From Demequina sp. NBRC 110054 (lineage in GTDB: Bacteria > Actinomycetota > Actinomycetes > Actinomycetales > Demequinaceae), in assembly GCF_002090115.1 (NCBI RefSeq), contig NZ_BBRK01000004.1, positions 930,001-994,000 of the forward strand: DNA of 64,000 bases, written 5' to 3'. Positions 1 to 64,000 of this stretch are shown here, one piece after another (positions within the stretch are counted from its first letter, which is position 1; the number at the start of each line of letters is the position of its first letter). The notes beneath the pieces are model-generated. The model was not told the DNA's origin and made no database searches. It worked only from the letters and a program-made list of their open reading frames with translations. A program made the position numbers and the translations under genes.

Positions 1-172
1 ACGTGGACACCCGCCGCCACCGTGGGGAGTGCAAGCGCGGCGTGTAGTCGCGGATTGCTGCCTCCACCGCAGCCGGGTCGTCCGAATCTCCTGGCCGAAG
101 GAAGGCCCTGTGAGCCGCCAAATCGTCGACGGCGTCACCGGGATGAGGTGTGGTGGGATCAACTAGGCTCAC
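1..172 (-). CDS. Possible 5' end of a gene running off the left edge
   Basis: Reading the minus strand from a GTG at 170-172, a frame stays open for 57 codons to the window edge. Its composition is protein-like: it starts MSLVDPTTPHPGDAV and continues with acidic and alanine-rich residues. It diverges from the HTH gene at 176 with only three bases between the start codons, so at least one of the two starts may be wrong, or the two genes share a tight divergent promoter. No domain is recognised. The gene is truncated by the window and no function is inferred. Confidence 0.35.
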   Translation of the reverse strand, partial: MSLVDPTTPHPGDAVDDLAAHRAFLRPGDSDDPAAVEAAIRDYTPRLHSPRWRRVST

Positions 173-175
173 AGC

Positions 176-493
176 ATGCCGCCCAAGAGAGCGCGCCCCA
201 GAGATCTCGGCTCCAACTGGCCAGAGGAATCCATCTCCGATGCTGCTGGCGAGGTCGCTCGACTGCTCGCCATCGCTCTGCGAGACACAATCGACGGCAT
301 CAGTCTGCGCCGCGCCTCCAACCTCACCGGCGTCGACCACGTCACCATCGCCGACATCCTGCGCGGTGACTCCTGGCCCGACCTGATCACCATTGCCCGC
401 CTCGAAGCCGGGCTCGAGACCACGCTGTGGCCCTGCGGGCTGGCCGCCAGAGTCGCTACAGGGAAAGCCGCCGACGGGCCTGAGGGGCCGTAG
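176..493 (+). CDS. Small helix-turn-helix DNA-binding protein (XRE-like)
   Basis: A 105-residue protein whose middle (about residues 40-85) reads as a lambda-repressor type HTH: an ISLRRAS first helix, then LTGVDHVTIADILRG as the turn and recognition helix, then WPDLITIARLEAGL as the supporting helix. There is no ligand-binding or toxin-like domain, so it is probably a small repressor or antitoxin-like regulator. The tail is short and Gly/Ala rich. It begins with ATG three bases from a possible divergent gene at 172. The XRE family assignment rests on the helix pattern only; the target is unknown. Confidence 0.65.
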   Translation: MPPKRARPRDLGSNWPEESISDAAGEVARLLAIALRDTIDGISLRRASNLTGVDHVTIADILRGDSWPDLITIARLEAGLETTLWPCGLAARVATGKAADGPEGP

Positions 494-962
494 TTCAGTC
501 CCCGCCTTAGGTGCCGCACCAGGTGCCCCGGCTTCGGCAGTCTTCGCGACCTGGTACTGATCCTGCATGCACTCTCCTGGCTCGACTTCGATGCTGGTAG
601 GTGCGGTCGCCGTGACCGGCTCCGCGCGATGCATCGATCGTGGCCTGGATCCCGATGGATCTAGGGGAGGCTGAGTGTCCGAAGGATCACATCATCAAAT
701 CTCCTGGTAAATGTCAGTCGGATGAGGATTTCTCGTCCCAAGGCGGCCTGAATTGGCTCGGAACGGCTGGCTGAGCGCAAGCATTCGGCCACGGCATCGG
801 CACGATAGGCCCGAGTTCGCCCGTGCTACTGCAATAAGCGTGGAGGGCAACGTATTTCCAGCCACCAGGTCGCCGCGTTCCTCTGAATCAAAGGGTTTGC
901 TCGACGGGGCTCCGGTGCTGTCGCGGTAGCCCTGGGGTGCTCGACGTGTCAGCAGCGGAGTC
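494..962. other. Stretch without a recognisable gene
   Basis: No open frame with protein-like composition is visible between the HTH gene and the convergent gene ending at 963. I see no strong hairpin, repeat or RNA gene. It may hold decayed sequence, as expected in an island. Confidence 0.5.
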
Positions 963-1853
963 TCACTGGGACCAGGCCCAAGCGGTCTGCTCGGCGAGCC
1001 TGATGATGGTGAAGTCGTCCTTGCCCCGGTGCACCCAGTCGACGGGGCGCATCCCCAGCACCGTGAGCTGGGACGACAGCCACCATGCGACCGTGAAGTC
1101 GTCCTCCGCCTGTGCCTGCAGAATCTCGATCAGTACGTTCACCGTGGGGTGGTTGCTGGCGTCAATGAACGACAGCACGGGGTGTGGGTCGTCGCCGTCG
1201 AGCGTGCCCATGACCGGCAGTTCCGATGGAGCGATGCCGGCGATCTCGGCGGCCTGCTCACGTGTGCACAAGTCACCCACTGCACGTTCCGTGTTCTCGA
1301 GGTCCACCTGCACGTCGATGTCGTTGTAGGCGACCGGTGTGCCGATCAGAGCGGCGGCATCGACGACCATCCCTAGCACATCGCCGATGGCGTGGGCCTG
1401 CGTGCCGAAACCCAGCTGCGGCACATCGATCGACCACGCTCCCTCGACACGGCTGACGCGGGCTGTCACCGCACGGCGGTCGCGCTGGCCTTCGCCGGTT
1501 GGAACGCGCCTGAGTGCCGCAATCATTGCCTGGATCGCGTCCGCCGGGAGGGCGTCCTCGGGTTGTGCCGCCAGGGACTGGGTCGCGGCGAGGGCAGCGG
1601 CGGGCAGCCACTCGTTTTCGTCTTCCCAGGGGCCGATCGTGAGTCGTTCGATCACGGCGCGGGTCTGAGCAGCAAGCGCATCCGTGTCCTCCCGTGCGCG
1701 GGCGACTGCACCCTCGATGACGTCGTGCAGTGCTTGCGCTGACTCGCCGGTCAGCGACACCACGCGCCCATTGATCTCGAACACCACAGGTCCGCCCAGC
1801 GCGAGAGTGCCGTGCAGACGTGCGATGAAGTCCAGAAACGCGTCGTCGTCCAT
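963..1853 (-). CDS. Three-module antitoxin-like protein (beta module, HicB-like, MbcA/ParS-like)
   Basis: The start is placed at ATG 1853 (MDDDAFLDF); the upstream in-frame codons are non-protein-like. This gives 296 residues in three parts. The N-terminal module (about 5-55) has a strand pattern VVFEINGRVVSL followed by a helix. The middle part (about 125-180, ARVSRVEGAWSIDVPQLG then a helix) resembles the HicB RNase-H-like fold. The C-terminal part (about 230-290, WWLSSQLTVLGMRPVDWVHRG) resembles the DUF2384/MbcA/ParS toxin-binding domain. Equivalent modules recur in the genes at 3793 and 4837. No partner toxin (RES, HicA) is seen next to it. Domain names are inferred from sequence pattern; a regulator or antitoxin role is a hypothesis. 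Confidence 0.65.
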   Translation of the reverse strand: MDDDAFLDFIARLHGTLALGGPVVFEINGRVVSLTGESAQALHDVIEGAVARAREDTDALAAQTRAVIERLTIGPWEDENEWLPAAALAATQSLAAQPEDALPADAIQAMIAALRRVPTGEGQRDRRAVTARVSRVEGAWSIDVPQLGFGTQAHAIGDVLGMVVDAAALIGTPVAYNDIDVQVDLENTERAVGDLCTREQAAEIAGIAPSELPVMGTLDGDDPHPVLSFIDASNHPTVNVLIEILQAQAEDDFTVAWWLSSQLTVLGMRPVDWVHRGKDDFTIIRLAEQTAWAWSQ

Positions 1854-1929
1854 GGCCCCATGGTGCGTCGCACCTGTGACATGCAGTCCCGAGGGGTCGT
1901 GTCGGAGCCCGGGGCTACGGTCCCATGTC

Positions 1930-2214
1930 ATGAACGCTGCTGAGGATGAACCGTTCGAGCATTGGTGTGAGGTGTGCGGCCGCACTGAGATGCTGACGTC
2001 GAGGCAGGCCTACGACGCCGGGTGGGATTTCCCTCCGATGATGGGTGTCTTCGGTGTGATCTCAGGCCGCCAGTGCCCTTCTGTGGAGTGCACGATCGAG
2101 AAGACGGCGTGGTGGGCGCTCGCCGTTGAGAAGACTCCCGTCGATGACCTGCCCGCACGTCACCTCGTCACCGTCATGCGGATCCTGGCCGAGACCGGCG
2201 CAGGCAACGCCTGA
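1930..2214 (+). CDS. Small Cys-rich putative zinc-binding protein
   Basis: The ATG at 1930 gives 94 residues (MNAAEDEPFEHW). A CEVCGRTE motif near residue 13 and a second CPSVEC motif near residue 50 form a likely four-cysteine zinc site. Similar small proteins, with the same cysteine spacing and a downstream WWALAVEK-like segment, occur on actinobacterial plasmids and islands, where they are of unknown function. A TACGGT hexamer eight bases upstream of the ATG suggests a leaderless transcript. The gene is divergent from the modular protein that starts at 1853. Confidence 0.65.
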   Translation: MNAAEDEPFEHWCEVCGRTEMLTSRQAYDAGWDFPPMMGVFGVISGRQCPSVECTIEKTAWWALAVEKTPVDDLPARHLVTVMRILAETGAGNA

Positions 2215-2256
2215 AGCTCCACCCATCGTGGCCGGACGGTGATCCGTACTCGTGTG

Positions 2257-2454
2257 TCAGTACCGGTCGGCGCGGCCCATATCCGGGCGCGCGCGGCGGA
2301 TCATGTCATCGAGCACGTCACTCAGGCCATGTGCTGTCGACGCACTCAAGGGTGTGTCTTGTCCGTCGGTGACGACCATCACCGCAGTGCTGCCTGCGAG
2401 TGCATCGCGCAGCCGCACCGTGTCCTCCAGTCGCGTCGTGTCCACCGTCAGCAC
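2257..2454 (-). CDS. Small protein related to the N-terminal module of its neighbours
   Basis: A 65-residue frame. Its pattern (LRDALAGSTAVMVVTDGQDTP, then a helix ending DDMIRRAR) matches the N-terminal module of the gene at 963-1853 (ending AVARAR) and of the gene at 4837-5265. It could be a single-module paralogue or the remnant of a longer protein. It is the same strand as the small gene at 2586. No function is assigned. Confidence 0.45.
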   Translation of the reverse strand: MLTVDTTRLEDTVRLRDALAGSTAVMVVTDGQDTPLSASTAHGLSDVLDDMIRRARPDMGRADRY

Positions 2455-2585
2455 TGGCAGCGGCCTGAGCGGTCATGCCCCGATCGCGGCATCGGGCACG
2501 GACGTCGCCTCGGCCTCGACAGCCACGACCGCGGGACGACGCCCGAGCACGCGCTACGATGGCAAGCCGTGATGTGCGGATGCCG

Positions 2586-2786
2586 CTACCGCTCGACGGT
2601 GGCCGCGGTGAGTGCCTCGAGAGCATCGCGCGGATTCGTGAAGCGTCCAGCAGGTGCGGGCCCGTCGAACACCGACACCGACCACGCGCCGCCTGCAGGA
2701 GGAATCCACGCAACAGCCTCACCCGCTACGGTGCGCACCACCCACTGCCGACCACGCAGTTCTGCCACTAGACGTTCCGATGTCAT
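2586..2786 (-). CDS. Small hypothetical protein, HicB-like pattern
   Basis: Starting from ATG 2786 (MTSERLVAELRG), 66 residues. Alternating strands (WVVRTVAGEAVAWI, then GAWSVSVFDG) precede a helix NPRDALEALTAA, which resembles a single HicB-like unit as in the middle of the gene at 963-1853. Longer upstream starts read into Arg/Pro-rich sequence that looks non-coding. It may form a transcription unit with the frame at 2257. Function unknown. Confidence 0.45.
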   Translation of the reverse strand: MTSERLVAELRGRQWVVRTVAGEAVAWIPPAGGAWSVSVFDGPAPAGRFTNPRDALEALTAATVER

Positions 2787-3098
2787 CACGATCACCGCGA
2801 AAGCATCGCCCTGACCACTGACGCCGCCCGGGGCGACAACATGCGACAAGTGGGCTTGCACGCTTCCTGGTGAGTGCGGGAACGCGGTGGGGTTCCGTAG
2901 CCGAGCAACTCCTGCACGGAAACGTGCGCTGCACACTGTCGGTAGCAGGGCCTCGGAGTCGGATGGCGCGCGCTCGTTGGGATTTCGCAAACGCCGCGAT
3001 CGCTCACTGGGAGGCCCTGCGCACATGCCGGTCACCACAAGTGCGGTTGGCGAAATCGCCGCCCGCAGCGTTGCTCGGCAGATATCGCAGCCGCTCAG

Positions 3099-3314
3099 CT
3101 AGTCCTGATCGGCCTCAGCGAGGCGCTCGAGAACGTCGGCATACTCGTCGGCTACGGAGCGCGCTGCCGCCAGCGCATCCGTCTCCGTGGCCCCACGCTC
3201 GGCGACGCGCCCTGGGTCCATTCGCTCCACAGGGACGGGCGTCTGCGGCGCGAGGTGAGACAGCATGCCCCTCAGACCGGAGGCGTGCCCCTGCTCCTGG
3301 CTCTCGTCGTCCAC
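3099..3314 (-). CDS. Small hypothetical protein
   Basis: A 71-residue acidic frame starting MDDESQEQGHASG and ending with a clear amphipathic helix (AARSVADEYADVLERLAEAD). It has no known domain. Codon choice and acidic composition favour a real gene over the overlapping plus-strand frames, which are Arg-rich. It lies among the small island genes. Confidence 0.4.
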   Translation of the reverse strand: MDDESQEQGHASGLRGMLSHLAPQTPVPVERMDPGRVAERGATETDALAAARSVADEYADVLERLAEADQD

Positions 3315-3581
3315 GGCTCCATTGTCAGCGATGGATGCGACGATGCGCGAGATGCCCGGACCACAGAGCCTCTACTACGCCTCAGACCCCCTACCCTTTG
3401 GTCCGCCTCGATGCGATCGTCGCGTGGTGGAGCAGATGCCTGACGGGATGCTCAGGGCGCGAAGAGGCGAGTGGTTATCCGAGCCGGTCGAGACTATCCC
3501 GCAGGTCATCACCACGGTCGCGCAGTTCAGGCCCACAACCGCCCCGTGACGATCTCATATGTCGGTGAGACGATGGGTGTT

Positions 3582-3731
3582 ATGAGCACCGAGGATGCCG
3601 CAGAGCCGGTGGTGGAGATTCGCATCGTCGCCGGGGTGCAGCCCTCAGCGCGGGAGCCGATCAGTGCACGTGAGCGGGAACTTGAGGCTCAGATCGACCG
3701 TGTGTACGCAGAACGATTCGGCTCCGCCTAG
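3582..3731 (+). CDS. Very small hypothetical protein
   Basis: A 49-residue frame, MSTEDAAEPVVEIRIVAG with a helix ISARERELEAQIDRVYAERF at the C terminus. An alternative ATG lies nine bases upstream. It ends 61 bases before the gene at 3793, in the same direction. The helix could be a protein-binding tail. No function assigned. Confidence 0.4.
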   Translation: MSTEDAAEPVVEIRIVAGVQPSAREPISARERELEAQIDRVYAERFGSA

Positions 3732-3792
3732 CGGTCAGCGCTCGTGCACGACGACCGGCAACGATGTCAGACGATGGTGCGACGATGGCCGC

Positions 3793-4833
3793 ATGGAGAA
3801 GCTGACCGCGTTCGCATGGCATGTCGAGAGTGGCATCTGGCATGTCGAGATGCCGAGCATCGACGTAGCGACGCAGGCCCTCACCGAGGCCGACATCGCC
3901 CACATGGCCGCGGACGCCGCAGCATCGCTGACTGGTACGCCCGCGAGCGACTTCGACGTGGTCGTCTGGAAGCGAGGCGACGGGCCGCGCAATGACGACC
4001 GACAGGATCCGACCAGCGAAGCCGATCTGCTCCGTCAGTTCGAGCAGTCGCAGGCGAATGCCACCGAAGACGCCGCTGCGAGCAGGACGCGCACGTGGGA
4101 GGACGTACGTGCCGAGTCTCTCGCGGCGATGACGCCCGCAGAGCGCGCGGAGTACGACGCGACTTACGAGGCCTTCACCAATACCGACGACACCGCGACG
4201 CCTGGCGACAGCGACCTGGTCCGCCAGTTCGAGGAGGCGCAGCGACTGGATCGCGAGAGCGGTGAGCGAGAGGTCTGGGATGCGGTCGCGGGCGACATGC
4301 TCGCCCGGGAGCCGTGGGCTGAGGGGCTGACCGCCGAGGAGGCGGCGGCCTACGTGGCTGAGGCTGACCCCGGGTGGATGTCTCCCGAGGTCATCTCTGA
4401 CTACCTGAAGAGCGGCGGCTCCTACGACGAACTCACCGAAGCACAGCAGGCGCAGGCACGCGAGTTGTGGTCTGCGCAGATGACGGAACGGATCGCCTCG
4501 CTCGATCTCGCGGCGGATTTCGAGGCGGCAGGCAGACAGTATTCCGAGCTCGACGAGGACGGCAACGTGGTCATCCGCAACGCGCAGCCAGCCGAGACAG
4601 CGGGCGATGTCGACGATGGCACAGACGACCCACTGGACACGATGGAGCGCGTGCGTCAGATCCTGCGACCGCTGGCACGCGAGGGTGTCGTGCTGTGGTG
4701 GATGGACACCCCTACCGACGTCCTCGACGGGATGACTCCCCACGACTGGATCGAGGCAGGACGCGACGCTGACCGGGCGATCGACTACGCGAACAAGACC
4801 GCGTTCGTGTGGAGCGTCGGCGAGAAGGAGTAG
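3793..4833 (+). CDS. Modular antitoxin-like protein: HicB-like N terminus, helical middle, MbcA/ParS-like C terminus
   Basis: The start is at ATG 3793 (MEKLTAFAWHVESG); longer in-frame starts are Arg/Cys-rich and unlikely. It has 346 residues. Residues 1-60 (WHVESGIWHVEMPSIDVATQ then a helix and DFDVVVW) resemble a HicB-type unit. The middle is acidic and helical, with a repeated DLLRQFEQSQ / DLVRQFEEAQ element and a segment TPAERAEYDATYEAF like those in XRE antitoxins. The last 65 residues (LWWMDTPTDVLDGMTPHDWIEAG) match the C-terminal module of the genes at 963 and 4837. The next gene starts four bases after its stop, so the two are probably co-transcribed. Role inferred only. Confidence 0.7.
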   Translation: MEKLTAFAWHVESGIWHVEMPSIDVATQALTEADIAHMAADAAASLTGTPASDFDVVVWKRGDGPRNDDRQDPTSEADLLRQFEQSQANATEDAAASRTRTWEDVRAESLAAMTPAERAEYDATYEAFTNTDDTATPGDSDLVRQFEEAQRLDRESGEREVWDAVAGDMLAREPWAEGLTAEEAAAYVAEADPGWMSPEVISDYLKSGGSYDELTEAQQAQARELWSAQMTERIASLDLAADFEAAGRQYSELDEDGNVVIRNAQPAETAGDVDDGTDDPLDTMERVRQILRPLAREGVVLWWMDTPTDVLDGMTPHDWIEAGRDADRAIDYANKTAFVWSVGEKE

Positions 4834-4836
4834 GCG

Positions 4837-5265
4837 ATGGAGGAGCTCAGACCACTGCTGGACGCGCTACAGGATGTGTCCGCGGCGACGGTGGAGACCC
4901 CGAACGGCAAGGTCGTGCTAGGCCCGCAGGCAGTCGATTCGCTACGTCGTGTGATCGACCCGTACATCCTGCCCGACCCGATCGCCGACGACTATCGGCA
5001 CATGGTGCACATCGGCGCAGACGTGTGGTGGCGGGCGCTCGACGCGCGCATCGAGGCGTTCAACAACGACCAGGACCCGGTCATGCAGGGCATCATCGCG
5101 ACGCTGCGGCTCCACGACTGGACGGACCCGACGATCGCCACCTGGCTGATCGCGGAGAATGTCAGCCTCGGCGGGATGTCACCAGACACGTGGCTGCAGT
5201 ACGGAGGAGACGCTGCGCGCGTCGAACTACTGGCGCACCACCAGGCGTGGGAGAACGACCAGTAG
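4837..5265 (+). CDS. Two-module antitoxin-like protein
   Basis: A 142-residue protein starting ATG 4837, with GAGAAGGAG just upstream as ribosome site inside the end of the previous gene. Residues 1-45 (LRPLLDALQ, strands ATVETPNGKVVL, helix) match the N-terminal module of 963-1853. Residues 80-140 (IIATLRLHD, TWLIAENVSLGGMSPDTWLQYG) match the MbcA/ParS-like C-terminal module. It is effectively the 963 protein without its middle module. It sits in an operon with the gene at 3793. No toxin gene follows it. Confidence 0.7.
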   Translation: MEELRPLLDALQDVSAATVETPNGKVVLGPQAVDSLRRVIDPYILPDPIADDYRHMVHIGADVWWRALDARIEAFNNDQDPVMQGIIATLRLHDWTDPTIATWLIAENVSLGGMSPDTWLQYGGDAARVELLAHHQAWENDQ

Positions 5266-5669
5266 TCGCGTTGAGGGGCTGTTGTTGGACCTCGATGTGG
5301 CGATGGGCTCAAGAACCAGCGCGATACGGCCAGTGTTCGTGTCGGGCGTCGACGCCACGACGGACTTATGACCAGCGACCGTAGCTGCCGCGCCAACGGA
5401 ACAAGACGTTGGGTCTACGACGGGGTCAGCGGAACAAAACGTATCGATACTCGGGTTCGCGACGGAACAGAACGTGCCACGTGATGGAGCGTGGTGAACG
5501 GATAGGTGACGACCGGATTGCGGGGTGCCGTTCTTGCGGGCTGCGTCTTGGTGAGCGGAGGTCGTGTCGAACCTCAGGACGATTCGTTGGATGCCGGCCT
5601 GGCTCCCGGCTCACATGGTCGGCGCGCACGCACGGCTGGTGCGTCGACCACGCCTTCTGCCGCTAGCGG
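5266..5669. other. Intergenic stretch holding the 33-bp-spaced repeats
   Basis: No gene is supported between the plus-strand gene ending at 5265 and the convergent gene ending at 5670. Apart from the triple repeat at 5397-5475 nothing recognisable was seen. Confidence 0.55.
5397..5475. repeat. Three direct repeats at exact 33-bp spacing
   Basis: The 13-mer CGGAACAARACGT-type repeat occurs at 5397-5409, 5430-5442 and 5463-5475 (CGGAACAAGACGT, CGGAACAAAACGT, CGGAACAGAACGT). The start-to-start distance is 33 bp both times, about three helical turns, so protein would bind on one face. Repeats of this type are known at the ends of IS21-family elements as transposase binding sites. No istA or istB gene is present, so this is either an orphan IS end or a set of iterons/operators. 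Confidence 0.65.
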
Positions 5670-6407
5670 TCAACAGAGCGTCTTTGCTGCTTGCACCACA
5701 GGCGCATCCTGGTCGAGTTCCCACCACTCGCGCTTGGCGATCATGTTGACGCCCCGGACGCAATCGTCGCCAATGTCGAATCGCTCGCAGATCAACGCGC
5801 GCCGACGTTCGATCGCCTCTTCTGTCGCCCTTATTAGGCGGTCCCCCTCCGCCAGGCGCTGAATAGCGTTCGCAGGCGTGCCGCTGTTCCGCGCGACCGC
5901 CAACTTCGTGGCGCTGTCGCCCGTCCCGGCTAGATCTGAAAGCGCCTTCGGAGGGGTGCGGCCGTTGCCTGCGACGGCCCACTTGACGCCTTCGTCCTGG
6001 TCTTTCGCAAGTTCGGACAACGTAGCTGCTGGCACGACGGTATTGCCAGCGACCTGCGCCCTTACGGTCGGATTCGCGTCTTGAGCGAGGCCTACGAGGA
6101 CAACGACGGGAACGTTCGCGTTGGACGCGACTGCCCACCTGACGTCCTCGGTCGAGTCCCTTGCCAGGCGAACGAGCACTCTTGCGGGAGCGTTGGCGTT
6201 GCCCGCCACGGTCGCCCTGACGAATTCGTCGCTATCGTCGGCGAGGCTCAGCAGGGACTCTTCGGGCGTGTTCACGTTCCCCGCAACGCTGCACCGTACG
6301 TCGTCGCTGCCGTCTGAGGCCAGTTCCGCCAAGACACTCGGGCCCGTAGCAGGAGAACCAGCAACTTCAAGACGATCTTCCAGGTCAGAGAGATGATCAG
6401 ACTTCAC
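5670..6407 (-). CDS. LRV (variant leucine-rich) repeat protein
   Basis: 245 residues. Residues about 20-190 are seven tandem copies of a roughly 24-residue unit with consensus LA-D----VR--VA-N--TP---L--LA, for example DVRCSVAGNVNTPEE and FVRATVAGNANAPAR. This is the signature of the LRV alpha/3-10 helical repeat fold, a curved protein-interaction scaffold. The iron-sulphur N-terminal cysteine cluster of the classic Azotobacter LRV protein is absent. The C-terminal 60 residues are unlike the repeats. It is likely cytoplasmic, with no signal peptide. It lies downstream of the methyltransferase on the same strand, 340 bp away. The partner is unknown. Confidence 0.75.
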   Translation of the reverse strand: MKSDHLSDLEDRLEVAGSPATGPSVLAELASDGSDDVRCSVAGNVNTPEESLLSLADDSDEFVRATVAGNANAPARVLVRLARDSTEDVRWAVASNANVPVVVLVGLAQDANPTVRAQVAGNTVVPAATLSELAKDQDEGVKWAVAGNGRTPPKALSDLAGTGDSATKLAVARNSGTPANAIQRLAEGDRLIRATEEAIERRRALICERFDIGDDCVRGVNMIAKREWWELDQDAPVVQAAKTLC

Positions 6408-6747
6408 GACGATTAGCCTGGCCGACCAGGCTTGCGGTCAATGGCAGGCTCGCCGAATGCTGAAATGCGGAAGGGGTCTGCCGTGCTGGTCGGTGACAGC
6501 GCGTCTGGCAGGTCAGATCAGATGTCACCAGTCAGTGCGGCAGACCCGCAGAAGCCCGGGCAGCTGCGTACGAGTTGCGCTGCGCTTGGACGACTGACGG
6601 CGCGACTGAGCGCGTCGTCGGAACTCATCGACCCGTCGAGACGGTGACGAGAAGGCAGCCTGCGCGGCGGTTCGGCGTCGATTACCTCCGCCCCGGAGGG
6701 ACGCCCTCCACTGCCAGCGATCGACGAGTCGTGATGCTTCTCTCGCG
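6408..6747. other. Intergenic stretch
   Basis: No supported gene between the LRV protein start and the methyltransferase stop. The small plus-strand frame at 6432-6647 lacks protein-like composition and a ribosome site. No clear hairpin was seen. Confidence 0.5.
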
Positions 6748-8172
6748 CTAGTTTGCTGCGGCGGCGCTGCTCACGGTAGGCGAGTCCAGGCGCTCCAGAT
6801 GGGCTGCGATGGCTGACTTGGGGTTCTCGGCCGCGCCCGAAACCATCTCGTAGATCGCGCGACCTCGTTCGGTCGCAAGCAGTAGGTCTTTGTCGCGCTC
6901 GCAGTGCGCCTTGAGTACCTGGTTGACGACGCCGACGTTCACGCCGTTGCCCATCTGCTTGTAGGTGAGCGCGTCGCGCTGGTCGCCGAACGTGAAGTTG
7001 TCGGGCAGGCCCTGGAGGCGAGCAGCCTCACGGGCGGAGAGCTTGCGACCGATGGGGCCGATGATCGGGGTCTGCGTGATCGCGACCAGCGCCGGCAGGT
7101 GGGTGGGGCGCTTCACTCGCAGGCCCGAAGGTCGCAGCGAGATCACGCAGTCCCACATCGACTGCGCGTCCTGCGCTTGCCACTCAAGTTTGCGGCGCGA
7201 CTCCGGGAACTCACGGACCTCTCGCAGCCACTTGTCGAGATCCTTCGCGCCCAGGAACTCGCGAATGCCGTCGTAGAGGTCGAAGTTCTTGCGCAGGAAG
7301 TCAGCCTTCCATGCCGGTGCGCCGTCGAGCAGATGTTCGCGCGCGGCCTTGCTGTTCACCCACGCGTCCGTCCACACCGGGTGGCCCGGAAGCCGACGCG
7401 GCGGCTCGCCCGTGAGGCGCGCCTGGTTGGCGCGCCAGGCACGCATGAAGGCGACCATCTGCTCCCAGTGGTCGATCCACGTGCGCTCGTCGGGCGAGAT
7501 CTCGGTACCCGGAATGGTCGCGGACTTGTCCATCGGCAGATCCTCGATCAGGTTCCACTCACGGTGCATCAGCGCGTGCTCGGGCAGAGCGACAGGCTCA
7601 GGGTCGGGGTCCATCACCATGCCCTCGGGCACAAGCGTCGCGGTGATGAACACGCGCTCGCGAACCTGCGGCGAACCACCGAACTGCGGGGCGATCAGGT
7701 GAGGCGAGAAGACCGCACTCTGCTCCGCAACTTGGTAGCCAGCGTTGCGCAGGTGCTCGATGATGACCTGCCACTCGTGGCGGTGGCGAGGTCCCGCGAG
7801 GTTGCGAACGTTCTCAAGGCAGATCAGCGTGGGCTTACGCTCCCTAACGATCTTCTCGATGTTCCAGAACAGGGTGCCGCGCACCTCGTCCATGCCGCGC
7901 TGTGCTCCGGACTTGGAGAACGGCTGGCACGGGAAGCCGCCCGTGATGACGTCGTGCGCGGGCACGGTCACAGCGTTGTCGTTGGCGTCCTTGGTCACGT
8001 CCCCAAGTGCCGGGTGCTGCCAGTTCGCCTGGTAGACCGCTGCGGCGTGCTTGTCGATCTCGACGGCGTAGGCATGCTTGGCCCCCATGGCCGACAGAGC
8101 GGCTGCGAACCCCCCGATACCTGCGAACAGGTCGGCGAAGGTGATGGCGTCGGAGCGGGACTCATCGGGCAT
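6748..8172 (-). CDS. dcm-like: DNA (cytosine-5) methyltransferase
   Basis: 474 residues with the full order of C5-methyltransferase motifs. Motif I FADLFAGIGGF (residues about 12-22) binds AdoMet; motif IV GGFPCQPFSKSG carries catalytic Cys82; motif VI is ENV (120-122); motif VIII is QVRERVF (169-175); motifs IX/X near the C terminus are SAREAARLQGLPDNF and KQMGNGVNVGVV. The variable region between about 185 and 380 is the target-recognition domain; the sequence it recognises cannot be read from here. It probably protects against the candidate nuclease at 9380. The pair at 8475-9211 lies upstream on the same strand. Confidence 0.95.
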   Translation of the reverse strand: MPDESRSDAITFADLFAGIGGFAAALSAMGAKHAYAVEIDKHAAAVYQANWQHPALGDVTKDANDNAVTVPAHDVITGGFPCQPFSKSGAQRGMDEVRGTLFWNIEKIVRERKPTLICLENVRNLAGPRHRHEWQVIIEHLRNAGYQVAEQSAVFSPHLIAPQFGGSPQVRERVFITATLVPEGMVMDPDPEPVALPEHALMHREWNLIEDLPMDKSATIPGTEISPDERTWIDHWEQMVAFMRAWRANQARLTGEPPRRLPGHPVWTDAWVNSKAAREHLLDGAPAWKADFLRKNFDLYDGIREFLGAKDLDKWLREVREFPESRRKLEWQAQDAQSMWDCVISLRPSGLRVKRPTHLPALVAITQTPIIGPIGRKLSAREAARLQGLPDNFTFGDQRDALTYKQMGNGVNVGVVNQVLKAHCERDKDLLLATERGRAIYEMVSGAAENPKSAIAAHLERLDSPTVSSAAAAN

Positions 8173-8474
8173 GGCAGAAGCTTACGTCCTGCCACTGACA
8201 CGGACCAACTGCCTCTCCGAGCAGGCCCAAGAAGGGCCGTGCTCACCCTCGCCGCATGCTGTATCGGACGGGGCAATCGCGACGCCGTGAAGTTGCAGAT
8301 TGCCCGGAGGGTCGATGGCGTTCCGATGGAGTGTGAAGGCGACGCGCATTCTGCTGGGAGTCCAAGTGGGTTCTTGCCCAATCGAGCCGCCACACGCGGA
8401 AGGTACTTCCAACTTGGAATCGTCGAGCACTCGGTTCTGCACAACGTTGGCTCCGATGCAGCCCACGAACGGCC
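8173..8474. other. Intergenic stretch with a degenerate repeat
   Basis: Upstream of the methyltransferase start. The minus-strand frame 8182-8478 is not convincingly protein-like. Bases about 8297-8352 resemble 9308-9364 (both start GATTGCCCGGAG, and both contain GACGCGC about 30 bases later), so the same ancestral segment flanks the two-gene cassette at 8475-9211. Confidence 0.4.
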
Positions 8475-8747
8475 TCAAATCAGAGCCAGGAGGTGCGCAA
8501 CGACCGACGCGGTCGCTCCGCCGAACCCAGCGGACGTCATGTCCTGCGCAAAGTCACGAACCCTCGCGCGTCGATCCTCCTCCGACGCTGAGCTGCGTAC
8601 GAAAGCCTCTATCTGCTCGAACTCGTGTTGAAATGCGTCTGGAACGTCCTGGACTGAGATTCCCCGAGAGCCAATGAACACGTTGCCACCCGCGACGATG
8701 TTCCCGTTGCCGGCGACCGAAATCGCCCCGCGATCTACGGCTACCAC
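8475..8747 (-). CDS. Small protein with N-terminal amyloid-like GN motif and helical tail
   Basis: GTG 8747 overlaps the end of the upstream gene by seven bases, so translation is probably coupled. 90 residues: near the N terminus ISVAGNGNIVAGGNVFIGS, then a helical segment (about 30-90) of charged heptad-like sequence. The N-terminal motif mirrors the C-terminal motif of the upstream protein (IVNYGNDNVIGGGDV). In bacterial amyloid signalling (BASS/RHIM-like) pairs, adjacent proteins carry matching short Gly/Asn motifs, one at a C terminus and the other at an N terminus. That family assignment is inference; the residues are seen directly. A longer upstream start (8831) would read through the neighbour's coding region. 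Confidence 0.55.
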   Translation of the reverse strand: MVAVDRGAISVAGNGNIVAGGNVFIGSRGISVQDVPDAFQHEFEQIEAFVRSSASEEDRRARVRDFAQDMTSAGFGGATASVVAHLLALI

Positions 8748-9211
8748 TGTGTCACGTCCCCGCCCCCGATAACATTGTCGTTGCCGTAGTTGACGATGCC
8801 AGGACCCGATTGCGACTTCTGTGCCGTCCACTCGTCGAAGGACATGGGATCGCCCTGGAGTGCGCGTCTGAGGACCTTCTCGATGGTCATTTCATTGAAG
8901 TCGGAGTAGCCAATCAGCATGTCGGCGAAACCGCCACCCACCGCGCTGCCCTGTCCAGTTCGTGAGACGCCGAGAACGCAGCGGTTCTCCGACTTGGTTT
9001 GGAGGAACCCGCCAATGGCAGACGCGTATACGACTGGGAAGTAGTAATCCTTCCCGCGGTCAAAGCGCATCATCTGAAGGCCGGCGGTCTTGGGGAACTC
9101 CGCGCAATACTCCGCAATCTTTCTTCGAATCTCCCGGTTTGAACCCTGCTGTCCCTGCATTCGAAAACTGATGTCGGAGCAGCGATTGTAGATGGCGGTG
9201 GAGAATTCCAT
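8741..9211 (-). CDS. Hypothetical protein with C-terminal amyloid-like GN motif
   Basis: Starting from ATG 9211 (MEFSTAIYNRCSD), 156 residues. The first 130 form an unrecognised mixed domain (EIRRKIAEYCAEF, YYFPVVYASAIGGFL, RCVLGVSRTGQG, then helix EMTIEKVLRRALQ). The last 20 residues (IVNYGNDNVIGGGDV) match the N-terminal motif of the next gene, which starts inside this one. The arrangement suggests an effector or sensor that polymerises with its neighbour. Located between methyltransferase and candidate nuclease. Function not known. Confidence 0.6.
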   Translation of the reverse strand: MEFSTAIYNRCSDISFRMQGQQGSNREIRRKIAEYCAEFPKTAGLQMMRFDRGKDYYFPVVYASAIGGFLQTKSENRCVLGVSRTGQGSAVGGGFADMLIGYSDFNEMTIEKVLRRALQGDPMSFDEWTAQKSQSGPGIVNYGNDNVIGGGDVTQW

Positions 9212-9307
9212 TGGCAAACCTCCGGGTCGGAGACAGGCGTCATCGCGACTGTAGCAGCGCAGCGCTGCCCGCGGCAGGTCGGGCAACTAGTCGGCCGACT
9301 CGGGTCG

Positions 9308-9364
9308 CCGATTGCCCGGAGAGGAGAGTGCATTCCTTCGCAATGCGGAGGGGACGCGCGTGCT
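9308..9364. repeat. Degenerate copy of the segment at 8297-8352
   Basis: Starts GATTGCCCGGAG like 8298 onward and continues with a GCATTCC / GGCGTTCC block, then GACGCGCGTGCTCTTG / GACGCGCATTCTGCTG, in the same orientation. By eye more than half the bases match. It lies in the divergent promoter region between the gene starting at 9211 and the nuclease at 9380, with a GCATT-N7-AATGC inverted repeat inside. Confidence 0.4.
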
Positions 9365-9379
9365 CTTGAAAGTCAATTT

Positions 9380-10609
9380 GTGGCCACGTCTGATAAGAAG
9401 ATCGCCATGGGGCATCTGGACGTTGATCAGATCTTGCGCGACGGGTCCGTGGTCGAAGATGTAGATACAACTCTGACGCCTACTGAAAAGCGACGATTGC
9501 TGCTCGATGCTCTCCCTGGGGCGAGGGTCGAACGGTTCGCCGGAGCGCAGGTCGTACGATTTGGCGATCACGTGATTCTGAGTGCGCAGGTGACGCATCT
9601 GGGGTTTCCGTGGCCCGAATTCAAGAAGCGCATTCAGATTCCACGGCGATGGGTCGAGGTGCACGATGCGGTGATTGAGGACGGCCTTGTGCCGCGATTC
9701 GTCGGCATCTACAACTACCGCGACGTGATGGTCTTCTGCGACTTCGACCCGAGCACTTACGTACGGCGCAAGGCGAACAATTCAGCCGCGCACGTTGCGA
9801 CGAACGACCTGTACAAGGCTCAGACCGCAGGAGTCTTCTCCCGTACCGACAGCAACAGCAACCACCTGACGAGCGTCCGCTTCGATCTGTTCGCTGGCTA
9901 CCTCGGCGGAAGCGTCCGTGAGGAGCACCCGCACCTCGAAGTGTTCGCACGCTTCAACGCCGACTTCTTCTCAGGGAGGCAGTTGCAGGCACTCACGGCC
10001 GTCCGCGAAATGCACGCTTCCCAGTGGCGCGACACGATGCAGCCGGAGTGGGCAGGCTTCTATCTGGAGTACAGATTCGATGAGTTTGCTAGACGTAGTG
10101 GCGCGGACCGCCTCGTCGCCTTCCAGAAACTGAAGGGCAAGCGTGGCCTCGACTACGACTTGGTCTTCAAGGATCACGACGGCCTTGCCTACTACGGCGA
10201 TCTCAAGGCCTCCAACATCACGGCAAAGGAAGCGCCCGGAAACGATGCCGAGGACCTCAGGAACTGCATTCGAGACTTCGGCCGATTCTGGTATGTCATC
10301 TACGAACACGAGACATGGCACAGCCGGAACGAAGACGATCTGCCGGTCAAGGAGTGGAACGCTTGGAGACGCTCTGTCGGGCACATTCCGCAAGGTGGCT
10401 ACAACGAGCTTTCATACAGGGGCAAGTTCAAGTCCGCGGTTCGCTTCGTTGGGATGAAGATCCTTGAGGTCAACGAAGCGAACTTCCATGTGGTGCTTGG
10501 AGACTTCAACCAGGGGCATCAGCCCAGTGGTGCCGACCGGGCCCTGAAGGTCATGATTTCCAAGCGCAACATCGACAACTTCCTGGTCTACTCGGATGGC
10601 ATTGCCTAG
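9380..10609 (+). CDS. Candidate type II restriction endonuclease (PD-(D/E)XK-like)
   Basis: 409 residues from GTG 9380; ATG 9407 is an alternative start. A likely PD-(D/E)XK core lies in the middle: GFYLEYRFDEF (Glu230), GLDYDLVF (Asp258/260) and YYGDLKAS (Asp274, Lys276), which together fit the E...D...(D/E)xK metal-site order of type II nucleases. The N-terminal 200 residues are unassigned. The gene is transcribed away from the C5 methyltransferase four kilobases of sequence to its left, with the two GN-motif genes between. A nuclease role is inferred from the motif and the methyltransferase; no subfamily is recognised. Confidence 0.6.
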   Translation: MATSDKKIAMGHLDVDQILRDGSVVEDVDTTLTPTEKRRLLLDALPGARVERFAGAQVVRFGDHVILSAQVTHLGFPWPEFKKRIQIPRRWVEVHDAVIEDGLVPRFVGIYNYRDVMVFCDFDPSTYVRRKANNSAAHVATNDLYKAQTAGVFSRTDSNSNHLTSVRFDLFAGYLGGSVREEHPHLEVFARFNADFFSGRQLQALTAVREMHASQWRDTMQPEWAGFYLEYRFDEFARRSGADRLVAFQKLKGKRGLDYDLVFKDHDGLAYYGDLKASNITAKEAPGNDAEDLRNCIRDFGRFWYVIYEHETWHSRNEDDLPVKEWNAWRRSVGHIPQGGYNELSYRGKFKSAVRFVGMKILEVNEANFHVVLGDFNQGHQPSGADRALKVMISKRNIDNFLVYSDGIA

Positions 10610-10687
10610 GCCTCAGCCGCTAAACCGGACCGGCTCTCGTTCCGACCGGTCGACGGGGATGGGCTGAAGCCAGACCGTTGCAGCGCG

Positions 10688-11722
10688 CTACTCGGTCTCC
10701 GTCTTGATCAGCTGTGCCACCGCAATGAGTACTTTCTTGAGGCCCTGCGCCGTAACGGTCGACCCTGAACTCCAGTCTGCTGGCTCCCAGCTCATGCCAG
10801 CGCGTTCAACGATTCGCTTGGCGACGACAGGCATGGGCCCCTTGGTGGATACTTCCACGCGCTTCGCGGCCTCCTCGAACGCCTTGGCGGGGATGCTTGA
10901 GCCCACTCCAAGTTCGAGCTCGGGTGCGATGTCCAAGAGTTCGCAGAGCCCCTTGAGGAACGCTCGCTTCGTAGTCGGAGGCGGCTCGTTGAAGAAGCTC
11001 TGATACGCCAAGTCGAAGTCATCAACCGACGTTGGGTCGTGACCTGCGATCTCCGACTGTGCTCTGGCGGCACCGCCATCGGAGTCGGGACAAGGTGGCC
11101 GCCGTGCAAGACGCAACAGCGCAAGTAGCGAGTCATCTCCGACAATCGTGTACCTGCTTGTGCCTGACTCCGGCTCGTCGTCTGTGCCGAGACCCTGCAC
11201 GTCGATGCCTGCCGCAGACAGTTCCGCTAGCACGTCTCCCGCTGGCTCAGTATCAGTGGGCTTGCGGTTCGCCGGTGTGGGTGCTTCCGAGAAGTGGGAT
11301 TCAGCGTACTCAAGTGCAGCATCAACCATATTGGCCTCTGCCTGGCTGTTTTCTGGGCCGAGCAGCGCGGGCAACGCCTTTCGCGCCACTCCTTGCTTCC
11401 CAGGTTCCGTCGATAGGGCCAAGTCCATCGCCCACCGTGCGCGCTCCCACCACGCGGTGCGTCTCGCGGCGTGGTTCGCGTCTTTCGAAGCGCGCAGTGC
11501 TGAGTAGGCCGCGATCAGCGCGCCAACTATCGCAATCAGTGCAGCCATCGGTGGGCTCAGAAGGAAGTCCCGCAAGAATTCGGTGTCGACCACGAATGGC
11601 GGGAGAAATCCACGAACCAATGCGCCAACAATCGCGCTGGCTACTGCGATACCGGCAACTCTTCGTTGCTTCGCCCATGCCGTCCGAATTGTGGTGCGCC
11701 GCTCTTCGCTTCTGGACTCCAC
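10688..11722 (-). CDS. Hypothetical protein with two N-terminal membrane segments
   Basis: 344 residues. Two hydrophobic helices lie at about 22-45 (VAGIAVASAIVGALVRGFL) and 56-75 (MAALIAIVGALIAAYSAL), followed by a basic linker and a long soluble cytoplasmic region rich in helices. The C-terminal part (FLKGLCELLDIAPEL, PMPVVAKRIVERAGM) shows no known catalytic motif. It is last in the minus-strand series running from 18,979, 240 bp beyond the HNH gene, and converges with the nuclease gene. It could be the membrane component of the defence block or an unrelated island gene. Confidence 0.65.
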   Translation of the reverse strand: MESRSEERRTTIRTAWAKQRRVAGIAVASAIVGALVRGFLPPFVVDTEFLRDFLLSPPMAALIAIVGALIAAYSALRASKDANHAARRTAWWERARWAMDLALSTEPGKQGVARKALPALLGPENSQAEANMVDAALEYAESHFSEAPTPANRKPTDTEPAGDVLAELSAAGIDVQGLGTDDEPESGTSRYTIVGDDSLLALLRLARRPPCPDSDGGAARAQSEIAGHDPTSVDDFDLAYQSFFNEPPPTTKRAFLKGLCELLDIAPELELGVGSSIPAKAFEEAAKRVEVSTKGPMPVVAKRIVERAGMSWEPADWSSGSTVTAQGLKKVLIAVAQLIKTETE

Positions 11723-11963
11723 AGATCGCTCCTGTGCTTTGGCTTGCCGGAAGAGTTGGACTCGATTGACACGACGATCCTGAGCCCCTGGTGGCCAATC
11801 TACAGATAGGGGGACTGCCGTACCGCCAGGTCACAGGGGCCAGTCACGCGGCGCGGGCCACGACGGTTGAGATCCCTTGCTGGCGATGATCACACCTGGC
11901 GGTTCCGACCGGGAAGCAGCCGCTGCTGGGTTCAGGCGGAATCGGGTCAGATCCGTGGGGGAC

Positions 11964-12431
11964 CTATGCAAGGCGGCGGCGCACCTGCTCCACCTGGTCG
12001 GCGAGCCAAGGGAAGTCGTAGGTTTCCCACGGGATTAGGTGCACGTCGTGGCCCTTTGCACGGTTGTGTTCGCGGCACAGGGTGAGGCCGTTGTCGGGTC
12101 GAGTTGGTCCCCCCAACGCAAAGGGGAACATGTGGTCCACTTCAAGCGGCGACCCTGAGCAGGAGTAGCCCCAGACCAACTGCGACTGACAAGCGTGCCC
12201 CGGACCGCTCCGGAAGAGTCGAGGTCCCCTAAGGTCGGGGAGGCCATCGGAGGCATCCTCTAGCCATCCCGGGTGCACAAGTACTAGACCACTCACGATC
12301 CTGTCGGTCGACGTTTGGTATCGCTCGTAGGCGTCGATCCATGTTCCGGTGAGCGCAGCCTGCAGGACCTGGAAATAGGTCTCAGCCCTGGCTATCCGTG
12401 AAGCGAAGTCGATCGGGCCGGTCATGTCCAA
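11964..12431 (-). CDS. HNH endonuclease
   Basis: 155 residues. The HNH motif is complete: EVDHMFPF with His100, the LGG-TRPDNGLTLC loop with Asn114, and REHNRAKG with His122. Cysteines at 81, 91 and 119 may form a structural zinc site. The N-terminal 70 residues are helical and unassigned. Its start lies ten bases inside the end of the DGQHR gene, so the two are translationally coupled and probably act together. HNH nucleases coupled to DNA-modification readers cut modified or unmodified DNA; which applies here is unknown. Confidence 0.85.
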   Translation of the reverse strand: MDMTGPIDFASRIARAETYFQVLQAALTGTWIDAYERYQTSTDRIVSGLVLVHPGWLEDASDGLPDLRGPRLFRSGPGHACQSQLVWGYSCSGSPLEVDHMFPFALGGPTRPDNGLTLCREHNRAKGHDVHLIPWETYDFPWLADQVEQVRRRLA

Positions 12432-13957
12432 GTGATTTCAAGGGTAAGTGGCGAGCCCTTGACGCCCCCATATAGCGAGGCCTGAATCTTGAGTTCGATG
12501 CGACCCGGCCCATCAGGGAGAGTGATGCCGCGCTTCAGGGCTTTCGGAGAGTACTGATCGGAGAACATGTCGCGGCTGTCTCGGGTGTCCACCTGGCCGA
12601 CGTTCACCGTCTGAGCCGAGAGCTTCAGGTGACGCCGGCTGCCGAGGTCGATCTTCTTTACGCCGCCGGTTACGTCAAGGGAGTGCTCCTGTCGCCCCGG
12701 CTTGGCGGGACGGCCCTTTGGCGTCAGGTTCGACGCGGTGAACGAAATCGAAGCTTTGTCTCCTCGAAGGAAGGTGGGGATGTCGGCTACCCCTTCCGGC
12801 AGTGCGCCCGCAGCGAACACCTGCTTGAAGGTTCCCTGGGCAACATTCTTCGAGAGGGTCCCAGTGTTGCCGCCCGTAGTTACAACCCAACCGGTGAAGT
12901 CCCAGTTGGCCGTGGTGAATCCAAGCTTGGAAAGGAGATCGTCCCACCCGGTGGGAGGAGTTCCCTTCTCTCGTAGGTAGGTCAGCACACCGGTGACGTA
13001 GCCCTCCTCCATGTACTTCTGGCGCGCTTTGGAACCGCCGAAGAATGCACTCTTGTCGTTGGAACTTGTATCGGCTCGGCCGAGAGCGAGGAGCGAGAGT
13101 GCGAGTTGCTCGGCGAGTTCCGTCGGAGTCAGCAATGTAGTGCCCGCCGCTGGACGACCGTAATAGTGGGCTCGAACGAGGTCCTTGAGTTCGATGCAGT
13201 TGAACTGAAAACCACTATGGATTGCCGGTTTGCCCCCGAGCTCCGGGTTGAACTCGATCGTGTCGAAGAATGGATTCACGACGGGAGGATCCCCGAACTG
13301 CTGCGTTCGGCAGAGGTCGGCTACCGCCTTCATCGCCTTCCAGTCGGCCGTCGTGTCCGTCTCGTAGGGGCCGAGTTTGAAGGCAAACTGAAGCCACTCG
13401 CTGTGTACATGCTGGAGGGGAGTGGCGAGCGTAGTTACCTCTGCGAAGATCTTCGCGAACTGTTTCGGGGCGTACGCGTTGAGCGCGTCGCCGTGCAGGA
13501 GAACGAGTGGCACAGGGTTGCTGCTGCGAGACGATTTCGACAAGCCCAGAACTCGGTGCTGGCCGTCAAGGATCCACAGAGGCTTTGGACCACTTCCCGA
13601 AGGAACCGCAACCGCGATCTCGAAGACCTCGGTGTTCTGTCCGTTGAGATTCTGCTGAGTCACAACCACCGACTCTTGCTCGCTCACCGCGAGCAGGACC
13701 GGGTTAGGCATGAGCTCCGAAGTCTGGGAAAATTTGTCCTTGATCTTCTCGATCTTGTCTTTGATCGGGGGACGCTGCCAGTCCTTCACGGGGTCGCCGA
13801 GGATATTGTCTGCGATCCGGTAGTTTTCGGACTGCACGGTGAAACTGGGGACGGCCGCGATAGGCTCCAACTCAGCCGCAGATAGGAATCCCAGGTAGAT
13901 CGGGTACTTCTTGGCCCCATCGGCAATCTCGGTGCGCAGGGCTTTGATTGTGGGCAT
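12422..13957 (-). CDS. DGQHR-domain protein (DndB/DpdB-like)
   Basis: The start is at ATG 13957 (MPTIKALRTEIADG) with GGAGGA seven bases upstream; the extra 22 codons to 14023 are unlikely. 511 residues. The diagnostic motif ILDGQHRVLGL is at 129-139, preceded by DWQRPPIKDKIEKIKDKF, which is the typical layout of DndB-family proteins. In Dnd and Dpd systems such proteins regulate or take part in DNA modification. No dndCDE, sspBCD or dpdA gene is visible here, so the DGQHR protein is used outside the known modification sets, paired with an overlapping HNH nuclease. Confidence 0.85.
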   Translation of the reverse strand: MPTIKALRTEIADGAKKYPIYLGFLSAAELEPIAAVPSFTVQSENYRIADNILGDPVKDWQRPPIKDKIEKIKDKFSQTSELMPNPVLLAVSEQESVVVTQQNLNGQNTEVFEIAVAVPSGSGPKPLWILDGQHRVLGLSKSSRSSNPVPLVLLHGDALNAYAPKQFAKIFAEVTTLATPLQHVHSEWLQFAFKLGPYETDTTADWKAMKAVADLCRTQQFGDPPVVNPFFDTIEFNPELGGKPAIHSGFQFNCIELKDLVRAHYYGRPAAGTTLLTPTELAEQLALSLLALGRADTSSNDKSAFFGGSKARQKYMEEGYVTGVLTYLREKGTPPTGWDDLLSKLGFTTANWDFTGWVVTTGGNTGTLSKNVAQGTFKQVFAAGALPEGVADIPTFLRGDKASISFTASNLTPKGRPAKPGRQEHSLDVTGGVKKIDLGSRRHLKLSAQTVNVGQVDTRDSRDMFSDQYSPKALKRGITLPDGPGRIELKIQASLYGGVKGSPLTLEITWT

Positions 13958-14125
13958 GGGGCTCCTCCGAGCGTGCGGGCTTTGGACTGAATCTAGTCGC
14001 ACCGTCGCGTGAACGGTCGGCAATCTGGACGGGGCTCGGTGTGTCTAGGCGCGCCGGACCTATATGCGCGATTTGCATTGCAACTCGAACGGGTCCAATT
14101 TAGGGCGAGGCGTGGATGGTTGCCT

Positions 14126-14911
14126 TCACCTTCGAGCTGTCTCCCATGCTTCCGCGACGCGTTCAAGGAACTCGCCGTTGCGAAGGCTCTGGTTGAGGGT
14201 GGCCACTGAGTGCGCGAGCAGGATCGCTGCCGGAGCGTCGCGTTTGCCCAGAACGTTCAGGTAGTCGAGCAGATCGAAGTACGGGACTGGCAGGGGCCGC
14301 CTATTGGCGGTCATCTCCTGGACGCAGTACTCCTGGGCGAGGGCCCTGGGGTCCGAAACGTTCCGTGTGATCCGCAGCCGTGTGCGGACCTGGTTGATCA
14401 TGCGTCTCTTGTTCGCCGGTGTGAACCCAAGCCTCAGGTCGTCGGCTACGGACTCGAAGACTGCCTCAACATTGAGGGCTACTTCTGCCTGCCATGAAGC
14501 GCGTCTGCGTGGGTCCCGGGATACCGCGAGTGCCTCACGGACCAATGCACTCAGGGCGTCTTCCATTCTCTGCGCGAGGGCGGCTGCAAGCGCCTGCCAG
14601 TCGGGTGCATCGCCCACGTGCGCGCTGTAGTAGTGATTCGCTTCTTGGTTGTCGCTATGTTGTGCGGCCGTTCGCAGGCGATACAGGTGCTTTTCGACAC
14701 TGCGAGCCGGGTGGTCACGAGCGGAGGCCGTGAGGAACGCTACGTCGTCTCCGATTTCTTCACGGTAGAACTTGGAGTAGTCGCTTACCAGGCTGTCGAA
14801 TTGTTCGCGGCTCTCGCAACGCGGGGTCAGATCTACGCCGGTGCCGAGAGAAAGGCCCGACCCGGTAGCAAGCCTCTTCGCTTGGGACAGATCCTCCAGG
14901 GGTGATGTCAT
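14126..14911 (-). CDS. Helical protein with HEPN-like RxxxxH motif
   Basis: 261 residues, almost wholly helical. Residues 76-95 read LYRLRTAAQHSDNQ; Arg80 and His85 fit the R-x4-6-H catalytic motif of HEPN ribonucleases, and the surrounding Q-H-x-x-N pattern is common in them. It starts with an ATGA overlap with the STAND gene stop (14908-14911), so it is co-translated with it. In toxin and defence systems HEPN proteins are RNA-cutting effectors. The HEPN call is an inference from one motif; the rest of the protein is unassigned. Confidence 0.65.
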   Translation of the reverse strand: MTSPLEDLSQAKRLATGSGLSLGTGVDLTPRCESREQFDSLVSDYSKFYREEIGDDVAFLTASARDHPARSVEKHLYRLRTAAQHSDNQEANHYYSAHVGDAPDWQALAAALAQRMEDALSALVREALAVSRDPRRRASWQAEVALNVEAVFESVADDLRLGFTPANKRRMINQVRTRLRITRNVSDPRALAQEYCVQEMTANRRPLPVPYFDLLDYLNVLGKRDAPAAILLAHSVATLNQSLRNGEFLERVAEAWETARR

Positions 14912-17900
14912 GTCCGGGCCTGCCTGCGCAATGCGCTCCGTGGCTCGGCGACAGCACCTCGTGAGAGCTTGAAGCCAATGTGGAACGCGGGCAGTTGCTG
15001 GCCACGTGCGAACTCGCCCGTCGTCGAGAAGAGGCGAGGTTCAAACTTCACCCTCGTAGAGAGTTCGTTGACCCAGACCAGCCCGGACCTGCCATCTGAG
15101 GATTCGACTCGGCCCGTGAAGGTCTCGGGCTCCATGGAATCTGAAGCGAGCACATATGCCGTGTAGATGCGTCTTGAGAGTTGTCGAGTCAGGTCACCGA
15201 CCTCTCGGAAGTGCCGAGACGCTTCAGGGAAATTTCCCGCGGAAAACTCTGCAATCGCCTGCGCGAAGCGGAGCCGGTAGATGTCCGGGAGTCCCGCGTC
15301 TTCGATTTCAGACGCTAGGAGACGCACAAGATCAATCTCGCTTTCATTCAGGTGAATGAGGGCGCGATCACGGGGAAGCAGCCGTTCGTCAGCAATGGAC
15401 TTCCATGTCAGGTCGAGCATGAGTTGGGCGCAGCGCCAATCAGTTCGCACGGCCTGATGAGAGTTCCGAAGCAGTTCCAGAGCCTTGCGCTCACCTTCAG
15501 GGCCCTCCTTCGCGTCAAACTGCGCAAGGAAGAATGTGGCTGCCGGGTCGAGATTCCCTTTGAGGCTGTCTAGGTAGGCGAAGACTTCGTCGTCTCGTCC
15601 AAGTAGTTTCTGAAGTTCAACACCCCGCTTGTCGAGTCCGGCTAGCTGGCGGTCATTGAGCGATGCGCGGTCGATCGACTCAAGGGTGGCTACGGCGTTC
15701 GCGAGAACATCAAGACGCTCGCTGGGCGAGAGCGTGCCAGCCTCAACTGCCAACTCAGTTGACCATGCGAGCACGTCAATGGGGTAGACGTTCCCGGGGT
15801 CGATGGACCTGGCGTCAAGTACGGCATGCAACACGTCGTCCAGTCGGTGGCCCAGGCCGTTGAGTTTCTCATGGTTCGGACTCTTCGTGTGTTCGTAGAT
15901 GATTGCTCCGAGCGTCGACGCGAGCTCGACGGCGAGCGATAGACGCATCAGGCCGCGGGTTGCTGGATCGGCAAGCACATCGTCGAGGACTTCCCTGTTG
16001 TACTCCAGGTCCGTCACCCGCTCTTCGCTCGTGCCGCGCTGGGCGTTTTGCCGCCAATGGACGTCGCCGCGCGTGAATGCAGACTCCTGCAACACGAGGC
16101 GAGGGATAGACCGACCACTTTCCTCGCGTCGTGCGCGTAATGCACCGGCGACTGTCCCGAAGTGCGGCCGGTACTGTGACCGCTCGGAAGTCGGGCCAAT
16201 TCTCTCCAAGAGCGACACAAGGAACTGAACCTCGTCTGCCCCGCCGGAGAATCCGTCGGTGACCCGGACGTTTCGGATCGCCTGTCCAACTACCTCGATT
16301 TCGACTTCAAGAGGAACCTCCTCCCTTGCGAGGAGATCGGCCTCAAGGTGTGAACGCACGCCCAGGAAGAAGTCGCCGTTATCGTCGTCGATTTCTCGGA
16401 TGATGTCGGAAGCGCTGAGCGCGTCTCGGACGCTCTGTGAACCTTCGTGGCCGAGAATTCGCAGCGCGAGATCCAAGGGAACGGGGACGCCGTGCTTGCC
16501 GGCGACAAGAACCAGGGTGGTGACCTTCTGGATTGGTGCCCGATCCGAAAACGCCTGCTCTCTGATGGCGATGGTGTCCACTTTTTCGGGCAGCAGATCG
16601 CGCCATCCGAGGCCGGCGGCGAGGAAGGCCTCCTGCATTGAAGTCAACCGTTGAGAGTCAGAGTCTTCGTCCCGGCGCTCGCGGGCGAGTTTGGCCATGC
16701 TCTTCTCGGCAGCACGCATCTCGCGAGCCAGCCCACCGCGTAGTTGCCGTTCGGTCTCAGGGAGTGTGCGATACAGCAGAGCGAGAAAACTTGTGTCGAG
16801 GAGACCCTGTGGTCTGCTTGCCGGTATTCCAAAGGAGTCGAGAAGCGTGACTAGTGCATCGGTTTCGACGGGGGATAGATCGATCGGTGCTTCGATGATT
16901 GTTGAGGTAGCGCTCTCGCTCCTGTAGGCGGAGCCAATGACGAGGAACTTTCGTCCTCGCGCGTGTAGTTGCCGCGAGAGAGCTTCGTACTCTCCTGGAT
17001 CGACCATGCCGTCCCAGATAAGAATCGTTGCTCGGGCTCCTTGGTCCTCAGCCCAGGCTGCGAACATGTCGAGGTCTTCGACAGACGGCCGAACTGTGCG
17101 GCGTGATTGATGGAGTACCGCGTAATCTCCGCTGCGTGCCAACTCGACAGCTATTGCGGCCAGCGCGATGCTCTTCCCTGAAGCGGTTTGACCGGCCAGG
17201 ACTATTGGCGAAGGGAGTTCACGATGCGCGAGCGCGCTCGTGGCTGCTTCCAGGAGTAGCGCCTCGAAGTCTCGATGCAGGTACATGTTTGCTGCAAGGC
17301 CCCGCCACCGCGGCACGCCCTCTGTAGCACCAACGAAACTTCGAAACTCCTGGTATCTCGCGGCATCCGAACTGAACACTGGCGGAACTTGGAGGTCAAG
17401 GTCAATCGGCCTCGCGGACCGTCGTACTTCGTTCCAGGTGTGCACGTCGACCGTGACGAAGCCGTCGCCGAGGGCAATCCTGTGTGGATTTGCGGCAGCG
17501 GTAGTGGCAACGTCCTTGGTGGCGGCTCCGGACTCTTCGAGCCACACCATGTACTGCTCTAGGGATTCTTCGTGAGCTACCAGTTGACCGGACTCGACGA
17601 ACGCCTTGACGAGGGCGTCGTTCAGCCACGCTGAGGCAGAGAAGAGGTGCGCTTGACGCGTGCCCAGGAGCCCCCAAGTGGGTGCCAGGTCTCCGACGTC
17701 AAGGGCGTCGTCCGCAGACCATTCCTCGATCAGAACCGTTCCGCGTGGAGTCACGGTTTCGCCAGCCAACCGGGCAATTTCCTGATTGCTCCGCATTCTC
17801 GCAGTGGTTGCCTGTACGGCGGTCTTCGCGGGCTGCTCATCCTCTGGGAGGTGCGGAGCGCCGAGCAGATAGCGAACTTCAAGGGCCGTCTGGCTTCGAG

Positions 17901-18123
17901 ACGGGCTCGTGCGCATTGCGCCATGTGCCGAGACCGTGCGCCAATCCGCCTTGAAGGCCTCAGATACGGCAGGGTCCGTAGATGACGTGTAGATGCCGTT
18001 CCACGGGTACGCAAGAGAGGCTTCGCCCAGTGTCTTGACTCCGCCCTCGCCGAGGACCAGGAACACAGGCCCGCTTGCGAGTTGTGCGGCGAGTTGTCTC
18101 GCCCCAGGGTTGAGACCAGGCAA
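14908..18123 (-). CDS. Large STAND-type P-loop NTPase with SIR2-like N terminus
   Basis: 1071 residues from a TTG start preceded by AGGGGGT. Residues 10-200 look SIR2-like but degenerate: PVFLVLGEGGV in place of the GAG loop, YTSSTDPAVSEAF in place of the usual TTNYD, then YLLGAPHLPEDE. The NTPase core has Walker A GQTASGKS (311-318), Walker B ATILIWDGM (about 365-373) and a sensor segment VIGSAYR. Winged-helix-like and TPR-like helical repeats fill 470-1000. The last 60 residues (FTGRVESSDGRSGLVWV, FHIGFKLSRG) resemble a small OB/cold-shock-like fold. Proteins of this plan are intracellular phage sensors with a built-in effector; the role here is inferred. It is the first of a coupled gene set. 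Confidence 0.8.
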   Translation of the reverse strand: MPGLNPGARQLAAQLASGPVFLVLGEGGVKTLGEASLAYPWNGIYTSSTDPAVSEAFKADWRTVSAHGAMRTSPSRSQTALEVRYLLGAPHLPEDEQPAKTAVQATTARMRSNQEIARLAGETVTPRGTVLIEEWSADDALDVGDLAPTWGLLGTRQAHLFSASAWLNDALVKAFVESGQLVAHEESLEQYMVWLEESGAATKDVATTAAANPHRIALGDGFVTVDVHTWNEVRRSARPIDLDLQVPPVFSSDAARYQEFRSFVGATEGVPRWRGLAANMYLHRDFEALLLEAATSALAHRELPSPIVLAGQTASGKSIALAAIAVELARSGDYAVLHQSRRTVRPSVEDLDMFAAWAEDQGARATILIWDGMVDPGEYEALSRQLHARGRKFLVIGSAYRSESATSTIIEAPIDLSPVETDALVTLLDSFGIPASRPQGLLDTSFLALLYRTLPETERQLRGGLAREMRAAEKSMAKLARERRDEDSDSQRLTSMQEAFLAAGLGWRDLLPEKVDTIAIREQAFSDRAPIQKVTTLVLVAGKHGVPVPLDLALRILGHEGSQSVRDALSASDIIREIDDDNGDFFLGVRSHLEADLLAREEVPLEVEIEVVGQAIRNVRVTDGFSGGADEVQFLVSLLERIGPTSERSQYRPHFGTVAGALRARREESGRSIPRLVLQESAFTRGDVHWRQNAQRGTSEERVTDLEYNREVLDDVLADPATRGLMRLSLAVELASTLGAIIYEHTKSPNHEKLNGLGHRLDDVLHAVLDARSIDPGNVYPIDVLAWSTELAVEAGTLSPSERLDVLANAVATLESIDRASLNDRQLAGLDKRGVELQKLLGRDDEVFAYLDSLKGNLDPAATFFLAQFDAKEGPEGERKALELLRNSHQAVRTDWRCAQLMLDLTWKSIADERLLPRDRALIHLNESEIDLVRLLASEIEDAGLPDIYRLRFAQAIAEFSAGNFPEASRHFREVGDLTRQLSRRIYTAYVLASDSMEPETFTGRVESSDGRSGLVWVNELSTRVKFEPRLFSTTGEFARGQQLPAFHIGFKLSRGAVAEPRSALRRQART

Positions 18124-18217
18124 CTTGACCCCCTACGAAGATGTCGGCATACGGCGCGTCCCGGTCAGCGTATCCATCTGCAAGGCACTTGCGTGAGTAG
18201 AAATGCGCTGCTGACGA

Positions 18218-18979
18218 CTATCCGAATACCTGACGGACTCTGCGCGCCCCTTCGGAGTCGAACGGTGCCCAGTCCACGTGTTGGGACCATGTCCGCTGAT
18301 AGTTGGCGAGGGCGTCCTCAAGAGCGGCTCGGTGACTGTTAGCTGGCAGTACGAAGAAGAACCGTGTGCTGCCTCGGCGGGCGATGACTGCGCCGAGTGG
18401 CTCGATGCCTGTGCGTGCGTGCAGTTCGCCGAGTCGCTTCGCGACCTGCACAGATACGCCACCCGGCGTTCGGTCTGCATGGTGGTAGACGACCAGGCTC
18501 TGCCCTCGCGTGGTGTAGTCCGCTAGCTCGTCCAAGAGCGCGTACTTGACGGTCTTCGCGCCCGCGGGAGTCCGCCGAATCCCGTTGTCTGGATCGGCAA
18601 ACACGAGATTGCACCCAGCCAGGCGCTCCAAGGCACCGTGGTGCCACGTCGCACGTGCATGTGGGTGCTCACCCACCTGGGTCGCATACGTCGTGGATCC
18701 CGAGGGGAGTGTGCCGGAGGCCTCAAGGGCGGCGACCGACCGTCCTGTCGCGACCACCGCTGAGAGGCTCGTCATGAGTTCTGTGTCGCAGGCACGCAGC
18801 GCCTTGTGGAACCTGCTGGTCGGGCTCAAGTACGCGATGTGCTTGCCGTCCGCGTTGTGAGACTCATCTGGGGCGAGATACCAGTTCACCCCCAACGCGA
18901 GACCAGATCCGTGGACGAGTGCCCGAAGAAGGCCCAGCTTCATGAAGTCGCCGACATCGCCAGCGTATCGATCCTGCAT
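18218..18979 (-). CDS. Conserved protein with a DPDNG motif, methyltransferase-like fold suspected
   Basis: Start at ATG 18979 (MQDRYAGDVGDFMK); upstream codons in frame are Cys/Arg/Pro-rich and unlikely. 253 residues. Conserved-looking blocks are YAGDVGDFMKLGLLRAL, WYLAPDESHNADGKH, CNLVFADPDNGIR and QSLVVYHHADRTPGG. The DPDNG after a buried strand sits where Rossmann methyltransferases such as RlmJ have DPPY, so a methyltransferase-like or inactive relative is possible. It is 95 bp upstream of the STAND gene on the same strand and could lead the operon. Function unknown. Confidence 0.65.
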   Translation of the reverse strand: MQDRYAGDVGDFMKLGLLRALVHGSGLALGVNWYLAPDESHNADGKHIAYLSPTSRFHKALRACDTELMTSLSAVVATGRSVAALEASGTLPSGSTTYATQVGEHPHARATWHHGALERLAGCNLVFADPDNGIRRTPAGAKTVKYALLDELADYTTRGQSLVVYHHADRTPGGVSVQVAKRLGELHARTGIEPLGAVIARRGSTRFFFVLPANSHRAALEDALANYQRTWSQHVDWAPFDSEGARRVRQVFG

Positions 18980-19523
18980 CCCCCCAATGTGGCAGAAGGG
19001 CCAGCGGGCCCGGTCCAAGGGCAGCCGGCGCGTCCAACCGCGGCAGGCACACGGGAGTCTGGGGTTGGTGAGTCTTGGTTCGCAGGTGCGGCCAAGGGGC
19101 GGCCAACACCCGGTTTGCTGCACGGCGCGCCTGGTCACTTGCCACACCCTGGGGGCGTTCGGGGCGGGTTACCGTTGGCGCGGGCACGGGCAGCGGGCAC
19201 CACGGGTATTGCGCGACACGCCGGGCCGCGGGCGATTCTTCGGGCGCTGGCGCTTTCATCGCCTACCACCGTTCTTCCTTCGGGGCGCACCCGCCCCACG
19301 GGGCTTGTGGACGCGCTCTGTAGCAGCGGCGATACTGCGCAACATGGCTCCGACAGGGTCCTGGGAGTGCGATGGTTTGCGGTTGCAAACTACCTGGTAA
19401 AGCCTTGCTTACGAGGTGTGGTAGGCGAAATCAGACCCCGAGCCGCGGCTAGAAATGGGGGCATGCTGGTTCCTGGCTGCCAGGATCGGTAGCCGAGCCA
19501 AATTCCGACAAGGAGGGTGACAG
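18980..19523. other. Divergent intergenic region with an inverted repeat
   Basis: No supported gene. GTTTGC-GGTT-GCAAAC at 19375-19390 is a 6/4/6 inverted repeat, a possible operator or promoter element for the small gene at 19524. The rest is GC-rich without recognisable structure. Confidence 0.45.
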
Positions 19524-19802
19524 ATGAGTTCCACGCCGATGATTGCCGATGGTTGTCCCGAAGCGGAGATCTCGATCGCTGAGTACCTGCACGCGCAGAA
19601 GCTCTGGATCACTGCGATGACCGAAATGAAGCGGCTCAATGGAGCTCTGAACGTCGCGAAGGCGAGCGGCCACGCCGGCTGTGCTGAGCGCATTGACAGC
19701 ACGCTGGATCTCCTCCAGGGCGCGATTGAGCAGTTGGATGAGGAGGTCAACAGGCCGGTCAGTTCCCGTGGCCTGGAGGCCTGCGGCGGCTGCTGCGACT
19801 AG
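19524..19802 (+). CDS. Small helical protein with Cys-rich tail
   Basis: 92 residues with a textbook ribosome site (AAGGAGGGTGA at 19510-19520). Residues 15-75 form two amphipathic helices (AEYLHAQKLWITAMTEMKRL and DSTLDLLQGAIEQLDEEV). The protein ends LEACGGCCD; the CGGCC tail could bind metal or be modified, but nothing shows which. There is no signal peptide or known domain. It is the last gene of the island before the compositional change near 20 kb. Confidence 0.65.
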   Translation: MSSTPMIADGCPEAEISIAEYLHAQKLWITAMTEMKRLNGALNVAKASGHAGCAERIDSTLDLLQGAIEQLDEEVNRPVSSRGLEACGGCCD

Positions 19803-20032
19803 GGTCGGCCTCGGCGCGCTTACTCTGGATGCGGCGCGCCAGTGCTCTTGCCGGGCTTTGTCCGGTGCCCCCTCTCCGCTCGGTCCTTGCGGAAGTCTGT
19901 GGGGGTCGGTGGGAAACGGACATCCTTCTCAAGGGAAACAGACAAATCGCCCAATCGTGGTACGTAGGTCGCCCCTGGTATTTTGCGGCTAGAGGGGCTC
20001 GGCTCGAATAAGCCGAACCAGCCACGTGAAAG

Positions 20033-20058
20033 AAGGCCCCCGAGAGATCGGGGGCCTT
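20033..20058. terminator. Rho-independent-type hairpin
   Basis: AAGGCCCCC-N8-GGGGGCCTT, a perfect nine-base stem with A/T at both ends, so it can work in both directions. It stands at the boundary between the island-like sequence and the high-GC chromosome. Confidence 0.75.
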
Positions 20059-20153
20059 CGTCGTTCCCGGACGATGCGGGTGCCGGCGGTGCGATAGTTT
20101 CGCCTGGGCGCAATGTGACGCCCGATGGCGAGGACAGGCGGCGAGGAGGGCGG

Positions 20154-20885
20154 ATGCTTCCCGAGCTCTCGGCCGCCGCCTGGGTGCTGCTCGTCGCCGC
20201 GGCCGCGGTGGTCGGTGTCTCCAAGACCGCGCTCCCGGGCGCGAGCACCCTGTCGATCGCCGCGTTCGCCGCGGTGCTGCCCGCGCGCCAGTCGACGGGC
20301 ACGGTGCTGGCGCTCCTCATCGTGGGTGACGTCTTCGCCCTGTGGGCCTACCGCAGGCACGCCGACTGGAGGGCCCTGATCCGTCTGGCGCCCGCCGTGA
20401 TCGCGGGCGTGCTCCTCGGCGTCGGCTTCCTGGTGGTGGCGGACGACGGCGACGTGCGTCGGGTGATCGGCGTGACGCTCCTGGCCCTCATCGCCCTCAC
20501 GCTGTGGCGGCGCCGACGCGACTCGACGGATCGACCGCACGGAGGGCGGATCCTCTATGGCACGCTGGGCGGCTTCACCACGATGGTGGCGAACGCCGGC
20601 GGCCCGGTGATGTCGATGTACTTCCTCGCGGCGCGCTTCCCGGTCAAGACCTTCCTCGGCACGGCGGCCTGGTTCTTCGCGATCGTCAACGTCGTGAAGC
20701 TGCCGTTCTCCCTCTCGCTCGGCCTGCTCACGCCCTCGGGCGCGCTGCTCGACCTGGTGCTGGTGCCCGCGGTGCTCGTCGGGGCGCTCGCCGGAAGGAG
20801 GCTCGCGGAGCGGATGAACCAGGCTCTGTTCGAGAACGTGGTGGTCGTCCTCACGGTGGTCGGCGCGGTCTACCTGCTTCTCTGA
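20154..20885 (+). CDS. TauE/SafE family sulphite/anion exporter
   Basis: Start at ATG 20154 with GAGGAGGG just before it; the longer frame to 19983 is not membrane-like. 243 residues, about eight hydrophobic segments. The N-terminal helix carries the family GVSKTALPG motif, repeated in the second half as NAGGPVMSMYFL. Members move sulphite, sulphonates or other organic anions across the membrane; the substrate is not shown. Slightly shorter than many relatives but complete. No obvious functional partner adjacent. Confidence 0.85.
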   Translation: MLPELSAAAWVLLVAAAAVVGVSKTALPGASTLSIAAFAAVLPARQSTGTVLALLIVGDVFALWAYRRHADWRALIRLAPAVIAGVLLGVGFLVVADDGDVRRVIGVTLLALIALTLWRRRRDSTDRPHGGRILYGTLGGFTTMVANAGGPVMSMYFLAARFPVKTFLGTAAWFFAIVNVVKLPFSLSLGLLTPSGALLDLVLVPAVLVGALAGRRLAERMNQALFENVVVVLTVVGAVYLLL

Positions 20886-20916
20886 TCGGCGGTCCCTGGC
20901 GCCTCTTCCGCCCTCC

Positions 20917-20983
20917 TAGGATGAGGATCATGATCGAGCAATGTCGCTCCCATGACTCCGCCGCACCGCAGGACCCGCGATGA
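20917..20983 (+). CDS. Putative leaderless 17-codon micro-ORF coupled to GH1 gene
   Basis: TAGGAT at 20917-20922 fits a -10 box. Seven bases later ATG 20930 opens MIEQCRSHDSAAPQDPR, and its TGA (20981-20983) overlaps the ATG of the GH1 gene in ATGA. This layout fits a leaderless leader peptide that brings ribosomes to the downstream start, since that start has no good ribosome site of its own. The feature span includes the -10 element. Confidence 0.45.
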
Positions 20984-22254
20984 CCCGCCCCTGGATCACC
21001 GATGGGCGGCTGCACTTCGCCGTGGGCATCGAGGACACGTTCGTCCCGCAGACCGTCGAGGGCGAGCGCCCGATCGACGAGTACGAGCTCACCGAGCACT
21101 ACGCGCGCGTCGAGGACGACCTCGGCCTCGCCAAGGACGTCGGCTGCGACCTCGTGCGGTGGGGCGTGCCCTGGTACCGCATCCAGCCGGAGCCGGACCG
21201 GTGGGACTGGTCGTGGCTCGACCGCGCCATGGCCCGCTTCGGGGAGCTCGGGCTGTCGCCGATCGTCGACCTCATGCACTACGGCACGCCGCTGTGGCTC
21301 GAGGGTCAGTTCGACCACCCCGACTACCCGCGGCTCGTCGCCGAGTACGCGGCCAAGGTCGCCGAGCGCTACCCCGACGTCGCGCGCGACTTCACGCCGG
21401 TCAACGAGCCGATGATCCACTCCCTGTTCTGCGGCGAGTACGGGTACTGGCCTCCCTACCTCGCGGGGGGCAAGGGTCTCACCCGGATGGCGACCCAGCT
21501 CGCCGACGGCTTCCGGCGCACCCAGAACGCGATCGCAGACGTCGCCCGCGAGGAGGTCTCCTTCGTCCATGTGGACGCGGGCATGCGCTACGTGGGCGAC
21601 GTCGACGCTCCGGAGCACGCCGAGCACGTGCGACGCCTCACCGAGCAGGTGTGGCTCGTCGAGGACCTGGTCACGGGCCGCGTCGACTCGAGCCATCCCC
21701 TCGCGGGCTTCCTGCTCGAGAACGGGGCGGACGAGGCGCTCCTCGCCGACCTGGTCGCGCACCCGGTCGTGCCCGATGTCATGGGCGTCAACTACTACCC
21801 GCTGCACTCGACCGAGGTGTTCGAGGCGGGCGTGCATCACGGCGGCGGCTTCGCCGATCCGCGTCCCACACGGGACGATGGCGCTGCCGGGCTCGCGGAG
21901 CTCCTGCGCGAGGCGAGCACCCGTTACGGCGCCCCGGTGATGATCTCCGAGACCTGTGTCACCGGCTCGGTCGACGCGAGGTCGCGCTGGATGACCGAGT
22001 CGCTCGACCTGGTCGCCGACCTGCGCGCGGGCGGCATGGACCTGGTCGGCTACACGTGGTGGCCGCTGTTCGACATGTACGAGTGGACGTATCGCCACGC
22101 GACGGGGCCTCGCGCCGATCACCTGCTGACGATGGGGCTGTGGTCGCTCGAGGAGACTCCGTCGGGGCTCGAGCGGGTGCCTACCGATCTGGTCGCGCAG
22201 TTCGCGCGCCACGCGGCCGAGCCGCGCTTCCAGGGTCGCCAGGCGCTCGGGTAG
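20980..22254 (+). CDS. GH1 family beta-glycosidase
   Basis: 424 residues, cytoplasmic (no signal peptide). GH1 catalytic residues are present: acid/base Glu in TPVNEPMIH and nucleophile Glu in MISETCVTG. The TIM barrel begins with VRWGVPWYRIQPEPDRWDW and shows the expected VNYYPLHS and YTWWPLFDMYEW elements. It is shorter than typical beta-glucosidases (about 450-480), with shortened loops, and resembles the GH1-like group found next to other sugar genes. Substrate probably a small beta-linked glycoside; not determined. Coupled to the micro-ORF upstream. Confidence 0.88.
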   Translation: MTRPWITDGRLHFAVGIEDTFVPQTVEGERPIDEYELTEHYARVEDDLGLAKDVGCDLVRWGVPWYRIQPEPDRWDWSWLDRAMARFGELGLSPIVDLMHYGTPLWLEGQFDHPDYPRLVAEYAAKVAERYPDVARDFTPVNEPMIHSLFCGEYGYWPPYLAGGKGLTRMATQLADGFRRTQNAIADVAREEVSFVHVDAGMRYVGDVDAPEHAEHVRRLTEQVWLVEDLVTGRVDSSHPLAGFLLENGADEALLADLVAHPVVPDVMGVNYYPLHSTEVFEAGVHHGGGFADPRPTRDDGAAGLAELLREASTRYGAPVMISETCVTGSVDARSRWMTESLDLVADLRAGGMDLVGYTWWPLFDMYEWTYRHATGPRADHLLTMGLWSLEETPSGLERVPTDLVAQFARHAAEPRFQGRQALG

Positions 22255-22288
22255 CGCGGCCTCGCGCGCGGACGATGCCTCGGTCGGC

Positions 22289-22299
22289 GGGACGATGCG
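22289..22299. repeat. Dispersed 11-mer GGGACGATGCG (first of at least twelve)
   Basis: Exact plus-strand copies: 22289-22299, 23923-23933, 23950-23960, 27337-27347, 32277-32287, 39675-39685, 43239-43249 and 59977-59987. Exact minus-strand copies: 40334-40344, 43314-43324, 49501-49511 and 57776-57786. Near matches occur at about 20069, 23446, 39507, 51004 and 57084. Copies lie both within and between genes. I saw none before 20,000. Confidence 0.85.
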
Positions 22300-22323
22300 G
22301 CCGTCACCTGGACGTCGGGCGCG

Positions 22324-24000
22324 TCACGCGGGGTGGATGTCTCGCCTCGTGAAACGCTCCACGCCGGCTCCGACCAGGGCGAGAGCGACGGCCGTCATGA
22401 CGACCAGCGGCGTCCAGTCCATCGCGTCGGCGGGCAACGTCGGCGTCGCGGAGAACGGGAGCAGGTTCAGCGCCCAGTCGGGCAGGTTCAGCGCGTCGCC
22501 GATGACCATGATCATCCACAGCGCGCCGATCACGGCCCAGGACAGGGCGATCGCGACGCGTGGCAGGTAGCCGAACAACGCGACCGCGAGCCCGACGATC
22601 ACCATGACCGCGGGCCAGTACGCGAGCGTGGCTCCGGCGAGCCGCAGCGCCTGGGACGAGTCGCCGATCGTGGAGCCGTAGCTCGCACCCAGGAGCCCGC
22701 CGCCGAGGGCGAGCAGCACGAGCGCGCCGACCGCGGGGATGAGGAGCCGCATCATGACCCACCGGGTGCGGGACAGTGCGCCCGCGAGCTGCGGTTCGAG
22801 GATCCCGGTGGCCTCGTCCGCCCGCAGCTGGGTCGCGGATTGCACCGCGAACACCGTGACGAGCAGCGCGATCATGCTGCACAGCAGGCCGACCAGCGCG
22901 TCGACACCGGCGCCCTGGAGCATCGCGGCGAGGTTGCCGCCCGCGGAGTCGAGCAGGTCGGTCATCTGGTTGGCGACCGAGCCGAACATCAGTGCGCTGA
23001 GCACGACGGCGATGGTCCAGCCGATCATAGGTCCTCGCTGCAGGCGCAGCGCCAGCCCCAGCGGCGACGCGTACCGCGCGGGTGCGCCGGACGGCCCCGC
23101 CCGGTCGGGCAGCAGGCCCGCGCCGTGATCTCGGCGCTCCTCGAGGAGCCACGAGGCCGCGAGCAGCGCGGCGGTGAGCAGCAGCATCAGCCCGAGCGGC
23201 CACCACCGATTCGCTCCCCACGGCGCCATCTCCTGCCCCCATCCGAAGGGGGAGGCCCATGTGAGGGCGCCGTCGCCGAGATCGCCGATCATGCGCAGCA
23301 CGTAGAAGCCGATCACGACGACCGAGCCGAGCGCGTTCGCGCCTCGCGAGGTCGACGCGACCTGACCGACGACGGCCCCGACGCCGATCGCGACGATCCC
23401 CACTCCCGCGAGCGAGGCCCCGAGGACCCACGACCCCGTGGTCCCCGCATCGTCCGGATCCAGTCCGACGGCGATCGAGACGACCGAGACCGCGAGCCCG
23501 ACCGCGGCGGACAGCGCGGCGAGCACGAGCCACGTCGCGACGGCCTGCGCGTGGTTGCCCAGCATCCTCGAGCGCAGCAGCTCGGTGCGCCCGAGCTCCT
23601 CGTCGGCCCTGCCGTTGCGCGTGATGAGGAAGACGACTCCGAGCGCGAGCGAGACCGCGAGCGTCATCCAGATCTTGGTCCACACCGCGCCGCCGAGAGT
23701 GTCCGGTGCGGCGGCGAGGCCGGTGAGCGCCTTGATCCCGGGATTGTCGGAGATCGCGGCGAAGTCGTCGAGCGACTCCTGGGTCGTGAACACGGAGCCG
23801 AAGTAGTCGGCGATGTAGGCGAACAGGCCGACCAGGGAGACGAACCACACGACGAGCCGCACGCGGTTGCGCCGCACCATGAAGCCGACGCTCGCGCGCA
23901 GCCCCGCGAGCGCGCGGGCGGGGGGACGATGCGTCGCCCGGGTCGCGCCGGGACGATGCGGGCGGCTCGGAGGCGCGGAGGCGTCGACCCGGGTGCTCAT
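22324..24000 (-). CDS. ABC exporter permease, large ABC-2 type
   Basis: 558 residues with about twelve hydrophobic segments in two homologous halves, the layout of the actinobacterial 'antibiotic exporter' permease family (the Tcr/PieT-like class), which exports hydrophobic compounds. A basic, Pro/Arg-rich cytoplasmic N terminus (about 35 residues) precedes the first helix. Two copies of the GGGACGATGCG 11-mer lie in the DNA of that N-terminal segment. The start overlaps the stop of the ATPase gene by four bases, so permease and ATPase are co-translated. Substrate unknown. Confidence 0.85.
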   Translation of the reverse strand: MSTRVDASAPPSRPHRPGATRATHRPPARALAGLRASVGFMVRRNRVRLVVWFVSLVGLFAYIADYFGSVFTTQESLDDFAAISDNPGIKALTGLAAAPDTLGGAVWTKIWMTLAVSLALGVVFLITRNGRADEELGRTELLRSRMLGNHAQAVATWLVLAALSAAVGLAVSVVSIAVGLDPDDAGTTGSWVLGASLAGVGIVAIGVGAVVGQVASTSRGANALGSVVVIGFYVLRMIGDLGDGALTWASPFGWGQEMAPWGANRWWPLGLMLLLTAALLAASWLLEERRDHGAGLLPDRAGPSGAPARYASPLGLALRLQRGPMIGWTIAVVLSALMFGSVANQMTDLLDSAGGNLAAMLQGAGVDALVGLLCSMIALLVTVFAVQSATQLRADEATGILEPQLAGALSRTRWVMMRLLIPAVGALVLLALGGGLLGASYGSTIGDSSQALRLAGATLAYWPAVMVIVGLAVALFGYLPRVAIALSWAVIGALWMIMVIGDALNLPDWALNLLPFSATPTLPADAMDWTPLVVMTAVALALVGAGVERFTRRDIHPA

Positions 24001-24917
24001 GACCGACCGCCTCCCTCGAGCGCGGCCAGCTCGTCGCCGTAGTGGCGCAGGAACAGGTCCTCGAGCGAGGGCGGATTCGCGACCAGGGCGCTCGGCCTCA
24101 GGCGGGCGACCTCCGCGAGCACGTCGGGCAGCGAGTCGTCGTCGACCGCGAACGAGGTGCGACCCTCCTCGGTGGCGAGGTCGTGCACGCCGGGCAGGGC
24201 GGAGAGGCTCTCGGCGCCGGAATCGAGCACCGCCGTGACCTGCGTACGCGTGAGGTGCCGCAGCTCGGCGAGCGTGCCGGACTCCACGGTCGCGCCGTCG
24301 CGGATGATGACGACCCTGTCGGCGAGAGTCTCGACCTCGGTGAAGATGTGGCTCGACAGCAGGACGGACCGCCCCTCGGCCTTGACCTCCCTGATCGACT
24401 CCTGGAACGCGGCCTCCATGATCGGGTCCAGGCCGCTCGTCGGCTCGTCGAGCAGCAGCAGCGGGGCCCGCGAGGCGAGCGCGGCGACGAGCGCGACCTT
24501 CTGGCGGTTGCCCTTCGAATAGGCGCGGGCCTTCTTGGTGGGATCGAGGTCGAACCTCTCGAGCATCGTCCGCTTACGCGCCGGGTCGAGCGGTCCCGAC
24601 AGCCGGCCCAGGATATCGATGGTCTCGCCCCCGGTGAGATTGGGCCACAGCGTGACGTCGCCCGGCACGTACGCGAGGTCGCGGTGGAGGCGGACGGCGT
24701 CGGCCCAGGGGTCCCCGTCCAGCAGCCGGACCGTCCCGGCGTCGGACCGCAGGAGCCCCAGGAGCACGCGGATCGTCGTCGTCTTGCCTGAGCCGTTCGG
24801 CCCGAGGAAGCCGGTGACCTCGCCGACGGGAGCCGCGAGGTCGAGGCCTCGCAGCGCATGGACGCGGCCGAAACTCTTGTGAAGGCCCTGGATCTCGACT
24901 GCCATCGCGGTGCTCAC
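23997..24917 (-). CDS. ABC exporter ATP-binding protein
   Basis: 306 residues. Walker A GPNGSGKTTT (about 39-48), signature YSKGNRQKVALV, which deviates from the usual LSGGQ, Walker B LLLLDEPTSGLD, and switch His in SSHIFTEVE. The C-terminal 80 residues (FAVDDDSLPDVLAEV) form the accessory domain typical of DrrA-type ATPases. Powers the permease encoded immediately downstream. Starts at ATG 24917 or 24905 are both possible. Confidence 0.92.
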   Translation of the reverse strand: MSTAMAVEIQGLHKSFGRVHALRGLDLAAPVGEVTGFLGPNGSGKTTTIRVLLGLLRSDAGTVRLLDGDPWADAVRLHRDLAYVPGDVTLWPNLTGGETIDILGRLSGPLDPARKRTMLERFDLDPTKKARAYSKGNRQKVALVAALASRAPLLLLDEPTSGLDPIMEAAFQESIREVKAEGRSVLLSSHIFTEVETLADRVVIIRDGATVESGTLAELRHLTRTQVTAVLDSGAESLSALPGVHDLATEEGRTSFAVDDDSLPDVLAEVARLRPSALVANPPSLEDLFLRHYGDELAALEGGGRS

Positions 24918-25087
24918 GGTCGCGCCTGCCTCTCAGCGAGCGCTGCGCGCGCGGGTGCCGGCGGGACTCGTCGGCGAGCGCTCCACTCCTCCATCATCCC
25001 GCGCCGAGCAGGGGTCTCGCACGGGGAGCACGCGCCGGCGGTCGCAGCGCCGAGGGGTGGTGAGCCGCGACCGCCGACGCGTGGGTC

Positions 25088-27253
25088 TCAGGGGGCCGGG
25101 GTGGCGACCTCGAGCGCCTCCGCGTCTCGCGAGTCCCTGGCCACCAGCAGGGTCACAGGCCCGTGGGGCGGCACGACGGCGCGGCGGTCGGGATCCCAGC
25201 CTCCGGCCGGCAGCAGCGACACCGGGACGGTCACATGTGTCGTCGCGCCAGCCTCCACATCCGCGACCTGGAAGCCGACAAGGTGCTTGCCTCCGTCGGC
25301 GCCGACGGCATAGACCTGGACCACGTGGCGGCCCCGGCGCGCACCGACGTTGGTGACCGCGACGTCGATCTCAGCCACCGCATCGTCCAGGCGCCGGACC
25401 CCCTCGACCGCGACGTCGAAGTCGGTGTACGACAGTCCGTGGCCGAACGGGTAGGCGGCTGCCACGCCGAGACGGTCGAGCAGGCGCTGGCCGTGCCAGC
25501 GGTCGTAGGTGATGCACGTCGCGTCGCGGTCGAAGAACGGCAGGTGGTTCTCGGTCGTGGGCACGGCGAACGGCAGCCTGCCGCCGGGGTCGACCTCGCC
25601 GAGCAGCACGTCGGCGAGCGCGTGGCCGCCCTCCATGCCGGAGTACCAGCTCATCACGATGCCAGGGACCTCGTGGCGCCAGGCCTCGGAGATGACGGCA
25701 CCGGCCGCGACCATCGAGACGATCGTGCGGGGGTTGGCGTCGGCGACCGCGAGGATGATCGCCTCGTCGACGGGCCGGAGAGTGAGACGGATCCTGTCGC
25801 CGCCGTCGGCGACCGAGTCGCCGCCCGCGACGGCCACGAGGAGCGGCTCCTCGGGGTCGGCGTCCGGGCGCGGCGGGTACAGGCTCTCCACGTCGGACGC
25901 GAACATCGCGCTCGCGTCGGTGAACTCGCCCTCGTCCTTCGCGGTGAATCCGGCGACGACGATCGCGGCGTCGCAGTCCTTCGCGACGGTGGCTGCCTTC
26001 ACGGGATCGTCCTCGAGGACCTCGACGATCTCGACCCCGGGGAGCGCAGCGCGCAGCCCCTCGAGGGGTGTGACGACCGTGGGCGCGTGCACGTCCGACG
26101 AGCCATGATCGCCTGTGTTGGCCATGTCTGCGAGGCGGCCGATCACGGCGACGCGCTTCAGGTCGGTCCGGTCGAGCGGGAGCACCGGGGCGCCGTCCAC
26201 GTCGTCGTTCTTGAGCAGCACCATGGAGGTGCTCGCGGCCTCGCGCGCGAGCGCGCGGTGCGCGTCGCACGCGATGACCTTCGTGCTCGGGATCGGGGCG
26301 TCGTGCGAGGCGTCGAAGCGCAGCTGGGTCGCGAGGATCCGCACCCCCGAGCGCTCGACCGCGGCCCACGAGGTCTGTCCCTGCGCGAGGCCGTCCTCGA
26401 GATCCCGCGCCCGCTGCTGTCGGAAGGGCTCCTCGACGTCGAGCCCCGCCTCGAGCGATGCAGCGGCGTCGCGCAGGCCGAGGATGAAGTCCGAGACGAC
26501 GACGCCCTCGAATCCCCACATGTCGCGCAGCACGCCTGTGAGGAGCTCGGGGTTCTGGCCCGCCCACTCGCCGTTGACCGAGTTGTAGGAGGACATGAGC
26601 GCGTCGGCGCCCTCGTCGACGATCCGCTTGAAGTGCGCGAGGTAGATCTCGTGGAGCACGTCGTCGTCGGCGACGACGTCCACCTGGAACCGCGCGTTCT
26701 CCATGGAGTTGAGCGCGAAGTGCTTCGCGCAGGCCATCACCTGCTCGCGGACGCCCCGCGTGAGCGCCGCGCCCATCTCGCCGAGCACATGCGTGTCCTC
26801 GCCGTAGGTCTCCTGCGCGCGTCCCCACGCGGGGTGGCGCAGGAGGTTGACGCACACGCCCGCGAAGAAGTTCGCTCCCTGGGCGCGCGCCTCGAGGCCG
26901 ATGGCCCGTCCGATGCGCTCCTCCAGATCGAGGTCGAAGCTCGCGCCGCGCGCCATCGAGACGGGGAAGGCGGTCGAGTGGCCCATGACGATGCCACGCG
27001 GGCCGTCCGTGAAGCGCAGGCCGGGGATGCCGAGCCGAGCCACCTCGCCATGCACATACGGCACCGTGTTGTAGCCGACGTGCATCATCTCGTCCATGGC
27101 TTCCCAGAACTCGCGGTCGCCGTCGAGCAGGCCGAGCCGCTCGTCGTCGTTCAGCCGGGCGTAGAGGCCTCGGGCCTCGTCCTCGGCGGAGGCCCCATCG
27201 CGGACCGCGGATACCGCCTGCGGGTAGGCCTGGTCGTCTGACATCGTCGTCAC
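25088..27253 (-). CDS. GH3 family beta-glucosidase/xylosidase
   Basis: 721 residues, no signal peptide. N-terminal barrel with RFTDGPRGI, CAKHFALNSMENAR and the nucleophile motif VVVSDFILG (Asp; Phe in place of the common Trp). Second alpha/beta domain with VAVIGRLADMANTGDHGSSDV, and a C-terminal fibronectin-like domain (YPFGHGLSYTDF onward). It hydrolyses beta-linked oligosaccharides from the non-reducing end, probably on imported sugars. A 25-bp palindrome sits 13 bases upstream of the start and implies repression by a TetR protein, perhaps that encoded at 27431. Confidence 0.92.
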   Translation of the reverse strand: MTTMSDDQAYPQAVSAVRDGASAEDEARGLYARLNDDERLGLLDGDREFWEAMDEMMHVGYNTVPYVHGEVARLGIPGLRFTDGPRGIVMGHSTAFPVSMARGASFDLDLEERIGRAIGLEARAQGANFFAGVCVNLLRHPAWGRAQETYGEDTHVLGEMGAALTRGVREQVMACAKHFALNSMENARFQVDVVADDDVLHEIYLAHFKRIVDEGADALMSSYNSVNGEWAGQNPELLTGVLRDMWGFEGVVVSDFILGLRDAAASLEAGLDVEEPFRQQRARDLEDGLAQGQTSWAAVERSGVRILATQLRFDASHDAPIPSTKVIACDAHRALAREAASTSMVLLKNDDVDGAPVLPLDRTDLKRVAVIGRLADMANTGDHGSSDVHAPTVVTPLEGLRAALPGVEIVEVLEDDPVKAATVAKDCDAAIVVAGFTAKDEGEFTDASAMFASDVESLYPPRPDADPEEPLLVAVAGGDSVADGGDRIRLTLRPVDEAIILAVADANPRTIVSMVAAGAVISEAWRHEVPGIVMSWYSGMEGGHALADVLLGEVDPGGRLPFAVPTTENHLPFFDRDATCITYDRWHGQRLLDRLGVAAAYPFGHGLSYTDFDVAVEGVRRLDDAVAEIDVAVTNVGARRGRHVVQVYAVGADGGKHLVGFQVADVEAGATTHVTVPVSLLPAGGWDPDRRAVVPPHGPVTLLVARDSRDAEALEVATPAP

Positions 27254-27265
27254 CTCTCGACTCCT

Positions 27266-27290
27266 ACTGACTACTTACTTAGTTGTCAGT
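27266..27290. promoter_or_regulatory. 25-bp palindromic operator upstream of the GH3 gene
   Basis: ACTGAC at 27266 and GTCAGT at 27290 close an imperfect palindrome in which 20 of 25 positions match, with inner ACT/AGT arms at matching distance. Size and symmetry fit a TetR-type operator. It lies between the GH3 start (27253) and the end of the upstream TetR gene (27431), where the GH3 promoter should be. Confidence 0.65.
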
Positions 27291-27430
27291 TGTGGCGACC
27301 GTAGTCCTACGGTGACGCTGTTCGCAAGAGGGTGAAGGGACGATGCGGGGGCTGGGGCGGGCGGGGCGGTGGAGCGCCGCTACGGGGTTGGGGTCCGGGC
27401 TGGAGCTGCGCGTCAGCGATGATCGCGAGG

Positions 27431-28087
27431 CTAGCGAGCGAAACCGTCGAGGCCCGCCGAGGCTGCGATCCACTCGGCGACGAGGTCGAAGTGTTCGACA
27501 TCCCGCAGCCACTGCACCTGGAGTCCGTCCATGAGCGCGAGCACCTGGCGGGCGAGCCGGTCCGGATCTGGGGCATCCGCGGCGAGGGCCGCGAAGTTCC
27601 CGAGTCCCTCGCGCTGCCGCGCGAGGAAGTAGCCGTGCGCGGGGTGGCTCGGCTCGAGCGACTCCGCCTCAAGCACGCTGTACAGCCGGACGATCTCAGG
27701 CTGGCGCGCATTGCGCCGCACAAGCGCGTCGCAGAACTGCGCGAGCGAGACGTCCGCGATCACGCTCACGTCGCCCGAGGCGGGTTCCACGAGCACGGGC
27801 CTGTCGAGCTCCGCCGCGATCGCCTCCGCATCGAGCCGGTCGCGATGCTCGAGGACCTCGATGAGCAGGCCATCCTTCGACCCCACGTGATAGAGCACGC
27901 CCGCGACCGTCACTCCGCACGCCGCGGCCACGTCCTGGATGGACGTGCCCCAGAAGCCGCGCTCCGCGATCAGCGCGGTCGCCGCGTCCACGATCTGCGC
28001 CTTGCGGTCCGCACCCGAGAGTCGCTGGGCATCCCGGCCGCGCGTCCGGGCCCGCGAGGGGGTCGCGGGGCGGGAGGTGTGGCTCAT
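27431..28087 (-). CDS. TetR family regulator
   Basis: 218 residues. The HTH occupies about residues 28-75: QIVDAATALIAERGFWGTSIQDVAAACGVTVAGVLYHVGSKDGLL is the standard TetR layout with the YHVGSK tail. The rest is the helical ligand domain. A TAGCAT hexamer six bases before ATG 28087 suggests a leaderless transcript. Directly upstream of the GH3 gene and its palindrome on the same strand, so it is the best candidate repressor there; the ligand would be a sugar or glycoside. Confidence 0.9.
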   Translation of the reverse strand: MSHTSRPATPSRARTRGRDAQRLSGADRKAQIVDAATALIAERGFWGTSIQDVAAACGVTVAGVLYHVGSKDGLLIEVLEHRDRLDAEAIAAELDRPVLVEPASGDVSVIADVSLAQFCDALVRRNARQPEIVRLYSVLEAESLEPSHPAHGYFLARQREGLGNFAALAADAPDPDRLARQVLALMDGLQVQWLRDVEHFDLVAEWIAASAGLDGFAR

Positions 28088-28187
28088 GCGGTCATGCTAG
28101 CGAGGCTCCCGCAAGCGTCCGGTGCGACGAGGGCGGCGTGGCAGGGCGCGGGCGACCTGCCTGGGCGGAGGTGGAGTTCGCCCGCCT

Positions 28188-28832
28188 TCAGCGGAGCGCC
28201 TCCCACTCGGGCCCGTCGAACAGCACTCGGTCCACGCGGGCCCACAGATCGGAGATGGACTCACGGGGATCCGTGAGTGACTGCAGCTCCGTGCCGTCCA
28301 TGGCGCAGAACGCGGTGCGCAGCAGATCGTCGAACGCGTCGGCGTTCTCGAATCGCGGAGGCAGCTTCCACGGCAGCGCGCGCATGACGGACAGCAGCCG
28401 CTGATGCCGACCTGCGTAGTACTCGTGCGCCGGGTGAGCCGGGTCGTGCGCCTCGACCGCGAGGCGCACGAACAGGACCACGAGCTCGGGTCGGTCGACG
28501 TTGGTGCGGACGGCTCCGTTGAGGCACGCGCGCAGGTCCAGGAGATCTGTCGCGTCGGACTCGCCCGCAGCACGCAGCTGTGCGATCAGCTGCTGTTCGT
28601 CGCCGAAGTCGTCGTAGTAGGTCTCGATGATCAGCGTGAGGAGCTCCTCGCGCGTGCGCACGTGGTGGTTGAGCCCCGGCAGGGTGAGTCCGACAGCATC
28701 GGCGACGGTCTGCATCGACACCCCGTAGGAGCCGAACTGCGCGACGAGCTCCGCACCCTTCTCGGCGATCTGCCGACGACGAGCGTCGACAGGCATGCGC
28801 GTGCGAGCGTGGATCGGCGTCTTCGAGGTCAC
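28188..28832 (-). CDS. TetR family regulator, divergent from the sugar transporter
   Basis: Start taken at GTG 28832 (VTSKTPIHART); ATG 28796 is an alternative and the ATG at 28874 would run through the promoter. HTH: RRRQIAEKGAELVAQFG with recognition helix MQTVADAVGLTLPGLNHHV. Helical effector domain of the same length as the regulator at 27431, and the two are distant paralogues (both have PAHPAH near the middle). Divergent from the MFS gene at 28962, with TTGACA/TATATC between, so it probably controls the transporter and arabinofuranosidase genes. Confidence 0.88.
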   Translation of the reverse strand: MTSKTPIHARTRMPVDARRRQIAEKGAELVAQFGSYGVSMQTVADAVGLTLPGLNHHVRTREELLTLIIETYYDDFGDEQQLIAQLRAAGESDATDLLDLRACLNGAVRTNVDRPELVVLFVRLAVEAHDPAHPAHEYYAGRHQRLLSVMRALPWKLPPRFENADAFDDLLRTAFCAMDGTELQSLTDPRESISDLWARVDRVLFDGPEWEALR

Positions 28833-28875
28833 GGAAGCATTGTGGCACGAGGCCGGTGCGCGCTGCATTCTCAAT

Positions 28876-28905
28876 TTGACAACTGTCGACCGACTACCGT
28901 ATATC
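28876..28905 (+). promoter_or_regulatory. Sigma-70-type promoter for the MFS/GH51 unit
   Basis: TTGACA at 28876-28881 and TATATC at 28900-28905 with an 18-bp spacer, in an unusually AT-rich patch. It is followed 57 bases later by GTG 28962 with an AAAGGAG site. Confidence 0.7.
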
Positions 28906-28961
28906 TCTCAAGTAATAGGTAGCGCGGCGTTGCGCATGCCCCAGATCAAAGGAGATCCTTC

Positions 28962-30227
28962 GTGTCTCAGCATGTTGCCGACCCGGCGCAGGCACCCGCA
29001 TCGGTGCAACTCAGCCGGGTTCAGACCATCCGCTACTCGAGCGGCTTCTTCATCTTCTCGTTGTTCTGGATGATGGCGCTGATGATCATTGCGGCGGTAC
29101 TGCTGCCGCAGCGCCTCACGGAGATCGCGCCCGACGACAAGGTCGCCATCTCGGGCGTCCTGAACTCGGTGACCGCGCTCGTGTCGCTCGTCTCCAACCT
29201 GGTCGTCGGCAACCTGTCCGACCGCACTCGCTCGATCTTCGGCCGGCGCACGCCCTGGATCGCGTCCGGCGGTCTGGTCGGCGGTGTGAGCCTCTTCGCG
29301 ATCGGCATCCTGCCGAACGCGTGGTCGATCGGTGTCGCGTACTGTCTCGCGATGGTGGGCCTCAACATGATGATCGCCCCCGCGGTGGCCGCGCTCTCCG
29401 ACCGCGTTCCCGAGACCTCCCGCGGCACGATGTCCGCGTTCTTCGCCGCGGGATCCCTGGCAGGAAGCTCGCTCGGCACGCTCGTCGGCGCGATGTTCAT
29501 CACCGCGCAGCTGCCCGGGTACATCGTGGCGGGCGTCGTCATGGGCATCTCCGGCATCGTGACCGTGATCCTCTGGCCCAAGGAGGCATCCTCGAAGGAC
29601 CTCCCTGCTGCGAGCACCGACCTGCGCTCGATCCTGACGTCGTTCCGTCCCCCGCGCAACGCGCCCGACTTCTGGAACGCCTTCATCGGGCGCTCGCTCC
29701 TGATCTTCGCGTACTACATGGTGCTCAACTACCAGTTGTACATCCTGCAGGACTACATCGGACTGTCCACCGAGGACTCCGCCGCGACCATCGCGACGAT
29801 GTCGGTCGTGCTGCTCGTGGTCTCCGCGGTCTCCGCGCTGTCTGCGGGCCCGATCTCCGACAAGATCGGCCGCCGCAAGGTGCCGGTGGTCGTCGCCAGC
29901 GTCCTGCTCGCGATCGGCTTCGCGCTCCCGTGGGTCATGCACAACGCCATGGGAATGATCCTGTTCGCCGCGATCGGCGGGTTCGGCTACGGCATGTACG
30001 GCTCGGTGGACCAGGCACTCAACGTCGACGTGCTCCCGAACGCTGAGGAGGCCGGCAAGGACCTCGGCATCCTCAACATGGCCACGACGCTCGGCCAGAT
30101 GGTCGGACCGATCGCGACCTCGATCATCGTGACCTCCCTCGGCGGCTACGGCATGGTCTTCCCGGTCGCGATCGTGTTCACGATCGTCGCGTGCGTGTTC
30201 ATCATGCGGATCCGTTCGGTCCGCTGA
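28962..30227 (+). CDS. MFS sugar transporter
   Basis: 421 residues, twelve hydrophobic segments. The MFS loop motif between helices 2 and 3 is GNLSDRTRSIFGRRTPW, and the equivalent in the second half is GPISDKIGRRKVPV. The RTRSIFGRRTPWI form is typical of glycoside/oligosaccharide carriers in actinobacteria. It starts at GTG 28962 after AAAGGAGATCC. First of a unit with the arabinofuranosidase at 30264 (36 bp apart), so it probably imports arabino-oligosaccharides. Confidence 0.88.
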   Translation: MSQHVADPAQAPASVQLSRVQTIRYSSGFFIFSLFWMMALMIIAAVLLPQRLTEIAPDDKVAISGVLNSVTALVSLVSNLVVGNLSDRTRSIFGRRTPWIASGGLVGGVSLFAIGILPNAWSIGVAYCLAMVGLNMMIAPAVAALSDRVPETSRGTMSAFFAAGSLAGSSLGTLVGAMFITAQLPGYIVAGVVMGISGIVTVILWPKEASSKDLPAASTDLRSILTSFRPPRNAPDFWNAFIGRSLLIFAYYMVLNYQLYILQDYIGLSTEDSAATIATMSVVLLVVSAVSALSAGPISDKIGRRKVPVVVASVLLAIGFALPWVMHNAMGMILFAAIGGFGYGMYGSVDQALNVDVLPNAEEAGKDLGILNMATTLGQMVGPIATSIIVTSLGGYGMVFPVAIVFTIVACVFIMRIRSVR

Positions 30228-30263
30228 CCTCCCGCATCTCCCGACCTCAAGGAAGGCCGACTC

Positions 30264-31787
30264 TTGCCTGTCTCGATCGACCCCACCCAGACCATCGCCA
30301 CGATCCGTCCCGCGCTGCATGGACAGTTCATCGAGTTCCTCGGTGAGTGCATCGACGGCGGGATCTGGGTGGGCCCCGACTCCGACGTGCCCCACACCGA
30401 CGGGATCCGTCAGGGCGTCCTCGATGCCCTCAAGGAGCTTGAGCCTCCGGTACTCCGGTGGCCCGGTGGTTGCTACGCCGACACGTACCACTGGCGTGAC
30501 GGCATAGGTCCCCGTGCAGATCGCCCGACGACGTTCAACGAGAACTTCGGCACCTACGAGCTCGATGACCATGCGTTCGGGACCGACGAGTACCTCCGTC
30601 TGTGCGAGGCGATCGACGCCCAGCCGTGGATCAACGTCAACATGATGACCGGCACGCCCGCCGAGGCGAGGGACTGGATGGAGTACTGCAACCGCGCGAC
30701 CGGCACCGAGCTCGCCGACCTGCGCGTGAGCAACGGTCACGAGGCTCCGTACGACGTGAACCTGTGGGGCATCGGCAACGAGCCGTGGGGCGGCGGAGGC
30801 ATCATGACGGCTCCGGGCTACGTCGACGCGTACCGCGCGTTCGCATCGGCCATGCCGCGCTTCACGGGCTCGGTGTTCGAGACGCCGAAGACCTACGCCA
30901 TCGCGAGCGGTCCCGACGGCAACAAGCCGAAGGAGCGCGTCGCGTGGACCAAGGACTTCTTCGCCGCGCTCAATGAGTACCGTCAGCCGCCGATCCACGG
31001 CTACGACCTGCACTTCTACAACTGGAACATCGACCACGAGACGGACACCCCCACCAGCTTCGACGAGGCCGGGTGGGATCGCGTGATCGCGGGCTGCCTC
31101 GAGCTCGAGGACGTCATCGTCGAGCAGTGGGCACTCATGGAGGAAGGCCTCGCGTCGGTTCCGATGCCCGAGTCCACCCTGGAGCCGAGGCTCGAGCACA
31201 TCGACCTCGTGGTCGGCGAGTGGGGCAACTGGCATCGCGACGCGTTCTTCGCGCGTCCCGCGCTGTTCCAGCAGGTGACGATGCGCGACGCGATCACCAC
31301 CGCGCTCTCGCTCGACATCCTGCAGCGTCACGCCGACAAGATCTCGATCGCCTGCAACGCGCAGACGGTCAACGTCCTCAACTCGGTGATCCTCACCGAC
31401 GGCGACGCGACGATCCTCACGCCGAACTTCGACGTCTTCATGATGTACAAGGCGCACCGTGGCGCGATGGCGCTCACTGTCGAGCCGGTCGATGAGGCGA
31501 GCGGAGCGCATCTCTTCGCGTCGGTCGCCGACGACGGGACGATCGTGGTCAACCTCACCAATCCGTCGATGACGGACGAGGCGGAGGTCGAGTTGGAGTT
31601 CGCCGTCCCGGTAAGCCTCGCGAAGCGTGAGACGCTCGCCGCGGCGACGCCGACCGACCACAACACGGCAGACGCGCCCGACGCGGTGCGTCGCGTCGCC
31701 GAGCGGATCGATGGTGAGGCCTCGGGCCGCCACACGGTCCGGCTTCCGGCCGGCTCGGTCACGGTGCTCACGGCACAGCAGGGCTGA
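30264..31787 (+). CDS. abfA: GH51 alpha-L-arabinofuranosidase
   Basis: 507 residues from TTG 30264, with AAGGAAGG upstream; typical length for intracellular GH51 enzymes. Catalytic acid/base Glu in WGIGNEPWGGGG; nucleophile Glu in VVGEWGNWH; also LRWPGGCYADTYHW and NAQTVNVLNSVI, which are hallmarks of the family. It removes arabinose from arabinan or arabinoxylan oligomers in the cytoplasm. Co-transcribed with the MFS transporter; ends at a strong terminator at 31821. Confidence 0.95.
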   Translation: MPVSIDPTQTIATIRPALHGQFIEFLGECIDGGIWVGPDSDVPHTDGIRQGVLDALKELEPPVLRWPGGCYADTYHWRDGIGPRADRPTTFNENFGTYELDDHAFGTDEYLRLCEAIDAQPWINVNMMTGTPAEARDWMEYCNRATGTELADLRVSNGHEAPYDVNLWGIGNEPWGGGGIMTAPGYVDAYRAFASAMPRFTGSVFETPKTYAIASGPDGNKPKERVAWTKDFFAALNEYRQPPIHGYDLHFYNWNIDHETDTPTSFDEAGWDRVIAGCLELEDVIVEQWALMEEGLASVPMPESTLEPRLEHIDLVVGEWGNWHRDAFFARPALFQQVTMRDAITTALSLDILQRHADKISIACNAQTVNVLNSVILTDGDATILTPNFDVFMMYKAHRGAMALTVEPVDEASGAHLFASVADDGTIVVNLTNPSMTDEAEVELEFAVPVSLAKRETLAAATPTDHNTADAPDAVRRVAERIDGEASGRHTVRLPAGSVTVLTAQQG

Positions 31788-31820
31788 CCGGGCGGACGCG
31801 TCAGGCGTCCGCGGAAGCAG

Positions 31821-31843
31821 GGCCCCGGGAATCTCCCGGGGCC
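31821..31843. terminator. Strong hairpin terminator after the first GH51 gene
   Basis: GGCCCCGGGA-ATC-TCCCGGGGCC, a perfect ten-base stem. There is no run of T; the hairpin is typical of high-GC organisms. Separates the MFS/GH51 unit from the second GH51 gene. Confidence 0.8.
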
Positions 31844-31879
31844 TCTCGTCGCGCTCGGGACGTCCGACCGGTCCCGCCG

Positions 31880-31901
31880 CACTTTGCAACGTGGCAAAGT
31901 G
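31880..31901. promoter_or_regulatory. Perfect inverted repeat, likely LacI-type operator
   Basis: CACTTTGC-N6-GCAAAGTG, perfect eight-base arms, 45 bases before ATG 31946. Size and central spacing match LacI/GalR family operators. No LacI gene is present in this window, so the regulator would be encoded elsewhere. Confidence 0.7.
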
Positions 31902-31945
31902 GTGTGCTGGAAGCCGCACCACCCCCACGCGCACGAACGGAAACC

Positions 31946-34246
31946 ATGCCTGACAACGACGTCACCCGTCTCAACCTGACTCTCGGCGAGCCGACGGGCG
32001 TCACGCTCGACCCCGACATGTGGGGGATCTTCTTCGAGGACATCAACTGGAGCCTCGACGGCGGCCTCAACGCCGAGCTGCTGCGCAACGGCGACTTCGC
32101 CTTCACTCCCGCCGATCACGCTGGGTGGGGTCCGCTCACCGCGTGGCAGACCACGGGCGACGGCTCGGTCGAGGTCCGCACCGAGGACCCGGTCCACCCG
32201 AACAACGGCACCTACGTGCGGGTCACCGGCCCGGTCACGCTCACCAACGAGGGCTTCGACGCGGTCAGGGTCTCCAGGGACGATGCGTTCCGTCTCACTG
32301 CGTTCACGTGGTGCGTCCAGGGGGTCGGGGAGGCGTCGGCCGCGATCGTCGACGGCGCGGGCGAGGCGCTTGCCGAGGCGCCGCTCAATACTCCCGCCGG
32401 GGGCTGGCACGAGGCGAGCCTGGACCTCGTCGCTACCGCCGACGGCCTTGGTCGGCTTGCGATCACCGTGCCGCGCGGCCTCGTGCTCGAGCTCGACATG
32501 CTCTCGTTGCGCCCCGTGGGCCCGGCCGGCGAAGCTCTCACCTTCCGCCCCGACCTGGTCGAGGCGCTGCGCGCGCTGAAGCCCTCGTTCGTGCGCTTCC
32601 CCGGCGGCTGCGTCGCGCACGGCCTGGGGCTCGGCAACCTCTACCACTGGAAGCAGACCGTCGGTCCGCGCGAGTCCCGCGTGCCGAGCTTCAACACGTG
32701 GGGCTACCATCAGACCCGCCAGATCGGCTACCTCGAGTACTTCGAGCTGTGCGAGACGCTCGGCGCGACGGCGATGCCGATCGTCGCGGCGGGCGTGAGC
32801 TGCCAGAACCTGCGCGGACGCGCCGCGTGCATCCCGATGGCCGACATGCCCGCGTATGTGCAGGACATCCTGGACCTGGTCGAGTTCGCCAACGGCGGCA
32901 CGGACACCGAGTGGGGCGCGCGCCGCGCCGAGCTCGGCCACCCCGAGCCCTTCGGCCTGCGACTGCTCGGCCTGGGCAACGAGGACGAGATCACGCGCGA
33001 CTTCGAGGAGCGCTACGCGATGGTCGCCGAGGCGCTCGCGGCCGAGCATCCCGAGATCACCGTCATCGGCACGGCGGGCCCGCAGCCCTTCGGTCCTGAC
33101 TTCGAGGACGGGTGGGCGTTCGCGCGCGAGCAGCGCGTCGCGATCGTCGACGAGCACGCGTACCGCACGCCCCGGTGGTTCCACCAGAACCTCGACCGCT
33201 ACGACGCGTACGACCGTTCCGGTCCCGCCGTCTACTTCGGCGAGTACGCCGCGCGCACCAACAGCGTCCGGTCCGCGATGGCCGAGGCCGCCTTCATGAT
33301 CGCGATGGAGCGCAACGGCGACATCGTCCGGCTGGCTTCCTACGCACCCCTGCTCGCGCGCCTCGGCACCACCCAGTGGGTGCCCGACATGATCTACTTC
33401 GACGCCGATCGGGTGCTTCCGACCGCCTCCTACTTCGTGCAGCGGATGTTCTCCGTGGAGCGCGGCGAGACGCTGCTGCCCGTCCAGATCGACGGCGTCG
33501 TGGACGTCCCGGTCCCGCCCCGCGCTGCGGGCACCGTGCGGCTGTCCGCGCCGGGTGCGCGCGTGGCCGTCACCGACGCGTCGATCGACGGGGCCGAGGT
33601 GGCGCCGGTCGAGGTCGCCGAGGACGAGGTCTCCCTGGGGGCGATCGGCGCGGACGGCGTGGTGGAGTTCACCGCGACCCGCGTGGACGGCCAGGAGGGG
33701 ATGGTCATCCGACTCGGCGGGACCGGCATCGAGGACTTCCTGCAGGTCGACATCGGCTCGTGGCAGAACAAGACGACGGTCGTGCACACCTACGCCGACG
33801 GCATCTCCAACGACATCGACGGTCCGTACGCGTGGTCCGGCATGTCGACCGACGTGCCGGTGACGGTACGCGTGGAGCTCGAGGGCGAGCGCATCCGCGT
33901 GTGGGTGGACGGCGAGCTGCGCCACGACGTGGCCGAGGACCGTCGTCCGGAGACGCGCGTCGTCGCCGGCTGCGCCGAGCGGACCGGTGAGGACGGCACG
34001 CGCGAGTACGTCGTCCGTCTGGTGAACGCCACGGACGAGCCGCGGAAGGCGACGCTCGCGCTGCCCGGCGGCCCGACGCCGTGGATGGGCGCGGCGACCG
34101 TGCTCGCGGGAGCAGGGCCCGACGAGGGGCTGGCCTTCGAGGCTTCGCCGATCGAGCCCCGCGACGCGGACGTCGACCTCGCGCCCGGCCAGGCGTTCCA
34201 GCTCCCGGCCTGGTCGCTCACGGTCGCGGTGCTGCGCGAGGCCTGA
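31946..34246 (+). CDS. Second, larger GH51 alpha-L-arabinofuranosidase
   Basis: 766 residues from ATG 31946; the in-frame GTG/CTG upstream to 31904 overlaps the operator region. The N terminus has the GH51 strand MWGIFFEDINWSLDGGLNAELL, then an inserted carbohydrate-binding-like beta domain (about 55-190), then the barrel with VRFPGGCVAHG, acid/base Glu in LLGLGNEDE and nucleophile Glu in VYFGEYAAR. A C-terminal beta domain follows, with an extra lectin-like segment (about 540-660). No signal peptide, so cytoplasmic. Only distantly similar to the GH51 at 30264; it probably acts on a different arabinoside. Confidence 0.92.
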   Translation: MPDNDVTRLNLTLGEPTGVTLDPDMWGIFFEDINWSLDGGLNAELLRNGDFAFTPADHAGWGPLTAWQTTGDGSVEVRTEDPVHPNNGTYVRVTGPVTLTNEGFDAVRVSRDDAFRLTAFTWCVQGVGEASAAIVDGAGEALAEAPLNTPAGGWHEASLDLVATADGLGRLAITVPRGLVLELDMLSLRPVGPAGEALTFRPDLVEALRALKPSFVRFPGGCVAHGLGLGNLYHWKQTVGPRESRVPSFNTWGYHQTRQIGYLEYFELCETLGATAMPIVAAGVSCQNLRGRAACIPMADMPAYVQDILDLVEFANGGTDTEWGARRAELGHPEPFGLRLLGLGNEDEITRDFEERYAMVAEALAAEHPEITVIGTAGPQPFGPDFEDGWAFAREQRVAIVDEHAYRTPRWFHQNLDRYDAYDRSGPAVYFGEYAARTNSVRSAMAEAAFMIAMERNGDIVRLASYAPLLARLGTTQWVPDMIYFDADRVLPTASYFVQRMFSVERGETLLPVQIDGVVDVPVPPRAAGTVRLSAPGARVAVTDASIDGAEVAPVEVAEDEVSLGAIGADGVVEFTATRVDGQEGMVIRLGGTGIEDFLQVDIGSWQNKTTVVHTYADGISNDIDGPYAWSGMSTDVPVTVRVELEGERIRVWVDGELRHDVAEDRRPETRVVAGCAERTGEDGTREYVVRLVNATDEPRKATLALPGGPTPWMGAATVLAGAGPDEGLAFEASPIEPRDADVDLAPGQAFQLPAWSLTVAVLREA

Positions 34247-34305
34247 CGGTCAGGGGAGCTCGAGGACGCCGACAGGACTGGAACACCGACACGAGAGGAA
34301 GAGCC

Positions 34306-35268
34306 ATGGACGACGACGCCGTCACCAGCTGGGTCGAGCCGCGCGAGGTCCCGCGCGAGGAGTTCCCTGCGAGCACGTGGGAGCCGCAGGGCATGAGGAC
34401 TCTCGAGGCTGACGCGCGCCCGCGTCACGGGACCGCCACGCTCGGCGTCGAGTACGCCGAGAAGTCGGGACGGACGCTGCACCTGCAGATCATCCAGCCG
34501 TCGAGGCAGGTTGCGGAGGTCCCTGGCTCGGAGTCCCGGCTGCCCCTGGTCGTGTTCGTCCAGGGCTCCGCGTGGCTCGAGCAGGCGCTCGGCGTCTCGC
34601 TGCTTCCCCTCGCCGACTTCGCGGAGCGCGGCTATGTGGTGGCGATCGTCGAGTACCGACCCTCGTTCGTCGCACCCTTCCCGGCGCAGGTCCGGGACGC
34701 CAAGACCGCGATCCGCTTCCTGCGCGCGCACGCGGACGACTACGGCATCGACGCGGAACGCGTGGCGATGTGGGGCGACTCCTCGGGCGGGCACACCACC
34801 GTGCTCACGTACCTCACTGAGGACGATCCCGAGTACTCGGACGAGCCGACCGACGAGCCGCTCGGGGTCTCGTGCTACGTCGACTACTACGCGCCCACGG
34901 ACATCTCGCGGATGAACCAGGAGCCGTCCACGATGGACCACGTCTCGCCAGGCAGCCCGGAGGGACTGCTGATCGGGGGTCACGCCGTCCTCGAGAGTGC
35001 GGAGCTCGTCGCGCCTACCGTGGCGATGAACCACATCCGCCCCGACCGTGACCTCAAGCCGCTGCTGATCGTCCATGGCGACAAGGACAGGCTGGTGCCG
35101 TTCCAGCAGAGCGCGCTGCTGTACGAGGCGCTCGTCGAGGCGGGGCAGCCGGTGGACCTCTACCGCCTCAAGGGCGCCGACCACGGCGGACCCGCGGTCT
35201 GGGCCGAGCCAGTGATGGACCTCGTCGACGGCTTCATCCGGAGCCATCTCCCGGCGACCGCGGGCTGA
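34306..35268 (+). CDS. Alpha/beta-hydrolase, carbohydrate-esterase-like
   Basis: Start at ATG 34306 after AGAGGAAGAG; the longer frame to 34081 overlaps the GH51 gene. 320 residues. Nucleophile elbow GDSSGG, charge-relay Asp in HGDKDRLVPF, His in GADHGG; the oxyanion strand reads VVFVQGSAW where HG is usual. The fold matches BD-FAE/acetyl-xylan esterase-like enzymes (feruloyl or acetyl esterases). With the GH51 genes it would de-esterify arabinoxylan fragments. Last gene of this transcription unit. Confidence 0.85.
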   Translation: MDDDAVTSWVEPREVPREEFPASTWEPQGMRTLEADARPRHGTATLGVEYAEKSGRTLHLQIIQPSRQVAEVPGSESRLPLVVFVQGSAWLEQALGVSLLPLADFAERGYVVAIVEYRPSFVAPFPAQVRDAKTAIRFLRAHADDYGIDAERVAMWGDSSGGHTTVLTYLTEDDPEYSDEPTDEPLGVSCYVDYYAPTDISRMNQEPSTMDHVSPGSPEGLLIGGHAVLESAELVAPTVAMNHIRPDRDLKPLLIVHGDKDRLVPFQQSALLYEALVEAGQPVDLYRLKGADHGGPAVWAEPVMDLVDGFIRSHLPATAG

Positions 35269-35320
35269 CGATCCGCGCCGCGGGCCGACCGTGCCGATGG
35301 TCGCGGCCGGCCCGTGCCGT

Positions 35321-36103
35321 CTACAGCCGATAGCCGCCGGATGCCTCGATCCGCTGCGCAGTGACCCACGCCGAGCCGGGCTCCACGAGAGAGGCGATGA
35401 CGCCGGAGATGTCCTCAGCCACCGCGGAGCGTCCGAGCGCGGTCCCGTCCGCGAACACCTCCCGGACCGTCTCGTTGCCGACCCATCCGGAGAAATGGGT
35501 TTCGACCGGACCGGGCGCGACCGTATTCACGCGGATGCCGCGCGGGCCGAGCTGCTCCGCCCAGTACCGGGTGAGCACGCCGACGGCTGCCTTCATCGCG
35601 GCGTAGGCGTCGCGGCCCAGGTGCACGAATCGTGTGAGCCCGGTGCCGAGGTTCACGATGCTGGCGCCGTCCTCGAGCAGCGTCTCGCCCTCGACCGGGG
35701 TCGCGAGGGCCTGGGTCAGGAGGTAGGCGCCGCGGACGTGCGTCGCGTACAGATCGTCGAGCACCTGAGCGGTCGTCTCCCCCAGGCGCGTATCGGCGCC
35801 GAAGCCCGCGTTGTTGACGAGCACATCCAGGCCGGCGTCCCCGAAGTCGCGCGCGAGCATCGTCCGGAGATCTCCCGCGAACCGGTCGATGTCCTCCGGT
35901 CGCGCGACGTCGAGCGGAACGGTGACGGCGCGGCGGCCGAGCGCTTCGATTGCCGCCGCGACCTCTTCGGCCTCCTCGGCGTGGCTCCGATAGGTGAGGA
36001 CCAGGTCGAAGCCGCGGCGGGCGAGCTCTTCGGCGGTCGCGCGACCGATGCCGCGATTGGCGCCGGTGACGAGGGCCAGCGGCGTGCGGGAGGTGTCGTT
36101 CAT
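35321..36103 (-). CDS. Short-chain dehydrogenase/reductase
   Basis: 260 residues. Cofactor motif TGANRGIGRA near the N terminus, NNAG (VLVNNAGFG), catalytic Ser/Tyr/Lys region with YAAMKAAVG (Tyr, Lys) and PGPVETHF. NADPH is likely because an Arg follows the first strand (TYRSHAEE). Ribosome site AAGGAG. Divergent from the XRE regulator at 36227, which probably controls it. Substrate unknown. Confidence 0.92.
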   Translation of the reverse strand: MNDTSRTPLALVTGANRGIGRATAEELARRGFDLVLTYRSHAEEAEEVAAAIEALGRRAVTVPLDVARPEDIDRFAGDLRTMLARDFGDAGLDVLVNNAGFGADTRLGETTAQVLDDLYATHVRGAYLLTQALATPVEGETLLEDGASIVNLGTGLTRFVHLGRDAYAAMKAAVGVLTRYWAEQLGPRGIRVNTVAPGPVETHFSGWVGNETVREVFADGTALGRSAVAEDISGVIASLVEPGSAWVTAQRIEASGGYRL

Positions 36104-36226
36104 GGGTGTCTCCTTCTGTCGGTTGCCCGATCAGCCTGCTTTCGGCGCCGAGCGTGAGGAAGAGGAGGCTCACCCTGGGGGCAGCGCCCCTACCCTCGCC
36201 CTGGCGGCGCGGCCCATACTGAGGCG

Positions 36227-37066
36227 ATGGACCTCCCCGAGCTCGGCGCTTTCCTGCGCTCCCGCCGCGACCGGATCACGCCCGACGAGGTCGGGATCGT
36301 GCCCGGTCCGCGCCGACGCGTGCCCGGGCTGCGGCGCGACGAGGTCGCGATGCTCGCAGGCGCGTCGGTGGAGTACTACATCGAGCTCGAGCAGGGGTCG
36401 CGGACACAGCCCTCACCGCAGATGCTCGCGGCCCTCACGAGGGCGCTGCGCCTGACGAAGGACGAGCGAGACCACGTGTACCGGCTCGCGGGGCGGCCGC
36501 TCCCGTCGCGCGAGGGAGACACTCATGTGGACCCGGCGATGCTCGCGCTGCTGGACCGGCTCGACGACACCCCTGCGCTGATCATCTCCGATCTCGCGGA
36601 GACCCTCGCGGCGAACGACCTGGCGAAGGCACTCCTGTGCAGGCACGAGGGCGCGTCCTGGCCGCGCTCGAGTCAGGTCTACTGCTGGTTCTCGGATCCC
36701 GATCATCGGGCACGCCATCCCGAGCAGGACTATGTGCGTCTGTCGGAGTCACTGGTCGCGGACCTGCGCCTCGCCGCGGCGCGCCGCGCTCCGGACGACC
36801 CCCGACTGGCCGAGCTCATCGCGCTGTGCACGGAGGCATCGGCCGAGTTCGCGACGCTGTGGGAGGAGCGCACCGTTCGGCTTCGCAGGGTGGACTCGAA
36901 GGTCTTCCTCCACCCTCACGTGGGCTCGCTCGACCTGCTGTGCCACAACCTCTACACCGACGACGGGTCGCAGCACCTGCTGTGGTTCACCGCCCGCGCC
37001 GATGCCGACGCGGACAAGCTCGCGCTGCTCAAAGTCGTGGGCGAGCAGGAGATGTCGAGCCGGTAG
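36227..37066 (+). CDS. XRE family regulator with MmyB-like ligand domain
   Basis: 279 residues. HTH at about 20-75: LRRDEVAMLAGASVEYYIELEQG is the highly conserved signature of this actinobacterial regulator family, followed by the MmyB-like sensor domain (PALIISDLAETLAAND, VYCWFSDPDHRARHPEQD) that binds a fatty acid-like ligand in characterised relatives. CATACT six bases before ATG 36227 suggests a leaderless transcript. Divergent from the SDR at 35321, a very common pairing. Confidence 0.92.
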   Translation: MDLPELGAFLRSRRDRITPDEVGIVPGPRRRVPGLRRDEVAMLAGASVEYYIELEQGSRTQPSPQMLAALTRALRLTKDERDHVYRLAGRPLPSREGDTHVDPAMLALLDRLDDTPALIISDLAETLAANDLAKALLCRHEGASWPRSSQVYCWFSDPDHRARHPEQDYVRLSESLVADLRLAAARRAPDDPRLAELIALCTEASAEFATLWEERTVRLRRVDSKVFLHPHVGSLDLLCHNLYTDDGSQHLLWFTARADADADKLALLKVVGEQEMSSR

Positions 37067-37096
37067 CCGGGAGCCTTGTCGCTCGGCCTATGCCGC

Positions 37097-38065
37097 TCAG
37101 GCCACGTGGTCCGCCGACCGAGGCTTTCGCGCGACCAGCCGCTTCGCTCCCGAAGCCGCCTTGGAGGCGCCCGTTCCCACGACTCCGGCCGCATCCACGA
37201 CCGTGGACCACGCGCCCTCGCCGAGGTCCTTGACCGAGGAGCCTGCCGCCCGCATCGCGAGCACGGCCTTCGAGGGATCGGGGACCCCGTCGCCGTCGCT
37301 GTCGGTCAGCTCGAGCCACTCCGGCCATTCCTCGACGGGTGCGGAGAAGCCCTCGCGGCACGACCTCACGACGCTCTTGCCGAAGTAGTAGCTCGTCGCC
37401 CCGCCCGCGACCGCACCGATCACCGGCACGGCCTTCGAACCCACCTTCACGCCGCCCAACACTGCACCCTGGGCGATCGCGTTCTTCGCGAGCACCATGG
37501 TCACCGGCACGAGCGCCGAGTCGGGGAGCTGCTGGGACAGCAGGTCGCCCCACTGGGGCGCCACCTTCGATGCCGCGACGCCGACGGCCTTGCGCGAGCC
37601 GCGCACGGTCGCGCTCGCGGGCAGCGCCGACATCACGATCTCGGTGACCCTGCTCTTGCGCTTCTCGCCCAGCAGCGCGGCGAGGACGAGCGCCTTCGCA
37701 CGCTCGGGGTCGTCGATCTCGACGCCGCGCAGCTCGGCCATGCACAGCGCGAACAGCGCGGTCGTCTCGTAGAAGAACAGCAGGTCGGTGACGCCGAGCC
37801 CGATCGCCATCGGGATGCCGACGGCGGGGATGGTCGCCGAGGCGCCGATCGCCGCCGATGTCATGGTCGTCGTCGCGACGTACTGCTGCTCGATCCTCTT
37901 CATGACCTGCGCAGGGGTGGCGGAGGGATCCCGGCGTCGGACCTCCTTGATGTACGCCGTGACGGCGGGCCGCTGCACGGCGATCGCCTTGAACACGCGC
38001 TCCTGGAAGTCCTCGGGAAGCGCCGCGGTCGGCGCCTTGTGCTCAGTCCTCGCTGCGTCTGTCAT
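37097..38065 (-). CDS. EcsC family protein
   Basis: 322 residues. Central region MTSAAIGASATIPAVGIPMAIGLGVTDLLFFYETTALFALCMAEL with Gly-rich hydrophobic helices is the EcsC signature, followed by VLAALLGEKRKS. Two or three membrane-associating helices; the C-terminal 60 residues are charged. EcsC proteins sit at the membrane and are linked to ABC transporter/secretion function in Bacillus, but their biochemical role is not settled. Single gene, convergent with the XRE gene. Confidence 0.88.
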   Translation of the reverse strand: MTDAARTEHKAPTAALPEDFQERVFKAIAVQRPAVTAYIKEVRRRDPSATPAQVMKRIEQQYVATTTMTSAAIGASATIPAVGIPMAIGLGVTDLLFFYETTALFALCMAELRGVEIDDPERAKALVLAALLGEKRKSRVTEIVMSALPASATVRGSRKAVGVAASKVAPQWGDLLSQQLPDSALVPVTMVLAKNAIAQGAVLGGVKVGSKAVPVIGAVAGGATSYYFGKSVVRSCREGFSAPVEEWPEWLELTDSDGDGVPDPSKAVLAMRAAGSSVKDLGEGAWSTVVDAAGVVGTGASKAASGAKRLVARKPRSADHVA

Positions 38066-38160
38066 CGTCGTCGCACGCCTCCCCGCGTTCGAGATATGGA
38101 TGTCAGGCTGCCCCGCCTGCGTTCACACCTGACAACCGGCGGGCGCGGTGGTTCGTTCCC

Positions 38161-38655
38161 CTACGGCGAGGAGGGTCGCCCAGCCTTCAACCGGGCGAGA
38201 GCCTCGACGGCGAGCGCATGGTCGTCCTCCTGCGCGAGTCCCGAGACGGTGAGGGTGCCGACCATCCCGACGCCCGTGACCTGGATGGGCACGCAGCCGC
38301 CGTGCGCCACGTACTCGGTGAACGGCAGCTGCGTGGCCTCGTTGAAGTCGCGACCCTTGGCCGCGTACGAGCGGCCTACGATCAGGCTTGACGTCTGGAA
38401 TCGGCGCACCGTGCGGATCTTCCGGGCGATCCAGTCGTCGTTGTCGGGAGTGGTGCCCTCGAGCGCCACGTGGAACACCTGCTGATCACCCTTGCGGATG
38501 TCGATCGTGATCGCGAGCGACTCCTCCAGGGCGCGTTCGACGAGCCCGAGGCCGAGCTCCCACGCCTCATCGAACGTGAAGCTGCTCAGGTACAGCCCGG
38601 ACTCCTGCTCGCGCAGGGCGGCCAGCTCGGCGGCAAGGTCGTCGGTCGAGGTCAT
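38161..38655 (-). CDS. HbpS-like/UPF0303 haem-degrading-domain protein
   Basis: 164 residues covering the whole DUF336 fold: ALEESLAITIDIRKGDQQVFHVALEG, RKIRTVRRF, and PFTEYVAHGGCVPIQVTG-GMVGTLTVSGL-EDDHAL. The GG and GL-EDDH patterns are conserved in UPF0303. Related HbpS binds haem extracellularly, but this protein has no signal peptide. It may be a cytoplasmic cofactor or small-molecule binding protein. 57 bp downstream of the amidohydrolase on the same strand. Confidence 0.88.
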   Translation of the reverse strand: MTSTDDLAAELAALREQESGLYLSSFTFDEAWELGLGLVERALEESLAITIDIRKGDQQVFHVALEGTTPDNDDWIARKIRTVRRFQTSSLIVGRSYAAKGRDFNEATQLPFTEYVAHGGCVPIQVTGVGMVGTLTVSGLAQEDDHALAVEALARLKAGRPSSP

Positions 38656-38712
38656 CGTCGGTCCTCCTGGCAGGCGTGCGTGGTGCGGACGTTCCGAACC
38701 TACAGGCCGCGC

Positions 38713-40086
38713 CTAGTGCGGCGACATGAGCCCCGTCTGCTCGCCGGAGTCCTCGAGGTATGCGGTGCGGCGTGCGAACAGGGCGGGCACGAGCTCTCGC
38801 ACTCGCGCGATCAGGTCGGGCATCGAGGCGGTGGTCAGCTCCCCGTCGTCCACGACCACGGTGCCCGCGACCATGGTGAGCGTCACGTCCGAGCCGCGCA
38901 CCGCGTGCACGAGGTTGTGGTGCACGTTGAGGTAGGGGCCCTCCGTGAGCAGCGGCGTCATGCGCGGGGTGTCCGTGCGGACGGCGACCGCGTCGGCCTG
39001 CTTGCCAACCTCGAGCGACCCAAGGTGCTCGCCCTGGCCGATCGCGCGCGCCCCGCCGAGCATCGCCATCTCGAGCACCTGCCACGAGTCCATCGCGGCG
39101 GCGTCCATCTTCCGCAGCTTGCCCAGGAGCGAGGCGACCTTCATCTCCTCGAACATGTCGAGGTTGTTGTTCTCCTTCTCGCCGTCGGTGCCGATCCCGA
39201 CGTCGACGCCGGTCGCGAGCAGCTCGGCCACGGGCGCGAAGCCGCTCGCGAGCTTCATGTTGCTCACGGGGTTGTGCGAGACGCTCACGCCCCGGTCGGC
39301 CATGAGCGAGATCTCCCCCTCGTCGAGCCACACCGCGTGCGCGATCATCGTCCTGGGGGCGTCGAAGAACCCGAGCGACTCGAGCGCGTGCATCGGCCGC
39401 TTGCCGGTCCGCTCGAGGAACAGCGTGACGTCGAGCTCCGACTCGGAGCAGTGGGTGTACAGCCCCACCCCGTGCTCCTGGGCCAGCGCGATCGCGCGCC
39501 GCTGCCCCGCATCGTCCGCGTAGAAGGGGTGCTCGAGCCCGACCCACGGCATGATCCGGCCCCCGGCCCCGCCCCTCCACTCCTCGAGCATCCGCTGGTT
39601 GTCGTCGAGGGTGTCGAAGTAGTCGTAGTCCGGGTGCTCGCCCACATAGTTCACGGTCACCAGGCGATTTCCCAGGGACGATGCGGCGCGCGCGGCGCCG
39701 TCCATGTACCGCCACATGTCGACCACCGTGGTGGTGCCGGACAGCAGTCCCTCGGCGTAGCAGAGCCACGACGCCGCCTCGGCGTCCTCGGGCGTGAGGA
39801 CGCGGTGCATCGGGTCGATGTGCAGGCGCAGCCACTCCCAGACGGGCAGGTGCTCGGCGGTGCCGCGCAGCATGCCGCTGTGGTGGTGGGCGTTGATGAG
39901 CCCGGGCATGAGGATGCGGTCGCTCAGGTGGCGCGCGGGGGCGTGCGGGTAGGCGGCGGCGAGCTCAGCCCGGGCGCCGACTGCGACGATCGTGCCGTCC
40001 TCGTGCGCGAAGCCCGCGTCGGTGAGTACCGAGCGCGCCGCATCCATGGGGACGAGCACGTCGGCGGTCAGGATCTGCACGGCCAT
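38713..40086 (-). CDS. Amidohydrolase (TrzA/AtzF-like metal-dependent deaminase)
   Basis: 457 residues. Metal ligands in order: NAHHHS (two His), THCSESELDV (His), HAVWLDEGE (His) and GTDGEKENNN (Asp), the set for mononuclear zinc/iron cytosine-, guanine- or adenosine-type deaminases. N- and C-terminal beta segments form the usual composite sandwich. The substrate cannot be chosen from sequence. It probably shares a transcript with the HbpS-like gene downstream. A GGGACGATGCG copy lies inside it (39675). Confidence 0.9.
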   Translation of the reverse strand: MAVQILTADVLVPMDAARSVLTDAGFAHEDGTIVAVGARAELAAAYPHAPARHLSDRILMPGLINAHHHSGMLRGTAEHLPVWEWLRLHIDPMHRVLTPEDAEAASWLCYAEGLLSGTTTVVDMWRYMDGAARAASSLGNRLVTVNYVGEHPDYDYFDTLDDNQRMLEEWRGGAGGRIMPWVGLEHPFYADDAGQRRAIALAQEHGVGLYTHCSESELDVTLFLERTGKRPMHALESLGFFDAPRTMIAHAVWLDEGEISLMADRGVSVSHNPVSNMKLASGFAPVAELLATGVDVGIGTDGEKENNNLDMFEEMKVASLLGKLRKMDAAAMDSWQVLEMAMLGGARAIGQGEHLGSLEVGKQADAVAVRTDTPRMTPLLTEGPYLNVHHNLVHAVRGSDVTLTMVAGTVVVDDGELTTASMPDLIARVRELVPALFARRTAYLEDSGEQTGLMSPH

Positions 40087-40154
40087 GGGGACCTCCTCGC
40101 GTCAGCGAGCAGTCCACCACATCGCGGTTTCGCGTCGGTTTCACCGCGACCGTG

Positions 40155-40219
40155 CGTCCTGGCATCTCCTCAATGCCGAGATCATGCCGGGTACCGGCAC
40201 TCCTGCAATTCCAGGACGC
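40155..40219. repeat. Inverted pair of short repeats (REP-like)
   Basis: GTCCTGG at 40156-40162 and CCAGGAC at 40211-40217 enclose a nested perfect hairpin TGCCGG-GTA-CCGGCA (40185-40199). The minus-strand arm GCGTCCTGGAATTGCA (40204-40219) recurs exactly at 45369-45384, and the plus arm GTCCTGGCATC recurs at 41809. It lies just beyond the 3' end of the phosphate transporter operon and could serve as its terminator. Confidence 0.55.
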
Positions 40220-40228
40220 GGAACCGGG

Positions 40229-40465
40229 TCAGTGCCCGCCGGCGCCGATGTAGACGATCGCCCCCACGACGGCGGCGATCACGACCGCGAAGCACGCGAC
40301 CGCGGAGGCGACCCTCCAGGTGGCGGTGCGTCCCGCATCGTCCCTGGCTCCGGGGCTCGCGAGAGCCCGGACCCCGAGCGCGAACAGCGTCGGCAGCCCG
40401 GCGCCGACGAGCAGCCCGAACAGCAGGATCTGACCGAGCGCGTCCCACTCGACGTACTGGCTCAT
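40229..40465 (-). CDS. Small two-helix membrane protein of the PiT operon
   Basis: 78 residues with two hydrophobic helices (LGQILLFGLLVGAGLPTLFALG and VACFAVVIAAVVGAIVYIG). Its ATG overlaps the stop of the PiT gene by four bases (40462-40465). In actinobacteria a small membrane protein of this type commonly follows pit genes; it may stabilise the transporter. A GGGACGATGCG copy lies within it (40334). Confidence 0.75.
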   Translation of the reverse strand: MSQYVEWDALGQILLFGLLVGAGLPTLFALGVRALASPGARDDAGRTATWRVASAVACFAVVIAAVVGAIVYIGAGGH

Positions 40466-41688
40466 GCGCGCTCCTCCTCGCGGCTCGACTCGACGTCCGG
40501 GACGGTCTGCGCGAGCAGCTCGAGCTCGTGCTCCTCGATGGCCTCGGCGACGACCTCGTCGCTCGCCTCCCAGTCATGGTTGACGTTGCGGTGGTCGACC
40601 GGCTTGCGGCGCGACATCGCGTAGAAGAACCACGCCGCGCACAGCAGGAGCGCGAACACGACGTACGAGCCCACGTCGCCACCGATGAGGGTGTCGATCC
40701 CATAGAACAGCGCCCCGACGGTCCCGGCTGCGGGCACCGTCACGAGCCACGCGATGAACATGCGTCCCGCGACGCCCCAGCGCACCGATGCGCCCCGCTT
40801 GCCCACTCCCGAGCCCATGATCGAGCCGGTCGCGACGTGCGTGGTGGACAGCGAGTACCCGAAGTGGCTCGACAGCAGGATGACGGCCGCGGAGGAGGTC
40901 TCGGCCGCCATGCCTTGGCGCGAGTCGAGCTCGACGAGGCCCTTGCCGAGCGTGCGGATGACCCGCCAGCCGCCGGTGTAGGTGCCGAGCGCCATGGCGA
41001 GGGCGCAGGAGACGATCACCCAGAACGGGACGGACGAGTCCGAGGGGACCGCGCCCGCGGCGATGAGCGCCAGCAGGATGATGCCCATCGACTTCTGGGC
41101 GTCGTTGGTGCCGTGCGCGAGCGAGACGAGCGACGCGGAGCCGATCTGTCCCCACCGGAACATCTTGTCGTTGGACTCCTCGGGCACGTCGCGCGTGAGG
41201 CGCGTGACCAGCGCGGTGCCGACGGAGGCGACGAGGATCGCCACGACCGGCGCGATGAGCGCGGGCAGCAGGACCTTCGCGATCAGCCCGTCCCACAGCA
41301 CGCCCTGGGTGCCCGCCGCGGCGAGCGCGGCGCCCACGACGCCGCCCACGAGCGCATGCGATGAGCTCGACGGGATGCCGAGCAGCCAGGTCGCGAGATT
41401 CCAGACGATTCCACCCGCGAGGCCCGCGAGCACCACCTCGAGCGTGATGATCCCCGAGTCGACGATGCCCGTGGCGATCGTCGCGGCGACGGTCAGCGAC
41501 AGGAACGCGCCGACCATGTTGAGGGACGCCGAGAGGAGCACTGCCTGCTTGGGCTTGAGCGCGCGAGTCGCGATCGACGTGGCCATAGCGTTCCCCGTGT
41601 CGTGGAAGCCGTTGGTGAAGTCGAAGGCGAGCGCGGTGGCCACGACGATGACGAGGAGCACCGGATCGTTCACGGGCACCATTGTCAC
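40462..41688 (-). CDS. pit: PiT family low-affinity phosphate transporter
   Basis: 408 residues, about ten hydrophobic segments. Both PiT signature copies are present: FDFTNGFHDTGNAMATSI near the N terminus and SLAHGTNDAQKSMGI in the second half; GIPSSSSHALVGG is the conserved loop. A charged C-terminal tail of about 55 residues is cytoplasmic. Transports phosphate-metal complexes with protons. Start GTG 41688 or ATG 41682. First gene of a two-gene operon with the small membrane protein. Confidence 0.93.
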   Translation of the reverse strand: MTMVPVNDPVLLVIVVATALAFDFTNGFHDTGNAMATSIATRALKPKQAVLLSASLNMVGAFLSLTVAATIATGIVDSGIITLEVVLAGLAGGIVWNLATWLLGIPSSSSHALVGGVVGAALAAAGTQGVLWDGLIAKVLLPALIAPVVAILVASVGTALVTRLTRDVPEESNDKMFRWGQIGSASLVSLAHGTNDAQKSMGIILLALIAAGAVPSDSSVPFWVIVSCALAMALGTYTGGWRVIRTLGKGLVELDSRQGMAAETSSAAVILLSSHFGYSLSTTHVATGSIMGSGVGKRGASVRWGVAGRMFIAWLVTVPAAGTVGALFYGIDTLIGGDVGSYVVFALLLCAAWFFYAMSRRKPVDHRNVNHDWEASDEVVAEAIEEHELELLAQTVPDVESSREEERA

Positions 41689-41807
41689 CCGCCGTTCACC
41701 TTCGGGGCGACCACGGGAGGTGCCGCGGCGTCAGGGCTTGCGCAGGGCTTGCTCAGTGTTGGCAGAGAGGGGGGACGAAAGTCCCGTGTCCGCGCCGGGC
41801 GGTGGCA

Positions 41808-41870
41808 CGTCCTGGCATCGCGACAGTGCCGAGCCCGCGCCGGATTCCGACCGTCGCGCGATGCCAGCGC
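41808..41870. repeat. Second REP-like inverted pair
   Basis: CGTCCTGGCATCGCG near 41808 is matched by CGCGATGCCAGCG near 41860 in reverse complement, with a 30-40-base loop. The plus arm resembles that at 40155 (GTCCTGGCATC, TGCCGAG). It lies between the arsenate reductase stop and the PiT start. Confidence 0.45.
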
Positions 41871-41882
41871 GCGGCGTCAGGC

Positions 41883-42314
41883 CTAGGCTTCGGCGGGCTC
41901 CACGCCGAACTCGCGCAGCAGGGCGAGCACGCGCTGCTCGATCTCGTCGCGGATCGGGCGCACGGACTCGATGCCCTGGCCGGCCGGGTCCTCGAGGACC
42001 CAGTCCTCGTACTTCTTGCCGGGGTAGTACGGGCACGTGTCGCCGCAGCCCATCGAGATGACGGAGTCCACCTCGCGAACCATCTCGTCGGTCCAGCGCT
42101 TGGGGCGCTCGCTAGAGATGTCGATGCCCTTCTCGGCCATCGCCTCGACGGCGACGGGGTTGAGCGCCTCGGCGGGGCCGGAGCCTCCCGAGTAGGCGAT
42201 CGCGTCGTCGCCCGCGTAGTACTTGAAGAAGCCGAGCGCCATCTGCGAGCGGCCGGCGTTGTGCACGCAGAGGAACAGCGCGGAGGGCTTGGTGGCGGTG
42301 GTGTTCTCGGTCAC
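41883..42314 (-). CDS. arsC: Arsenate reductase (LMW-phosphatase fold)
   Basis: GTG 42314 overlaps the stop of the upstream gene in GTGA, giving 143 residues. P-loop CVHNAGRSQM (C-x5-R) near residue 16, then SGGSGP, MGCGDTCPYYPG with the second cysteine pair, and WVLEDPAG. The pattern fits the thioredoxin/mycothiol-linked arsenate reductases of actinobacteria. It reduces arsenate to arsenite. No arsenite exporter is found next to it in this window. Confidence 0.9.
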   Translation of the reverse strand: MTENTTATKPSALFLCVHNAGRSQMALGFFKYYAGDDAIAYSGGSGPAEALNPVAVEAMAEKGIDISSERPKRWTDEMVREVDSVISMGCGDTCPYYPGKKYEDWVLEDPAGQGIESVRPIRDEIEQRVLALLREFGVEPAEA

Positions 42315-43063
42315 GAGGCACGTCCTTCGAGGGGAGGGTGGGTGGGCGCATGGTTCGATCCGCGCGGCGCGCTCGGTGCTCTCGGACCACTGAGCGCGGC
42401 GGTCAGCTGCGCGACGCGCGCGGCGAGGGTGTCGTAGGCCTCGTCGAAGGCCCCGTCCGATCCGTCCGTGACGGGGTCGGCGATCGACCAGTGCATCGAG
42501 TCGACGCCGGGCAGCTCCTCGTGCGCGGCGTCGCACACGGTGACGACGAGGTCGTCGGGCGCGAGCACGTCGTCCACGTGCTTGGGGAGTCCGTCGGGCA
42601 GGTCGACCCCGCGCCTCCTGGCGACCGCGATCGCGCCGGGGGCGATGCGGTCGGCGGGATGGGTGCCTGCCGAGGCGGCGGGCACTTCGGACGTGTCGCT
42701 CCCGGGGCGCGAGTTCCACAGTGCGGCGGCGAGTTGTGAGCGCGCGGAGTTGCCGGTGCAGACGAAGACCACGCGGCGCGCGGCGAGGCTCGGGCACGGC
42801 GCGAGGTCGTCGAGCGCCTTCGGGGCGAGCGCGACGTAGCTGCGCCGCCGATCCGCGTCCGACCGCCGGCGCGTCACCATCCCGGCGCTCTCGAGCTGGC
42901 GCAGGTGGTGCGCCATGAGGTTCGAGGTGATGCCGAGGTTCTCGCGCAGCTCGCCGGGCGAGGCGTCGCCGAGCGTGAGCAGGTCGACGATCCGCAGCCG
43001 GATGGGGTCGGCGAGCGCCGCGTGGCGGGCCGCGCGGTCGGCGAGGGCGGAGGAGGCGTTCAT
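42311..43063 (-). CDS. ArsR repressor fused to an LMW-phosphatase/arsenate-reductase domain
   Basis: 250 residues in two domains. Residues 8-85 are an ArsR winged helix: LADPIRLRIVDLLTLGD, ITSNLMAHHLRQLESAGMVTRR. Residues 95-225 are a low-molecular-weight phosphatase/ArsC-like domain with P-loop VCTGNSARSQ. Cysteine ligands are not obvious in the ArsR part, so metalloid sensing may use the fused domain. Coupled by GTGA to the arsC gene. An inverted repeat CTCAA-N6-TTGAG sits just upstream (43067). Confidence 0.9.
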   Translation of the reverse strand: MNASSALADRAARHAALADPIRLRIVDLLTLGDASPGELRENLGITSNLMAHHLRQLESAGMVTRRRSDADRRRSYVALAPKALDDLAPCPSLAARRVVFVCTGNSARSQLAAALWNSRPGSDTSEVPAASAGTHPADRIAPGAIAVARRRGVDLPDGLPKHVDDVLAPDDLVVTVCDAAHEELPGVDSMHWSIADPVTDGSDGAFDEAYDTLAARVAQLTAALSGPRAPSAPRGSNHAPTHPPLEGRAS

Positions 43064-43066
43064 TGC

Positions 43067-43100
43067 CTCAATGATGGTTGAGCGTTCGAGGGGATGTCAA
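43067..43100 (-). promoter_or_regulatory. ArsR operon promoter and operator
   Basis: On the minus strand TTGACA (43100-43095) is followed at about 18 bp by CATCAT. The perfect CTCAA-N6-TTGAG inverted repeat (43067-43082) overlaps this -10 and ends four bases from the ATG, so bound repressor would block transcription. The -10 to ATG distance of about seven bases fits a leaderless mRNA. Confidence 0.6.
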
Positions 43101-43249
43101 CAGCGGTCGGTCCCTCGCGCGCTCTCCTCGCACATGCACTGCGCACGGATTCCCGCGCGCCACGCGAGCGTGTCGTGGTCCGCGTCGGCGTGTCGCCGGG
43201 GTGTCGAATTCAGATCCGTGCGGAGTGCAGGGGGTGAGGGGACGATGCG

Positions 43250-43627
43250 TCAGTCGACGTCCCCGTCCACGTACAGCCATCGCCCGCCCTCCCGGACGAA
43301 CCGGCTGGTCTCCCGCATCGTCCCCGTGGAGACGACGCCCGTGCTGTGGTGCGCCACGAAGGTCACGGTGCCCTCGTCGTCGTCCGCGCCGCCGCGCGTT
43401 GTCCCGACCACGTGGAGGCCGCGCCACTCGGTCGCCTCGACGTCGAGCGTCGACGGCACGGTGGTCGGGTGCCAGGTGCGATGCAGGTAGCCGGCGTCGC
43501 GCCGCACGTACGCGGTGTACCGGGAGCGCATGAGGGCCTCGGCCGTGGGCGGCTCGAGCTCGCCGCGCACGAAAGGCCGGCAGCAGTCGGCGAACGACGC
43601 TCCGGACCCGCACGGACAAGCGACCAT
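43250..43627 (-). CDS. YchJ/UPF0225 family SEC-C motif protein
   Basis: Start at ATG 43627 (MVACPCGSG); the longer frame to 43921 overlaps the aldolase gene. 125 residues. N-terminal SEC-C zinc motif CPCGSGASFADCC, then LMRSRYTAYVRRDAGYLHRTWHP and a beta-rich domain ending FVREGGRWLYVDG: the complete YchJ layout. Function in E. coli is unknown; the motif suggests a metal-binding role. Two bases separate it from the aldolase stop at 43630, so it is in its operon. Confidence 0.92.
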   Translation of the reverse strand: MVACPCGSGASFADCCRPFVRGELEPPTAEALMRSRYTAYVRRDAGYLHRTWHPTTVPSTLDVEATEWRGLHVVGTTRGGADDDEGTVTFVAHHSTGVVSTGTMRETSRFVREGGRWLYVDGDVD

Positions 43628-43629
43628 GG

Positions 43630-44715
43630 TCAGCCCTCGATCCTCGCGGCGACGGTCGCGCAGAAGGCGTCGACGTCCTTGGCCGTCGTGTCCCACGCGC
43701 ACATGAGGCGCACCTCGACCATCTCCTCGCTGCGGCCTGGCTTCCAGTCGTAGAAGCGGTAGTCCTCGCGAACCTGGGCGGCGAGCGCGCGGGGCATCTC
43801 GACGAACACCGCGTTGGCCTGCGTGGCCTGGGTGAACCTCAGCCCCGGAAGCGCGAGCGCCTCGAGACCGTCGCGCACGCGCATCGCCATCGCGTTGGCG
43901 TGACGCGCGTTGCGCAGCCACAGCGGGTCGCCGGCCTCGTCGGTCGAGGTGAGCAGCGCGGTGAGCTGCGCCGACACATAGCGCATCTTGGAGCCGAGCT
44001 GCATCGTCTGCTTGCGGATGTAGGGCACGTCGTGGCCGAGGCTGTCGGCGAGCTCGGGGTTCAGCACCACGACGGCCTCGCCGAGCATCGCGCCGTTCTT
44101 GGTGCCGCCGAAGGACAGCACGTCCGCACCGCCGCAGGCCTCCTTGAGGCTCACGCCGAGCGCCGCGGCCGCGTTCGCGATGCGGGCGCCGTCGACGTGC
44201 ACCTTCATGCCGCGGGAGTGGGCCGCGTCGACGAGCGCGGTGATCTCCTCGACCGAGTACACCGTGCCGACCTCGGTGCTCTGCGTGAGTGACAGCACGA
44301 GCGGCTGGGCGCGGTGCTCGTCGCCGAGGTCGCCCGCGTAGCGGTCGAGCTGCGCGGGGATGAGCCGCCCGTCGGGCGCCGGCAGCTCGAGGACCTTGAG
44401 CCCGCCGACCTTCTCGGGGGCGCCGCCCTCGTCGTTGTGGATGTGCGCGTGCTCGGACGCGACCACGCCGCCGCCCCAGCGGGGGCTCAGGGCCAGGAGG
44501 GAGGTGACGTTCGCGCCGGTGCCGTTGAACACGGGGAAGCCGACCGCGCGCGCTCCGAAGGCCTCCACGATCGCCTCGTCGAACGCCGCTGTGGCCGCAT
44601 CGGCCCCGTACGCGGGCTCGTGGCCGCCGTCGGCGCCGAGCATGGCCGCGGCCACCTCGGGATGGACCGAGGCGTAGTTGTCGGACGCGAAGTGGATCGC
44701 GGTGTCGGTCGTCAT
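43630..44715 (-). CDS. ltaE: Threonine aldolase (PLP-dependent)
   Basis: Start at ATG 44715 (MTTDTAIHFASDNYA), overlapping the upstream gene by four bases. 361 residues. Early FASDN and PEVAAAM, PLP-binding HIHNDEGGAP, DGARIANAAAALG and Schiff-base lysine in LSFGGTKNGAM are all as expected. Cleaves L-threonine/allo-threonine to glycine and acetaldehyde. Supplies glycine, which links it to the gcv genes at 52-58 kb. Operon: YgjV-like, aldolase, ychJ. Confidence 0.92.
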   Translation of the reverse strand: MTTDTAIHFASDNYASVHPEVAAAMLGADGGHEPAYGADAATAAFDEAIVEAFGARAVGFPVFNGTGANVTSLLALSPRWGGGVVASEHAHIHNDEGGAPEKVGGLKVLELPAPDGRLIPAQLDRYAGDLGDEHRAQPLVLSLTQSTEVGTVYSVEEITALVDAAHSRGMKVHVDGARIANAAAALGVSLKEACGGADVLSFGGTKNGAMLGEAVVVLNPELADSLGHDVPYIRKQTMQLGSKMRYVSAQLTALLTSTDEAGDPLWLRNARHANAMAMRVRDGLEALALPGLRFTQATQANAVFVEMPRALAAQVREDYRFYDWKPGRSEEMVEVRLMCAWDTTAKDVDAFCATVAARIEG

Positions 44716-45344
44716 GCAGTCAGGTCCCTTACCCATTCGGTGCGCTCGGTGCGGAAGCCCGCCTTGCGCAGATACTCGCGGTCGGTCATCTCATGCGGCG
44801 TGAGCCGCACCTGCCGGAATCCCGCGTCGGGCAGCGCCCTCGAGTCACGGTAGACGAAGCGGCCGGGGGTGAAGTCGCGGAAGCGGGGCTTGACCCAGTC
44901 GAGCTCGACCTCGCCGACGCCGTTGCCAGCCTCGCGGACGGCCACCACGCCCACGGCCTCGTCCCCCCGGACGACGAGGAAGGTGTGGCGGCGATCCTCG
45001 GCGGCGGGCTCGGGCGTGAAGTCGGGCGCGAAGTGTGCGATGTCGGTGCTGTGGGTCCTCAGCAGGTGGAGGACGAACGGGCTGTCCGAGGGCGTGGGAA
45101 GCACCTGGTAGACATCCGGGTCGTTGGCCTCGCGGTACAGCCGGTTGAGCCAGTAGGCGTTGATGATGACGATCGCCACGTTCATCGCGACGTAGGGCCA
45201 GATGCCGTAGATGAGGTTGTATGCGGTGGCGACCAGCGAGCCCACCAGGTTCATCCAGCGGAACACGAGCATGCGCGCCTGCATGAGCGACACCACGATG
45301 AGGATCGAGCCGATCCAGCCGAAGACCTCGTAGAACACGTCCAT
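44712..45344 (-). CDS. YgjV-like inner membrane protein with a C-terminal soluble domain
   Basis: 210 residues. N-terminal three-helix domain (FGWIGSILIVVSLMQARMLVFRWMNLVG, then YNLIYGIWPYVAMNVAIVIINAYWLNRLY) matches YgjV-type inner membrane proteins. Residues 80-210 are a soluble acyltransferase-like domain of alternating strands and helices (VVRGDEAVGVVAVREAGNG, DREYLRKAGF). The combination suggests a membrane-anchored modifying enzyme, but no acetyl-CoA motif is certain. First gene of the operon with threonine aldolase. Confidence 0.8.
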   Translation of the reverse strand: MDVFYEVFGWIGSILIVVSLMQARMLVFRWMNLVGSLVATAYNLIYGIWPYVAMNVAIVIINAYWLNRLYREANDPDVYQVLPTPSDSPFVLHLLRTHSTDIAHFAPDFTPEPAAEDRRHTFLVVRGDEAVGVVAVREAGNGVGEVELDWVKPRFRDFTPGRFVYRDSRALPDAGFRQVRLTPHEMTDREYLRKAGFRTERTEWVRDLTA

Positions 45345-45368
45345 GCGTCAAGCGTAGGAGGACTTCGC

Positions 45369-45384
45369 GCGTCCTGGAATTGCA
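45369..45384. repeat. 16-mer shared with the REP-like pair at 40204
   Basis: GCGTCCTGGAATTGCA occurs here and, in reverse complement, at 40204-40219. Here it forms its own small CCTGG-N7-CCAGG hairpin. It lies in the divergent region between the YgjV-like gene and the S4-domain gene. Confidence 0.5.
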
Positions 45385-45460
45385 CCAGGGTCGAAAAGGG
45401 GCGGCATCGCGGCCGTCATGCGATCCCAGGGTGCCTTGGGAGGCGGCGTACCCTCGCTCC

Positions 45461-45829
45461 ATGACCGAGTCAGTGCGCGCCGACGTCTGGGTGTGGGCGG
45501 TGCGGCTCGCGAAGACGCGCACGCAGGCCACCGATGCGTGCAAGGCGGGCCATATCCGGGTCAGGGGCGAGCGCGCCAAGCCCGCGACGCCGGTCCGCGT
45601 GGGCGACCAGGTGATCGTCAAGGGAGGCGACCGCGACCGCATCGTCCTGGTGACGAAGCTGCTCCTCAAGCGCGTCGGCGCGGAGCCCGCGCGCGCCGCC
45701 TACGAGGACCACAGCCCTCCGCCTCCCAAGCGTGAGCATGCCGCGGCGTTCGCCGTGCGCGACCGCGGCGCGGGCAAGCCCACCAAGCGCGAGCGGCGGC
45801 AGCTCGATCGCCTCAGAGGCCGACGCTAG
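45461..45829 (+). CDS. hslR: S4-domain RNA-binding protein (Hsp15-like)
   Basis: 122 residues from ATG 45461; the extra N-terminal codons to 45380 are unlikely. Residues 5-60 are an S4 domain: VRADVWVWAVRLAKTRTQATDACKAGHIRVRGE followed by PVRVGDQVIVKGG. The basic C-terminal tail (KREHAAAFAVRDR, KRERRQLDRLRG) is typical of Hsp15, which binds stalled 50S subunits carrying nascent chains. TACCCT six bases before the ATG suggests a leaderless transcript. Confidence 0.9.
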   Translation: MTESVRADVWVWAVRLAKTRTQATDACKAGHIRVRGERAKPATPVRVGDQVIVKGGDRDRIVLVTKLLLKRVGAEPARAAYEDHSPPPPKREHAAAFAVRDRGAGKPTKRERRQLDRLRGRR

Positions 45830-45948
45830 GACCAACGTCCCAATTCTCGACAGTTGTGTGTTACCTGGGGCAACGCTCACATCGTGCGGGCCCCAGACGA
45901 TGAGGGCGGCGAGATCGTCATCGAGTCCCCCTTGCTCACTGGAGAACC

Positions 45949-47541
45949 ATGGACAACCCAGAAACCCCTCGCCGAGGCCCGCGCTTCGGGCTCGCCGCGC
46001 AGATCTTCACGGCCGTGGGCTCGGTCGTGGCCGTGCTCGCGATCGTCGGCACCGTGTCGGTGCTCACGCAGCGCGCCACCACGCAGAGCAACTTCGAGCT
46101 GCTCGACTCGCAGGCGCGCATGAACGACTCCGTCATGGCGCTCGACGACGCGCTGTGGGACGCGCGCTCGACCGAGTATCAGCTCGGTGGCGCGTCGGCC
46201 CACAAGGTCGACCTGCTCGTCGCCGAGCTGCTCGCCGCGCAGGCGACCTTCGAGGAGGAGCTTGCGCTCTTCGCCGCGGACTACGAGGCGACGTTCGGCG
46301 AGCCCGTCTACGGCCTCGACTTCATCGAGACGATGTGGGAGGACTACAAGTACGCCGTCGAGACCAAGTGGGTCCCCGCCGAGGGCGAGGAGCCGACCTC
46401 CGACTCGACCGTCATCGGCTACGACGTCACGATGACCTCGCTCATCAACGAGCTCGACTGGGCCGTCGGCAACAACATCGCGACTGAGGCGTCGGCCGCC
46501 GAGGCCGCGGCGGGAACGACGCAGCTGATCATCACGGTGCTGCTCGTCGCGGGTGTGCTGGTGGGCGTCGGCGTCGGCCTGTGGTCCGTGCGCCGGATCA
46601 CTCGAGGCGTCCATGCAGTCAAGCTGTCGCTCGACGCGATGGGCGACGGCGACCTCACGGTCGAGGCCGACGTGAAGACCAACGACGAGATGGGCGAGAT
46701 GGCTGCGTCCCTCGCGAAGGCACAGACTGCGCTGCGCGAGACCATGGCGGAGGTGATCGCCTCCGCGCAGACCGTCGCCGCAGCGGCGGAGGAGCTGTCG
46801 GCCTCGAATGCTGAGGTCGCTGCGGGCTCGCAGGAGACGTCGACTCAGGCCGGAGTGGTCGCGAGCGCGGCCGACGAGGTCAATCGATCCGTGCAGGCGG
46901 TGGCCTCCGGCGCCGAGCAGATGGGCGCATCGATCAAGGAGATCTCGCACAACGCCAACGAGGCGGCCCGCGTGGCCGCGAACGCCACCTCTGTCGCGGA
47001 GTCCGCGAATGACCAGGTCGGCAAGCTGGGTGCCTCCTCGCAGGAGATCGGCGACGTCATCAAGGTCATCACCGGCATCGCCGAGCAGACCAACCTGCTT
47101 GCGCTCAACGCGACGATCGAGGCCGCGCGTGCCGGCGAGGCCGGCAAGGGCTTCGCGGTGGTCGCGTCCGAGGTCAAGGACCTGGCCCAGGAGACCGCCA
47201 AGGCGACCGAGGAGGTCGCGCGTCGCGTGGCCGCCATCCAGGACGACACCGGCGGCGCTGTCGAGGCGATCGGCGAGATCGCCGAGATCGTCAAGCAGAT
47301 CAACGACTTCCAGATGACGATCGCGTCGGCCGTCGAGGAGCAGACCGCGACCACCAGCGAGATGTCGCGCGGCGTGGCAGAGGCTGCCGCGGGCAGCTCG
47401 GACATCGCGGGCAACATCTCGTCGGTCGCGCAGGCCTCGGCCGATGCCTCCCAGGTGCTCGATCAGATCGGCGCGAGCGTGAACGAGCTCGCCGAGCTGT
47501 CGGCGAACCTGCGGGCGAAGGTCGACTACTTCACCTACTGA
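45949..47541 (+). CDS. Methyl-accepting chemotaxis protein
   Basis: 530 residues. Helix at about 12-38 (IFTAVGSVVAVLAIVGTVSVL), periplasmic helical sensor to about 185, second helix near 190-212 (IITVLLVAGVLVGVGVGLW), HAMP (IMRG-like: LTVEADVKTNDEMGEMA), then the cytoplasmic coiled coil with the highly conserved tip EQTNLLALNATIEAARAGEAG. No C-terminal methyltransferase-docking pentapeptide; it ends KVDYFTY. The signalling half is nearly identical to that of the next gene. Ligand unknown; implies a chemotaxis apparatus elsewhere in the genome. Confidence 0.95.
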   Translation: MDNPETPRRGPRFGLAAQIFTAVGSVVAVLAIVGTVSVLTQRATTQSNFELLDSQARMNDSVMALDDALWDARSTEYQLGGASAHKVDLLVAELLAAQATFEEELALFAADYEATFGEPVYGLDFIETMWEDYKYAVETKWVPAEGEEPTSDSTVIGYDVTMTSLINELDWAVGNNIATEASAAEAAAGTTQLIITVLLVAGVLVGVGVGLWSVRRITRGVHAVKLSLDAMGDGDLTVEADVKTNDEMGEMAASLAKAQTALRETMAEVIASAQTVAAAAEELSASNAEVAAGSQETSTQAGVVASAADEVNRSVQAVASGAEQMGASIKEISHNANEAARVAANATSVAESANDQVGKLGASSQEIGDVIKVITGIAEQTNLLALNATIEAARAGEAGKGFAVVASEVKDLAQETAKATEEVARRVAAIQDDTGGAVEAIGEIAEIVKQINDFQMTIASAVEEQTATTSEMSRGVAEAAAGSSDIAGNISSVAQASADASQVLDQIGASVNELAELSANLRAKVDYFTY

Positions 47542-47605
47542 GCGGGCGCGCGCCCGTCGCGTCCGGAAAGCCCGGTGGGCGGCGGCACAAGCCCACGGCG
47601 GCGAG

Positions 47606-47631
47606 GGCCCCGGAGCGATGGCTCCGGGGCC
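47606..47631. terminator. Terminator of the first chemoreceptor gene
   Basis: GGCCCCGGAGC-GATG-GCTCCGGGGCC, a perfect eleven-base stem followed by TTCC. The hairpin closely matches that after the second chemoreceptor gene at 49521, so the terminator was duplicated with the gene. Confidence 0.85.
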
Positions 47632-47726
47632 TTCCTGCATTCTCGGGGCTGGACGGGAGCGCGCGTCGGGAGCTCGGCCGTCCCCGCAGGCGCTCGCGAG
47701 GAGCGATCGCTCCGCTTGTGTGAGTT

Positions 47727-47768
47727 CTAGTCTCCACTAGCGCCCGAGTGGTTCTGGATTCATGAATC
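47727..47768. promoter_or_regulatory. Two palindromes upstream of the second chemoreceptor
   Basis: CTAGT-CTCC-ACTAG (47727-47740) and the perfect palindrome GATTCATGAATC (47757-47768). They lie 90-130 bases before ATG 47858 in a 316-base gap; likely regulatory. A clear sigma-28 promoter was looked for and not found. Confidence 0.45.
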
Positions 47769-47857
47769 TCTGCCCGGTTCTCACATCGGCGACGACCGTT
47801 CCGATAGGGACCGCGTAGGAACTTATCCGCGCACAACCGAACCCGGTCGGGGGAACC

Positions 47858-49459
47858 ATGTCATTCACCTCAGTCTCGAAGGGCGGCCGCCTGAACAAGC
47901 GGTTCCCTCTGTCTGCTCAGATCGCTGTGGCGTTCGGCACCGTCGTGCTGCTGCTCGTCGCCGTCGCCTCGCTGTCCTTCCTCCAGCTCACCTCGCAGGG
48001 TGAGAAGGACGTCGACATCATGACGAAGATCTACATGTCGGACGCCAAGATCGCAGAGACCAAGGACTCTCTGATCGCGATCCGCATGCAGGGTCTGCGG
48101 ATGCTCACGCTCGATGAGAGCGAGCTGCCGGCCGAGTGGGAGGCCCAGACGGAGAACTTCGACGCTTTCATGGCGAACATCGAGGAGCTCTCGGCGCTCT
48201 ACCTCGAGTACTTCGGCGAGGAGCTTGTGTACGCCGAGGAGGATGTCGCGGCGTACGAGAGCTACGTCGCCGGGCTCACCGCGATCTACGACACCGGCTC
48301 GACCGCAGAGCAGCTGAGCGTGGCCGAGCTGACCGCGTACGCCAACCAGGTCGTGGAGTCCATGGACAAGCTCACCGAGCAGGTGGCAGCGCAGGTCGAG
48401 GCCGAGGTCGAGCACTCGTCCGCGGAGACGCAGAGCGTGAAGATCCTGCTCGCCTCGATCGCCGGCATCGCCGTGGTGCTTGCGGTCGGTCTGGGGCTGT
48501 GGATCTCGCGTCGCATCACCAAGGGCGTCTCGAAGGTGCAGCACTCTCTCGAGGCGATGGGTGAGGGCGACCTCACGGTCGAGGCCGACGTGAAGACCAA
48601 GGATGAGATCGGTGACATGGCGTCGTCGCTCGGCAAGGCGCAGTCGGCGTTGCGGGAGACGATGGCGGAGGTCATCTCGTCCGCGCAGACTGTCGCGGCT
48701 GCGGCGGAGGAGCTGTCGGCGGCGAACGCTCAGGTGGCTGCGGGCTCGCAGGAGACCTCGACCCAGGCTGGTGTGGTGGCGAACGCTGCCGATGAGGTCA
48801 ACCGCAATGTGCAGACCGTCGCTTCCGGTGCGGAGCAGATGGGTGCGTCGATCAAGGAGATCAGCCACAACGCCAACGAGGCGGCGCGCGTGGCGGCCAA
48901 CGCCACGACCGTGGCGGAGTCCGCGAACGATCAGGTCGGCAAGCTGGGTGCCTCCTCGCAGGAGATCGGCAATGTCATCAAGGTGATCACCACGATCGCG
49001 GAGCAGACGAACCTGCTGGCGCTGAACGCGACGATCGAGGCTGCGCGTGCCGGCGAGGCCGGTAAGGGCTTCGCGGTCGTGGCGGGCGAGGTCAAGGACC
49101 TGGCGCAGGAGACGGCCAAGGCGACCGAGGAGGTGGCGCGTCGCGTGGCTGCCATCCAGGAGGACACCGGTGGTGCTGTCGAGGCGATCAACGAGATCTC
49201 GGAGATCGTCAAGCAGATCAACGACTTCCAGATGACGATCGCGTCGGCGGTCGAGGAGCAGACCGCGACCACGGGCGAGATGAGCCGCGGTGTGGCTGAG
49301 GCCGCGACCGGCAGCGCCGATATCGCGGGCAACATCTCCTCGGTCGCGCAGGCCTCCGCGGATGCCGCCCAGGTGCTGGACCAGATCGGCGCGAGCGTGA
49401 ACGAGCTGGCGGAACTGTCCGCCAACCTGCGCTCGCGCGTGGAGTACTTCACCTACTGA
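47858..49459 (+). CDS. Methyl-accepting chemotaxis protein, paralogue of the upstream gene
   Basis: 533 residues. N-terminal helix (IAVAFGTVVLLLVAVASLSFL), a four-helix-bundle type periplasmic domain (TLDESELPAEWEAQTENF) that differs from that of the first receptor, a second helix near 195, HAMP (LTVEADVKTKDEIGDMA) and the conserved tip EQTNLLALNATIEAARAGEAG. It ends RVEYFTY. From the HAMP onward it is almost the same as the first receptor, while the sensor halves have diverged, which fits duplication followed by change of ligand or gene conversion in the signalling half. Confidence 0.95.
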   Translation: MSFTSVSKGGRLNKRFPLSAQIAVAFGTVVLLLVAVASLSFLQLTSQGEKDVDIMTKIYMSDAKIAETKDSLIAIRMQGLRMLTLDESELPAEWEAQTENFDAFMANIEELSALYLEYFGEELVYAEEDVAAYESYVAGLTAIYDTGSTAEQLSVAELTAYANQVVESMDKLTEQVAAQVEAEVEHSSAETQSVKILLASIAGIAVVLAVGLGLWISRRITKGVSKVQHSLEAMGEGDLTVEADVKTKDEIGDMASSLGKAQSALRETMAEVISSAQTVAAAAEELSAANAQVAAGSQETSTQAGVVANAADEVNRNVQTVASGAEQMGASIKEISHNANEAARVAANATTVAESANDQVGKLGASSQEIGNVIKVITTIAEQTNLLALNATIEAARAGEAGKGFAVVAGEVKDLAQETAKATEEVARRVAAIQEDTGGAVEAINEISEIVKQINDFQMTIASAVEEQTATTGEMSRGVAEAATGSADIAGNISSVAQASADAAQVLDQIGASVNELAELSANLRSRVEYFTY

Positions 49460-49520
49460 TCCCTGACCCATAGGCGGGGCGCCGCGCGCGAGGCGACCGC
49501 CGCATCGTCCCTGAACGCGA

Positions 49521-49555
49521 CGAGGGCCCCGGAGCGTATCGCTCCGGGGCCCTCG
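49521..49555. terminator. Strong bidirectional terminator
   Basis: CGAGGGCCCCGGAGC-GTATC-GCTCCGGGGCCCTCG, a perfect fifteen-base stem, between the second chemoreceptor and the convergent glycogen phosphorylase gene. A GGGACGATGCG copy (minus) lies ten bases away. Confidence 0.85.
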
Positions 49556-49582
49556 TGCGTGAGGCGGTGGCGGGCCGGTGGC

Positions 49583-52057
49583 TCAGCCGTTCTGGTCGAT
49601 GGGCTTCGCGCCCCAGATGCGGTCCAGGTAGTCCTTGATGGAGCGGTCCGAGCTGAAGAAGCCGCTGTGTGCGACGTTGAGGATCGCCGAGCGGCTCCAG
49701 CCCTCGTAGTCCGCGTAGGCCTCCTCGACCCGCGCCTGCGCGTCGATGTATGAGCGGAAGTCGGCGAGCGCCATGAACCGGTCGCGCTCCGTGAGCGACG
49801 AGAAGATCGAGGCGACAGCGCCGCCCTTCTCACCGTCCGTGAAGTGGCCCGACGCGATGAGGTTCAGCGCCGCCTTGAGCTCCGGGTCGGACTCGTAGTA
49901 CTCGCCGGGGTTGTAGCCCTTGGCCTGCAGGGCCGATGCCTCGGGCTCGGTCATGCCGAACAGGAAGAAGTTCTCGTCCCCCACCAGCTGACGAATCTCG
50001 ACATTCGCGCCGTCGTCGGTGCCGATCGTGAGCGCGCCGTTGAGAGCGAACTTCATGTTGCCCGTGCCCGACGCCTCCTTGCCCGCGAGCGAGATCTGCT
50101 CGGAGAGGTCCGCGGCCGGGATCAGCGTCTCCGCGAGCGTGACGTTGTAGTTCGGGGGGAACACGACCTTGAGGCGTCCCTCGAGCGACGGATCGTTGTT
50201 GATCGTCCTGCCGACGGCGTTGATGAGCTCGATGGTCTCCTTGGCGCGCACGTATCCGGGCGCCGCCTTCGCGCCGAACATGAAGGTGCGCGGAGTGACC
50301 GACTCGAGCGGCGTGCGCCCCGACTTGATGCCCTCGTACAGCGACACGATGTGAAGCAGCTTGAGGCTCTGGCGCTTGTACTCGTGAAGGCGCTTGACCA
50401 TCGCGTCGACCATCGCGTCGCCCGCGATCTCGATGCCGTCGCGCTCCTTGAGGACCTGGGCCAGACGATGCTTGTTCGCGCCCTTGATCTCGCGGAACCG
50501 ACGCCGGAACTCGGGGTCGTTCGCGAGCCCGTCTAGCTGGCGCAGCTGCTCCAGGTCCGTCACCCACGAGCCGCCGATCGCCTCGGTGATGAGGTCCGAG
50601 AGCCCGGGGTTGGCGAGCTTCACGAACCTACGCGGGGTGACGCCGTTGGTGACGTTCGTGAACTTCTCCGGCCACATCTGCGCGAAGTCGTTGAGCAGCT
50701 TGTCGCGCAGCAGCTGCGAGTGCAGCTCGGCGACGCCGTTGACCTTGAAGCCCGCGACCGTCGCGAGGTGCGCCATGCGGACCGCACGCTCGGGCTGCTC
50801 GGCGATGATCGACATGCGGCGCACGCGCAGCTCGTCGTCGGGGAAGGTCTCGCGGACCTCCTCGAGGAACTGCTCGTTGATCCGGTAGATGATCTCGAGG
50901 TGGCGCGGCAGGAGCCTGCCGAGCAGGTCCACCGACCACACCTCGAGCGCCTCGGGAAGGAGCGTGTGGCACGTGTACGCGAAGACCTTCTGCGTGACCG
51001 CCCAGGCATCGTCCCAGGCCCAGCCGCGCTCGTCGACGAGCAGCCGCATGAGCTCCGGCACCGCGATCACGGGGTGCGTGTCGTTGAGCTGCCACGTGAT
51101 GCGGTGAGGCAGGTTCACGAGGTCGTAGTCCGGCGGGAGCACGTGCTCGATGAAGTCGCGCAGCGAGGCGGCGACGAAGAAGTACTGCTGCTGGAGGCGG
51201 AGCTCCTTGCCCTGCGGCGTCGAGTCCTCGGGGTACAGGACCTTGGAGATGTTCTCCGCGAAGGTGCGCGCGCGCACGGCCTCGGCGTAGTCGCCCGCGT
51301 TGAACTCGCCCAGGTCGAACTCGTTCTTGGCGCGCGAGCTCCACAGGCGCAGCGTGTTCACGCGGCCGTTGCGGTAGCCGGGGACCATGTAGTTGAACGG
51401 CACCGCGGTGACGGACCAGGCGGGGACCCACACGCGTGCGCCGTCGGGGCCGTCGGGGGAGGGCTCGGTCTGGCCGCCGAACGACACGTCGACCGAGTAC
51501 TCGGGGTGAGGCAGCTCCCACGGCGAGCCGAGGCGCAGCCAGTGGTCGGGCTGCTCCTTCTGCTTGCCGTCCACGAACGTCTGCTTGAAGATGCCGTACT
51601 CGTAGCGGATGCCGTAGCCGATCGACGGCACGTTCATGGTCGCGAGCGAGTCGATGAAGCACGCCGCGAGGCGGCCGAGGCCGCCGTTGCCGAGGCCGGG
51701 CTCCACCTCGACGTCGCGGAGCTCGTCGATGTCGATGCCGAGGTTCGCGAGCGACACGCGGGCGATGTCCTCGAGGTCGGAGGCGAGCAGCGCGTTCTCG
51801 AGCTGCGGGCCGAGCAGGAACTCGGCGGACAGGTAGGCGACGACCTTCGCCTGGTCGCGGTACTGGTTGCGCAGGGTCTCGAGCCATCGGGTGGTCAGGT
51901 AATGGCGGACCGCGCGGGACAGCGCCCAGTACTTGTCATTGGGGCTTGCTCGGTCGAGGTCGACGCCTCGTCCGTAGTTGAGCTCTCGCAGGTAGGACCT
52001 GGTGAAGCTCTCGACAGTGTGCTCAGGGACCGCGATCGGCGGCGTGTTCTCGCTCAC
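49583..52057 (-). CDS. glgP: Glycogen/maltodextrin phosphorylase
   Basis: Start taken at GTG 52057 ([12 protein letters not shown]), because TAGATT lies eight bases upstream and would give a leaderless mRNA; TTG 52066 is the alternative. About 824 residues, as in GT35 enzymes. Landmarks: [41 protein letters not shown] and the PLP-binding lysine motif [15 protein letters not shown] near the C terminus. Releases glucose-1-phosphate from glycogen. Convergent with the chemoreceptor gene and divergent from gcvP. Confidence 0.95.
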
Positions 52058-52162
52058 ACTGCGCAAATCTACGCGTACTGCCGCCCACTGTCAGCCAGTG
52101 CCTCCGGGGATCCTCCGGCGCGCATCCTGTTGGAGCGAGGGCCTTTGCGACACAATGGGCGG

Positions 52163-55018
<2,856 letters not shown>

Positions 55019-55129
55019 CCCGCGGCTCTTCGGCGGTGTGTCACAGGAGCCCGGTCCGAGTCCGCGCGACTAGTGTCGGGAGCCTGAGCGGCGCCGAGCC
55101 GGCATCGTTCGGTCGCGGAAGGACAACCC

Positions 55130-56800
55130 ATGGATGAGGGCGTGCTCTACATCGCCATCGTGGGCGCCCTCGCGGCCGCGTACGCGCTGGGCTACCTCGT
55201 GCTGGGCGTGTCCCTGGGCCGCGTGTTCCGTCAGCTCGGCGGCCCCGTCGCCCCCGCGTGGATCCCCGTGCGTCGGTGGGTCGAGGTCGCGCGGGTCGCC
55301 GACGCCTCGACCGTCCCCGTCGCGATCGTCCGCAGCCTCGAGGCCCTCGGCCTTCTCGCTGCGGTGGGCGCGGCCGGTGCGCTCGCGTCCGGGCTCGAGC
55401 TGCCGCGATCGGCCACGGTGATCCCGCTCGCGGTCGCGCTGCTCGCCTGTGCAGTCGGATGGATCCTGTGGATCGGGCATGCCGGGTGGCTCGGCGTGCG
55501 ACTGCAGGCGCCCCGGGGCCTCGTCGCGCTCGCGGCTTTCGTCCCTCCGCTGTGGGGATTCTTCGCCGCCGCAGCGTCCAGGCGCGAGGCTGCTGCCGCA
55601 GCGGCCGTCTCCGCGAGGGCCGGCGCCCCCGCGCGGGGGACGGATCGGTCGGACGCGCACGCACCGGAGCCGAGTCAGCCCGAGGTCCGCGACGAGCCGT
55701 CATCGACATGGGACGACGCGACCAGCGCGACGGCCGAGCCCTCCAGTCAGGCCGAGGCGGAGGCCCATGAGCCCACCGCTGCCGTGACCGCAGCGCCGCA
55801 GGCGCCTCCCACGCAACCGAATCCGAGAGTGCCCGAGCCGGTTCGTGTGCCCGAAATCCTCAACCCCGGCGTGGAATCCGCCGATGAGGAGGACACCGAC
55901 GCGCAGTCGGCGGACGTCGTTGCGGCGGGAGGGCCCTCCCCCGAGCCTCCCTCGCAGCCGTCTCCCGCTCCGCGCGCCGCCGTGCCGTTCGAGCCAGACC
56001 CTGGTGAGGGCCAGGAGGAGACACCCGTGAACAACCCGTTCGATCCGAGCCGTCGCTCCATGTGGGCGCCCACAGGCTCGGGCTCGCAGGGACCCTCGAG
56101 CGTGCCGCCTGCCCAGCCGCCGGTGCAGCCGCCCGCTCAGCCCCCGCTCGCCCCCGCGGCGCACGCGCCCGAGCCGCAGCCTCCTGTCGTGGCGCCGACG
56201 CAGCCCGTGTCCCCGTACGCGACGTCACCCGACACGTTCTCCGAGCCGCTTCCCACGGCGGCCATGCCGACGCTGTCGGACCGACCGACCCGACTCCCCG
56301 ACTTCTCGGAGAAGCCGCAGGGCGCCGCGCCACCGCCCGCATGGCAGAGCGCGCTCGACGCCGGGGCGCTCCAGGCGCTCCTCGGTGGCGACGGCGCGGA
56401 GGACGGCGCGCCGCTCGATCCGACCGGCGACGACGACTACGACGAGACCCGCGTCAGCCCGCGCCGGCGCGAGGCCTGGGAGCTCGTGTCGAGCGACGGC
56501 ATCTCCTACAGGCTGTCGAGTGCAGTGTCCGTGGTGGGTCGCATCGGCGGCTCCCCCATGGGTGACGGCTCGGCCCGCCTCGACGTCGCCGACTCGACCC
56601 GCACGATGTCGAAGACCCACGCGCGCCTCGTCTGGATCGATGGGGTGTGGATGGTCGAGGACCTCGAGTCGACGAACGGCACGCTGCTCGTCGACTCGCA
56701 CGGCCGCGAGACCGTCGTGCCGCCGGGCGCGCCGACGCCGCTCATCGGCAAGGTGCTCTTCGGAGACTTCGAGATGACGCTGCGCCGCGTCGGCGAGTAA
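55130..56800 (+). CDS. FHA-domain membrane protein with Pro-rich linker
   Basis: 556 residues. N-terminal 150 residues have about four hydrophobic helices (LYIAIVGALAAAYALGYLVLGVSLG onward), of the DUF5684-like type. Residues 170-430 are a low-complexity Pro/Ala/Glu linker. Residues 450-555 form an FHA domain with the phosphothreonine-binding set: VVGRIGG, SKTHARL and STNGTLL. FHA domains read Ser/Thr kinase signals. It lies between gcvP and gcvT, in the same direction with gaps of 111 and 76 bases, so the link to glycine cleavage may be regulatory (compare GarA/OdhI) or accidental. Confidence 0.88.
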   Translation: MDEGVLYIAIVGALAAAYALGYLVLGVSLGRVFRQLGGPVAPAWIPVRRWVEVARVADASTVPVAIVRSLEALGLLAAVGAAGALASGLELPRSATVIPLAVALLACAVGWILWIGHAGWLGVRLQAPRGLVALAAFVPPLWGFFAAAASRREAAAAAAVSARAGAPARGTDRSDAHAPEPSQPEVRDEPSSTWDDATSATAEPSSQAEAEAHEPTAAVTAAPQAPPTQPNPRVPEPVRVPEILNPGVESADEEDTDAQSADVVAAGGPSPEPPSQPSPAPRAAVPFEPDPGEGQEETPVNNPFDPSRRSMWAPTGSGSQGPSSVPPAQPPVQPPAQPPLAPAAHAPEPQPPVVAPTQPVSPYATSPDTFSEPLPTAAMPTLSDRPTRLPDFSEKPQGAAPPPAWQSALDAGALQALLGGDGAEDGAPLDPTGDDDYDETRVSPRRREAWELVSSDGISYRLSSAVSVVGRIGGSPMGDGSARLDVADSTRTMSKTHARLVWIDGVWMVEDLESTNGTLLVDSHGRETVVPPGAPTPLIGKVLFGDFEMTLRRVGE

Positions 56801-56876
56801 CCCGGGCCTCGCCCTTCCGCACGCAAGCCGCGTCGTCCTCATGGGCGGGAATGCGTCGCGCGACTACGCTGGTCCG

Positions 56877-58040
56877 GTGACCACCGAGATCCTTCGCTCC
56901 CCCCTGCACGACGAGCACGTCGCCCTCGGCGCGACGCTCGTGGACTTCGCGGGCTGGGAGATGCCCGTCCGCTACACCGGCGACATCGCGGAGCACACCG
57001 CGGTCCGCACCGCGGCCGGCCTGTTCGACCTGAGCCACATGGGGGAGATCTCCGTGCGCGGAGCAGAGGCCGAGGCCTTCCTGGACGATGCGCTCGTCGG
57101 CCGGATGAGCGCGATGAGGCTCTGGGGCGCGAAGTACACGATGCTGTGCGCCGCCGACGGCGGCGTGATCGACGACCTCATCGTCTACCGTCGCGACTGG
57201 GACCACTTCGTGATCGTCGCGAACGCGTCGAACAAGGACGTGGTGGCCGGGGAGCTCACGGACCGGGCCGAGGGCTTCGACGCGGAGGTCGAGGACATCT
57301 CGGCGCAGGTCGCGCTCATCGCGGTCCAGGGCCCCCGCGCCCAGGCGATCGTCTCCCGCATGACCGCCAGGGGCGCCGACGACATCGAGGCGATGAAGTA
57401 CTACTCGGCGGCCAACGTCATGCTCGCCGGCGGCATCCACGCGTTCGCCGCGCGCACCGGCTACACGGGCGAGGACGGCTTCGAGCTGTTCGTCGGCGCC
57501 GACGAGGCGGCCGCGGTGTGGCAGCTCGCGCTCGCCGAGGGAGCGGCGGACGGCCTCATCCCATGTGGGCTGTCGTCGCGCGACACCCTGCGGCTTGAGG
57601 CGGGCATGCCGCTGTACGGCAACGAGCTGAGCCGCGACCGCACCCCCTTCGAGGCGGGCCTGGGCCGCGTGATCGTGTTCGGCACCGAGAAGAACCCCCG
57701 AGGCGACTTCGTCGGCCGCGCCGCGCTCGAGGCAGTGCGCGAGACCTGGGCCACGGCCGAGACCGACCCGGCCGTCGCATCGTCCCTGTCCACCCTCGTG
57801 GGCCTGGTCGGGGACGGACGACGCGCCGCTCGCGCGGGCTACGCGGTCGTGGACGAGGCCGGGGAGCCGGTGGGCGCGATCACCTCCGGCGCCCCGTCGC
57901 CGACGCTCGGCAAGCCCATCGCGATGGCCTACGTGCCGCTCGCACTCGCGACCCCGGGCACCGAGGTCGCGATCGATGTGCGTGGTCGGCGCGAGACGAT
58001 GACCGTGACCGCGCTACCGTTCTACAAGAGGGGCGCCTGA
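56877..58040 (+). CDS. gcvT: Aminomethyltransferase (T protein of glycine cleavage)
   Basis: The start is GTG 56877, six bases after TACGCT, another leaderless pattern. 387 residues. FAGWEMPVRY, GLFDLSHMGEI, DDLIVYR, RTGYTGEDGFEL and the C-terminal ALPFYKRG are standard. Takes the aminomethyl group from GcvH, releases ammonia and makes methylene-tetrahydrofolate. A GGGACGATGCG copy (minus) lies at 57776. Confidence 0.95.
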   Translation: MTTEILRSPLHDEHVALGATLVDFAGWEMPVRYTGDIAEHTAVRTAAGLFDLSHMGEISVRGAEAEAFLDDALVGRMSAMRLWGAKYTMLCAADGGVIDDLIVYRRDWDHFVIVANASNKDVVAGELTDRAEGFDAEVEDISAQVALIAVQGPRAQAIVSRMTARGADDIEAMKYYSAANVMLAGGIHAFAARTGYTGEDGFELFVGADEAAAVWQLALAEGAADGLIPCGLSSRDTLRLEAGMPLYGNELSRDRTPFEAGLGRVIVFGTEKNPRGDFVGRAALEAVRETWATAETDPAVASSLSTLVGLVGDGRRAARAGYAVVDEAGEPVGAITSGAPSPTLGKPIAMAYVPLALATPGTEVAIDVRGRRETMTVTALPFYKRGA

Positions 58041-58073
58041 CGCGCCCCGACCCTTCGAGGAAGGACCCTTCAC

Positions 58074-58457
58074 ATGGCGAACGTTCCCGACGAGCTCCAG
58101 TACTCCGAGGAGCATGAGTGGGTGTCGGGTGAGCTCGCGGCCGAGGCCGTGGTCACCGTCGGCATCACCGAGCACGCCGCCGAGGCCCTCGGCGACATCG
58201 TGTACGTCGAGCTCCCCGAGGTCGGCAGCGCCGTCACGGCGGGCGACGTGTGCGGCGAGCTCGAGTCGACCAAGGCCGTGAGCGAGCTGTACTGCCCCGT
58301 GACGGGCGACGTGGTCGCGGTCAACGAGGAGCTCTCGGACGCACCCGAGACGATCGGCGAGGACGCGTACGGCGAGGGCTGGATCTTCAAGGTCCGCCTG
58401 GCCGAGGTCCCGGAGGGTCTGCTCGACTCCGAGGCGTACGCGGCGATCACCGAGTGA
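58074..58457 (+). CDS. gcvH: Glycine cleavage H protein
   Basis: 127 residues, full length. YSEEHEWV near the N terminus and the lipoylation motif GELESTKAVSEL with Lys at about residue 64. Carries the aminomethyl group between P, T and L proteins. The L protein (lipoamide dehydrogenase) is not in this window. 33 bases after gcvT, with GAGGAAGGACC as ribosome site. Confidence 0.97.
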   Translation: MANVPDELQYSEEHEWVSGELAAEAVVTVGITEHAAEALGDIVYVELPEVGSAVTAGDVCGELESTKAVSELYCPVTGDVVAVNEELSDAPETIGEDAYGEGWIFKVRLAEVPEGLLDSEAYAAITE

Positions 58458-59020
58458 GCGCCGACACCGCTTCCCCGGGCGGTCACGAGCCTCACGGTCA
58501 GATCCCCGTCAACGGTCCCGCGCGCCTGGTCGTCGCGGCCGCCATCACCGACGACCTCGAGCAGCCGCGGCTGCTGTTCGCCGCGCGCCGTTCCTCGCCG
58601 CCCGTCTATGCCGGGCTGTGGGAGTTCCCCGGCGGCAAGGTCGACGAGGGCGAGACGCCCGAGGAGGCCCTGCACCGCGAGATCGACGAGGAGCTCGGAG
58701 TCGCCATCGAGCTCGGCGACGAGATCCCCGGTCCCGACGCCGGCATCGTCCTTCCCGACGGCACCGACACCGGTCCCGCGTGGGAACTGCGCGCGGCAGA
58801 GGGCGATGGCCCCCGCCTCGTGCTGAGGGTCTGGTGGGCGAAGATCATCCCTGGTCCGGACGGGTCCGCTCCCGAGCCGCAGCCTCTCGAGGACCACGAC
58901 GAGCTGCGCTGGCTCGAGCCCGGCGCCTGGCGCGACGTGCCCTGGCTGCCCGCGGACACCCGCATCGTCGAGGCGCTGCTCGACGACGCGATCGCGAGGA
59001 TGCGCAAGGGGTTCTGCTAG
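58454..59020 (+). CDS. Nudix hydrolase (MutT/8-oxo-dGTP type)
   Basis: GTG 58454 overlaps the gcvH stop in GTGA. 188 residues. Nudix box GKVDEGETPEEALHREIDEELGV is complete (G-x5-E-x7-REUxEExGU), and VVAAAI at the N terminus and WWAKI after it fit the fold. An insertion of about 25 residues (GPDAGIVLPDGTDTGPAWEL) separates two strands. Probably sanitises oxidised nucleotides. Co-translated with gcvH, but no functional link is evident. Confidence 0.92.
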   Translation: MSADTASPGGHEPHGQIPVNGPARLVVAAAITDDLEQPRLLFAARRSSPPVYAGLWEFPGGKVDEGETPEEALHREIDEELGVAIELGDEIPGPDAGIVLPDGTDTGPAWELRAAEGDGPRLVLRVWWAKIIPGPDGSAPEPQPLEDHDELRWLEPGAWRDVPWLPADTRIVEALLDDAIARMRKGFC

Positions 59021-59050
59021 TCGCGCACGGCTGAGCGCCGGCCCCTCGGG

Positions 59051-60184
59051 TCAGGTCGCGGCCGACCCCTCCGACAGGACGCTGCGCGCGGCGTGAAGTG
59101 CGCGTTCCAGATCCTCGCCGCCAGCGGTGAGTGCGAGCCGGATCGCGTGCGACTCCGACACGGTATAGGCGTTGCCCGAGGAGACTCGCACGCCCAGGCT
59201 CTCCACGCGCGACGCGAGCTCGTTGGCGGTGAGCCCTGTCGAGCGGCCGTCGAGCCAGACGTAGAAGCCGCCGTGGCCCTCGGGGCCGTCCGCGAGCATC
59301 CAGGGCCCGAGCACCTCGAGGGCGCGAGCGAATCGTGAACGGTACACGGTCGACAGCTCCGTGCCGCGATCGGGCATCGTCTCGAGCGCGCTCAGCGCGA
59401 CCCGCTGCGCCGTGTGCGGTGCGCAGCCGACGATCGTGCCGTGGACCGCTGCCACGGCGTGCCGGAACGACGGGGGTGAGGCGAGGGACCCGACGCGCAG
59501 GCCCGTCATCGAGTAGGTCTTGGAGAAGGTGCGGGCCACGAACGTGACCTCGGGGCCTCCGGGGATGGACAGCGGCGAGGGCGCGCGCCCGCCGTCGAAG
59601 ACGATTCCCTCATACGCCTCGTCCGACAGCAGCACCGCGCCGTGCGCGGCGACGAGCCCGACGAGGGTCGCGAGCTGTGCCTTCGACGCGACCGCGGCCA
59701 TGGGATTGGACGGGGAGTTCACGACGACCATGCGAGCGCCGGCGGCAAGGTGGGCCGCGATCTCCTCGAGGTCCATGAAGTCGTCCCGGTTGGCGCCCTG
59801 GCGGTAGGTCGCGATCCGCAGCCCGAGCTGCTCACCGAGCACCCGGTAGTTGGGCCATGCGGGATCAGGGATCACGATTGTGTCGCCTGACGTGCATGCG
59901 GCGGCGAGGGCCACCGCGACGGCCTCGGTGCCTCCCACCGTCACGACGACGTCGGCGATGTCGACCTCGCCGGGAAGGGACGATGCGATCGCTCCGCGCA
60001 GCTCGACGAGCCCCGCCTTGGCCGTGTAGCCGACCTCTCCAGCGAGCAGCGAATCGACGGCGACCTGACGGAGCGGCCCGGGCAGAGGCTGGTCGGGCTC
60101 GCCGATGCTCAGGTCGAGCGCGCCGTCGGTCACGGCCTCGTTCATGAGCCGCGCGACGGCCGCGTCGGTCGGGAAGTCGGTCAT
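59051..60184 (-). CDS. PLP-dependent aminotransferase (class I/II)
   Basis: Start at ATG 60184 (MTDFPTDAAVARLM) with GGAGGACC upstream. 377 residues. DLSIGEPDQPLPGPL, VVTVGGTEAVAVAL, NSPSNPM, SDEAYEGI and the PLP lysine in RTFSKTYSMTGLRVG are as expected for aspartate-type fold I aminotransferases. Substrate unclear. Divergent from the amino-acid transporter genes and may share regulation with them. Confidence 0.9.
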   Translation of the reverse strand: MTDFPTDAAVARLMNEAVTDGALDLSIGEPDQPLPGPLRQVAVDSLLAGEVGYTAKAGLVELRGAIASSLPGEVDIADVVVTVGGTEAVAVALAAACTSGDTIVIPDPAWPNYRVLGEQLGLRIATYRQGANRDDFMDLEEIAAHLAAGARMVVVNSPSNPMAAVASKAQLATLVGLVAAHGAVLLSDEAYEGIVFDGGRAPSPLSIPGGPEVTFVARTFSKTYSMTGLRVGSLASPPSFRHAVAAVHGTIVGCAPHTAQRVALSALETMPDRGTELSTVYRSRFARALEVLGPWMLADGPEGHGGFYVWLDGRSTGLTANELASRVESLGVRVSSGNAYTVSESHAIRLALTAGGEDLERALHAARSVLSEGSAAT

Positions 60185-60285
60185 GGGTCCTCCATGGGGC
60201 AAATGTCACATCGATGTTGCTCCCATCAATCGTAAGGACGTCTCGCCTGGTTGATCCTCCATCTGCATGTCGGAAGCATGTCAAT

Positions 60286-60312
60286 TGAACGGCTGTGAAA
60301 CATATCTGACAC
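60286..60312. promoter_or_regulatory. GlnR-box-like site upstream of the amino-acid ABC operon
   Basis: TGAAC-N6-GAAAC-N6-GACAC: three half-sites ending in AC at 11-bp steps (60286, 60297, 60308). Actinobacterial GlnR boxes are built as GNNAC half-sites spaced by six bases. It lies 88-114 bases before ATG 60400, suggesting nitrogen control of the transporter, perhaps also of the divergent aminotransferase. Confidence 0.55.
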
Positions 60313-60399
60313 CGAGGCGCAAATGAGTGGCAACGGAGTGACCCTCTAATGGGTTCCGCACCGGCGAACCGCGTCGGGCGACTCAGAAAGGGACACACG

Positions 60400-61245
60400 A
60401 TGGCACGCAACAAGGCGATCGGCGCAGGGGCGGTGGTGACCTCGCTGCTGCTGCTCACCGCATGCAGCTCCACCGACAGTGATGCCGCCGCTTCGGGGGA
60501 GTCCTCGTCCACCGCGGAGCCCATCGTGGCCGCAGCGGACGCTTCGCTCCTGCCGTACAACTTCCTGGCCGACGACAACGAGACCTTCGAGGGCATCAAC
60601 GTGGACCTCGCGGCGGCCCTCTCCGAGGAGCTCGGGCGCGAGATCGTCTTCGAGAACGCCTCGTTCGACACGATCATCCCGGGCCTCACGTCGGGCCGTT
60701 ACGACGTCGCCCTCACCGGCATGTTCGACACGCTCGAGCGCGAGGAGACGGTCGACTTCGTCGACTACCTCGCCGCGAAGAACGACTTCCTGGTGCCGAT
60801 GGACGTCTCTGGGATCGAGTCGATGGACGACCTGTGCGGCTACTCTGTCGGCATCCCGGGCGGAGCGCTCGAGGCCGACATGCTCGCGGAGGCCTCCACG
60901 GCATGCGAGGACGCGGGCGAGGAGCCGATCGAGGTCAACGAGTATGCGGACCTCGACGCCGTCGTGCTGGCGCTGACCTCCGGGCGCATCGAGGTCGCCC
61001 CGAACGACTCGGCCGCGAACGCGTACATCATGTCGCAGTACCCCGACGAGCTTCAGGTCATGGGCGCGTACCTCACGGACGGCTACTTCGCCGCCGGCTT
61101 CGCCAAGGACTCGGAGCTGGTGCAGGAGTTCAACGACGCCTTCGCCGCGATCATGGAGGACGGCACCTACGAGGAGATCCTCTCCGAGTGGGGCATCGAT
61201 GACCGTGCACTCGACGAGCCCATCATCAACGGGGCCACATTTTGA
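60400..61245 (+). CDS. Amino-acid ABC transporter substrate-binding lipoprotein
   Basis: Start at ATG 60400 after GAAAGGG; the 17 extra codons upstream are not signal-like. 281 residues. Lipoprotein signal with lipobox LLTAC and the cysteine at about residue 22, then a Ser/Asp-rich linker, then the type II periplasmic-binding fold (GINVDLAAALSEELGREIVFENASFDTIIPGL). Typical of polar amino-acid binding proteins. The permease gene starts within its last codons. Confidence 0.92.
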   Translation: MARNKAIGAGAVVTSLLLLTACSSTDSDAAASGESSSTAEPIVAAADASLLPYNFLADDNETFEGINVDLAAALSEELGREIVFENASFDTIIPGLTSGRYDVALTGMFDTLEREETVDFVDYLAAKNDFLVPMDVSGIESMDDLCGYSVGIPGGALEADMLAEASTACEDAGEEPIEVNEYADLDAVVLALTSGRIEVAPNDSAANAYIMSQYPDELQVMGAYLTDGYFAAGFAKDSELVQEFNDAFAAIMEDGTYEEILSEWGIDDRALDEPIINGATF

Positions 61246-62159
61246 CCTCGGTTGACACCACCGCGCCGCGGCACGACGACATGATCGTCGTGCCGCGGCG
61301 GCGGCCGTGGCGGTGGGTGGGCTCGATCGTCGTCGCCGTGGTGCTGCTCTCGATCGCGTGGTCGTTCGCGACCAACCCCAACTACGAGTGGCCCACGGTC
61401 GCGAAGTACCTGTTCGACGTGCGGATCCTCAAGGGCCTCGGTACGACTCTCGCCCTCACCGCGATCGCGATGGCTATCGCGCTGGGACTCGGCCTGCTGC
61501 TGGCCGTCATGCGCCTCTCCCAGTCCGCGCTGCTGTCCCGCACCGCCGGCGTGTACGTGTGGTTCTTCCGCGGCACGCCGATCCTCGTCCAGCTCATCAT
61601 CTGGTACAACCTGGCGATCCTGATCCCCGAGATGGGTCTCACGATTCCCGGCGTCGGCACCGTCTGGGCCGTCGACACCAACGACGTGATCACCCCGTGG
61701 ACCGCGGCGATCCTGGGCCTCGGTCTCAACGAGGCCGCGTACCTCGGCGAGATCATCCGGTCCGGAATCATGTCCGTCGACCGCGGCCAGACCGAGGCGT
61801 CGAAGGCGCTCGGCATGCGCGCGGGCACGTCGTTCCGCCGCATCGTCCTCCCCCAGGCGGCGCGCGTGATCGTTCCCCCCACGTTCAACGAGCTGGTCGG
61901 GCTGCTCAAGTACTCGTCGGTCGTCTCGGTGATCGCACTCCCCGAGCTGCTCTACTCCGGTCAGCTCATCTACGCGAGGACCTACGAGACCATCCCCGTG
62001 CTCATCGTCGTCTGCATCTGGTACCTCGTGATCGTCTCCGTGCTCACCGTGCTCGAGGCGCGCCTCGAACGACGCCTTGGCGCGGGCTTCCAGGCCACCG
62101 GCGCGACCCCCGCGAAGAACAGGAGGTGGGCACGATGGATGACGCCCGCGAACCGCTGA
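61242..62159 (+). CDS. Amino-acid ABC transporter permease
   Basis: 305 residues from TTG 61242, overlapping the stop of the binding protein. Five to six hydrophobic helices; the coupling-loop motif [29 protein letters not shown] is the standard EAA loop of the HisMQ/GlnP family. One permease only, so it presumably acts as a homodimer. Its last 25 bases overlap the ATPase gene. Confidence 0.93.
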
Positions 62160-62908
62160 TCGAGCTCACCGGAATCCGCAAGTCCTTCGGCGACAACGAG
62201 GTCCTCCACGGAGTCGACCTCACCGTGCGCGAGGGGGAGGTCCTGTGCCTCATCGGCGCGTCGGGCTCGGGCAAGTCGACCCTGCTGCGCTGCATCAACC
62301 ACCTTGAGCGGCCCGACGCTGGGCACGTGCGCTACGACGGTCACCTCATGGGATACCAGGAGAAGCACGGGAAGCTCCACGAGCTCTCCGAGCGTCAGAT
62401 CGCCGCGCAGCGGGCGACGATGGGAATGGTCTTCCAGCAGTTCAACCTGTTCCCTCACATGACGGTGCTGCAGAACATCATGGAGGCCCCCATGCGTGTG
62501 CGGGGGATGCATCAGGACACGGCCAGGGCCAATGCGTACGACCTGCTTGAGAAGGTGGGCCTCGCGGACCAGGACAAGTCCTATCCTCGCCACCTCTCTG
62601 GAGGGCAGCAGCAGCGCGTCGCCATCGCTCGCGGTCTCGCGATGCAGCCCAAGCTGATGCTGTTCGACGAGCCGACCTCGGCGCTCGACCCTGAGCTCGT
62701 CGGCGAGGTCCTCCAGGTGATGCGCGATCTCGCGACGGCCGGGATGACGATGGTCGTCGTCACCCACGAGATGGGGTTCGCCCGCGAGGTTGCGTCGCGC
62801 GTCGCGTTCATGGCTCAGGGCGAGATCGTCGAGCAGGGCTCGCCGTCGGAGGTGCTGGTCGACCCGAAGCACGAGCTGACCCGCAAGTTCCTGTCGCGAG
62901 TGCTCTGA
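62135..62908 (+). CDS. Amino-acid ABC transporter ATP-binding protein
   Basis: Start at ATG 62135 ([19 protein letters not shown]) with AGGAGGTG eight bases upstream, inside the permease gene. 257 residues. Walker [11 protein letters not shown]-loop [12 protein letters not shown], signature [17 protein letters not shown], Walker [13 protein letters not shown] and H-loop VTHEMGFA are all intact: a GlnQ/HisP-type ATPase. Confidence 0.96.
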
Positions 62909-62909
62909 G

Positions 62910-64000
62910 ATGGCTGTCCGGATGGAGCTCGAGAGGCGACCGCGCACGCGGGGCGACGCGACGCTGGGCGCGGTGGCGACGCTCACGCGCGTGCTCGCCG
63001 TGACGGAGGAGGGCACGCGCGGCGACGAGGTGCTGGGCGCCCTCGGCGGACGGCATTGGCCTGAGGTCCATCTCCACGAGATCGATCGTGCCCACCGCCA
63101 CCTTGCCGCGAAGGGCGCCGCGATGGTGATCGTGGCCGGCTCCTCGCTTCCCTGGCTGTCGCGTGCGGTGCACCTGTGCCGTCAGGCGGGTCGGTTCCCC
63201 ATCGCCGCGATCGTCGGCAACGCTGACGAGGCCGGACGTGCCCTCCTCGACGAGGGAGCGACGCTGGTGCTCGACGCCTCGACCTCCGCGACGGATCTGG
63301 TGCCCCGCCTCCTTGCCCTGGGAAGGGGCACCTCCAACGAGGCCGAGATCGAGGTGCGGTGGCTCGAGTCCGAGGGGCTGCGGCTCGATCTCGCCTCGCG
63401 ACGCTGCTACCTGGGCGAGGACACTGTCGCTCTCAGCGCCAACGAGTTCGACCTGCTGCGCTACCTGATGCTGCACGCTGGCGAGGCTGTCCCCTCCGGA
63501 CGGATCACGGACGACCTGTGGAACATCCCGGACGCCTCGGGTCTCAACACGCTTCGCCTCAACGTGAAGCGGTTGCGCGCCAAGCTGGACGACGACCCCC
63601 ACACGCCCCGATGGATCGAGTCCATCAGGGGCGTCGGCTACCAGTTCGCCGGCCGCGTGGCCGAGGTCGGCAAGGACCGCTCGGAGGAGCGCCTGCGGTC
63701 GACCGTCGCGATGCTCAATGCCCAGCACGACGCGATGTATGACCTCGTCGACATGCTGAGGTCGGCGTCGACGGCCGACGAGGTCGCCTCCGTGGTCGTG
63801 GGCTGGGCGGTCGAGCGCGCCTTCGCCGACGCGAGCACTGTCTTCAGGTTCGATCAGCACGGCGACGTGCGCTACTCGTCGCTCGTCGCGAGCGCAGGCA
63901 TGTCGACGCGCTGGCAGCGGGCGATCGCCAAGGGGCATCCCGTCGACGACGGCTTCATCGCCTCGGCCGCCTATCTGCGAGGCGATGTCATCCAGATGGC
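62910..64000 (+). CDS. Atypical winged-helix response regulator with C-terminal GAF-like domain (runs off window)
   Basis: ATG 62910 lies one base after the transporter stop, and the frame is open to the window end (363 codons and two bases). Residues 25-140 form a receiver-like fold (VIVAGSSLPWLSRAVHL, IAAIVGNADEAGRALLDEGATLVL) in which I see no Asp at the expected phosphorylation strand. Residues 150-245 form an OmpR/PhoB winged helix (ALSANEFDLLRYLMLHAGEAV, LNVKRLRAKLDDDP, IESIRGVGYQF). After a linker, residues from about 270 (DEVASVVVGWAVERAFADASTVFRF) look like a GAF domain. It probably senses a small molecule rather than a kinase, and may control this transporter. Confidence 0.8.
   Translation, partial: MAVRMELERRPRTRGDATLGAVATLTRVLAVTEEGTRGDEVLGALGGRHWPEVHLHEIDRAHRHLAAKGAAMVIVAGSSLPWLSRAVHLCRQAGRFPIAAIVGNADEAGRALLDEGATLVLDASTSATDLVPRLLALGRGTSNEAEIEVRWLESEGLRLDLASRRCYLGEDTVALSANEFDLLRYLMLHAGEAVPSGRITDDLWNIPDASGLNTLRLNVKRLRAKLDDDPHTPRWIESIRGVGYQFAGRVAEVGKDRSEERLRSTVAMLNAQHDAMYDLVDMLRSASTADEVASVVVGWAVERAFADASTVFRFDQHGDVRYSSLVASAGMSTRWQRAIAKGHPVDDGFIASAAYLRGDVIQM

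Follow-up and report, generated by a model that had tools for sequence, protein, structure and literature searches.

Apart from the locus described here, DGQHR proteins are familiar from phosphorothioate and deazaguanine systems. Among the closest described counterparts of this locus are DndI and SspE, which, in the passages cited, combine an NTPase of the ParB-like superfamily with an HNH nuclease and are tied to a mark made by the host (PMC11662687, PMC9646914). Both are single fused proteins composed of DUF262, with a DGQQR motif, and DUF1524, and the mark is phosphorothioate. DndI is described as active as a nuclease without the mark and harmful to PT-deficient cells, with an ATPase that the mark stimulates (PMC11662687), and SspE as requiring phosphorothioate for activity under the gating of GTP (PMC9646914); one survey, in the part cited, treats SspE as the equivalent of DndB (PMC10853773). 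GmrSD, a type IV enzyme whose target is glucosylated hydroxymethylcytosine, also includes a ParB/Srx-type domain, whose DGQQR motif has been compared to DGQHR, and a nuclease of the HNH type, the two being at times encoded separately; the same passages give the DGQHR and DUF262 domains a common ParB/Srx fold (PMC4619093). Bacterial proteins in which a ParB-CTPase fold is fused to HNH (PF01844) join the same two functions in one chain, the passages on them mentioning neither a gene pair nor a link to a methylase, and a DndB-like protein bound ATP and GTP (PMC12704722).

The window, that is, the whole stretch of 64,000 nucleotides of Demequina sp. NBRC 110054 DNA that was analysed, includes these functions as two adjacent genes.

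11964..12425, minus strand: HNH endonuclease, 153 amino acids; PF01844 at 23.2 bits (cut-off 21.4)
12422..13957, minus strand: DGQHR protein, a relative of DndB and DpdB, 511 amino acids; ATG at 13957, with GGAGGAG just 5' of the ATG

In contrast to DndI and SspE, two proteins are encoded and the candidate mark is 5-methylcytosine; in contrast to GmrSD, both partners belong to other families. No description of a DGQHR-HNH gene pair was found in the literature searched, which was open-access PMC only.

A first-pass annotation of this DNA had pointed to a clear DGQHR motif and to an HNH gene starting inside the last codons of its partner, and both observations held. The motif occupies residues 131-135, and in the junction sequence TGG ACATGA the two genes share the four bases ATGA, which contain the HNH start codon and the TGA stop of the DGQHR gene. 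Such a four-base stop/start overlap is the usual sign of translational coupling. The start codons of both genes are our choice, and longer TTG starts are possible for both. An alignment of the four DGQHR homologues showed that the WQRP and DGQHR motifs are invariant. In the three HNH homologues the residues D97 H98, N112, H120 N121 and K124, as well as the cysteines C79, C89 and C117, are invariant; the window protein passes the curated PF01844 cut-off, and the other two are under it at 16.6 and 21.1 bits. From its PF01844 score and these catalytic residues, the window protein is predicted to be an HNH endonuclease. A search of the PDB with the HNH profile returned weak HNH matches only (best E 0.0053), and one with the DGQHR protein returned chance matches only. 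The AlphaFold models had a mean pLDDT of 36.1 for the HNH protein (2-row alignment) and 40.2 for the DGQHR protein (3-row alignment), in which only the stretch 401-490 averages 57-79 per ten residues; both were too weak for a fold to be assigned. The last ~110 amino acids of the DGQHR protein may be beta-rich, as they appear in this weak model. Foldseek searches with these models gave nothing at E<=0.001.

Family placement was examined by curated models and by profile comparison. The window DGQHR protein matched the NCBIfam model TIGR03187 DGQHR with E 4.9e-13 and 49.5 bits, and those of L005 and L009 (see below) scored 50.9 and 51.3 bits, all under the cut-off of 58.85. PF14072 DndB gave no match for the window and L009, and 17.1 and 24.8 bits for L005 and L017 (cut-off 29.1). 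Matches to TIGR04172 DGQHR_dnd_1 were weak (L005, 1.7e-8; L009, 6.5e-7; window, 8.3e-4), the scores of 18.5-33.9 bits comparing with a cut-off of 450. Membership in Dpd was rejected: the NCBIfam DpdB equivalog model gave E 1.2e-12 and 47.5 bits against a cut-off of 300, and a PADLOC scan of 17 proteins of the window and 2 of its left flank found no other Dpd match. Dnd was rejected as well. A complete Dnd set at another place in the genome is unsupported, as DndC (TIGR03183) had 0 matches in the own genome, a search with no positive control in which the control genomes were also below cut-off, and the DGQHR query recovered itself only and no second DGQHR protein. Druantia (DruE plus DruM) does not apply to the same 17 window and 2 left-flank proteins, where only the methylase described below matches the DruM2 model and there is no DruE.

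At the profile level, hhalign gave 98.0% (E 1.8e-13) for the four DGQHR proteins against nine ORFs taken as DpdB and 97.3% against two DndB-like ORFs, the homology extending over approximately residues 15-266. The DpdB and DndB ORFs compared are mostly ~370-380 amino acids long and belong to modification systems not found here, whereas the window protein has ~240 further residues and an HNH partner. Comparison with 25 viral-contig ORFs carrying DGQQRLTT, taken as DUF262, reached 15.4% and lay away from the motif; over the same DUF262-type stretch the DpdB set reached 82.4% and the DndB-like set 73.5%. The HNH partner compared with the last 260 residues of 50 DUF262-type ORFs, in which DUF1524 was assumed, gave 0.3%, and a profile comparison against the methylase 0.1%. 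GmrSD, SspE or DndI identity through DUF262 was therefore rejected on the 15.4% value and on the lack of any Pfam match for the window DGQHR protein, and identity through a DUF1524-type HNH on the 0.3% value and on the match of the partner to PF01844. On these comparisons the pair has the layout of GmrSD, SspE and DndI and is not placed among them.

Full-length relatives of the DGQHR protein are rare. They were found in an Agrococcus (G634; L005/L010), in a 1.2-Mb actinobacterium (G881; L017) and in a Phycisphaeraceae MAG, a planctomycete (G1108; L009), with 35%, 34% and 39% identity to the window protein in L005, L017 and L009, respectively. Counting full-length matches only, in genome sets that overlap and each include their centre genome, there was one in 396 genomes of the own phylum (the own genome), two in 396 of the own order (own and G634), three in 394 of the class (own, G634 and G881), one in 246 of the phylum of G1108 and one in 151 of the order of G881, the last two being G1108 and G881 themselves. 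A first scan of the genome contig collection with a single protein gave none, and a second, pattern-based scan gave two DGQHR loci. The neighbours of homologues, which the first-pass annotation had advised to survey, included an HNH partner wherever the downstream side is readable, which with the window makes three of three loci; the L009 contig ends 143 bases past the DGQHR match, so that the place of a partner is outside the readable sequence. The pairs of G634 and G881 are 33-37% identical to the window pair and similarly placed, with the same order from DGQHR to HNH; in L005 the genes overlap by 10 bases, and in L017 they are 18 bases apart. This recurring order is more than chance. No DGQHR relatives were detected in plasmids or phages by tblastn or in viral contigs by peptide patterns, and no HNH relatives in plasmids or viral contigs. 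Partial and weak DGQHR matches occurred in G031, G437, G981, G1073, G1105, G1162, G1188, G1215 and G1233, the first two of which were taken as Dpd because they lie beside genes that by eye are FolE-like or QueC/DpdA-like. Two DpdB-like ORFs with DGQQR instead of DGQHR were observed in each of three actinobacterial loci, L008 (7581-8714 and 10212-11330), L018 and L019.

The surroundings of these relatives differ. The planctomycete DGQHR gene is divergent from a TIGR04096 member at L009 8082-9671 on the minus strand (552 bits, cut-off 150), a model that NCBIfam describes as a phosphorothioation-associated putative methyltransferase. A TrlF-like AAA ATPase is encoded nearby, and no Dnd modification gene was noticed on the 11-kb contig, where four of the ORFs were scanned with NCBIfam. 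In Agrococcus a possible composite mobile unit was noted (L005 2397-13332), in which an IS1634 copy on one side and a second IS1634 end, at a 100-base assembly gap, on the other enclose the pair, a gene for a TIGR04141 protein and, after the pair and near the gap and that IS1634 end, a vsr-like fragment.

The first-pass annotation had also stated that no modification enzyme is present within the window. This proved incorrect, as the neighbourhood of the pair includes the following genes.

6748..8172, minus strand: C5-cytosine DNA methyltransferase, 474 amino acids; PF00145 5.2e-70; TIGR00675 192.2 bits (cut-off 100.65); PADLOC PDLC00034 4.5e-173
9380..10609, plus strand: type II restriction endonuclease, 409 amino acids; PADLOC PDLC03409 5e-165; PF20296 MTaX1 4.3e-23
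10688..11722, minus strand: gene between the restriction enzyme and the HNH gene; hydrophobic N-terminus (by eye) and a C-terminal domain of ~90 amino acids

The methylase is 3.8 kb and the restriction enzyme 1.35 kb from the pair. With a C5 methylase and a nuclease side by side, in an arrangement that recurs, 6748-10609 is predicted to be a type II restriction-modification (R-M) system. The ~90-residue C-terminal domain encoded at 10688-11722 was also found near the methylase family in 3/20 loci of the own order (L058, L063 and L071; tblastn, E<=1e-4) and 1/5 of the order of G881 (L207), where it forms the first part of a 261-aa ORF resembling an HNH nuclease by eye. On the methylase side, 5670-6407 (minus strand) encodes an LRV/HEAT-like repeat protein (PF01816, 8.5e-23). 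Upstream of the pair, 14908-18123 (minus strand) encodes a 1071-aa protein with nSTAND_NTPase5 (PF25199, 3.5e-9) and overlaps by four bases with 14126-14911 (minus strand), a 261-aa gene with no Pfam match; together they are likely another defence module located 5' of the pair. The first 20 kb of the window have a GC content of 60-66% and the remainder mostly 67-73%. A tRNA-Leu(CAG) gene lies ~4.3 kb left of the window (L007 13625-13709; G000:C4 925625-925709) and is a possible integration site of the low-GC island; a search for repeats bounding the island returned short matches only and no convincing flanking repeat.

The methylase family, defined in the genome counts by E<=1e-60, is present in all three actinobacterial genomes with the pair (the window's, G881 and G634). 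In L017 the DGQHR, HNH and methylase genes are co-directional, spaced by 18 and then 39 bases, and are followed by a convergent 244-aa gene; the methylase is 50% identical to that of the window. In the window, the restriction gene on the opposite strand stands between the methylase and the pair. In G634 the two are unlinked, a methylase (50%) and a restriction enzyme of the window type (57%) being located 0.89 Mb from the pair. The restriction enzyme candidate of L017 has no similarity to the type common to the window and G634, and because of this difference the methylase is the element that the pair genomes share. The background frequency of the family, taken from genomes of the same group with no other defence gene counted as a control, was 26/198 in the own order (25/197 without the own genome), 6/106 in the order of G881 (5/105 without it) and 1/105 in the family of G634, the one being G634 itself (0/104 others). 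The product of these rates, with the pair genomes counted in, is 7e-5, or 5e-4 without the window; pooling over 409 genome entries, which possibly overlap, gives 4.8e-4. The sample is small, with three pair genomes and four DGQHR genomes, and the idea arose from the window and L017. Of the two genomes examined later, G634 carries the methylase, and G1108, a MAG of unknown completeness, had no match at E<=1e-20. In a tree of 28 methylases the rows of the three pair genomes stand apart, with 3 changes, a number that shuffled labels also give. This scatter fits repeated joining of pair and methylase and fits chance equally; one gain followed by two losses is an alternative.

The converse association was examined in other methylase neighbourhoods, the best 20 of 26 places in the own order and 5 in the order of G881, with ~6 kb on each side (L204 is shorter, at a contig end). 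The window methylase and restriction enzyme belong to type II R-M systems with a C5 methylase, and the pair was rejected as a part of the R-M core because none of these 25 neighbourhoods has a DGQHR-HNH pair. Relatives of the window restriction enzyme accompany the methylase in 5/20 own-order loci that lack the pair, as well as in G634. The 244-aa gene of L017 has relatives (61-67%) in 3/5 methylase neighbourhoods of its order and is for this reason probably the restriction enzyme of that methylase. Matches that are vsr-like were present in 11/25 of the other methylase stretches, one of them 6.5 kb away.

The reading that we prefer, with a probability of about 0.4, is that the pair is an NTP-gated restriction module that takes a resident methyl mark as self. 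The DGQHR protein, of the DndB/DpdB superfamily and per the literature a ParB/Srx-type NTPase, would sense DNA and control the separate HNH nuclease, with which it may form a complex. The self mark would come from the resident C5-cytosine methylase of the type II R-M system. Where host DNA bears this mark, the DGQHR protein would hydrolyse NTP and release or hold back the HNH enzyme, and on phage DNA that lacks it the HNH nuclease would nick or cut. The scheme is the one described for DndI and SspE with phosphorothioate, transferred to an ordinary 5-methylcytosine mark and to protein families that gave no match to theirs. A mark-dependent NTPase-nuclease is expected together with the maker of its mark and rarely without it, and the mark-maker may live alone; the occurrence of the methylase without the pair is then to be expected because the pair would need the mark and not the reverse. 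The three actinobacteria follow this pattern. The planctomycete MAG does not, unless the putative methylase adjoining its DGQHR gene takes that part. In favour of this reading are also the gene order kept in all three readable loci, the preserved HNH catalytic positions and the lower methylase rates of the groups; against it are the small number of loci, the unlinked methylase of G634, the opposite-strand restriction gene in the window and the possibility that defence-rich genomes carry both by chance. The suggestion of the first-pass annotation that the pair may detect a mark of the host's own making agrees with the co-occurrence with a C5 methylase, the act of reading itself being still conjectural. 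More doubtful is the narrower proposal that the two proteins read 5-methylcytosine from the resident type II methylase as a licence not to attack and can join differing R-M systems that share the methylase family, which would make them the equivalent of SspE/DndI for methylation, with a DGQHR protein from the DndB/DpdB branch.

Other explanations divide the same evidence differently. The pair could be a type IV-like nuclease, in line with the other suggestion of the first-pass annotation, foreign modified DNA. Cutting by the HNH enzyme would then be directed by a DGQHR protein specific for modified bases of invading DNA (hydroxymethyl, glucosyl or deazaguanine), unmodified DNA being covered by the R-M system. 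A ParB-type domain with HNH is the layout of GmrSD, at times as two genes, and enzymes of this family accompany BREX in the passages cited (PMC4619093, PMC12839542); furthermore, the pair of G634 has no modification gene of its own within the fetched stretch. However, the profile comparison gave no match with DUF262-type ORFs at the motif (15.4%) and none with their C-terminal parts (0.3%), and this explanation by itself predicts no tie to one methylase family; we consider it rather unlikely. A lower likelihood still is given to the view that pair and methylase are unrelated mobile defence modules which came together in islands, their co-occurrence coming from defence-rich genomes and small numbers. 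The 25 methylase neighbourhoods that lack the pair, in which a restriction gene was recognised in 5/20 and 3/5, agree with it, as do the unlinked genes of G634, the MAG with no methylase and a methylase tree that shows no clustering of the pair label beyond that of shuffled labels; the lack of the methylase in the 104 other genomes of the family of G634 and the co-directional 39-base spacing in L017 speak against it.

Finally, the DGQHR protein could be an auxiliary of the DndB/DpdB kind that tunes or assists the methylase, with the HNH protein nicking for access or acting in Vsr-like mismatch repair after deamination of 5-methylcytosine. Its closest profile relatives are indeed DpdB- and DndB-type ORFs, DpdB is described in the passages cited as an ATPase for dPreQ0 insertion (PMC12839542), and the vsr-like sequences noted after the pair in L005 and in the methylase stretches would suit such a role. 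Nonetheless, none of the 25 other methylase neighbourhoods has the pair, and the HNH protein matches general HNH models and not Vsr; this is the least probable of the explanations considered. If the preferred reading of the pair as a module that takes the resident methyl mark as self is true, defence by a mark-sensing NTPase and nuclease would be extended to plain methylation by a simple system of two genes.
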